Origin: Bacteroidaceae bacterium
Lineage (GTDB): Bacteria; Bacteroidota; Bacteroidia; Bacteroidales; Bacteroidaceae
Reading direction: 5' to 3'
Assembly: GCA_900752815.1 (NCBI GenBank)
Contig: CAADWS010000157.1
Location: 1-32,311, forward strand
Length of the DNA stretch: 32,311 nt
Shown here: in pieces, positions 1 through 32,311 of the stretch
Layout: every line of letters starts with the position of its first letter
Numbering within the stretch: the stretch's first letter is position 1
Notes under the pieces: model-generated
Told to the model about the DNA's origin: nothing
Database searches by the model: none
What the model saw: only the letters and a program-made list of their open reading frames with translations
Translations under genes and position numbers: made by a program

Positions 1-283
1 AGGACTTTAAAGGGTCAATCATATTGTAGCCAAAGGTGGGCAAATCCTGTTTGGCCAAAAGGGTCAAAGTCGCGTGGCTTTTCCAGTTGTGCATTAAAAT
101 CGGTTTGGGTTACAAAGATAAGTGATGGATGCCGTTTTCAAAGCAAACAAAAGCAGGAGAAAGGAAGAAATATGCAGCATCTTTGTTAATAAAGCATAAA
201 TATAAGGTTGCTAAAACGGCGAAAGTACTCTTTCTTTTTCTTTTCGTCAGGAAGTACACTTTTAGTACGCCCGATAAAAAGAA
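1..283. other. Non-coding stretch at left edge
   Basis: I see no convincing gene here. Short open frames have no recognisable family. The stretch holds a leftward promoter-like pair (113-142) and, at 221-268, three GTAC words (at 225, 254 and 265). One of these, CGAAAGTACT, also occurs upstream of dapB. The T-rich minus strand at 271-286 belongs to the tRNA-Leu terminator. Confidence 0.5.
113..142 (-). promoter_or_regulatory. Putative Bacteroides-type promoter reading off the left edge
   Basis: On the minus strand TTTG (139-142) is followed by 18 bases and then TATCTTTG (113-120). This fits the Bacteroidota sigma-ABfr consensus TTTG / TAnnTTTG, one base short of the usual 19-21 spacing. Transcription would run leftward, so the gene lies outside the window, with a leader of at least about 100 nt inside it. 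Confidence 0.45.
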
Positions 284-317
284 AAACCCTTGATAATCAA
301 CTGATTGTCAAGGGTTT
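284..317 (-). terminator. Intrinsic terminator of tRNA-Leu
   Basis: A perfect 10-bp inverted repeat (AAACCCTTGA at 284-293 with TCAAGGGTTT at 308-317) sits 4 bases beyond the tRNA 3' end. On the minus strand it is followed by a T-rich run (271-286). This is a standard rho-independent terminator for the minus-strand tRNA. Confidence 0.85.
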
Positions 318-321
318 GAAG

Positions 322-405
322 TACCCAGAGCCGGGGTCGAACCGGCACAGGGGTGAACCTACTGGTGTTTGAGACCAGCGCGTCTACCGATTCCGCCATC
401 TGGGC
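322..405 (-). tRNA. tRNA-Leu (anticodon CAA)
   Basis: The minus strand folds as an 84-nt class II tRNA. The acceptor GCCCAGA pairs with TCTGGGT (terminal G-U), with discriminator A at 322. The anticodon stem-loop CTGGT-CTCAAAC-ACCAG has anticodon CAA, reading UUG leucine. The long variable arm and the T-loop GGTTCGACCCC are typical of tRNA-Leu. CCA is not encoded. It stands alone, with its own promoter (439-469) and terminator (284-317). Confidence 0.96.
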
Positions 406-438
406 TTCTGCATATCGATGTTTTTCCGATTTGCGATG

Positions 439-469
439 CAAAGATAGGGGTTTTCTTGGAATCTGCAAA
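439..469 (-). promoter_or_regulatory. Promoter of tRNA-Leu, perfect Bacteroides consensus
   Basis: On the minus strand TTTG (466-469), a 19-base spacer and TATCTTTG (439-446) match the Bacteroidota TTTG-N19-TAnnTTTG consensus exactly. The -7 box lies 33 bases before the mature tRNA 5' end at 405, leaving a short 5' leader to be removed by RNase P. Confidence 0.85.
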
Positions 470-598
470 GTTTTTTGCGGAAAAAAGAAATTTTTCTCTT
501 CTTTATCTAATTTTGACGTTGTCTTTGAGGAAATACTAGTAACTTAGCCGTAGAACCCGATAGAGGTAAAATGTAACCTTGTAAATCGTAATAACTGC

Positions 599-1693
599 AT
601 GGAAAAGAACAATAAAAATTGTTATTGCATCATTTTGGCCGGCGGTGTCGGCCGGCGCCTTTGGCCTACGAGCCGGAAGGCTTTCCCTAAACAGTTTCTT
701 GATTTTTTCGGGGTGGGGCGTTCGCTGTTGCAGCTCACTTATGACCGCTTTGTCCGTTTCATTCCGAAGGAAAATATCATTGTTTCTACGTTTTGGGAGT
801 ATAAGCAACTGGTGCAGGAACAATTGCCAGAATTGGATGAAACTCAGATTTTGGGAGAACCGGTGCGTCTCTCCACTTTGCCGGCGGTGGCATGGGCTAC
901 TTTTCATGTGGTGCAGAGGAATCCCGAAGCCTGTTTTGTGGTGACCCCTGCCGATCAGCATATTCTGGAACAGGAACTTTTTGAAAAGGATGTGCTTGAC
1001 GGCCTGGATTTTGTGCAGGCACACCGTGAATTTCTGGCCATGGGAGTGCGTCCGACGATGCCGAATACCCGTTACGGATATATCCAGATGGGAATACCCG
1101 CCCAGCGTGAAGGGTTGTATCACGTAAAATCGTTCTCGGAAAAGCCGGAACTGGATTTTGCCCGATTGTTTGTGGACAGTCATGAATTTCTTTGGAATAC
1201 AGGACTTTTCCTTTGGGGGCCGCAGGCTACGAAAGTTATGCTTCGGAATTTGCCGCCGATGCTGTTGAGCCGTTTGGCAGAGGACGGGTTGCCGCTTGCG
1301 CCGGAAGAGGAGCGCGAACTGGTGCAGCAGTATTATCCCTCGAACAGTAATGAGGCGGTCGACCTGAAAATTCTCGAGGAATGTGAGCATGCCTATGTGA
1401 AGGAATGCAGTTTCGGCTGGGCGGATATAGGCTGCTGGTCGGAACTGCTGTCGGAGAGCCGCCGCGACGTGGATGGAAATGCTTGCGTAGGTTCGCAGCA
1501 AGTGATGTTTTCCGGTACGCGAAACACTGTCGTAAGCCTGCCGGAAGGAATGGGGGCTGTGATCAAGGGACTTGACGGCTATGTGGTGGCCCAGCAGGGC
1601 AATATGCTGGTGGTGTGTCCCAACAGTGACCCGGCGCAAGTGCGTCAGATGGCCGATGAGGCGCAGATGAAGCTTGGCGATGCTTATCTGTAA
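599..1693 (+). CDS. manC: Mannose-1-phosphate guanylyltransferase (GDP-mannose pyrophosphorylase)
   Basis: Cytosolic enzyme that makes GDP-mannose from mannose-1-phosphate and GTP. GDP-mannose feeds GDP-fucose and surface polysaccharide or glycoprotein synthesis. The 364-residue product opens with the sugar-nucleotidyltransferase signature: LAGGVGRRLWPTSR at residues 13-26, then KAFPKQF. FSEKP near residue 180 is the second conserved sugar-binding motif. It is the single-domain form; the C-terminal phosphomannose isomerase domain of long (about 470 aa) ManC fusions is absent. The ATG at 599 gives a family-like N-terminus. A possible -7 box, TAATTTTG, lies at 508-515, but I see no matching -33 box. 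A strong terminator (1743-1780) follows, so it is probably monocistronic. The assignment is secure at family level; the symbol is by homology. Confidence 0.9.
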   Translation: MEKNNKNCYCIILAGGVGRRLWPTSRKAFPKQFLDFFGVGRSLLQLTYDRFVRFIPKENIIVSTFWEYKQLVQEQLPELDETQILGEPVRLSTLPAVAWATFHVVQRNPEACFVVTPADQHILEQELFEKDVLDGLDFVQAHREFLAMGVRPTMPNTRYGYIQMGIPAQREGLYHVKSFSEKPELDFARLFVDSHEFLWNTGLFLWGPQATKVMLRNLPPMLLSRLAEDGLPLAPEEERELVQQYYPSNSNEAVDLKILEECEHAYVKECSFGWADIGCWSELLSESRRDVDGNACVGSQQVMFSGTRNTVVSLPEGMGAVIKGLDGYVVAQQGNMLVVCPNSDPAQVRQMADEAQMKLGDAYL

Positions 1694-1742
1694 TGATGCG
1701 CCGGCCTGGCGTTGAATTTTGTGAAGCAATACAAAAGTGTTG

Positions 1743-1780
1743 TCCGCTCCCGGGGCGAAGTTCCCGGGGCGGATTTTTTT
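1743..1780 (+). terminator. Intrinsic terminator after manC
   Basis: A G+C-rich stem (TCCGC plus CCCGGG, 1743-1754, against CCCGGGGCGGA, 1763-1773, with one bulged T) is followed by seven Ts at 1774-1780. It sits 50 bases after the manC stop. Confidence 0.88.
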
Positions 1781-1936
1781 GACAGGAAACATCTTGTCCG
1801 GGTGGTGGCCCGAACCGCGTGCCGGCAGGAGGATATGGAGGAGACATGTCCTTTAATGGTTGGTCTTTCTGCATGTTTGGAAGGAAGAAATGGCGGATTT
1901 TCGGTCTGTTAAGCCGGTCAACTATGAAAAAAAATG

Positions 1937-1944
1937 TATCTTTG
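1937..1944 (+). promoter_or_regulatory. -7 promoter box for the GNAT gene
   Basis: TATCTTTG matches the Bacteroidota -7 element TAnnTTTG. No clear TTTG -33 box is visible 19-21 bases upstream. It lies 55 bases before the ATG at 1999, giving a leader of roughly 45 nt. The 156 bases between the manC terminator and this box hold nothing I recognise. Confidence 0.6.
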
Positions 1945-1998
1945 CGCTTTGACTGTATTTTACGTAAATTACGAGAGTAAATAAAGGAGACGACAGCT

Positions 1999-3132
1999 AT
2001 GCCGGTCGAAATCAAGAAAGTTGTTTCACGCGATGACTTAAAGAAGTTCATCCGTTTCAATTACGAATTTTATAAGGACAATCCGTATTCCGTGCCCGAC
2101 CTCTATGCGGACATGCTGCATACCTTTTCGCGGGAGAAGAATGCCGCCTTCGAATTTTGCGAAGCCGACTATTTCCTGGCCTGGCGTGACGGACGTGTGG
2201 TGGGGCGAGTGGCTGCCATCATCAACCGGCGGGCCAACGAGGCCTGGCAGACCCGTGCGGTGCGCTTCGGCTGGATTGATTTTATTGATGACATTGAGGT
2301 GAGCCGTGCCCTGATAGAGACGGTGAAGGCCTGGGGCCGCGAACGGGGAATGACCGAAATAGAAGGGCCTTTGGGTTTCACTGACATGGATGCCGAGGGC
2401 ATGCTGATTGAAGGTTTTGACCAGCTTTCGACCATGGCTACCATATATAATTATCCCTATTATCCGGAACACATGGCACGGCTGGGCCTGGAGAAGGCTG
2501 CCGACTGGGTGGAGATGAAAATCTATATTCCCGATGAGGTGCCTGAAAAACATCTGCGGATTTCCCGGATTATACAGGACAAGTATAAGTTGCATCTCCA
2601 TAAATATACCAGCAAGCGCGAAATCATCAGGACGGGCGCGGCGCGCAGAATCTTTGAACTGATTAATGATGCGTATGCCCCCCTGTTCGGCTTCTCCCGC
2701 ATGACCGACCGTCAGATTGACCAGTACGTCAGCGCTTATATTCCCATTATCGACTTGCGCATGGTGAGCATCGTGGAGGATGAAAACAATGACATCGTGG
2801 CCGTCGGCATCTCCATGCCGTCGCTCTCAAAGGCCTTGCAGAAGGCCAAGGGAAAATTCTTCCCCTGGGGATGGTACCACTTGCTCAAGGCGCTGTTCTT
2901 CAAGCGCCCGAAGGTGCTCGACCTGCTGCTGGTGGCCGTCCGTCCCGACTATCAGGGCAAGGGTGTCAACGCACTGCTTTTCACCGACCTGATTCCCGCT
3001 TATCAGCAGCTGGGGTATGAATATGCCGAGAGCAATCCGGAACTGGAGCAGAACGAGAAGGTGCAGGGGCAGTGGCAATACTTCCGCACTGAGCAGCACA
3101 AGCGCCGTCGTTGCTTCAAGGCCCCGCTTTGA
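1999..3132 (+). CDS. GNAT-fold N-acetyltransferase family protein
   Basis: A 377-residue cytosolic protein resembling the large GNAT-like proteins common in Bacteroidota. The best marker is VRPDYQGKGVNALLF around residues 312-326, which matches the acetyl-CoA pyrophosphate-binding motif (Q/R-x-x-G-x-G/A) of GNAT enzymes. The central part (GFTDMDAEGMLIEGFDQ near residue 127, then YNYPYYPEHMARLGLEK) is typical of this subfamily, whose substrate is unknown to me. The ATG at 1999 is preceded by AAAGGAG, an unusually good Shine-Dalgarno site for this phylum, so the start is firm. parE follows after 76 bases with no clear terminator, so read-through is possible. Fold confidence is high; the reaction is not assigned. 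Confidence 0.8.
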   Translation: MPVEIKKVVSRDDLKKFIRFNYEFYKDNPYSVPDLYADMLHTFSREKNAAFEFCEADYFLAWRDGRVVGRVAAIINRRANEAWQTRAVRFGWIDFIDDIEVSRALIETVKAWGRERGMTEIEGPLGFTDMDAEGMLIEGFDQLSTMATIYNYPYYPEHMARLGLEKAADWVEMKIYIPDEVPEKHLRISRIIQDKYKLHLHKYTSKREIIRTGAARRIFELINDAYAPLFGFSRMTDRQIDQYVSAYIPIIDLRMVSIVEDENNDIVAVGISMPSLSKALQKAKGKFFPWGWYHLLKALFFKRPKVLDLLLVAVRPDYQGKGVNALLFTDLIPAYQQLGYEYAESNPELEQNEKVQGQWQYFRTEQHKRRRCFKAPL

Positions 3133-3208
3133 GCCGGCAGGCCGCATTTTCCCGGAGTTGCCGGGTGTATCCATTCAGTTTGAATATTAAAGAAACCATA
3201 TAAATCCT

Positions 3209-5293
3209 ATGAGTGAGCAGGAAAATCTGTTGAACGAAGAGAGTGCCCGACAGGACGCACTGGCAACAGCCGGTGGACAGAAGGGTGCTTATACTGAGGA
3301 CAATATCCGTACGTTGGAGGGAGTGGAGCACATTCGGCGCCGTCCCGGTATGTATATCGGCCGGTTGGGCGACGGTGCCCATGCCGAGGACGGTATCTAC
3401 GTCTTGCTCAAGGAAACAATTGACAACAGTATCGACGAGTTTAACGAAGGTTACGGCAAGCGCATCGAAGTGAATATTACCGAAGAGGGTACTGCCGAAG
3501 TGCGCGATTATGGCCGCGGCATTCCTTTGGGTAAACTGGTGGATGCCGTTTCGCGGCTGAATACCGGCGGAAAGTACGACACTGCGGTCTTCACGGCTTC
3601 GGTGGGTATGAACGGTGTCGGTCTGAAGGCCGTCAATGCCTTGAGCCGCAGATTTGTGGCCCGCAGTTTCCGTGACGGACTGATGCACGAGGCTGTGTTT
3701 GAGTGCGGAAAGCTGGTTAGCGAGCAGGAAGGAGCTACCGAAGAGGAGAATGGTACTTATATCTTCTTTGAGCCTGATGCGGAACTCTTTATCGGCTACC
3801 GTTTTCGCAGTGAGTTTGTGGAGAACATGCTTCGCAACTATACTTATCTGAATACGGGACTGGCCATTTTCCATAACGGCCGGCGCATCGTGAGCCGTAA
3901 TGGCCTGGAGGACTTGTTGAATGACAACATGACGGCTCCCGGTCTTTATCCCATCATCCATCTGCAGGCCGACAATATTGATATAGCCTTTACGCATACT
4001 TCGCAGTATGGCGAGGAGTATTACTCTTTTGTCAACGGACAGCATACCACACAGGGAGGTACCCATCAGAGTGCGTTCAAGGAACATATTGCCCGCACCA
4101 TCAAGGAATATTTCGGCAAGAACTTTGATGTGCAGGACGTGCGCAACGGTTTGGTGGCAGCCATCTCCATCCGTGTCATCGAACCGCTGTTTGAGAGCCA
4201 GACCAAAATCAAACTCGGCTCTCTCACCATGGCCCCTGACAAGGATATGCACGGCAATCCCTTCCCGCTGTCGGGCGTGAGCGTCAATAAGTTCGTGGGA
4301 GACTTTATCAAGGAGAATGTGGATAATTATCTGCATAAGAATCTTGATGTAGCCGAGATTATCCAGCAGAAAATCCAGGAAAGCGAGAAAGAGCGCAAGG
4401 CCATTGCCGGTGTGACGAAGCTGGCGCGTGAGCGTGCCAAGAAGGCTAATCTTCACAACCGTAAACTGTGTGATTGCCGCGTTCATCTCAACGACCCTGC
4501 GCCCAAAAGCAAGCGCGGCGGCGAGGCAGACGAGGATGACCCGCGGTTTGAGAGTTCCATTTTCATCACCGAGGGAGATTCGGCAAGCGGTTCCATCACC
4601 AAAAGCCGCGACGTCAATACGCAGGCTGTCTTTTCGCTTCGAGGAAAGCCGCTCAACTGCTTCGGACTGACGAAGAAGGTGGTGTATGAGAATGAAGAGT
4701 TCAATCTGTTGCAGGCTGCACTCAATATTGAGGACGGACTCGACGGCCTTCGTTACAATAAGGTAATCGTGGCAACCGATGCCGATGTCGACGGGATGCA
4801 TATCCGTTTGCTGATGATAACCTTTTTCCTTCAGTTCTTCCCGGAGCTCATCAAGAAAGGCCATGTCTACATTTTGCAGACACCGCTTTTCCGTGTGCGC
4901 AACAAGAAGAAGAAGGAGAAGAAAGAAAAAAGTGCGGCCGGCAGCATCAGTGACAAGTCGGCCGGTGCAGCTATTCTGAAGAAGACTAAGAATGCGGAAC
5001 GTTCTGATTTCGAGACCATTTATTGTTACTCGGAGGAGGAACGGCTGGCAGCCATAGAGAAATTGTCGCCCAATCCCGAAATCACCCGATTCAAAGGTCT
5101 GGGTGAAATCTCTCCTGAAGAGTTCCGTTGCTTTATCGGTCCTGAGATGCGTCTTGAGCCGGTGTCGCTCCACAAAAGCGACCAGGTGAAGGAACTGCTT
5201 GAGTATTATATGGGCAAGAATACCATGGAGCGCCAGAACTTCATCATTGACAATCTGGTGGTGGAGGAAGATTTGGCCGAAGAGGACCTATAG
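3209..5293 (+). CDS. parE: DNA topoisomerase IV subunit B (ParE-type type IIA ATPase subunit)
   Basis: ATPase/Toprim subunit of a type IIA topoisomerase, working with an A subunit not encoded here to decatenate and relax DNA. The 694-residue product has the GHKL ATPase start ([10 protein letters not shown], then ETIDNSIDE, with the metal/ATP Asn), the DYGRGIP loop, the transducer domain, the Toprim motif TEGDSASGS (near residue 452) and DADVDG (near 522), and the C-terminal RFKGLGE motif. Around residue 565 there is a short lysine-rich insertion (KKKKEKKEK). The window also holds a more canonical gyrB (19322-21280), so this copy is best read as the topoisomerase IV paralogue. It leads a co-directional run with coaD, the S41 protease and queG. 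Separating ParE from a second GyrB by eye is an inference. Confidence 0.85.
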
Positions 5294-5374
5294 CCGTTTT
5301 CATAACGAAACCAGGGGCGTGCGCAGGCTTTCCGAAAAAAAAGAGTGCCGCTCCTTTCCAAACACAGTTCAGAT

Positions 5375-5866
5375 ATGGAAAAAGAAAAGGAAATGCAGGC
5401 AGCGGCCGGTGCAACAGCGTCGGGCGGTAAGAAAATCGCGGTGTTCCCCGGTTCGTTCGATCCTTTCACCATCGGACATGCCAGCATTGTCACCCGCGGC
5501 TTGCCGCTTTTCGATGAAATCGTCATCGGTGTGGGTATTAACGAGAGCAAGCGTTCGCTCTTCAGTCATGAGGAGCGGGTGCAGGCCATCCGCGAGCACT
5601 ACAGAAACGAGCCGAAAGTGCGGGTGGTGAGTTATAACGACCTGACCATCGACCTGGCTCGTCGCGAAGGAGCCAAGTTCATTCTGCGCGGTTTGCGCTC
5701 CGTAAAGGATTTTGAGTATGAACGCGACATTGCCAATATGAATCATCGCCTTTCGGGGATTGAAACCATACTTCTTTTTACCGAACCCCAGTTCTCAAGC
5801 ATTTCTTCCAGTGTGGTGCGCGAACTGATTGCCTTCGGGAAGGATGTAACGGAGTTTCTTCCTTGA
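5375..5866 (+). CDS. coaD: Pantetheine-phosphate adenylyltransferase (CoaD)
   Basis: Catalyses the fourth step of coenzyme A synthesis: 4'-phosphopantetheine plus ATP gives dephospho-CoA plus PPi. The nucleotidyltransferase motif FPGSFDPFTIGH (residues 24-35, with TxGH at 32-35), the RGLRSVKDFEYE segment and the ISSSVVREL motif near the C-terminus are all diagnostic. I chose the ATG at 5375 (163 aa); the open frame extends 10 codons further upstream, but that leader is unlike the family. A start at 5393 is also possible, because the catalytic core only begins near residue 20. The gene lies 81 bases after parE and 61 bases before the S41 gene, so it is probably co-transcribed. Confidence 0.94.
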   Translation: MEKEKEMQAAAGATASGGKKIAVFPGSFDPFTIGHASIVTRGLPLFDEIVIGVGINESKRSLFSHEERVQAIREHYRNEPKVRVVSYNDLTIDLARREGAKFILRGLRSVKDFEYERDIANMNHRLSGIETILLFTEPQFSSISSSVVRELIAFGKDVTEFLP

Positions 5867-5927
5867 GCTTGCGGCAGATGCCTTTCCTTCAATGAATACA
5901 AAAACTATTTATACGAAAATAAACGAA

Positions 5928-7547
5928 ATGAAACGCGTTTTTCTTATTCTGAGTCTGGCAGCGCTGCTGTTGCCGGCCTGCGCCCAGAGTGGCGATGTCA
6001 GAATGGACGTTGATGTGGAGCAGGTGCGCAAGCTCCAGATAGCCCAGTTGGCCATCACGTCGCTCTATGTCGACAGTGTCGACCAGAAGAAACTGGTGGA
6101 GGATGCCATCAACGGCATGCTGGAGAAGCTTGACCCCCATTCCTCCTACACCAATCCCGAAGATACGAAGAAGATGAACGAACCGCTCGAAGGCAACTTT
6201 GAGGGTATCGGTGTGCAGTTCAATATGCTGGACGATACGCTCGTGGTGATTCAGCCTACGGCCAAGGGACCGAGCGAGCGGGCCGGTATTGTGGCTGGCG
6301 ACCGCATTGTAAGGGTTGACGACGAGGTGATTGCCGGTGTCAAGATGGACCGTGACAGCATTATGAAGAAGTTGCGCGGCCCCAAGGGTACCAAAGTGCG
6401 CCTGGGCGTGGTGCGCCGGGGAGCCAGCAGCGAACTGGTGTTCCATGTTACGCGTGACAAGATACCCGTCAATACCATCGATGCCGTATATATGATAGCG
6501 CCCAAGGTGGGTTACATCCATCTCGACCGTTTCGGTGCCACTTCAGGCAAGGAAGTGCATGATGCCATTGCCCGTTTGCAGTCAGAAGGCATGGAGTCGC
6601 TTATTTTCGACCTGCAGATGAACGGTGGCGGTTACCTCGGTGCCGCCAACGAAGTGGCCAGCGAGTTTTTGCCTTCCGGAGCGCTGGTGGTGTATACCGA
6701 CGGCCGCACGGCGCCCAAGCAAAGTCTGAACGCAACGGGCGGCGGACTCTTCCAGAAGGGCCGTCTGGTGGTGCTGGTGGATGAATATACGGCCTCGGCC
6801 GCCGAAATTGTCAGCGGAGCCGTGCAGGATCACGACCGCGGTGTCATTATCGGGCGTCGCACCTTTGGTAAGGGACTTGTGCAGCGGCCGATTGACTTGC
6901 CCGACGGTTCCATGATACGACTGACCGTTTCACATTATTATACCCCCTCGGGTCGTTGTATCCAGAAGCCCTATGTGAAGGGAAACATCACGGAGTATCA
7001 GAAGGATGTGCTCAACCGTCTGAACCATGGCGAGCTGACTTCGGTTGACAGCATCCATCTTGACAGCACCAAGGTGTACCGCACTCTGGTCAAGGGACGC
7101 ACAGTATATGGTGGCGGCGGCATCATGCCCGATATCTTCGTGCCGCTGGATACCACGCAGTATTCCATGTTCTATCGTGCGCTGAGCCGCAACAACCTCA
7201 TCAACGATGCAACGCTCAAGTTTGTCGACCAGCACCGTAAGCAGATAGAGAAGGAATACAAGCACTTCACCGACTACATGGCGCATTATGAAGTGCCGCA
7301 ATCGATGATTGACGAACTGATAGCCACGGCGGCAAAGAAGAAAATCGTGCCGAAGGACGAGGCAGAGAAGCAGGAAACCATCAAGGATCTTCGCTTCATG
7401 CTCAAGGCGCTGATAGCCTATAACGTGTGGGACCGCTCGGAATATTTCCAGATGCTCAACCAGAAGAATGACGTCGTGCTGCGGGCCTTGCGTGAACTGG
7501 GCGTACAGCCGGCTGTGGCGGGAGGCAAGTCCCGTTCAGGTAAATAA
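5928..7547 (+). CDS. S41-family C-terminal processing peptidase, predicted lipoprotein
   Basis: Envelope serine protease of the CtpA/Tsp family. The 539-residue product begins with a lipoprotein signal (MKRVFLILSLAALLLPAC, lipobox LPAC, lipidated Cys18), so it should be anchored on the periplasmic side of a membrane. A PDZ domain (about residues 85-170, GIGVQFNMLDD to GAS) precedes the peptidase core. The Ser-Lys dyad is Ser290 in TASAAEIV and Lys315 in FGKGLVQ, spaced 25 as in the family. The C-terminal region is an extended helical segment typical of the Bacteroidota form. An upstream ATG at 5892 would hide the signal peptide and is rejected. In this order (topoisomerase B, coaD, S41) it looks like a conserved Bacteroidales run. 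Confidence 0.9.
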   Translation: MKRVFLILSLAALLLPACAQSGDVRMDVDVEQVRKLQIAQLAITSLYVDSVDQKKLVEDAINGMLEKLDPHSSYTNPEDTKKMNEPLEGNFEGIGVQFNMLDDTLVVIQPTAKGPSERAGIVAGDRIVRVDDEVIAGVKMDRDSIMKKLRGPKGTKVRLGVVRRGASSELVFHVTRDKIPVNTIDAVYMIAPKVGYIHLDRFGATSGKEVHDAIARLQSEGMESLIFDLQMNGGGYLGAANEVASEFLPSGALVVYTDGRTAPKQSLNATGGGLFQKGRLVVLVDEYTASAAEIVSGAVQDHDRGVIIGRRTFGKGLVQRPIDLPDGSMIRLTVSHYYTPSGRCIQKPYVKGNITEYQKDVLNRLNHGELTSVDSIHLDSTKVYRTLVKGRTVYGGGGIMPDIFVPLDTTQYSMFYRALSRNNLINDATLKFVDQHRKQIEKEYKHFTDYMAHYEVPQSMIDELIATAAKKKIVPKDEAEKQETIKDLRFMLKALIAYNVWDRSEYFQMLNQKNDVVLRALRELGVQPAVAGGKSRSGK

Positions 7548-7578
7548 AGGGCAGGCAGGAGTTCTCCCCACCATTGGT

Positions 7579-8589
7579 ATGGAAAGAAAGCTGACCCTGA
7601 AACAAATCAAAGCCGAGGCTGCCCGCCTCGGCTTTGATGCTTGTGGTGCGGCTCCGGCCGGTAGTCTGCCCCGTTGGCGCGTGGAGCAGTGGCGCAGTTG
7701 GCTGTCGGCCGGCCGCCATGCGACGATGGACTATCTGGCCCGCCATGCCGACCTCCGTTCCGACCCCCGCCTGCTGGTGGAGGGTGCGCGCACGGTGGTG
7801 TCGCTGGCGGTGAACTATCGGCCGTCCGAGGAGTTTCCCGCCGGTGCTTTCCGTCTGGCCCGCTATGCTTTGGGCCGCGACTATCACGAAGTGGTGAAGG
7901 AGCGCCTGTTGCAGCTTATGGCAGTTCTGGGACTGGTGCCCGGTGTTGACGGACGGGCCTTTTGCGACACGGCTCCAGTTGACGAGCATTACTGGGCCTG
8001 GCGCTGCGGACTGGGGTTTCTGGGCCGGCATACGCAGCTCATTGTGCCGGGAGTGGGGACTTACTGCTTCCTGGGCGAACTGGTGCTGACTGTGCCCGTG
8101 GAAGGCTGGCTGGAACAGCCGCCCGGGCAGACGGCGGCCGATGTCCTCTCGCCCGTCTGCCGGCACTGCCGGCGCTGCATCGGCGCCTGTCCTGCCGGTG
8201 CCTTGAGTGAAGAGGCCGGACTGGATGCCCGCCGCTGTCTGTCCTATCTGACCATCGAACACCGCGGTCCGCTGCCGCCCGCCACCGGCCTGCTGATGGG
8301 TCGCTGCCTGTATGGCTGCGACCGTTGTGCCGAGGTGTGCCCCTACAATGCTGTCGCGAAGCCGGCGGCCTGGCCCGAATTCCGGCCGCGTCCGGAACTG
8401 CTGGCCATGCAGGCGGCCGATTGGCCCCGGCTGACGGTGGAGCAATATCGCACGCTTTTCAAGGGAAGTGCCGTCAAGCGGGCTAAGTATGAAGGGCTGA
8501 TGCGCAATGTCGGGGCGCTGGTTGAGGCCGGTGCTGTTCCCGCCGATGATACATCTTCAGCAGAAAAAGGCAAGGAGCCGGAATCGTGA
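7579..8589 (+). CDS. queG: Epoxyqueuosine reductase (QueG)
   Basis: Cobalamin-dependent iron-sulfur enzyme for the last step of queuosine synthesis, reducing epoxyqueuosine to queuosine at tRNA position 34. The 336-residue product has the N-terminal substrate/cobalamin region (ending near CGLGFLGRHTQL) and two 4Fe-4S ligand sets: C194, C197, C200 and C204 (CRHCRRCIGAC), and C243, C247, C250 and C254 (CLYGCDRCAEVC). The ATG at 7579 is 29 bases after the S41 stop; the longer frame from 7468 overlaps that gene and is rejected. The final codons (GKEPES) lie inside the terminator hairpin, so the very C-terminus is set by the terminator sequence. Family assignment is secure. Confidence 0.93.
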   Translation: MERKLTLKQIKAEAARLGFDACGAAPAGSLPRWRVEQWRSWLSAGRHATMDYLARHADLRSDPRLLVEGARTVVSLAVNYRPSEEFPAGAFRLARYALGRDYHEVVKERLLQLMAVLGLVPGVDGRAFCDTAPVDEHYWAWRCGLGFLGRHTQLIVPGVGTYCFLGELVLTVPVEGWLEQPPGQTAADVLSPVCRHCRRCIGACPAGALSEEAGLDARRCLSYLTIEHRGPLPPATGLLMGRCLYGCDRCAEVCPYNAVAKPAAWPEFRPRPELLAMQAADWPRLTVEQYRTLFKGSAVKRAKYEGLMRNVGALVEAGAVPADDTSSAEKGKEPES

Positions 8590-8610
8590 AATCCGGTCCT
8601 TGCCTTTTTT
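8569..8610 (+). terminator. Terminator overlapping the queG stop
   Basis: GGCAAGGA-GCCGGA (8569-8582) pairs with TCCGG-TCCTTGCC (8592-8603), followed by a T run. The left arm encodes the last queG codons and the stop falls in the loop, so the hairpin ends the parE-coaD-S41-queG transcription unit. Confidence 0.85.
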
Positions 8611-8742
8611 CTTGTGCCGGCCCTTTCTCTGAGGAGCCGGCACGGTTTGCTTCTTGCGGGTATGCGCTGCCTTCTGTGCTCCGTCATCCGGTCCCGCCCG
8701 GCTACGAAGTGATGCTACACGGCGGGTTCCGGGTTCTCCGGC

Positions 8743-10280
8743 TTATTCGGGCTGAATGGCGTGCAGCGTATTTTTCCCGGCCTTGATGCGGTACTTTTTC
8801 CCGTTGATGATTAGCGTATAGGGCTGGTTGCTCTCCACCTCCACCTGTTTCGATGAGGCCTGATACAGGATGTCGGTCCGGATGGGGCCGAACTTCAGGT
8901 TGCGCAGGCCGTGCGTACCGTTTTCGCTTTTGAGCGACCATCGGATGCACTATTCCAGCGCATTGATTTCACGGAAGCCCAGCATATTTTCGATGAAGAG
9001 AGAGATGGGGCCCAGGGCCGACCATCCGCAGAAGTCGGGGCGGGCCCGCCGGCCATATTCCGTCGAGGGCGCGTCGGCCGACGGACTGTAGCACTCCCAG
9101 ATGGTGTGCGGAGTTATCTTCTGATAAGTGCGCAATTGCTGCCGCACCACCTTTTCGGCCAGGCTGTCGGCCAGTTCGTAGTAACCATATTTCTCGAGCG
9201 CCTTCGTCCCCATGTAGACCATCGGCAGCCACACGCCGCCTTTCCAGTAGTCGCCCGTAGCGTGGTGGTAGTCCTTGTCGTCGCGCGAGAGCGAGGGCCA
9301 GGGATAAGTGCCGCCCATCATGTTTTCGTCGCGCACGGAGCGCACCATCCGTGCCGCCTGCTCCTTGCTGGGAATCTCCGTGAGCAGAGTCCAGAAGGAG
9401 GCCGGCGTCTTGATGCGGCAGGGCTGGCCGGTGGCGATGGCTACGTCGTAGTAGAATCCGTCCTGCTCGTCCCAATACGTCCGGTTGATGTGCTCCTTGA
9501 GTTCCTTGTAGCGTTTTTTCCAGCTGCGCGCCTCCTTCCTGTCGCCGTAGGCTTCGGCCAGCCGGCTGATGCAGAGGGCCGAAAGCGCCTGTTGCGCGAT
9601 GGCGTCAATCCACATGATTTTGTCGTAGCCTCCGGCATCCCGTCCTCTGGGTGTATTGTCCATGCCGCTGGCCCCGCCCGTCCAGGTGAATCCGAGCAGT
9701 TAGCCCTTCTCGTCCCTGATTTGGTTCAGAAAGATGGGGTTGGGACTGACGGCATCGTTGCGGTTGCCGTGCTTCACCGTGTTGAAATAGTCGAAGTGCC
9801 GTTGCAGGTAACGTTTGTTTTTCAGAATTTCCGTTACGTGCTCACGGTCGCCGGTAAATTCGTAGTTGCCATATTCGGCCCAGGCAAACAGGGGCGGATT
9901 GTCGCGCAGGTGAATGCGCAGGGGCGTTGCCTGGTTTTCGAGAATCGGCACATAGAGATATTGTTGAGCGTCTGCTTTCCGGGATAGGCCTCCGGGGCGT
10001 ATTTGGAAAACAGCACCATGAAGCAGGCGTCCCAAATCCAGATTTGGCTGTCGTAGCAGTTTTCATCCAGGTAGGGGGAAGCCGGAAGGCCGGGAGGGCC
10101 GATGCGGACGCGGTCGGCGGCTATGGCCCATGTCTTTTCGTAGAGGTCAACCAGTGCCTCGTCGGGATGTATCACGCGGGGGATTTCCTTTTCCCAGTCC
10201 GGGTGTGCGGCATCTTTGGGTTGTGCGGTGGCATAGCTGGCAGAGGCCAGGGCCAGCAGGCAAATCAGAACTTTTTTCAT
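8743..10280 (-). pseudogene. Decayed secreted glycoside hydrolase, (alpha/alpha)6-barrel (trehalase/GH63/MGH1-like)
   Basis: The minus strand carries one recognisable glycosidase split by three lesions. It starts with a signal peptide (MKKVLICLLALASASYATAQ) at 10280, and SQIWIWDACFMVLF is the trehalase-like barrel signature. A one-base loss near 9959-9965 shifts frame, joining TLNN to YLYVPILENQ. An in-frame TAA at 9700-9702 falls between RDEKG and LLGFTWTGGASGMD. An in-frame TAG at 8950-8952 separates NALE from CIRWSLKSENG. Homologous-looking sequence continues (GGYDKIMWIDAIAQQ, GGTYPWPSLSRD, ATGDYWKGGVWLPMVY) to a proper stop at 8743-8745. Repaired, it would be about 512 aa. It would have hydrolysed an alpha-linked oligosaccharide; the exact substrate cannot be told. 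It is downstream of and co-directional with the GH35 gene. Confidence 0.88.
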
Positions 10281-10324
10281 AAGTATTATGACAGGGTTAT
10301 ATAGTAAAAACTCTTTACAGAGGG

Positions 10325-10332
10325 CAAAGATA
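10325..10332 (-). promoter_or_regulatory. -7 promoter box of the glycosidase pseudogene
   Basis: TATCTTTG on the minus strand lies 45 bases before the pseudogene ATG. No clear TTTG -33 box is visible. The promoter appears to have outlived the reading frame. Confidence 0.5.
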
Positions 10333-10445
10333 ATGTTTTTCCTATAGTTTGTAAGTCCGGGGCGGAAGAATTGTTTGCCAGGTGGGGAGAGTTTGAAGGT
10401 TTATGGGCCGCTTATACCGATTGCCGGAAAGCCGAATGAAGAAAC

Positions 10446-10487
10446 AAAAAAACAAGGGAAGCAACCTTTGTCCGTTGCTTCCCTTGT
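10446..10487 (-). terminator. Terminator of the GH35 gene
   Basis: A perfect 14-bp stem (10452-10465 with 10474-10487, 8-base loop) is followed on the minus strand by a T run (10446-10452). It lies 20 bases after the GH35 stop, so the GH35 gene and the downstream pseudogene are separate transcription units. Confidence 0.9.
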
Positions 10488-10506
10488 CTTGTGCCCTTGG
10501 TTTCGT

Positions 10507-12972
10507 TTATCTTGTTTCCGCTCCATTTGCGTCAGGCCGAATCTCTGCGGATTGGATATAGGCACCGTTCTCTGTTTGGCGCAGGCCGATAGTCAGCACA
10601 TTCTTGGTTCCTCCGAATTTTAACCAGCATTCAGGCAGGTAGAATTCGCGTTGCGGTCCGGCTTCCCAGTGGCGTCCGATGTTATGTCCGTTAAGCCACA
10701 TGTACCCGTTCCCCGAAGCGTTTATCCTTAACAGCCACGGAATCCATTCATTTTTCTTTCCGGCCGGTAAGGTAAACTCCATTCTGTACCAGGTGAACAG
10801 CCCGTCTTGACTCTTGCGGGGCTGAATGTTGTTCCCTTTGCGCTGAATCTCACTTTGTGTGTCAAGAGGGATGACTTCCCATCCGTCTGCATTGAAGTCA
10901 GGCTGTGTCCAGTTTTCCGTTACTCCTGCCGCGTCGGCAGAAAATTCCCATTGCAGGGGGTGGGTCAGTGCAGTCTCTGTGACAGAGAGTCCCGCCTCCC
11001 GGATGCCCGACAGTTCTTCCATGGGAACATAACCGTGGGCATGGCCCAGGTTTTCGTAGACCACGAGAATTTCGTTGTCTCCTTCTTTCAGTGTTCCGGA
11101 AACGTCGAAGCGGTTGTCAAACTCATCCGGACGGATTCTGTCGAAACAATTACGGGTCAGCCAGGTTTGCGCGTCAGCCTTTTCGGGGAAAAGGCGTTTT
11201 ACGTTTTTCCCGTTGACGCGAACGGAGACAATATCGCGTGTAAACATATTGAACAGCAGGAATTTTTCTTTCTCCGCCTGCGATTTTGTCAGATGCACTT
11301 TGCTTCGGTACAGGCTGTATCTGAAATCATTTATATCTAAATCTGAAAGGGATGCCAGTCTTGACATGGGGAGCCATTGGGCTTGGTCGTAATTGTCCTC
11401 CTTGCGCTTTACGGATGCAATGCGTATGGCTTCGGGCAATTTTCCGGGGCGGCGGATTCCTTTCTGCTTTTTGGGCCACCATTCGCCCGACGATGCCTTT
11501 TGTCCGGGCTTGATTACGAGCACCCGGGTATCCAAGCCTTCCAAATCGTATTTCACCTCGATGGGCGATAGGTATAATGAGTCCGCCTGCCGCTGGGAGT
11601 TGTTGACCTGCATCAGGACTTTGTTGCCGTTCTGGTCAATATTGTACATATCCTTTTGCGGAAGGCTGACTTTGTCGGGAACCACAGTGACCGTTCCCTT
11701 TATCCGTTGTTGGGGATGGGTGTTGTGCAGAAAGACGAACAGCGTTCCGTCGTTGGATACGCGTACGCCTCCGAACAGTTCCTTGGGTGCGCCTTTCAGT
11801 TCGCATGGCCCACCTTGTGTCCGGACCAGCTGGGGCTCAAAATGTCTGATGAAATCTCCTATGCCTTTGGCCTCCAGATATTTTTCTCCGACGGAACCGT
11901 TTTCATGAATGGCGGCATTATAGTCGTATGAGGTGGTCATTCCTCTGGCTCCCCATCCCGCAAGGTGTGTGCCTCCGGTCAGCATGTAATAGTTGATACC
12001 CGTTCCGCCGCCCAGCAGGGTCATCAGTCCTATCGCCTTGAAGTGGCGGGCATCCGAATAGTGCTCTTCACTCAGCGAGCCGGTAACCAGTGAGAACCAG
12101 CCTCCTTGCAGTTCTGTCACGAACCCGGGGGCGTCGGGTTGCTTCTGTTTCAGGGATGACATTCTGAACGCGCAACTCGGTGCGTCGGACAGTCCGACGT
12201 AGTAATTGTCACAGTCGAATACCTGCGACAGTTCTTTGTCCTTGCTTCCTCTGCATTCATTTGTGAGGCAGGTGAAAACGGGAATATCAAATCCGCTGTT
12301 CCGCACGGTCCTGTAAAGGGACTTTAGAAAATCTTCCTTGTTGCTGCACCCGTGGGCGTTGTATTCGTTTTCTATCTGTATCAGAATGATACCTTTTTCT
12401 CCTTTCTTCTTGCGGGTGATTTGCTCGTTGGCCAGTGCTTTGCAAACTCCCTTAAACCAGTGTTCAGACCATCGTATGTGGGTCGGGTCGGCACTTCTTA
12501 ACCATAGTCCTTTCACATCAGCGGGCCGGAATTTGGCCAGCCACCGCGGATAGGCTCCACCGGAAAATTCCGCACAAATAAAAGGGCCGGGGCGTACGAT
12601 GGTATAAAGGTTGAATTCATTCTGCGCGATGTGAAGCCATCTTTTCAGGTCGGAAAAGTCAAAGTGGGTAGTGTCATCAATGCTCGAAGGCATGGTTCTT
12701 TCATGCCAATTCCAGGGAACGTAGGTTTCGACGGTGTTAAAGCCGGCTTCCTTAATCTTGCGGAACCTGTCTCTCCATAATTCTTCCGGGCATCTGAAAT
12801 AGTGGAAGGCTGCGGAATAGATGAATCTGTCTTTACCATCTATTTTCAGGCACGCGCCGTCATAACTGATGCGGTCCGGATGTTTGAACTCCTTTTTCGG
12901 GGTGTCGGTATTGTCACCCAGGCCGTGGATACTCAGACAGGCAAACAGGAGGGTAAGCAAAAACGGTTTCAT
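10507..12972 (-). CDS. Secreted GH35 beta-galactosidase
   Basis: Exo-beta-galactosidase removing terminal beta-galactose from glycans. The 821-residue product starts with a signal peptide (MKPFLLTLLFACLSIHGLG), implying periplasmic or surface location. The TIM barrel carries the GH35 acid/base in QIENEY (Glu203) and the nucleophile in VTELQGGW (Glu287), so it looks active. WNWHE and the RPGPFICAEFSGGAYPRWL segment are also GH35 hallmarks. The C-terminal half holds beta-sandwich domains, ending in a galactose-binding-like fold with LNGHNIGRHWEAGPQREFYLP. The ATG at 12972 is chosen because it begins the signal peptide; 92 codons of open frame upstream lack family features. Its own promoter (13134-13166) and terminator make it monocistronic. 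Mucin or plant galactan could be the substrate; the sequence does not decide. Confidence 0.93.
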   Translation of the reverse strand: MKPFLLTLLFACLSIHGLGDNTDTPKKEFKHPDRISYDGACLKIDGKDRFIYSAAFHYFRCPEELWRDRFRKIKEAGFNTVETYVPWNWHERTMPSSIDDTTHFDFSDLKRWLHIAQNEFNLYTIVRPGPFICAEFSGGAYPRWLAKFRPADVKGLWLRSADPTHIRWSEHWFKGVCKALANEQITRKKKGEKGIILIQIENEYNAHGCSNKEDFLKSLYRTVRNSGFDIPVFTCLTNECRGSKDKELSQVFDCDNYYVGLSDAPSCAFRMSSLKQKQPDAPGFVTELQGGWFSLVTGSLSEEHYSDARHFKAIGLMTLLGGGTGINYYMLTGGTHLAGWGARGMTTSYDYNAAIHENGSVGEKYLEAKGIGDFIRHFEPQLVRTQGGPCELKGAPKELFGGVRVSNDGTLFVFLHNTHPQQRIKGTVTVVPDKVSLPQKDMYNIDQNGNKVLMQVNNSQRQADSLYLSPIEVKYDLEGLDTRVLVIKPGQKASSGEWWPKKQKGIRRPGKLPEAIRIASVKRKEDNYDQAQWLPMSRLASLSDLDINDFRYSLYRSKVHLTKSQAEKEKFLLFNMFTRDIVSVRVNGKNVKRLFPEKADAQTWLTRNCFDRIRPDEFDNRFDVSGTLKEGDNEILVVYENLGHAHGYVPMEELSGIREAGLSVTETALTHPLQWEFSADAAGVTENWTQPDFNADGWEVIPLDTQSEIQRKGNNIQPRKSQDGLFTWYRMEFTLPAGKKNEWIPWLLRINASGNGYMWLNGHNIGRHWEAGPQREFYLPECWLKFGGTKNVLTIGLRQTENGAYIQSAEIRPDANGAETR

Positions 12973-13133
12973 AGTTTGTACGTTTTGTTGAAGTTGTTTT
13001 TTTATGGATAGAATGGATATATTCAGGAAGGGGCGCGATGCTGGCACGTAGCGTGTTCGGATAGTATTCTTTCGCGAGTGATGTCTTGGCAGGGCATACG
13101 GCTTCCGATCGCACATAAAAGGTCCTGACATTG

Positions 13134-13166
13134 CAAATATACGAATAATTCTTCTAAAAGTGCAAG
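13134..13166 (-). promoter_or_regulatory. Promoter of the GH35 gene
   Basis: On the minus strand TATATTTG (13134-13141) fits TAnnTTTG. CTTG at 13163-13166, 21 bases further upstream, matches three of four bases of the TTTG -33 box. The leader to the ATG at 12972 would be about 155 nt. Confidence 0.6.
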
Positions 13167-13300
13167 GTGGTTGTGCCGAAGCAGAGCTTTTTCTTTTTTC
13201 GGTGGAGCAAAGTATTACCGTCCGGAGGTTTGGTCCTGCGGTTTTCATGCAGTTCTTCAGGCCTCAGTCTGATGCCCGGTTTCTTGGAAAAAAACACTTG

Positions 13301-13405
13301 GTAGTTTAGGAAAAACAGTCCTTACTTTAGAAAAAACAGTCCTTACTTTAGGAAAAACAGTCAGTACTTTTGTTTTTTCTGTCGGTACTTTTGAAAAAGA
13401 CAGAC
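13301..13405. repeat. Five tandem 21-bp units upstream of metK
   Basis: Units start at 13301, 13322, 13343, 13364 and 13385, each exactly 21 bases. The consensus is roughly KTACTTTAGGAAAAACAGTC. Units 1-3 are near-identical (GTAGTTT or TTACTTT, then AGRAAAAACAGTC). Units 4 and 5 keep GTACTTTTG but vary after it. The array lies between the divergent GH35 and metK genes and ends about 33 bases before the metK -7 box. A spacing of 21 bp is two DNA helical turns, which fits phased protein-binding sites. A related phased element lies upstream of dapB (21554-21636). Confidence 0.8.
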
Positions 13406-13437
13406 GGTTTGCTGTCTTTTTTTTCGGGAATTTTTCG

Positions 13438-13445
13438 TATCTTTG
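13438..13445 (+). promoter_or_regulatory. -7 box of the metK promoter
   Basis: TATCTTTG matches TAnnTTTG. The expected -33 position (13413-13418) has no TTTG; instead it falls in the right arm of a 10-bp hairpin (13394-13421). Transcription would start near 13452, just ahead of the riboswitch aptamer. Confidence 0.7.
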
Positions 13446-13460
13446 CACCCGATTTAAGGA

Positions 13461-13510
13461 ACGAGGACAGATTTGGCTGCTTGCAACCTCACAAAAAAAT
13501 GCTAAAACGA
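13461..13510 (+). ncRNA. SAM-II-like riboswitch aptamer upstream of metK
   Basis: The leader shows the conserved SAM-II (SAM-alpha) core in the right order. It has a P1 strand GAGG (13463-13466), GATTTG, CTTGCA and the partner P1 strand CCTC (13487-13490), then an A-rich segment and GCTAAAA (13501-13507), which forms the pseudoknot side. In the family this aptamer binds S-adenosylmethionine and turns off Met/SAM genes. The context agrees, since the downstream gene makes SAM. P1 here is short and has two extra bases before GATTTG compared with the alphaproteobacterial examples I know. AAATGCT (13497-13503) can alternatively pair with AGCATTT (13530-13536), a plausible switch. Confidence 0.75.
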
Positions 13511-13580
13511 TGTCGGCCCGCTTTGTGGCAGCATTTGCCGGCTTGCTTTTGATGCTACGACAGCCATTTCATGTGACGTT

Positions 13581-13614
13581 CTGCTTGGCCCTTTGCGGCA
13601 GGCAGATTTTTTTT
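13581..13614 (+). terminator. Attenuator-like terminator between the SAM aptamer and metK
   Basis: CTGCTTG (13581-13587) pairs with CAGGCAG (13599-13605) in a 7-bp stem with one U-G pair, followed by A and eight Ts (13607-13614). It sits 28 bases before the metK ATG and inside its transcript, so it is likely the expression platform of the riboswitch rather than an end terminator. Confidence 0.65.
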
Positions 13615-13642
13615 ATTCACCAATTCATACATTTTCAACGAA

Positions 13643-14935
13643 ATGGGATATCTTTTTACTTCCGAATCGGTGTCTGAAGGACACCCCGACAAGGTGGCCG
13701 ACCAGATTTCGGACGCCGTGCTTGACGAGTTGCTGGCTGATGACCCCAACTCAAAAGTAGCTTGCGAAACTCTTGTTACTACCGGGCAGGTGGTAGTGGC
13801 AGGCGAAGTGAAATCCGAAGCCTATGTGGATTTGCAGGAAGTGGTGCGCCGCACCATCCGCCGCATCGGCTACACCAAGGCCGAGTACAAGTTCGATGCC
13901 GAAAGCTGCGGCATCTTCAGCGCCATTCATGAACAGAGTGCCGACATCAACCGAGGTGTCGACCGGGAAGACCCGATGGAACAGGGAGCCGGCGACCAGG
14001 GCATGATGTTCGGTTATGCCAACAACGAAACCGACACCTTCATGCCGCTGCCCCTTTCGCTGGCGCACGACATCCTCATTGTGCTGGCGGAAATCCGTCG
14101 TGAAGGACAGGTGATGACTTATCTCCGTCCCGACTCGAAAAGTCAGGTGACGGTGGAGTATGACGACAACGACCGTGCCGTGCGCATCGATACCATTGTC
14201 GTCTCCACGCAGCACGACGACTTTATTTCGGCCGAAGAAGCCGGTTCGCAGGAGGCTGCCGACGAGCAGATGCTGGCCCGCATCCGCGAAGATGTCATCA
14301 ATATCCTCATTCCGCGCGTAGTGGAGGAGCGGGTGCATACGCCTGAAATCAAGGAACTCTTTGCCAAGGGCGCCATCAAGTATTACGTCAATCCCACGGG
14401 CAAGTTCGTCATCGGTGGCCCGCACGGCGACACCGGACTGACCGGCCGTAAAATCATCGTTGATACCTACGGCGGCAAGGGTGCCCATGGAGGCGGTGCC
14501 TTCTCGGGCAAGGACCCTTCGAAGGTGGACCGCTCGGCAGCCTATGCCGCCCGCCACATAGCCAAGAACATGGTGGCAGCCGGCGTGGCCGACGAAATGC
14601 TGGTGCAGTTGAGCTATGCCATCGGCGTGGCAGAACCCATTTCCGTTTATGTCAATACCTACGGAAAGAGTCATGTGCAGCTGACCGACGGCGAGATAGC
14701 CGACCGCGTGAAGCGGATTTTCGACCTTCGTCCCCATGCCATCGAGGAACGCCTGAAGCTCCGTTGCCCCATCTATGAGGAAACGGCCAGCTACGGCCAC
14801 GTGGGACGGACACCGGAGAAGGTCGTCAAGCGCTTCCCGCGTCGCAATGGTACCTGCCGTGAGGTGGAGGTGGAACTCTTTACCTGGGAGAAACTCGATT
14901 ATGTCGACCGTGTGAAAGATGCTTTCGGCCTCTGA
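13643..14935 (+). CDS. metK: S-adenosylmethionine synthetase (MetK)
   Basis: Makes S-adenosylmethionine from methionine and ATP in the cytosol. The 430-residue product has the ATP motif SEGHPDK (residues 11-17) at the N-terminus, [12 protein letters not shown] near residue 116, [13 protein letters not shown], and the phosphate-loop [16 protein letters not shown] near residue 283. It is somewhat longer than the E. coli enzyme (384 aa), as usual in Bacteroidota. The ATG at 13643 begins the family-typical [14 protein letters not shown]. It is preceded by a SAM-II-like aptamer and a leader terminator, implying feedback control by its product. A 9-bp terminator follows (14962-15006). Confidence 0.97.
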
Positions 14936-14961
14936 TTCATACGTCCTGATATTTACAGAGG

Positions 14962-15006
14962 TCTTCGGGGTTGTCGCGTCCGTGTGCGGGCAGCCCCGAA
15001 GATTTT
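14962..15006 (+). terminator. Terminator after metK
   Basis: A perfect 9-bp stem (TCTTCGGGG, 14962-14970, with CCCCGAAGA, 14994-15002) is followed by four Ts. It is 26 bases past the metK stop. Confidence 0.75.
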
Positions 15007-15080
15007 CGCATTCGGAGCCGCGGCAGGGGCGGTTGCCTTCCTGCTGTTCCGGTTCCATTCGTTTCAAAAGATAAAATTGT

Positions 15081-15656
15081 ATGCATATTACCGTATATAG
15101 TGCATCCAGCGGACAGGTGGCTGCCGGCTATGTGGAGGCCGCCTGCCGGCTGGGCCGCCTGCTCGCGGAGAAGGGACACGTGCTGGTGAACGGGGCCGGA
15201 CGTACCGGCCTTATGGCGGCAACGGCCGATGCCTGTCTTGCTGCCGGCGGGCAGGCCGTGGGCGTGATACCGCAATTCATGATAGAGCAGGGGTGGCAGC
15301 ACAAGGGCATGACCCGCCTGGAGGTGACTCCCGACATGCACCGTCGCAAGCAGCTCATGGCCGAACTCTCCGATGCGTGTATCGCATTGCCGGGCGGAGT
15401 GGGCACTTTGGAGGAATTGCTCGAAATTATCACCTGGAAGCAGCTGGGGCTGTATCTCAAACCCATCGTGATACTTAATCTCGACGGTTATTACGATGCC
15501 TTGCTTTCGCAGCTGGAACGTGCAGTGGCCGAAAACTTCATGCGTGACCTGCACCGGAATATCTGGGTGACAGCCCAAACGCCCGAAGAGGCGGTCGATT
15601 TGTGTGAGACAACACCGCTGTGGGACAGAAATGTCCGTAAGTTTGCCGCCTTGTGA
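15081..15656 (+). CDS. LOG-family (TIGR00730) nucleotide phosphoribohydrolase-like protein
   Basis: A 191-residue Rossmann-fold protein of the LOG family (lysine-decarboxylase-like fold). Characterised members release free bases from nucleoside 5'-monophosphates, including cytokinin ribotides. GAGRTGLMAATADA (about residues 38-51) and PGGVGTLEE (residues 103-111) are the two diagnostic motifs and both look intact. It was long misannotated as lysine decarboxylase, and I do not use that name. The start at 15081 (MHITVYSASS) leads straight into the first beta strand. It follows the metK terminator and is 70 bases ahead of the DUF4271 gene. The physiological substrate in Bacteroidota is not established. 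Confidence 0.88.
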   Translation: MHITVYSASSGQVAAGYVEAACRLGRLLAEKGHVLVNGAGRTGLMAATADACLAAGGQAVGVIPQFMIEQGWQHKGMTRLEVTPDMHRRKQLMAELSDACIALPGGVGTLEELLEIITWKQLGLYLKPIVILNLDGYYDALLSQLERAVAENFMRDLHRNIWVTAQTPEEAVDLCETTPLWDRNVRKFAAL

Positions 15657-15726
15657 GAAGGCTGGGCTTCCGGATGCTGAAAACCGGATTCCGGCCGTGA
15701 GCCCTGCCGAAGATAATTTCTGACAG

Positions 15727-16743
15727 ATGTATAATGATATGTTTCCACCCGATTCCTTGTCCGTAGCAAAGCCGGCGACCGCAGCCCTGGCGGCGGAATC
15801 CGCTGTGCCTGCCGGCCGTGCAGGCGCACTGCCGTCCCGTGCCGTTCGTGCCGAACAGCCCGACACCGCCGTGCAGCCGGACATACCGGCCGCCTTGCGT
15901 CCGGTGGAGGAGGGGCCCGTCGTGCCCGACAGCGCATTGCAGATTATGGGCAGATGTTTTGACTGCTGGCACGAAGCCGTGTGGGTGGAGGACAGTCTGC
16001 GTCTGTCGTCGCACGAGTATTTCGAGAAGCCTTGTGACGGCCGGCAGGCCGGCGACCCGCTGTCGTTTCGTCTGGTGGGCGATGACGGCATAGCCGGCAG
16101 TCTCCTGTTGCTTTATCTGCTGGTAGTCCTGCTGGTGTCCCGTTTCCGCCATTCTTTACATTTGCGCCTGAAGGCGTTTTTTCAGGAGCGTTTGCGTGAG
16201 AATATGTTTGATGCCTCCTTTGAGACACTCGGAGCGGGAAATCTGCTGTTTCCTTTTGCCTTGTGCTTTTCGTTGGGGCTGTTGATTTTCGATTATCAGC
16301 GGGTGGTGCACGCCGAATTTTTCGCGGCGCAGCCGCCATACGGGCTGCTGGCAGCCGATGTGGGCGTCTGTCTGTTGGCATATCTCTTGCGGACGTTGTT
16401 GTATCTCTTCGTCAATCACGTGTTCTTCGATCACGACAGCAACGCGCGCTGGAGGGAAGCTTACCGATTTTCCACAGTAACGTTGAGCCTGTTGCTGCTC
16501 CATCTGGTGCTGCTGGTGGTATTCTATGAAATGGATTTCAAAAACTGGCTGCTGGGGTTTGGCTTTTCCGTGGTTTTGGTGGAAATGTGTCTAATTTACA
16601 AGACCTATCGCATATTTTTCGGGCGCATGTTAGGCTATCTGCATTTAATTTTGTACTTTTGCGCCCTAGAAATTCTACCGCTCTTTTCTGCGTGGAAAGG
16701 AGTCCGATGGATGATGCAGGAATTGGCCCTATACGTGCAATAA
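15727..16743 (+). CDS. DUF4271 family integral membrane protein
   Basis: A 338-residue protein with a long, Ala/Pro/Val-rich N-terminal region (about residues 1-120) that looks disordered. Several hydrophobic segments follow: around 123-137 (SLLLLYLLVVLLV), 170-186, 205-228, 250-268 and a C-terminal stretch including LGYLHLILYFCALEILPLF. The overall pattern and its position directly before hemD match the Bacteroidota DUF4271 family, whose function is unknown. An alternative start five codons in (Met5) is possible. Its 3' end contains a promoter box for hemD (16654-16661). Nothing in the sequence suggests an enzymatic activity. Confidence 0.8.
   Translation: MYNDMFPPDSLSVAKPATAALAAESAVPAGRAGALPSRAVRAEQPDTAVQPDIPAALRPVEEGPVVPDSALQIMGRCFDCWHEAVWVEDSLRLSSHEYFEKPCDGRQAGDPLSFRLVGDDGIAGSLLLLYLLVVLLVSRFRHSLHLRLKAFFQERLRENMFDASFETLGAGNLLFPFALCFSLGLLIFDYQRVVHAEFFAAQPPYGLLAADVGVCLLAYLLRTLLYLFVNHVFFDHDSNARWREAYRFSTVTLSLLLLHLVLLVVFYEMDFKNWLLGFGFSVVLVEMCLIYKTYRIFFGRMLGYLHLILYFCALEILPLFSAWKGVRWMMQELALYVQ
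16654..16661 (+). promoter_or_regulatory. -7 box for hemD inside the DUF4271 gene
   Basis: TACTTTTG fits TAnnTTTG and lies 104 bases before the hemD ATG, within the DUF4271 coding region. No TTTG -33 box is seen at the right distance, so it is only a candidate for a second hemD promoter. Confidence 0.45.
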
Positions 16744-16765
16744 AAAAACAAACCATATATAATTC

Positions 16766-17509
16766 ATGATAAAGAAGATTCTGGTTTCCCAGCCTAAACC
16801 CTCTTCGGAGAAGTCCTCTTACTTTGAATTGGAGCGGAAGTACGGTTTGGAACTCGTCTTTCATCCTTTCATCAAGGTGGAAGGGCTCAGTGCCCGTGAT
16901 TTCCGTCAACAGCGGATTCAGATTTTGGATTACAGTGCGGTAGTGTTCACCTCTCGTCATGCCATTGACCATTTCTTTACTTTGTGTAAGGAATTGCGGG
17001 TGACGATTCCGGAGGACATGAAGTATTTTGCTCTGTCGGAGGCCATCGCTCTCTACATTCAGAAGTATGTGCAGTATCGCAAGCGGAAAGTGTTTTTCCC
17101 GACAACCGGTGTGACCTGGAACGATTTGGTGGCAGTCATGCTCAAGCACAAGACAGAGAATTATCTGATTCCGCAGAGTGATGTGCATACGGATGAAGTG
17201 CATCAGCTGTTGGTGGCGAAAAAACTGAAGCATACGGAGTGCGTGATGTATCGCACAGTGCATAATGACTATCCGGCCGGCCAGCCGTTTGATTTTGATA
17301 TGGTCATTCTCTTTACACCGGCCGGCTTCGAGTCGTTGCTGGCGAACTTCCCCGACTTCAAGGAAAGGAACATCAAGCTCGCCTGTTTCGGTAAGGCTAC
17401 CGCCAAGGCCATTGAAGAAGCAAATTATGTAATAGACCTGGCTGCTCCTACGGTAAAGGCTCCTTCGATGCCGGCATCCCTTGAGGTCTATTTGGAGGAA
17501 AATGCCTGA
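16766..17509 (+). CDS. hemD: Uroporphyrinogen-III synthase (HemD)
   Basis: Cyclises hydroxymethylbilane to uroporphyrinogen III in tetrapyrrole (haem/cobalamin) synthesis. The 247-residue product has the two-lobed HemD pattern: an N-terminal MIKKILVSQPKP strand, VVFTSRHAIDHF near residue 58, YFALSEAIALYI, and in the second lobe VILFTPAGFESLL and ACFGKATAKAIEEANY. These are the weak but recognisable HemD signatures of Bacteroidota. The start at 16766 is 22 bases after the DUF4271 stop. It ends in a terminator (17611-17659) ahead of rnpA. HemD sequences diverge strongly, so catalytic residues cannot be assigned by eye. Confidence 0.86.
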   Translation: MIKKILVSQPKPSSEKSSYFELERKYGLELVFHPFIKVEGLSARDFRQQRIQILDYSAVVFTSRHAIDHFFTLCKELRVTIPEDMKYFALSEAIALYIQKYVQYRKRKVFFPTTGVTWNDLVAVMLKHKTENYLIPQSDVHTDEVHQLLVAKKLKHTECVMYRTVHNDYPAGQPFDFDMVILFTPAGFESLLANFPDFKERNIKLACFGKATAKAIEEANYVIDLAAPTVKAPSMPASLEVYLEENA

Positions 17510-17610
17510 GTCCGGCGCAGTCCTCCCGAAAAAAATGCGGCCTGTGTGAGGCTGAAGCACCAAGTGCCAGATGCTGACAGGTCTTTGGAGATGAAATAGG
17601 TAACATAAAA

Positions 17611-17659
17611 TGTCAACTTCGCGGTGGCTTGGCCCCGATGGGGTTGACACTCTTTTTTT
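17611..17659 (+). terminator. Terminator after hemD
   Basis: TGTCAAC (17611-17617) pairs with GTTGACA (17643-17649), enclosing a G+C-rich inner region with CCCCGATGGGG, then seven Ts at 17653-17659. It separates hemD from rnpA. Confidence 0.7.
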
Positions 17660-17743
17660 CCGTCCTTCCGGTTGCTGCTGTTTGCTGCGGCTGTTTCCGG
17701 TCGGTGCCGGTCCGCCGGGCGAATCTTTTTAAGTAGAACGATT

Positions 17744-18184
17744 ATGAAGCTCTTTACATTTCCTAAAGCCGAACATTTGTGCTCCCAATTGGACATCGAA
17801 CGGCTGTTTCAGGCCGGAAGCCATTCCATGACGGCTTATCCTTTGCGTGTGGTCTTCCGTGAGGTGCCCCACACCTCGGGGCCCGCGGTCAAGGTGCTGA
17901 TGAGTGTTTCGAAAAGGCGTTTCCGTCATGCCGTGGACCGCAATCGCGCCAAGCGGCAGTTGCGTGAGGCATATCGTCTCCGTAAGTCGCTGCTTGAAGA
18001 GCTTCCGGAGGGAAAAGGACTGCACCTGGCCTTTCTGTGGATTTCGGACACGCCGGCTTCTTCCGAACAGGTGGGGAGGCGGATGAACAGCCTGCTTTTG
18101 CGGTTGCGCGACCGTTACTGCGCGGTTGCGTCTTCTGTTGTATTGCAGGAGGAGGGGCGGCAAGAGTCAGAACCACAGGAATAG
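17744..18184 (+). CDS. rnpA: Ribonuclease P protein component (RnpA)
   Basis: Protein subunit of RNase P, which trims tRNA 5' leaders together with the catalytic RNA. The 146-residue basic protein contains the signature [20 protein letters not shown] (around residues 54-73), the RNR motif of the family. The ATG at 17744 ([12 protein letters not shown]) is chosen because the upstream 24 in-frame codons do not resemble the family. The C-terminal 25 residues ([19 protein letters not shown]) are an unstructured-looking tail. It is followed by yidD, the conserved bacterial neighbour. The usual rpmH partner upstream is not here, which is normal in this phylum. Confidence 0.93.
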
Positions 18185-18251
18185 AATATCCGGGAGCGGA
18201 TGTTTCCGGCATTTTATCGTTTCTAATTTTCAATGTAGTAAATCTGACGTC

Positions 18252-18506
18252 ATGAGGGCATTCTTTACTTGGGGCTGGAAGCATTTGCGCAAGGGGCTGG
18301 TGGCACTTCTGGTGTTTCCCATCCGTTGCTATCAGCGGTACATCTCGCCCCTGACGCCGCCAGCCTGTCGTTTTACTCCCACTTGTTCCCAGTATGCCAT
18401 AGAGGCATTGCGCAAGCACGGACCGCTGAAGGGCTCTTATCTGGCTCTCCGCAGACTGCTTCGCTGTCATCCTTGGGGCGGCAGTGGCTATGACCCCGTG
18501 CCCTGA
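18252..18506 (+). CDS. yidD: Membrane protein insertion efficiency factor (YidD)
   Basis: A small protein associated with the cytoplasmic membrane that assists YidC-dependent insertion in characterised bacteria. The 84-residue product shows the full family block [20 protein letters not shown], then [15 protein letters not shown] and [14 protein letters not shown]. The ATG at 18252 gives an N-terminal amphipathic/hydrophobic helix ([17 protein letters not shown]), as expected; longer open frame upstream is rejected. It is 67 bases after rnpA, in the typical rnpA-yidD order. Confidence 0.93.
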
Positions 18507-18586
18507 CACATGGAAGCATTGGCGGGCAGAAGAAAATATGGCCGTCAGCATCGTCGGATAGTGGTCTTCATCGTTTCTGCTTTCGT

Positions 18587-19141
18587 ATGGACATTCCAGA
18601 AAATTCTTTTTTTGATTTTCACACCCACAATCTGCAGGCGCAACCCGGAACGGCAATTGTCAATTTGCCGGAAGCGGCTCTGCGTTGCCCGGCCGCTTTT
18701 GTGCTGACGCCGGGAGGCCTTTATTCGGCCGGCATTCATCCCTGGTGGACGCCGGTGGCCGATGAAGAGCTTTGGGCCGGATGGGAATACTGGCTGCGGC
18801 ATCCGCAGGTTGTGGCAGTTGGCGAATGCGGACTCGACCGCATGCGCGGTGGCGACCTGTTGCTGCAGGAAGAAGTCTTTATGCGGCAGGCGGAAAAGGC
18901 CGAAGAATTGCATCTGCCGGTTACGGTACACTGCGTCAGAGCGTTCGACCGTCTGCTCGCTCTTCGCCGTCTGCTCCGTCCCCAGGTGCGCTGGACGGTG
19001 CACGGGTTCAGGGGAAAACCGGCATTGGCGCTTCAGTTGTTGCAGGCCGGTATGGATTTAAGTTTTGGGGGCCGTTATTGCGCGGAGAGCTATGCTCTTA
19101 CGCCGCCCGACCGGCGGCATCGTGAAACGGATGACGACTGA
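18587..19141 (+). CDS. TatD-family metal-dependent hydrolase, C-terminally short
   Basis: A TIM-barrel metallohydrolase of the TatD family; characterised members are 3'-5' nucleases acting on DNA or RNA. The metal ligands are recognisable in order: FDFHTHN (residues 9-15), GECGLDR (Glu), TVHCVRAFD (His), TVHGFRG (His) and finally RETDDD, which supplies the last Asp. The protein stops right there at 184 residues. Related proteins I know continue for roughly 30 more residues with the last helix of the barrel. None of the three frames downstream of the stop looks like that missing part. It may still bind metal but lacks a structural element. It lies 80 bases after yidD and is followed by gyrB. 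Confidence 0.82.
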   Translation: MDIPENSFFDFHTHNLQAQPGTAIVNLPEAALRCPAAFVLTPGGLYSAGIHPWWTPVADEELWAGWEYWLRHPQVVAVGECGLDRMRGGDLLLQEEVFMRQAEKAEELHLPVTVHCVRAFDRLLALRRLLRPQVRWTVHGFRGKPALALQLLQAGMDLSFGGRYCAESYALTPPDRRHRETDDD

Positions 19142-19251
19142 CGTTGTCATGCTGTTTTTACGGTGAGGGAGAGTTGCTTTTGTCTCGGATGCACCGGTGT
19201 TTTGCCCGTTCGGTTCATCTGTGGGTTCCGTCCCTTTTTGTGCGGGCAAAA

Positions 19252-19283
19252 TTCGTTCAGTTCATGGAAAATTCGTATTTTTG
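19252..19283 (+). promoter_or_regulatory. Promoter of gyrB
   Basis: TATTTTTG (19276-19283) fits TAnnTTTG. TTCG at 19252-19255, 20 bases upstream, matches three of four bases of the -33 box. The start codon is 39 bases past the -7 box, giving a leader of about 30 nt. Confidence 0.6.
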
Positions 19284-19294
19284 CTTTGTTGTAA

Positions 19295-21280
<1,986 letters not shown>

Positions 21281-21366
21281 CGCGTTTTTGCGGTAGCATA
21301 TCCGGTGAAACCGTCTTGCCGGCATGGCATGTTGCCTGCCGGCAGTGAACATAAGATGTTTGATGC

Positions 21367-21411
21367 AGCCCTGTGTGTTGTTTCCTGAAGGGAACGCGCA
21401 CGGGGCTTTTT
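21367..21411 (+). terminator. Terminator after gyrB
   Basis: AGCCCTGTGTGT (21367-21378) pairs with GCGCACGGGGCT (21396-21407), a 12-bp stem with a few G-U pairs, followed by Ts to 21411. It lies 87 bases past the gyrB stop. Confidence 0.78.
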
Positions 21412-21553
21412 GTTGGGCGGCGCGGTAGTCCGTTCCGCTGGAGATGCAGCTGCGGAGAAGGTTGAAAAAGCCTAAAAACGTGAATTCGGTATGATGATTT
21501 ATCCCCGGGCAGAGGTCCTTGTATGCTGTTGCCGCATCACGTTTTCACAATCC

Positions 21554-21636
21554 TACTGACAGAAATTTCTAAAGTACTGATAGAAATTTCTGTCAGTACT
21601 TTAGTTTTTACGAAAGTACTGACTGTTTTTGCGGTG
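21554..21636. repeat. 21-bp-phased palindromic element upstream of dapB
   Basis: TACT words occur at 21554, 21575, 21597 and 21617 (spacing 21, 22, 20). Two overlapping palindromes are present: a perfect 17-bp inverted repeat (21554-21570 with 21582-21598), and a 36-base near-perfect palindrome at 21569-21604 with one T/G mismatch. GTCAGTACTTT-A-GTTTTT at 21592-21609 matches the metK array (13360-13377) at 17 of 18 bases. The rest of the gyrB-dapB gap (21412-21553 and 21637-21745) shows nothing I recognise. Confidence 0.75.
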
Positions 21637-21745
21637 AAAAAGTTAGGGTAGTGTCTCTTTGTAGTAGTAATATTGAACTCACGTTAAAAAGTATTGGTAA
21701 ATGGCTGATAACCGTGATGAAACCGCTGTTTTTTGACAAAATCCC

Positions 21746-21776
21746 TTTGTCCTTCGCCAGCCTTGCACTAACTTTG
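21746..21776 (+). promoter_or_regulatory. Promoter of dapB, perfect Bacteroides consensus
   Basis: TTTG (21746-21749), 19 bases, then TAACTTTG (21769-21776) match TTTG-N19-TAnnTTTG exactly. The ATG is only 21 bases past the -7 box, so the leader would be about 10-15 nt. It probably drives dapB, lepB and the genes after them. Confidence 0.85.
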
Positions 21777-21797
21777 CAGAAAAAGCAACCCGGAAAT

Positions 21798-22562
21798 ATG
21801 AAAATTGCATTGATAGGATACGGTAAAATGGGGCACATGATTGAGGAAATTGCCCGTAGCCGTGGACATGAGATTGTTTCTATTATTGATATCGACAACG
21901 CTGACGATTTTGAGTCGGAAGCGTTCCGCAGCGCCGAGGTGGCGATAGAGTTTACGGCGCCTTCTGCCGCTTATGGCAATTGTCTTCGCGCTTTTGCGGC
22001 AGGCGTCAAGGTGGTGAGCGGCTCCACGGGCTGGATGAGCAGCCATCGTGAAGATGTTCTCCGTCTTTGCGGCGAGGAAGGCCATACGCTTTTCTGGGCT
22101 TCCAACTTCTCTCTGGGCGTTGCCATCTTCAGTGCGGTCAACCGTCAGTTGGCACGTCTGATGAACCGTTTCCCGCAGTACGATGTCAGTATGGAAGAAG
22201 TGCATCACGTTCACAAACTTGATGCGCCGAGTGGCACGGCCATCACGCTGGCTGAGCAGATTGTGGCCGAGGTAGACCGCAAGAAAGGCTGGATTCTGGG
22301 CGAGGAGCGCCATCCCGACGGCAGTGTGAGCGGTAGCCGTGAGCAGGCTGCCGATTTGTTGCGTATCGATTCTGTACGGCGCGGTGAAGTGCCCGGCATC
22401 CATAGCATAACCTATGACAGTCCGGCGGACAGTATCACCATCGTTCACGACGCGCACAACCGCAAGGGCTTTGCATTGGGGGCCGTGCTTGCTGCCGAAT
22501 TTACCCGCAACCGCCAGGGACTGCTTACCATTGATGACCTGACGGCCGAACTCTTTGCGTAG
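21798..22562 (+). CDS. dapB: 4-hydroxy-tetrahydrodipicolinate reductase (DapB)
   Basis: NAD(P)H-dependent step of the diaminopimelate/lysine pathway, feeding peptidoglycan cross-links and lysine. The 254-residue product starts MKIALIGYGKMGHMIE, the nucleotide-binding loop. The substrate motif EVHHVHKLDAPSGTA lies near residue 134, with GSTGW and FALGAVLAAEF further along. The ATG at 21798 is required by the family start and by the promoter at 21746-21776; an ATG at 21651 in the same frame would lie upstream of that promoter and is rejected. lepB follows after 37 bases, suggesting one transcript. Confidence 0.95.
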   Translation: MKIALIGYGKMGHMIEEIARSRGHEIVSIIDIDNADDFESEAFRSAEVAIEFTAPSAAYGNCLRAFAAGVKVVSGSTGWMSSHREDVLRLCGEEGHTLFWASNFSLGVAIFSAVNRQLARLMNRFPQYDVSMEEVHHVHKLDAPSGTAITLAEQIVAEVDRKKGWILGEERHPDGSVSGSREQAADLLRIDSVRRGEVPGIHSITYDSPADSITIVHDAHNRKGFALGAVLAAEFTRNRQGLLTIDDLTAELFA

Positions 22563-22599
22563 ATTTTCCTTCTCTTGTAAGTCAACCAAATTTAAATAG

Positions 22600-24093
22600 A
22601 TGAATTCAGAAAAAAAAGATAACACATTGTCCGGGAGTCCGGCTACTTCTACGACGGCGGGCTTTGGCAAGGCTTCTTCCAGGGCTTGGATTCGCTTTGC
22701 CGTTGTGACCATTCTTTATCTCCTCTTCCTGCTTTGGGTGGGTTCCTGGTGGGGCTTGCTGGTTGTTCCCTTTATTTATGATGTCTACATCTCCCGTAAA
22801 ATCAAGTGGGGATGGTGGAAGGAACTCCGGCATCCGCTGGCCCGTACCGTCATGAGCTGGGTCGACGCTATCGTTTTTGCGTTGGTCGCCATTTATTTCA
22901 TCAATCAGTTCTTTATTCAGAATTTTGTCATTCCGTCTTCTTCATTGGAGAAGACTTTGCTTACAGGCGATTATCTTCTCGTATCCAAGTTTCATTACGG
23001 TCCGCGCATTCCCCAGACGCCGCTGACCATGCCCTTGACGCAACACACCTTGCCTGTGTTCAACTGCAAGAGCTATCTGGAGAAACCGCATTGGGACTAT
23101 CGCCGGGTTTCCGGCCTGGGGCCTGTGGAACTCAACGACATTGTGGTCTTCAACTATCCTTCGGGCGACACCGTGGCTCTGGCGCCTGAATTCCAGAGCC
23201 GTGACTATTATGCCATGGCCTACGAAATCGGCCGGCAGATGCTTCCCCAAATGCTTTCGCCTGAATTGTCGCGTGAGGAGGAACGGCGCGTTTTTGAAGC
23301 CTATTATGCAGCCGGAACGGCTTTCCTCAAGGCGCATCCCGAGCAGTTCGGCGAGATAACGTCGCGTCCTACCGACCGGCGCGAAAACTATGTGAAGCGT
23401 TGTGTCGGTCTGCCGGGACAGACGCTGCGCATTGTCGATGATGTGATTTATCTGGATGGCAAGCCGTTGCCGCAGCCGCAGCAGGTACAGTTCCGTTATG
23501 ACGTGCAGTTTGTGCGTCCGCTTGATGAGGACACCAAGAAGGAACTGCACATTACCAATGAGGAACTTGGCTATTTGCAGTATGGGGCAGGATTCCCCAT
23601 GACGGCTTATGTGCGCGATGCACTGGTCAGCCGCGGCATCATAGCGCCCAATCCGCCGCGTTCTGCGCTGGCCCAGGGTGAGGAACTTTATCCGTTGAAT
23701 CTGCAAAAGGACTGGACTACTGCCGATTACGGCGGCGAGTCGGGCATCTGGATTCCGAAGCGCGGCGGCAAGGTGCGTCTGACGCTTGACAACCTGCCCC
23801 TCTACGAGCGGCCTATCCGCATTTACGAGGGCAATACGCTCGAAGTAAAGGACGGGCGCATTTACATTAACGGCGAACCTGCTGAAGAATATACCTTCCG
23901 TATGGATTATTACTGGATGATGGGCGATAACCGGGATAATTCAGCCGACTCCCGCTTCTGGGGTTTCGTTCCCGAGGACCATATTGTCGGCAAGCCGCTC
24001 TTTATCTGGCTTTCGCTTGACCCGGATTACGGACTTTTCAACGGGAAAATCCGTTTCGACCGTTTCTTCAAGTGGGTGGGCGACATCCGCTGA
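22600..24093 (+). CDS. lepB: Signal peptidase I (LepB), long Bacteroidota form
   Basis: Membrane protease that cleaves signal peptides of exported proteins. The 497-residue product has hydrophobic segments at about 31-60 and 87-108. The catalytic Ser follows in VIPSSSLEKTLLTGDYLLV (Ser115 by alignment) and the general-base Lys in YVKRCVGLPGQ (Lys266), with the conserved GDNRDNSADSRFWGFVPEDHIVGK box near the end. A large insertion of over 100 residues between the Ser and Lys boxes explains the length compared with E. coli LepB (324 aa); this is usual in Bacteroidota. Directly downstream is a short paralogue lacking the catalytic residues (24224-24763). Confidence 0.94.
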   Translation: MNSEKKDNTLSGSPATSTTAGFGKASSRAWIRFAVVTILYLLFLLWVGSWWGLLVVPFIYDVYISRKIKWGWWKELRHPLARTVMSWVDAIVFALVAIYFINQFFIQNFVIPSSSLEKTLLTGDYLLVSKFHYGPRIPQTPLTMPLTQHTLPVFNCKSYLEKPHWDYRRVSGLGPVELNDIVVFNYPSGDTVALAPEFQSRDYYAMAYEIGRQMLPQMLSPELSREEERRVFEAYYAAGTAFLKAHPEQFGEITSRPTDRRENYVKRCVGLPGQTLRIVDDVIYLDGKPLPQPQQVQFRYDVQFVRPLDEDTKKELHITNEELGYLQYGAGFPMTAYVRDALVSRGIIAPNPPRSALAQGEELYPLNLQKDWTTADYGGESGIWIPKRGGKVRLTLDNLPLYERPIRIYEGNTLEVKDGRIYINGEPAEEYTFRMDYYWMMGDNRDNSADSRFWGFVPEDHIVGKPLFIWLSLDPDYGLFNGKIRFDRFFKWVGDIR

Positions 24094-24223
24094 CGGGCAG
24101 AATGTCCGGGCGATGTGCCCGCCGCTCCGTCCTGCAGCGGGCGTATCCTTTCTCCTTCTGTCGGGTGTCTTCGGACGTTGCACCGTTGCCTGATTATGTG
24201 AAACCTTCATTCCGTGACAAGTC

Positions 24224-24763
24224 GTGGTGACCGTTAAACGATACATCGGCCATTTCCGCCGGCCCTTTGCCTCCAGCCGCTGGAGGAAGTTTGTGCTCGC
24301 CTTGCTTCTGGCGTGCGGACTGTTGGTGCTGGTGCGTGCTTTTCTGTTGACGCAGGTGGAAGTCAGCGTCGACCGTCCCGACTTGGGCCTGTTGGCCGGC
24401 GACCGTCTGCTGGTCAACCGTGTCAGTTATGGCTTGCGTCTGCCTTTTGCCCGTCCGGCCGGAAGCCTCAGATGGGGTAAGTCTCTGCCGGCGCGCGGCG
24501 AGATGGTGGTGTTCGACTATCCTGCCGGGTCCGGTCACTGGCAGGTGGAGCGTACATCGGCCCTGGCGGGCGATACGCTTTGGCATGGTGCCGGCCGGCG
24601 CAGTTATTCCGTTGTGCCCGAAGGTCATTTTGTTGCGGGTCATTATGTCATTCCTGAATATTGTCTGGTGGGGCGTCCGCTTTGCACCACCTATTCTCTT
24701 ACGCCTCCTAAACCGTTTTTCCGTAAAGTGCGCACGTGGCGTTTCTTCCTTCTGATTCCATGA
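24224..24763 (+). CDS. Signal peptidase I-like paralogue without the Ser/Lys dyad
   Basis: A 179-residue membrane-anchored S26-fold protein with one N-terminal TM (about residues 22-43, LALLLACGLLVLVRAFLL). It aligns with the upstream LepB: LLAGDRLLVNRVSYG matches LLTGDYLLVSKFHYG, and QVERTSALAGDTL matches YVKRCVGLPGQTL. At the catalytic Ser position it has Arg51 (in VDRPDL), at the Lys position Glu109, and the GDNRDNSxDSR box is missing. It is therefore probably not a protease. The start is GTG at 24224 or the next GTG; no in-frame ATG fits. It overlaps the WbqC gene by ATGA, so the two are translationally coupled. A regulator or partner of LepB is possible, but that is inference. Confidence 0.75.
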   Translation: MVTVKRYIGHFRRPFASSRWRKFVLALLLACGLLVLVRAFLLTQVEVSVDRPDLGLLAGDRLLVNRVSYGLRLPFARPAGSLRWGKSLPARGEMVVFDYPAGSGHWQVERTSALAGDTLWHGAGRRSYSVVPEGHFVAGHYVIPEYCLVGRPLCTTYSLTPPKPFFRKVRTWRFFLLIP

Positions 24764-25398
24764 ACGCAGTTCTTCTCACTTCGGCCTATCTGGCGCCGGT
24801 TCGCTATTACAGCAAGCTCTATGCCGCTCCCCGTGTCTTCGAGGAGCGTTGTGAATATTATGTGAAACAGACCTACCGCAACCGTTGCGTCATAGCCGGA
24901 CCGGAAGGGCCGCAGGCGCTTACGCTGCCCGTTGAGCATGGAGGCGGGGCGCGTCCTCTGACGCGCGACATCCGGCTGAGCGACCACGGCAATTGGCGGC
25001 ACGTTCATTGGAACGCGTTGGCCAGTGCCTACGAGAAGAGTCCGTATTTTGAATATTATGCCGACGATTTCCGTCCTTTTTATGAGCGTCGCTTCACTTT
25101 TATGGTCGATTTTAATGCCGGTCTCCGCGATTTGGTTTGCGATTTGCTGCAACTGCATCCTGATATTACGGTGACTACGTCCTATGCCGATGCAGCAGCG
25201 TTGGGCGCCGACGACTTTCGCGAAACCATCCGTCCCAAACTCTCTGCCACGGACGACCCTTCCTTCCGTCCTCTTCCTTATTGGCAGGTATTTGCCGGTC
25301 GCACGGGTTTCTTGCCCGATTTGAGTATTGTCGACCTGCTGTTCAATATGGGGCCTGAGGCGCGCCTGGTGCTGCGTGATTCCGTTGTGCAGCCGTAA
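24760..25398 (+). CDS. WbqC family protein
   Basis: A 212-residue cytosolic protein of the WbqC family, found in O-antigen and related surface-polysaccharide loci and, in Bacteroidota, next to lepB. Visible family features are the start MNAVLLTSAYLAPVRYYSKL, YVKQTYRNRCVIAGPEGPQ with TLPVE, WRNVHW-like WRHVHWNALASAYEKSPYFEYY, and the end LSIVDLLFNMGPEA. Biochemical function is not known to me; a role in amino-sugar or glycan building has been proposed from context. The ATG overlaps the stop of the LepB-like gene (ATGA), which favours this start over the upstream in-frame ATG at 24736. Confidence 0.85.
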   Translation: MNAVLLTSAYLAPVRYYSKLYAAPRVFEERCEYYVKQTYRNRCVIAGPEGPQALTLPVEHGGGARPLTRDIRLSDHGNWRHVHWNALASAYEKSPYFEYYADDFRPFYERRFTFMVDFNAGLRDLVCDLLQLHPDITVTTSYADAAALGADDFRETIRPKLSATDDPSFRPLPYWQVFAGRTGFLPDLSIVDLLFNMGPEARLVLRDSVVQP

Positions 25399-25490
25399 AG
25401 GCATGAATCCTGTAGGATGGAGTGATAAGGGCGCACGGTAGCGTATCCCTGCATTCCGTTGACTGCTGCCGATGTTTTCCACGATGCCGG

Positions 25491-25684
25491 ATGTAGGGAC
25501 GTACCGATTAGGTGCGTCCGTTGCCCGGATAGCTCCAGCTGTAAAATAAAAGTACAGCCACCTGAATACTTACGCCTATTCCTCCGCGTTTTTGGACATC
25601 CTCCTATAAGGAAACGGCCATTCATTTCATAAGCATCCCCCGTATAATAAAACGTCGGACGCACCTGCCGGTACGTCCCTACAT
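25491..25684. repeat. REP-pair (BIME-like) element, solo copy A
   Basis: The left end reads ATGTAG, then GGACGTACC-GATTA-GGTGCGTCC (25497-25519). The right end (25657-25684) is the inverse, GGACGCACC-TGCC-GGTACGTCC, then CTACAT. Each end is thus GTAG plus a 9-bp hairpin, and the two face each other as 29-30 bp terminal inverted repeats around about 135 bp of A+T-richer interior. The element is 194 bp long. Conserved sequence also extends about 46 bp to the left (from 25445) and about 28 bp to the right. Confidence 0.85.
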
Positions 25685-25826
25685 CGCAATCATTCTCTCC
25701 CGTTCGTGCCGTTTTCCTTTACAATGGCCGGCATAGGCCATCTTGTATCCCGGATTTCCGCAGACGTGATGTAGCCGCATATCGTGGCTGGTGCGTTTCG
25801 TGTTTATGCTGCATTTAAAACGATAA

Positions 25827-25857
25827 AAGGGAGTCTGTGCAGAGACAGAACTCCCTT
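25827..25857 (-). terminator. Hairpin downstream of the sigma factor operon
   Basis: AAGGGAGT-CTGT (25827-25838) pairs with ACAG-A-ACTCCCTT (25845-25857), with one bulge. On the minus strand TTTTATCGTTTTA follows. It is the likely end of the sigma/TM/DUF4252 transcript, 137 bases past the stop, and could serve the convergent WbqC transcript as well. Confidence 0.55.
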
Positions 25858-25993
25858 GTTTATCTTGGTTTTATCCCGCCGGATAATGCTTTTGAGAGAA
25901 TTGAAACCAGTGCTGGTCTCGGGGGGGTTTTAATAAAGCGAGTGACGTTTTCACTCTTCGCCCTCCGCGTTTCGGAGAAGCCCTTTCTTCTTC

Positions 25994-26491
25994 TTATTGT
26001 GTCTTTTCTACGATGTTCGCGTTTTCCAGTTGATCAAGAAATTTCCGGTTCATTTCTCCCGTCAGGTTGACGATGCAGAACATTCCTTGCTTTTTGCTGA
26101 TGAAAACCATTTCAATGATGGTTTGCTTGTGTTTCCGCAGGTAAATTTCCCGTTCCTTGTCGTTTTTGTAAGGATGGTAGCGGTTCCGGTTGAGACGGGC
26201 CAGTCGCGAGGCTTTGGCAAACAAGCTGTCGGTGGCCGCTGTCTGACCGTTTCTGACGATTTGGATGCTTTTTACCTGCGAAAGCAGATCTTTCAGGTCT
26301 TCGTTTTCTTCCAGTGTGTCCAGCAGCATGATGCGTTCCATCATGTTCGGACTGACCGTGCCGCATATCATGTCCGGATATTCCGTTTTGTGCAGCGCTA
26401 CGAAGCGCGTGGCAAAGTCCTCTCCGCTTTGTGCGGAAGCGGTGGCCAGCAGGCCGAGCGCCAGCATCAGGGTGAGCACTATCCGTTTCAT
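25994..26491 (-). CDS. DUF4252 domain-containing secreted protein
   Basis: A 165-residue protein with a clear signal peptide (MKRIVLTLMLALGLLATASA, cleavage before QSGED). The mature part matches the pattern of Bacteroidota DUF4252 proteins: IMLLDTLEENEDLKDLLSQVKSIQIV, then HPYKNDKEREIYLRKHKQTIIEMVFISKK. The last block resembles a regulatory-like module commonly encoded beside ECF sigma genes. Its function is unknown. Its ATG overlaps the stop of the upstream TM protein (ATGA at 26488-26491), so translation is coupled. Export to the periplasm and the sigma-factor context suggest an envelope-related role; that is inference. Confidence 0.85.
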   Translation of the reverse strand: MKRIVLTLMLALGLLATASAQSGEDFATRFVALHKTEYPDMICGTVSPNMMERIMLLDTLEENEDLKDLLSQVKSIQIVRNGQTAATDSLFAKASRLARLNRNRYHPYKNDKEREIYLRKHKQTIIEMVFISKKQGMFCIVNLTGEMNRKFLDQLENANIVEKTQ

Positions 26492-27036
26492 GAGCGGTTC
26501 GATGGCTTATGCTGGGGATCAACCTGTTCCTTTTTCAGAGTGTCGGCGTCTTCAGGCTGTGTACGCAGCAGTTCCCGTATGGCCTCCATGCCGTTGATTC
26601 CTGCTTCCAGAGCTTCCTTCGGTTCCCGGTAGGTGTCGTGATAGTTCGCCGTGTTGTAGTCCCATGCTCCGTCCTCCTGCTGGCGGTCGAAGGTGTGTTG
26701 GGCGGCGTTTCCCAGCAGTACGACGATGGCCACGGATGCTGCGGCGCGGAACAGCGGGCGCATCCGTCCGGCAACGGTCAGCCGGCGGGCTTTCACCACG
26801 ATACGGCGCTCATTCTTCTCCTGTTCGCCTGCCATTTTCAGCAGTCGGCGGTCGAAGTCTTCGCCCAGTTCCGTTTTCAAGTTCTGTTCTTCATACTCGA
26901 ACAGCGCCTGATAGCGGGCCAGATGCGCCGGCACATCCTTCTGGTGGAAGAACGTGCGCAGGATGCGTTCCTCTTCAATCGAGGTTTCGCAGTTCCAGTA
27001 GCGTTCAAGCAGTTGTTCAATGTATTTATAGTCCAT
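26488..27036 (-). CDS. Single-TM protein encoded next to ECF sigma factor, possible anti-sigma factor
   Basis: A 182-residue protein with an acidic N-terminal helical region (MDYKYIEQLLERYWNCETSIEEERILRTFF), common in small Bacteroidota proteins encoded beside sigma factors. One hydrophobic segment (about residues 97-112, AASVAIVVLLGNAAQ) follows, then a polar C-terminal part. The layout fits a membrane protein with a cytosolic N-domain facing the sigma factor, which is how anti-sigma factors work, but I see no zinc-binding HxxxCxxC motif. It overlaps the sigma gene by 11 bases and the DUF4252 gene by 4, so all three are made together. The anti-sigma role is inferred from context. Confidence 0.7.
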   Translation of the reverse strand: MDYKYIEQLLERYWNCETSIEEERILRTFFHQKDVPAHLARYQALFEYEEQNLKTELGEDFDRRLLKMAGEQEKNERRIVVKARRLTVAGRMRPLFRAAASVAIVVLLGNAAQHTFDRQQEDGAWDYNTANYHDTYREPKEALEAGINGMEAIRELLRTQPEDADTLKKEQVDPQHKPSNRS

Positions 27037-27538
27037 ATTGTTCTATTCTTTCATACTCCCGGCGGAGGGTTTGCCGGGCCCGGAATATCAGCACTTTCAC
27101 ATTTTCTTCCGTCACGTTGAGCACTTCCGCCGTCTCCCTGTAGCTTTTTCCTTCGATGTCGCGCAGCTGCAGCGCGGAGCGTTGTTTTTCGGGCAGGCGG
27201 TCAAAGAGTTCGTGTATCCGCCGCAGCTTCTCTTCGCGTTCCAGCTGCACGTCGGGTGTCGGACTGGGGTCGGCTGTTTCGGCGGTCATCTCGTCGAGTG
27301 GCAGGTGCTGTGCCTCCTTTTTTTCGTGCCGGTCAAGCGCCAGATTTCTGCATACGGTCATGCAGTATGCCTCCAGCGACACATCGGCGTCGAGTTCTCC
27401 GCGCTTGCTCCATACTCTGATGAGGGTGTCCTGCGTGACGTCTTCGGCTTCGGCGCGGTCGAGCGTGATACGTAGCGCCAACCGGAAAAGCTGGTTTTTC
27501 AGTGGCAAAAGATCGTATCTGAAATCAATTTCTTTCAT
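27026..27538 (-). CDS. ECF-type RNA polymerase sigma factor
   Basis: A 170-residue sigma-70 family protein with only regions 2 and 4. Region 2 includes LALRITLDRAEAEDVTQDTLIRVW (core binding and -10 recognition). Region 4 carries LPEKQRSALQLRDIEGKSY, then ETAEVLNVTEENVKVLIFRAR, the helix-turn-helix for the -35 element. The linker (QHLPLDEMTAETADPSPTPD) is acidic. It leads a three-gene overlapping operon with a TM protein and a DUF4252 protein. On the minus strand TAACTTTC (27570-27577) is a near-match to the -7 box 31 bases upstream, but I cannot identify an autoregulated ECF promoter with confidence. The regulon cannot be told from this window. Confidence 0.92.
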   Translation of the reverse strand: MKEIDFRYDLLPLKNQLFRLALRITLDRAEAEDVTQDTLIRVWSKRGELDADVSLEAYCMTVCRNLALDRHEKKEAQHLPLDEMTAETADPSPTPDVQLEREEKLRRIHELFDRLPEKQRSALQLRDIEGKSYRETAEVLNVTEENVKVLIFRARQTLRREYERIEQYGL

Positions 27539-27729
27539 TGCTCTTACTGTATAGACGGGTAAGTGGACAGAAAGTTACAGCCGAAACCCATTTTTTTTCG
27601 TTTTTTCTGTTTTTTTCTTGTATTGATGTGGTGGTTTCCCCGTTTTGGCGTGTTTCCGGGGGCGGTTTCCCTGTTTCGCCGGTAAGGGTGCGGGCAGGGG
27701 GCCGGAGCCGTTGCCGGAGGGGTGGAGGG

Positions 27730-27765
27730 AAAAAAGGCGGGGCGGGAGTCCGATGCTCCCGCCCC
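27730..27765 (-). terminator. Terminator of the GH20 gene
   Basis: A perfect 10-bp G+C stem (GGGGCGGGAG, 27739-27748, with CTCCCGCCCC, 27756-27765) is followed on the minus strand by GCC and a six-T run (27730-27735). It starts 6 bases after the GH20 stop. Confidence 0.92.
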
Positions 27766-27770
27766 GGTGG

Positions 27771-30032
27771 TTATTCCGCTTTCTTGATAAAGACAAGTCC
27801 GGCCGTGTCGTTGCCGTTCACGCCGTTTGCCGTCACTTCGATGTAGAAGGGGGTACCGGCTTCAAACTGGTCCAGGCGGAAACGGTAGGTGGCGGTGGCG
27901 TGGTTCTTGTCCACGCTGACGCTCTGTTCCACTTCCGCCATCAGTTCGTCGCGCTTCAGCAGCCGCAGCCGTCCCAGTTGCAGGGGGTGGGTGCCGCGCG
28001 TATGGATGAACGTCACTTCATAGGTGCCGTTTTCCGTTATCTTTCCGGTGCATTCAAAGCGCCAGGTGGCCGGCTGCAGCTGGATTTGCAGCGGTTTCCA
28101 GGCTGCGGCGTACTGGCCGTACTGGCGGTAGGCCGAATAGTCGGGAGCCGTGTAGAGCGGCAGCGAGTAGTGGCGCGGACTCACCACGGTCATGGCGCGG
28201 AAATCGTCCTTGCGTGCCACGGTTACCGGCGCCGTGTAGCGCGGCGAGTGGATATTGGGGTAGCTGCCGTCGGTGGTATACACGATGTCGGCCCCTTCCA
28301 CGGCCGGTTTCAGCCGGTAGGTGAAGCCGCCGTCCGTTTCCTTCACCTCCTCCACGATGGGTTCGGGCACACGGTAGTGGCAGTCCTTGCGGTCCAGGCG
28401 GGCAAAGTGCCAGCCCAGCCGTCGCCGGAAGTCCTCATAGTTGCGGTCGGCCTGTCGCGCCCAGGCCACTTCCGATAGTGCCAGCAGGCGGGGGAAGGTG
28501 AGATATTCCGCGTAGTTTTCCGAGCGGTTTTCGTCCAGATAGGCAATTTCCTGCAGCACCGTGCCGTGGATGAACTGGTCGCTCCAGAAGCAGCCCTGCA
28601 CGCCCAGCGTGGCCGAGCCTTCCGACCAGTCGGCGATGGGCAGCGAATAGGCGCGCTCCACCGAGATGGGCGGCATCCAGGTGGCGGCTTTCACTTCGCC
28701 CGGCGTGCGGCTTTCCGGGAAGTCGAAATACATGTGTGTGGCCGGTGTCAGCACCGCCTTGTGTCCCTGCTGCCGGGCCGTCAGCGTGTCCTTGGCGTTG
28801 TGCCACACCACGCTCACCACCGGAGTTTCCACCTTGCCGCGCAGGATGATTTCCTCCCAGCCCATCACGGTGCGTCCTTTCTCCGCCATCATCCGCGCCA
28901 CCACGTTGGTCAGGTAGCCTTGCAGTTCCGAAGCCTTCTTCAGTCCTTCGCGCTTCATCAGTGCCTGGCAGCGGGGGCATTGTTCCCAGCGGGTGTATAC
29001 CGCCTCGTCGCCGCCGATGTTGATGTATTTCGAGGGAAACAGCTCCACCGTTTCTTCCAGCACGTCGCGCAGGAATTGCAGCGACGTTTCCTTGCCCACG
29101 CACAGCAGGTCGCGGCTGATGAAGTGCTGCACCGGCATTTCGTGCTGCTGTCCCGTGCAGCTCAGCCACGGATAGGCTACCACGGCCGAGAGCATGTGGG
29201 CCGGAAATTCTATTTCGGGGATGATTTCCACGCCCCGCACGGCGGCGTAGGCCACGATTTCACGGATGTCGTCCTGCGTGTAGTAGCCTCCCAGGCGGCG
29301 GGTGTCGTCGCCGGCCCAGGCGCCCACCTGCGTCAGCCGCGGGTATTTCCTGATTTCCAGGCGCCAGCCCGAGTCGTCGATGAAGTGGAACTGCAGCTTG
29401 TTCAGTTTGTACATGGCCATCAGGTCGATGTACTTTTTCACGAAGTCCTTGTCATAGAAGTAGCGGGCCACGTCGAGCATCATGCCGCGCCACGGACGGT
29501 TGGGGGCGTCCTCCACCGTTACCGGTGCCACGCTCCATTCCGTTTCCCGCTGCCGCACCTGGCCATACACTTCGGGCGGGAGCAGTTGCAGCAGCGTCTG
29601 TATGCCGTAGAAGGCACCCGCCGCGTCGCGGGCTGTGATGCGCACCGTTTTGCTGTCGGCCGTCAGGCGGTAGCCTTCCGCGCGTTTCACGGCCGTGGTG
29701 TCCAGTTCCAGCACGATGCCTTTTCGTCCCCTTCCCGCCTTCAGCTTCAGGTCGTAGCCGGTGGGGCCGGCCAGGGTGGTTTGCAGATATTCCGCCTGCG
29801 CCTTCAGTGCCGGGTCGTGGTGGATGACCGTTTTCTCCGTCAGTCGGAAGTTTTCGCCGCTGCGCATTTCCAGGTGCGCCGGAACGGGAATGATTTGCTG
29901 TCTTCGGTCGGCCGGCTGCCCTTCACCGGCAGCGCCTGCCGTCAGGCACCACAAGGCCGCTGCGGCCAGTGTGCAGGCCGGTAGCCGGAAACTCTTCCGG
30001 ATGTTGCTCCGGTTGTGTAGAAAGTTTTTCAT
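27771..30032 (-). CDS. Secreted GH20 beta-N-acetylhexosaminidase
   Basis: Exo-glycosidase removing terminal GlcNAc/GalNAc from host or dietary glycans by substrate-assisted catalysis. The 753-residue product starts with a signal peptide (hydrophobic core about residues 18-33, cleavage near AGAA-GEG). A GH20b-type N-domain (about 45-175) precedes the TIM barrel. The barrel carries HFIDDSGWRLEI, PEIEFPAHM and the catalytic pair Asp342-Glu343 in NIGGDEAVY, plus GWEEI and GCFWSDQF. The C-terminal part has a chitobiase-type segment (VYTTDGSYPN) and a terminal beta-sandwich. Both catalytic residues are present, so it is probably active. Together with the GH35 enzyme it suits mucin or N-glycan trimming. 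It is 84 bases downstream of the methyltransferase gene and may share its transcript. Confidence 0.94.
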   Translation of the reverse strand: MKNFLHNRSNIRKSFRLPACTLAAAALWCLTAGAAGEGQPADRRQQIIPVPAHLEMRSGENFRLTEKTVIHHDPALKAQAEYLQTTLAGPTGYDLKLKAGRGRKGIVLELDTTAVKRAEGYRLTADSKTVRITARDAAGAFYGIQTLLQLLPPEVYGQVRQRETEWSVAPVTVEDAPNRPWRGMMLDVARYFYDKDFVKKYIDLMAMYKLNKLQFHFIDDSGWRLEIRKYPRLTQVGAWAGDDTRRLGGYYTQDDIREIVAYAAVRGVEIIPEIEFPAHMLSAVVAYPWLSCTGQQHEMPVQHFISRDLLCVGKETSLQFLRDVLEETVELFPSKYINIGGDEAVYTRWEQCPRCQALMKREGLKKASELQGYLTNVVARMMAEKGRTVMGWEEIILRGKVETPVVSVVWHNAKDTLTARQQGHKAVLTPATHMYFDFPESRTPGEVKAATWMPPISVERAYSLPIADWSEGSATLGVQGCFWSDQFIHGTVLQEIAYLDENRSENYAEYLTFPRLLALSEVAWARQADRNYEDFRRRLGWHFARLDRKDCHYRVPEPIVEEVKETDGGFTYRLKPAVEGADIVYTTDGSYPNIHSPRYTAPVTVARKDDFRAMTVVSPRHYSLPLYTAPDYSAYRQYGQYAAAWKPLQIQLQPATWRFECTGKITENGTYEVTFIHTRGTHPLQLGRLRLLKRDELMAEVEQSVSVDKNHATATYRFRLDQFEAGTPFYIEVTANGVNGNDTAGLVFIKKAE

Positions 30033-30116
30033 GATTTGTTTTTTTGTTGGTGGTTATGAGTAATGAATGATTCGGATAAATTCAAGGTTCGGCCCCATTG
30101 GAGAGGGGAGAGGTTG

Positions 30117-31310
30117 TTATATTATATAAGGAGTGCCCGCTTCTGTTGTTCCGTCGTGTGGCGGAGCTTCCTTCCCGGAAGTTTCGTCGCCCCGGGCGTG
30201 CAGTTCCGGTTTCCGGCAGTCGATGAGAACGTGCCGTCCGTCGGCCAGCGTGGTGGCAAACCAGTAGGCGTCGCCGCCTTCGCGCAGTTTGAGTCGTTTG
30301 CGCAGGTCCGCCACCGTTCCCGGAAAGTTCCGCACCGTCAGGTTGGCCCTTTCCTCCACCGAGCGGCACAGGTCGCGCAGTGCCCGCTTGCCGAAGCCCG
30401 TCACCCCCTTTATCTCGAAGCAGCGCCCAGGGAAGCCGTCCACCAGGTGGTCGGCCGTATACAGGTGTGTGTTCGGGTGCAGTTTCCGCAGTCCGTATCG
30501 GGCCGCCGTCAGTTTGAAGGCCCCCGCCTTCAGCAGCGCCGCGCTGGGTTCATACAGGTATCGGCCCGTGTCGTCGGCCATTTCCGCCACGGCCGCCTCC
30601 TCCTCTTCCGGTCGGAATCGGAACCGGTGCGTGCCGTCGGCGCAGACGATGTCATAGTGTCCGGCGTCGGGCCGCAGCACCAGCAGCAGTTCCTTGCATT
30701 CCCCGCCGTCGCCCACGATGTGCGCTTCCGCCACACATCCCAGTTCGCGGGCCGCGAGCGTCAGGTCGAGCATGGGCGAGAGTTTCAGCAGCACGCAGTC
30801 CGTTTTTTCCCAGAGCAGCGGCAGCAGCGCCTTTACGTCCGGTTCACAGTCGCCGATGCGCACCGTTTTCCGTCCCGCGCTGTCGCGGCGTGCCGGGTCC
30901 ATGTAGATGAGGTCCGTGTGCGGCATGCCGCGCAGCACCTCCCTGCCGTCTCCCTCCGTCACCTCCGCCTGCGTCAGTCCCAGCCGCTCGAAGTTACGGC
31001 GTGCCGTCTCGCAGAGCGCCCCCTGGCGTTCCACGTAGAGCGCGTGGGTAAAGTGGCGTGCCAGTATGCTGAAGTCCACCCCCAGTCCGCCGGTGAGGTC
31101 CGCCATGCGTTCGCCCCCGTTGGGGAAGAGCCGTGCCGCCACCTCCCCCTTGTAGCTTGCTGTCCGTTCCCCCGAGCATTGTTCCAGTGCCAGACGGTGT
31201 GGGCATACCAGTCCCGCTGCCGCCCATGTCGGCAGTTTGCGGGCCATCAGCCCTTGCAGGACCGTCGTTTCGTCCATTGTTGCGATACCGTTTGTTTTTC
31301 GGGGTTTCAT
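30117..31310 (-). CDS. THUMP-like domain class I SAM-dependent methyltransferase
   Basis: A 397-residue cytosolic protein. The Rossmann methyltransferase core shows motif I in MADLTGGLGVDFS (about residues 69-81), an acidic end of strand 2 (YVERQG), and motif IV DLIYMDPARRD (about residues 132-142), where DPAR replaces the NPPY of N-methylases. This pattern and the C-terminal THUMP-like part (VKGF-type FEIKGVTGFGKRALRD, then NLTVRNFPGTVADLRKRLKL) match a Bacteroidota family usually annotated as a THUMP-like or SAM-dependent methyltransferase. RNA is the likely substrate, but it is unproven. Met12 (31277) is an alternative start. The last about 30 residues (ARGDETSGKEAPPHDG...) look disordered. 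A -7 box lies at 31352-31359. Confidence 0.82.
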   Translation of the reverse strand: MKPRKTNGIATMDETTVLQGLMARKLPTWAAAGLVCPHRLALEQCSGERTASYKGEVAARLFPNGGERMADLTGGLGVDFSILARHFTHALYVERQGALCETARRNFERLGLTQAEVTEGDGREVLRGMPHTDLIYMDPARRDSAGRKTVRIGDCEPDVKALLPLLWEKTDCVLLKLSPMLDLTLAARELGCVAEAHIVGDGGECKELLLVLRPDAGHYDIVCADGTHRFRFRPEEEEAAVAEMADDTGRYLYEPSAALLKAGAFKLTAARYGLRKLHPNTHLYTADHLVDGFPGRCFEIKGVTGFGKRALRDLCRSVEERANLTVRNFPGTVADLRKRLKLREGGDAYWFATTLADGRHVLIDCRKPELHARGDETSGKEAPPHDGTTEAGTPYII

Positions 31311-31351
31311 CAGAAATCAGGCTAAAGTTCGTGTACAAATTTCTTCGGGTG

Positions 31352-31359
31352 CAAAGATA
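31352..31359 (-). promoter_or_regulatory. -7 promoter box of the methyltransferase gene
   Basis: TATCTTTG on the minus strand fits TAnnTTTG and lies 41 bases before the ATG at 31310. No TTTG box is found at 19-21 bases. The stretch from here to 31449 holds nothing else recognisable. Confidence 0.55.
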
Positions 31360-31496
31360 GTGAAAGGCGAGTGCAATGGCAAGACGAAAACAAAGTTTTC
31401 AGGCATGTCATTGCCGAGCTGCCTCCTGTCTTATGTAAAGATAGTGAATATCCCTACATTCCGTTGACTGCCTGCCGGAGCTTTCCGCGATGCCGG

Positions 31497-31657
31497 ATGT
31501 AGGGACGTACCGATTAGGTGCGTCCGTTGCCTGGATACGCATGTCTTTTTCTTCCTTCGCGTTTTTGGGCATTCTTCCTTTATCGGAACCGTCGTTCCCG
31601 TCATAAGATCCGCCCGTTTTGGAAAGGTCGGACGCACCTGCCGGTACGTCCCTACAT
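31497..31657. repeat. REP-pair element, copy B (internally deleted)
   Basis: The left end (31497-31526) and right end (31629-31657) are the same GTAG-plus-hairpin palindromes as in copy A, with loops GATTA and TGCC. The 161-bp length reflects loss of the interior block holding CCAGCTG and GTACAGCC in the other copies. Confidence 0.85.
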
Positions 31658-31744
31658 CGCAATCATTATCTCCCGTTCGTGGCGTTTGCTGCATCCCATC
31701 CCTGTATTCCGTTGACCGCCCGCCGGTGTTTTCCGCGATGCCTG

Positions 31745-31941
31745 ATGTAGGGACGTACCGCCAGCTGCGTCCGTTGCCCGGATACCTCCATCTGCCCAAT
31801 CAAGGTGCAGCCGCCCGGGTGCGCACGTCTTTTCCTTCCTCCGCGTTTTTCGGCATCTTTCAATATGGAAACCGTCGTTCATGGTCTTAGCATCCGCCCG
31901 TTTTGGAAAGGTCGGACGCACCTGCCGGTACGTCCCTACAT
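31745..31941. repeat. REP-pair element, copy C
   Basis: 197 bp. The left palindrome (31745-31773) has diverged to GGACGTACC-GCCA-GCTGCGTCC, which weakens its own stem. The right palindrome (31913-31941) is intact. Confidence 0.85.
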
Positions 31942-32054
31942 CGCAATCATTCTCCTCCGTTTGTGACGTTTGCAAGCATCATTCCCACGCGCCCTTCGCC
32001 GCATCCTATCCCTGCATTCCGTTGACTGCCCGTAGCCGTTTTCCGCGGTGCCGG

Positions 32055-32254
32055 ATGTAGGGACGTACCGATTAGGTGCGTCCGTTGTCCGGATACCTCC
32101 AGCTGCCAAATAAAAGGTACAGCCGCCCGAAAACTCACGGCTATTCCTTTCTCAGCGTTTGGGGGGCATCTTCCAGTATGGAAACCTCCGTTCACATCAT
32201 AAGCATCCGCACGTTTTGGAAACGTTGGACGCACCTGCCGGTACGTCCCTACAT
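32055..32254. repeat. REP-pair element, copy D
   Basis: 200 bp. The left palindrome (32055-32084) is identical to copy A. The right one (32226-32254) differs by one outer base (TGGACG for CGGACG). A further unit begins at 32295 and runs off the window. Confidence 0.85.
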
Positions 32255-32311
32255 CGCAATCATTCTCCTCCGTTCGTGGTGTTTGCCGCATCCTATCCCT
32301 TCATTCCGTTG

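Follow-up and report, generated by a model that had tools for sequence, protein, structure and literature searches.

RAYTs are small enzymes thought to spread hairpin elements such as REPs, and most of what is known of REP/RAYT systems comes from Proteobacteria. In Pseudomonas fluorescens SBW25, tandem clusters of near-identical REPIN units include 5' and shorter 3' flanking sequence (PMC3116915). RAYT subclass 2.4 (Bertels group 4) is described from Cyanobacteria and Bacteroidetes and carries the tyrosine motif YIxNNP (PMC6006769). A 2013 survey of GTAG-tagged REPs assigns GTAG repeats, in the part drawn on here, to Proteobacteria, Cyanobacteria, Chloroflexi and the PVC group, and names CGTC repeats alone for Bacteroidetes (PMC3733652).

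The whole stretch of DNA that we analysed (the window; 32,311 nt from a Bacteroidaceae bacterium) contains four units, each with one GTAG-plus-hairpin on the left and one on the right, and in all four the two point inward. The initial annotation had placed four copies with facing ends here, and both the positions and the arrangement of two inverted REPs per unit held up: the window has exactly eight occurrences of GTAGGGACGTACC, four on each strand. Copy 1 sits between convergent WbqC and DUF4252 genes, and copies 2 to 4 belong to an array. The units and their parts are as follows.

25444..25717, + strand: copy 1, the whole repeated unit (left arm, left REP, interior, right REP, right arm), from the four-copy alignment, its edges and identity by part
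25493..25519, + strand: copy 1 left REP, GTAG plus a 9-bp hairpin with loop GATTA, from pattern search, stem scan and DNA fold (z -4.46)
25657..25682, - strand: copy 1 right REP, loop GGCA, from pattern search, stem scan and DNA fold (z -3.59)
31449..31690, + strand: copy 2, the array's first unit, from alignment and edges; right edge by analogy with copy 1
31499..31525, + strand: copy 2 left REP, from pattern search and stem scan
31630..31655, - strand: copy 2 right REP, from pattern search and stem scan
31697..31974, + strand: copy 3, the array's second unit, from alignment and edges; right edge by analogy with copy 1
31747..31772, + strand: copy 3 left REP, stem damaged (one broken pair), from stem scan and DNA fold (z -0.86)
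31914..31939, - strand: copy 3 right REP, from pattern search and stem scan
32007..32287, + strand: copy 4, the array's third unit, from alignment and edges; right edge by analogy with copy 1
32057..32083, + strand: copy 4 left REP, from pattern search and stem scan
32227..32252, - strand: copy 4 right REP, from pattern search and stem scan
32294..32311, + strand: first part of a fifth unit (left arm), truncated by the window's end, from edge analysis

With up to two mismatches allowed, the pattern GTAGGGACGYACC matched 12 times in the window; 100 dinucleotide shuffles gave 0.92 matches on average and never more than 4. A scan for GTAG directly 5' of a stem returned the eight REPs and one more site at 9547; the same scan with five other tetranucleotides returned 1 to 4 sites each. 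GTAG stands directly 5' of an imperfect palindrome at all eight REPs, seven of which have an intact stem. These seven bear out the imperfect hairpin described earlier, namely GGACGTACC, a loop of 4-5 nt and GGTGCGTCC with a single T-G pair; the eighth, the left hairpin of copy 3, is damaged and reads GGACGTACC GCCA GCTGCGTCC, with one pair broken. The z scores listed above come from folding three hairpins as DNA (copy 1 left, copy 1 right and copy 3 left), and the inner part of copy 4 (32055-32254), also folded as DNA, gave -46.9 kcal/mol (z -6.94).

The conserved sequence does not end at the GTAG tags. Outside the hairpins of copy 1 homology continues through 25444-25490 on the left and 25683-25717 on the right, and the arms common even to the copy 6 kb away measure about 47-49 nt on the left and 35 nt on the right. 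Pairwise identity among the four copies is 0.85 in the left arm, 0.95 in the left REP, 0.76 in the interior, 1.00 in the right REP and 0.86 in the right arm, with copy 2 missing about 37 nt of the interior. The repeated unit is thus larger than the segment from GTAG to GTAG, and its left and right outer arms differ from each other. The initial annotation had called the interior conserved, which it is, and unusual for being so, which it is not, because a conserved interior and conserved flanks are already on record for tandem REPIN clusters (PMC3116915).

Each of the four copies is very probably a REP doublet (REPIN, the basic BIME unit), non-autonomous and spread in trans by a RAYT, a single-strand HuH/Y1 transposase. 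The anatomy of the window agrees with the REP/BIME reading proposed at the outset, and relatives of the host support it through the REPs and REP pairs of one genome, the enrichment of GTAG hairpins at RAYT-like loci, the grouping of the RAYTs concerned in one clade, and the fold match of a clade member to 4er8.

The genome in question, G481, is of the same family as the window's host. Counting copies and their orientation, and looking for a Y1 gene flanked by the same palindrome, had been suggested as checks, and both gave positive results in relatives. The window's own imperfect stem, T-G pair included, is found in 130 exact REPs in G481 (a count over extragenic and other positions alike). 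Within the 894 kb fetched from this genome there are 63 REPs, 38 of them in head-to-head pairs of 125-164 bp; neighbouring REPs up to 250 bp apart stand head to head in 19 cases, tail to tail in 14 and in the same orientation in none, and some of the pairs stand in tandem arrays resembling that of the window. A RAYT gene of G481 (locus L147) has REP pairs with the window's T-G stem on both sides, and in two further relatives, G304 and G447, the stems flanking RAYT genes are of a CACC form. Because related gut bacteria have this hairpin as well, one of them in over a hundred copies, some of which flank a RAYT gene on either side, the element looks like a new family within an already-known class of bacterial genome parasites. 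The REP pairs of G481 share with the window the 9-bp imperfect stem with its T-G pair, the head-to-head pairing, and arrays with conserved interior and arms; they differ in having the loop GT, in an interior for which no likeness was seen, and in the left arm, while the likeness between the two right arms is only suggestive.

The association of GTAG hairpins with RAYT genes extends beyond G481. At 30 RAYT-like loci of the same family, some of which encode longer Y1 proteins and not compact RAYTs, we found 64 GTAG hairpins in 97,045 bases (at 16 of the loci), against 3 in the 1,333,452 bases of 80 control loci (all at one locus). Of the 11 other orders of the letters G, T, A and G, TAGG gave 13 hairpins at the RAYT-like loci and the rest 0 to 2 each. 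In a phylogenetic tree, the RAYTs adjoining GTAG-GGGA/GAGA hairpins grouped in one clade, and REP type, as labelled by the analyst, tracked RAYT clade (8 and 8 labelled rows of 27, the other 11 being unlabelled). Three loci (L102, L117 and L124) are absent from the trees because the motif search missed them, and the second tree leaves out two more (L116 and L120) because of long branches; at L098, which falls inside the RAYT clade, no GTAG hairpin was found beside the gene.

Among the 120 homologues listed for this clade, all 120 have NHxH (NHIH in 68, NHVH in 44, NHLH in 8), 116 have WQ and 105 have YIxNN[VI]; the tyrosine motif reads YIxNNV in 91, YIxNNI in 14, YIxNNP in 2 and YIxNNE in 1, and was unread in 12. 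The best fold match of a modelled member, a moderate one, was to 4er8, in which the E. coli RAYT is bound to a REP hairpin (E 9.2e-07, TM 0.50/0.55), and two ISDra2 transposase chains were level with it in E-value. The sole NCBIfam match of the relatives' RAYT-like genes was NF047646, with the RAYTs scoring 49 to 58 bits, below its cut-off of 80. At E 0.01 Pfam matched neither the RAYT of L146 nor that of L147, but 30 of 42 members match Y1_Tnp at that threshold, so we dropped the claim that this clade escapes Pfam; 2 of the 120 homologues listed carry a precomputed Y1_Tnp domain.

The window itself had been said to hold no RAYT, and for this RAYT clade that is so: a 42-member profile, which recovers the RAYTs of L081 and L147, found nothing at E <= 10 in the 592 open frames of at least 30 aa, and tblastn of 147 RAYT-like sequences against the window gave nothing better than E 0.015. 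On the proposed reading, the window's host would have, or have had, such a RAYT. As a DNA query, the 281-bp unit found no match in the 9 nearest genomes (L010 is not among the nine) or in 58 genomes of the nearest genus, and no REP of the window's type was present at 80 WbqC loci; the REP with the window's stem is therefore patchy in its occurrence. One genome, G297, has three REPs with this stem, yet no RAYT was found there. Searching plasmids with copy 1 and phages with copy 4 gave no match at E 0.01, and in a set of viral contigs (viral_contigs) one contig carried one REP pair (L126), with outer arms that form a different sort of long inverted repeat. Judged by WbqC, the closest relative is L001 (67% identical), in which the WbqC alignment ends 111 nt from the aligned end of a THUMP-like/methyltransferase gene, with no REP of the window's type between them. 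Because the 20.6-kb locus has no match for DUF4252, the sigma factor or GH20, it is not a clean empty site and is only partly informative.

A history without any transposase, in which functional repeats (a terminator, a regulatory RNA or a protein-binding array) were duplicated locally by recombination, is unlikely. It would fit copies known at just two places 6 kb apart, an interior conserved at 0.76, the lack of a RAYT in the window, and the position of copy 1 between convergent genes, where hairpins can end transcription. The same stem, however, is scattered across G481 and lies at RAYT genes, the hairpins are better kept than the interior, and no Rfam family reached its gathering score in the units. 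An RNA function of the interior was rejected, as only 1 of the 49 predicted pairs in the RNA consensus fold had changed on both sides, which also counts against local duplication of functional repeats.

We think it very improbable that the units are MITEs of an IS200/IS605 element, with left and right ends bearing subterminal hairpins and moved by a normal TnpA, not a RAYT. The two different outer arms do give the unit a polarity, IS200/IS605 ends are described as lying outside their hairpins (PMC8266576), and the transposases of IS608 and ISDra2 are also close in fold to the modelled RAYT; but the hairpins here resemble REP pairs in being inverted and each tagged with GTAG, the genes found with them are RAYT-like (their only NCBIfam match is NF047646), and one RAYT gene has many REPs around it instead of a single left and a single right end. 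A MITE of a DDE-type insertion sequence, already disfavoured, is hardly credible: copies 1, 2 and 4 have 17-bp perfect terminal inverted repeats (GATGTAGGGACGTACCG) and the total size is 160-200 bp, but each terminal repeat is itself a hairpin, the relatives' REPs sit at RAYT genes, and of the target-site duplications that the initial annotation had expected alongside DDE-type ends there is no sign at copy 1, the copy examined, where three boundary choices with 8 nt of play gave no direct repeat of at least 4 bp (by chance alone, 520 of 2000 such tests yield a 5-bp repeat).

If the units are REPINs spread by a RAYT, a REP on single-stranded DNA would fold into GTAG and hairpin, and a RAYT of the YIxNN[V/I] clade would recognise it, cut nearby and move the unit. 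What moves would not be merely the segment from GTAG to GTAG, but would include the left and the different right outer arm, and a second process, either tandem duplication or a circular intermediate, would build arrays such as 31449-32311. In G481, 15 of the 19 REP pairs have two different outer arms, and the unit therefore looks polar (the arm classes, A and B, were defined by eye from the same loci; in a fuzzy arm test, random 45-mers passed as A in 6.5%, as B in 12.7% and as both in 0.8%; the arm profile has one row per class and 2.5 kb, with some rows still near-copies). We tentatively suggest that the mobile unit in this RAYT clade may be a polar element with a box A (TTCTGTGAGAATATTGCG-like, at most about 24 nt) on one side and a box B (ATCTCACCACAAGT-like, about 14 nt) on the opposite side, and not a symmetric REPIN ending at GTAG. 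Such boxes would determine where cutting occurs and in which direction transfer runs, like the left and right ends of IS200/IS605, and box A would then recur in another genus as the right arm of the window, GAGAATGATTGCG, which adjoins GTAG. The exact box A pattern occurs in 1 of 393 genomes of the order, namely G481; when 34 outer flanks in other fetched loci were compared with box A, the best scores were matched by 9 and 25 of 1000 shuffles, about chance level for 34 tests, or little better.

Together, these data place the same REP/RAYT logic in Bacteroidaceae, with REP type following RAYT clade, and G481 offers, in one genome, a large REP population with a RAYT in place. Should the moving unit include the outer arms, these would give a direct handle on RAYT cut sites and on the origin of REP pairs and arrays. 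Like the REPINs described from SBW25, the elements have inverted REP pairs as their unit, RAYT genes beside clusters, and tandem clusters that include flanks; they differ from that description in that arms are shared at dispersed copies too (in G481 and at copy 1 of the window), in a long interior, and in a REP and a RAYT of another type (PMC3116915). With RAYT subclass 2.4 as characterised in PMC6006769, the relatives' RAYTs share NH[IFV]H and WQ, the occurrence in Bacteroidetes, and a REP stem foot of three G-C-rich pairs, although the foot of the window's stem, GGA, gives G-C, G-C and A-T. We do not file these RAYTs under subclass 2.4, because they typically carry YIxNN[VI] (105 of the 120 homologues listed) and not YIxNNP. 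As in the 2013 survey, the palindromes are GTAG-tagged and often close to RAYT genes, but in contrast to the phyla for which that survey gives GTAG repeats, they are found here in Bacteroidaceae (PMC3733652).

We found eight GTAG-tagged hairpins in the window, arranged as four inverted pairs, just as the initial annotation had described, and, allowing two mismatches, the 13-mer had 12 matches, against a mean of 0.92 in shuffled sequence. Each GTAG with its adjoining hairpin is referred to here as a REP, and the four hairpin-ended units as copies 1-4. The REP pairs and the other features located in the window are as follows.

322-405, minus strand: tRNA gene (Rfam)
13305-13370: 21-bp tandem repeat in three copies, TTTAGGAAAAACAGTCCTTAC, just upstream of the SAM-II riboswitch
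13457-13515, plus strand: SAM-II riboswitch (60.6 bits; gathering score 44)
25493-25682: REP pair of copy 1, between convergent WbqC and DUF4252 genes
31449 to past the window end: array of three REP pairs (copies 2-4), adjoining a gene that encodes THUMP-like and PG_1098 domains

A reading frame of 430 aa (13643-14935) lies about 130 nt downstream of the riboswitch. The gene beside the array we take to be a methyltransferase. At the closest relative's locus by WbqC, the THUMP-like/methyltransferase gene directly follows WbqC, versus a span of 24760-31310 in the window, and the intervening DUF4252, anti-sigma, sigma and GH20 genes have no match in that locus. The segment carrying copy 1 was therefore either gained in the window's lineage or lost in the relative's.

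The uniformity of the hairpin ends held in part: seven of the eight share a 9-bp stem with a single T-G pair, while the left stem of copy 3 has one broken pair. Because left loops read GATTA (GCCA in copy 3) and those on the right read GGCA, each unit has two non-identical ends. When the copies were aligned, homology in copy 1 spanned TATCCC (25444) to GTTT (25717). The left edge fell at the same letter in copy 1 as in copy 2, which opens the array, and the DNA preceding that edge differs. Identity among the four copies was 0.85 in the left arm (the repeated DNA outside GTAG), 0.95 in the left REP, 0.76 in the interior, 1.00 in the right REP and 0.86 in the right arm, which indicates stronger conservation or homogenisation of the hairpins than of the remainder of the unit. 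The arm identity and the edges together show that the DNA common to both sites extends outside GTAG; the score of copy 1 arms against copy 4 arms was reached by 0 of 20,000 random window stretches. The DNA fold of copy 4 (32055-32254) has a z of -6.94, mostly from its long terminal repeats.

We then looked for the same REP in relatives. The nearest species by WbqC, among the best 80 of 591, were a Bacteroidaceae genome (67% identity) and an Alloprevotella genome (65%). The stem pattern with Y at the variable base occurred in three of 399 Bacteroidaceae genomes (G304, nine; G297, three; G185, one), and the window's own T-G stem in three of the 249 genomes of G297's genus (G481, 130; G297, three; G447, one), where the reversed pattern had zero matches. 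In G481, a genome of about 2.6 Mb, REPs were mapped over 894 kb in 100 stretches, allowing three substitutions. This gave 63 REPs: 19 head-to-head pairs measuring 125-164 bp account for 38, and the other 25 are single, seven of them lying no more than 260 bp from a stretch end. Arrays in this genome repeat the window's layout of arm, REP, interior, REP, arm. A RAYT-adjacent array of another REP type, in G130 (L108), likewise contains two 279-nt stretches that are 94% identical. An IMG/VR contig filed as viral (L126, 7957-8115) contains, within a longer inverted repeat, a single REP pair that has the window's T-G stem and loop CCC.

Two classes of DNA directly adjoin GTAG on the outside in G481, A (TTCTGTGAGAATATTGCGTAnAnT) and B (ATCTCACCACAAGT): 29 REPs have A, 27 B, four both and three neither. 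Fifteen of the 19 pairs combine an A arm with a B arm, the remaining four being B/none, none/B, B/B and B/both. When flanks were limited to one for each class and 2.5 kb, there were 20 places with A and 18 with B; conservation declines further out. Interiors are unlike among three types (L131, L142 and L136/L147), to all of which the arms are common; one locus, L134, is without clear arms. That arms belong to the repeated unit, in G481 and the window alike, is well supported. The window's right arm aligns with class A over GAGAATGATTGCG, at a score reached by 4, 106, 6 and 0 of 5000 shuffles for copies 1-4; these copies are not independent of one another. No match to A or B was seen for the left arm. 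The exact A box was present in no genome of the 393-genome order set besides G481, and the search beside 34 other REPs gave no convincing match. Kinship between the window's arms and those of G481 is thus only suggested by these alignments.

G481 has a single match to the RAYT query (at L147), with REP pairs on either side of the gene, and the RAYT genes of G304 and G447 are flanked by a variant, CACC stem. With the G304 protein as query, 55 of 301 Bacteroidaceae genomes gave matches at E 1e-6. Counting GTAG followed by a stem of eight or more pairs that is perfect or has one wobble, we found 64 hairpins across 30 fetched RAYT-like loci (present in 16), compared with three, all in one locus, among 80 controls with 14 times the total length. 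At the RAYT-like loci, other orders of the letters G, T, A and G gave 0 to 2 hairpins each; the exception is TAGG (13), which overlaps GTAGG. Bacteroidaceae also commonly carry longer reading frames resembling Y1 transposases, of 328-451 aa (L094 1261-2292, L116, L119-L123, L125); no strict GTAG hairpin lies beside those at L094 or L116, and L119-L125 were scanned only within the pooled 30-locus count. At L099 (327-704; genome G043), a RAYT match with an internal stop codon is surrounded by many GTAGAGACGCATA palindromes, possibly a decayed RAYT within a dense REP cluster.

In the second of two trees, RAYTs beside GTAG-GGGA or GTAG-GAGA hairpins formed one clade with support of 100/100 (eight labelled rows plus L098, beside which no GTAG hairpin was found), and the eight RAYTs beside GTAG-GGGG hairpins fell outside it. 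The best 120 of 1,208 homologues carry NH[IVL]H (120/120), WQ (116/120) and YIxNN[VI] (105/120); JGI annotates three of the 120 as "REP element-mobilizing transposase RayT" and three others as "transposase". The sole matching NCBIfam model was the REP-associated tyrosine transposase, at a score below its cut-off. A sequence search of the G481 RAYT against solved structures gave zero matches. Among fold matches to the predicted structure of one homologue of the clade, P0026 (mean pLDDT 81.3, pTM 0.74), 4er8 ranked first (E 9.2e-07, TM 0.50/0.55). This is the E. coli RAYT solved with a REP hairpin; two chains of ISDra2 equalled it in E-value, and IS608 ranked lower. The window itself holds no RAYT of this YIxNN[VI] clade, and for that clade the earlier statement that no RAYT is present stands. 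The initial annotation's assignment of the four copies to RAYT-type REP pairs is very probably right, given the same stem in G481 and the REP pairs flanking that genome's RAYT.

According to passages of one study, proteobacterial RAYTs require GTAG and cut single-stranded DNA at CT, mostly near the REP and on either side, with some cuts distant from it (PMC8266576). Cuts outside the hairpins would take the arms along with the moved unit. The window's left edge, TATCCCT, includes CT, which proves nothing about cutting.

Among the matches listed in our literature search, none was a paper dedicated to Bacteroidales REPs. In the portions of the sources consulted, RAYT subclasses 2.4 and 2.6 occur in Bacteroidetes (PMC6006769), GTAG repeats are assigned to phyla other than Bacteroidetes (PMC3733652), and REP-like sequences are counted for three Bacteroidota species (PMC12306157). 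Tandem REPIN clusters that include flanks appear in an excerpt of earlier work (PMC3116915), so the window's array in itself is not new. Altogether, the element looks like a RAYT-type REP pair of a new family, and its larger, polar unit is the feature most worth testing. In E. coli, BIMEs were themselves defined as mosaics in which additional conserved motifs surround the palindromes, and this makes the arms less novel.
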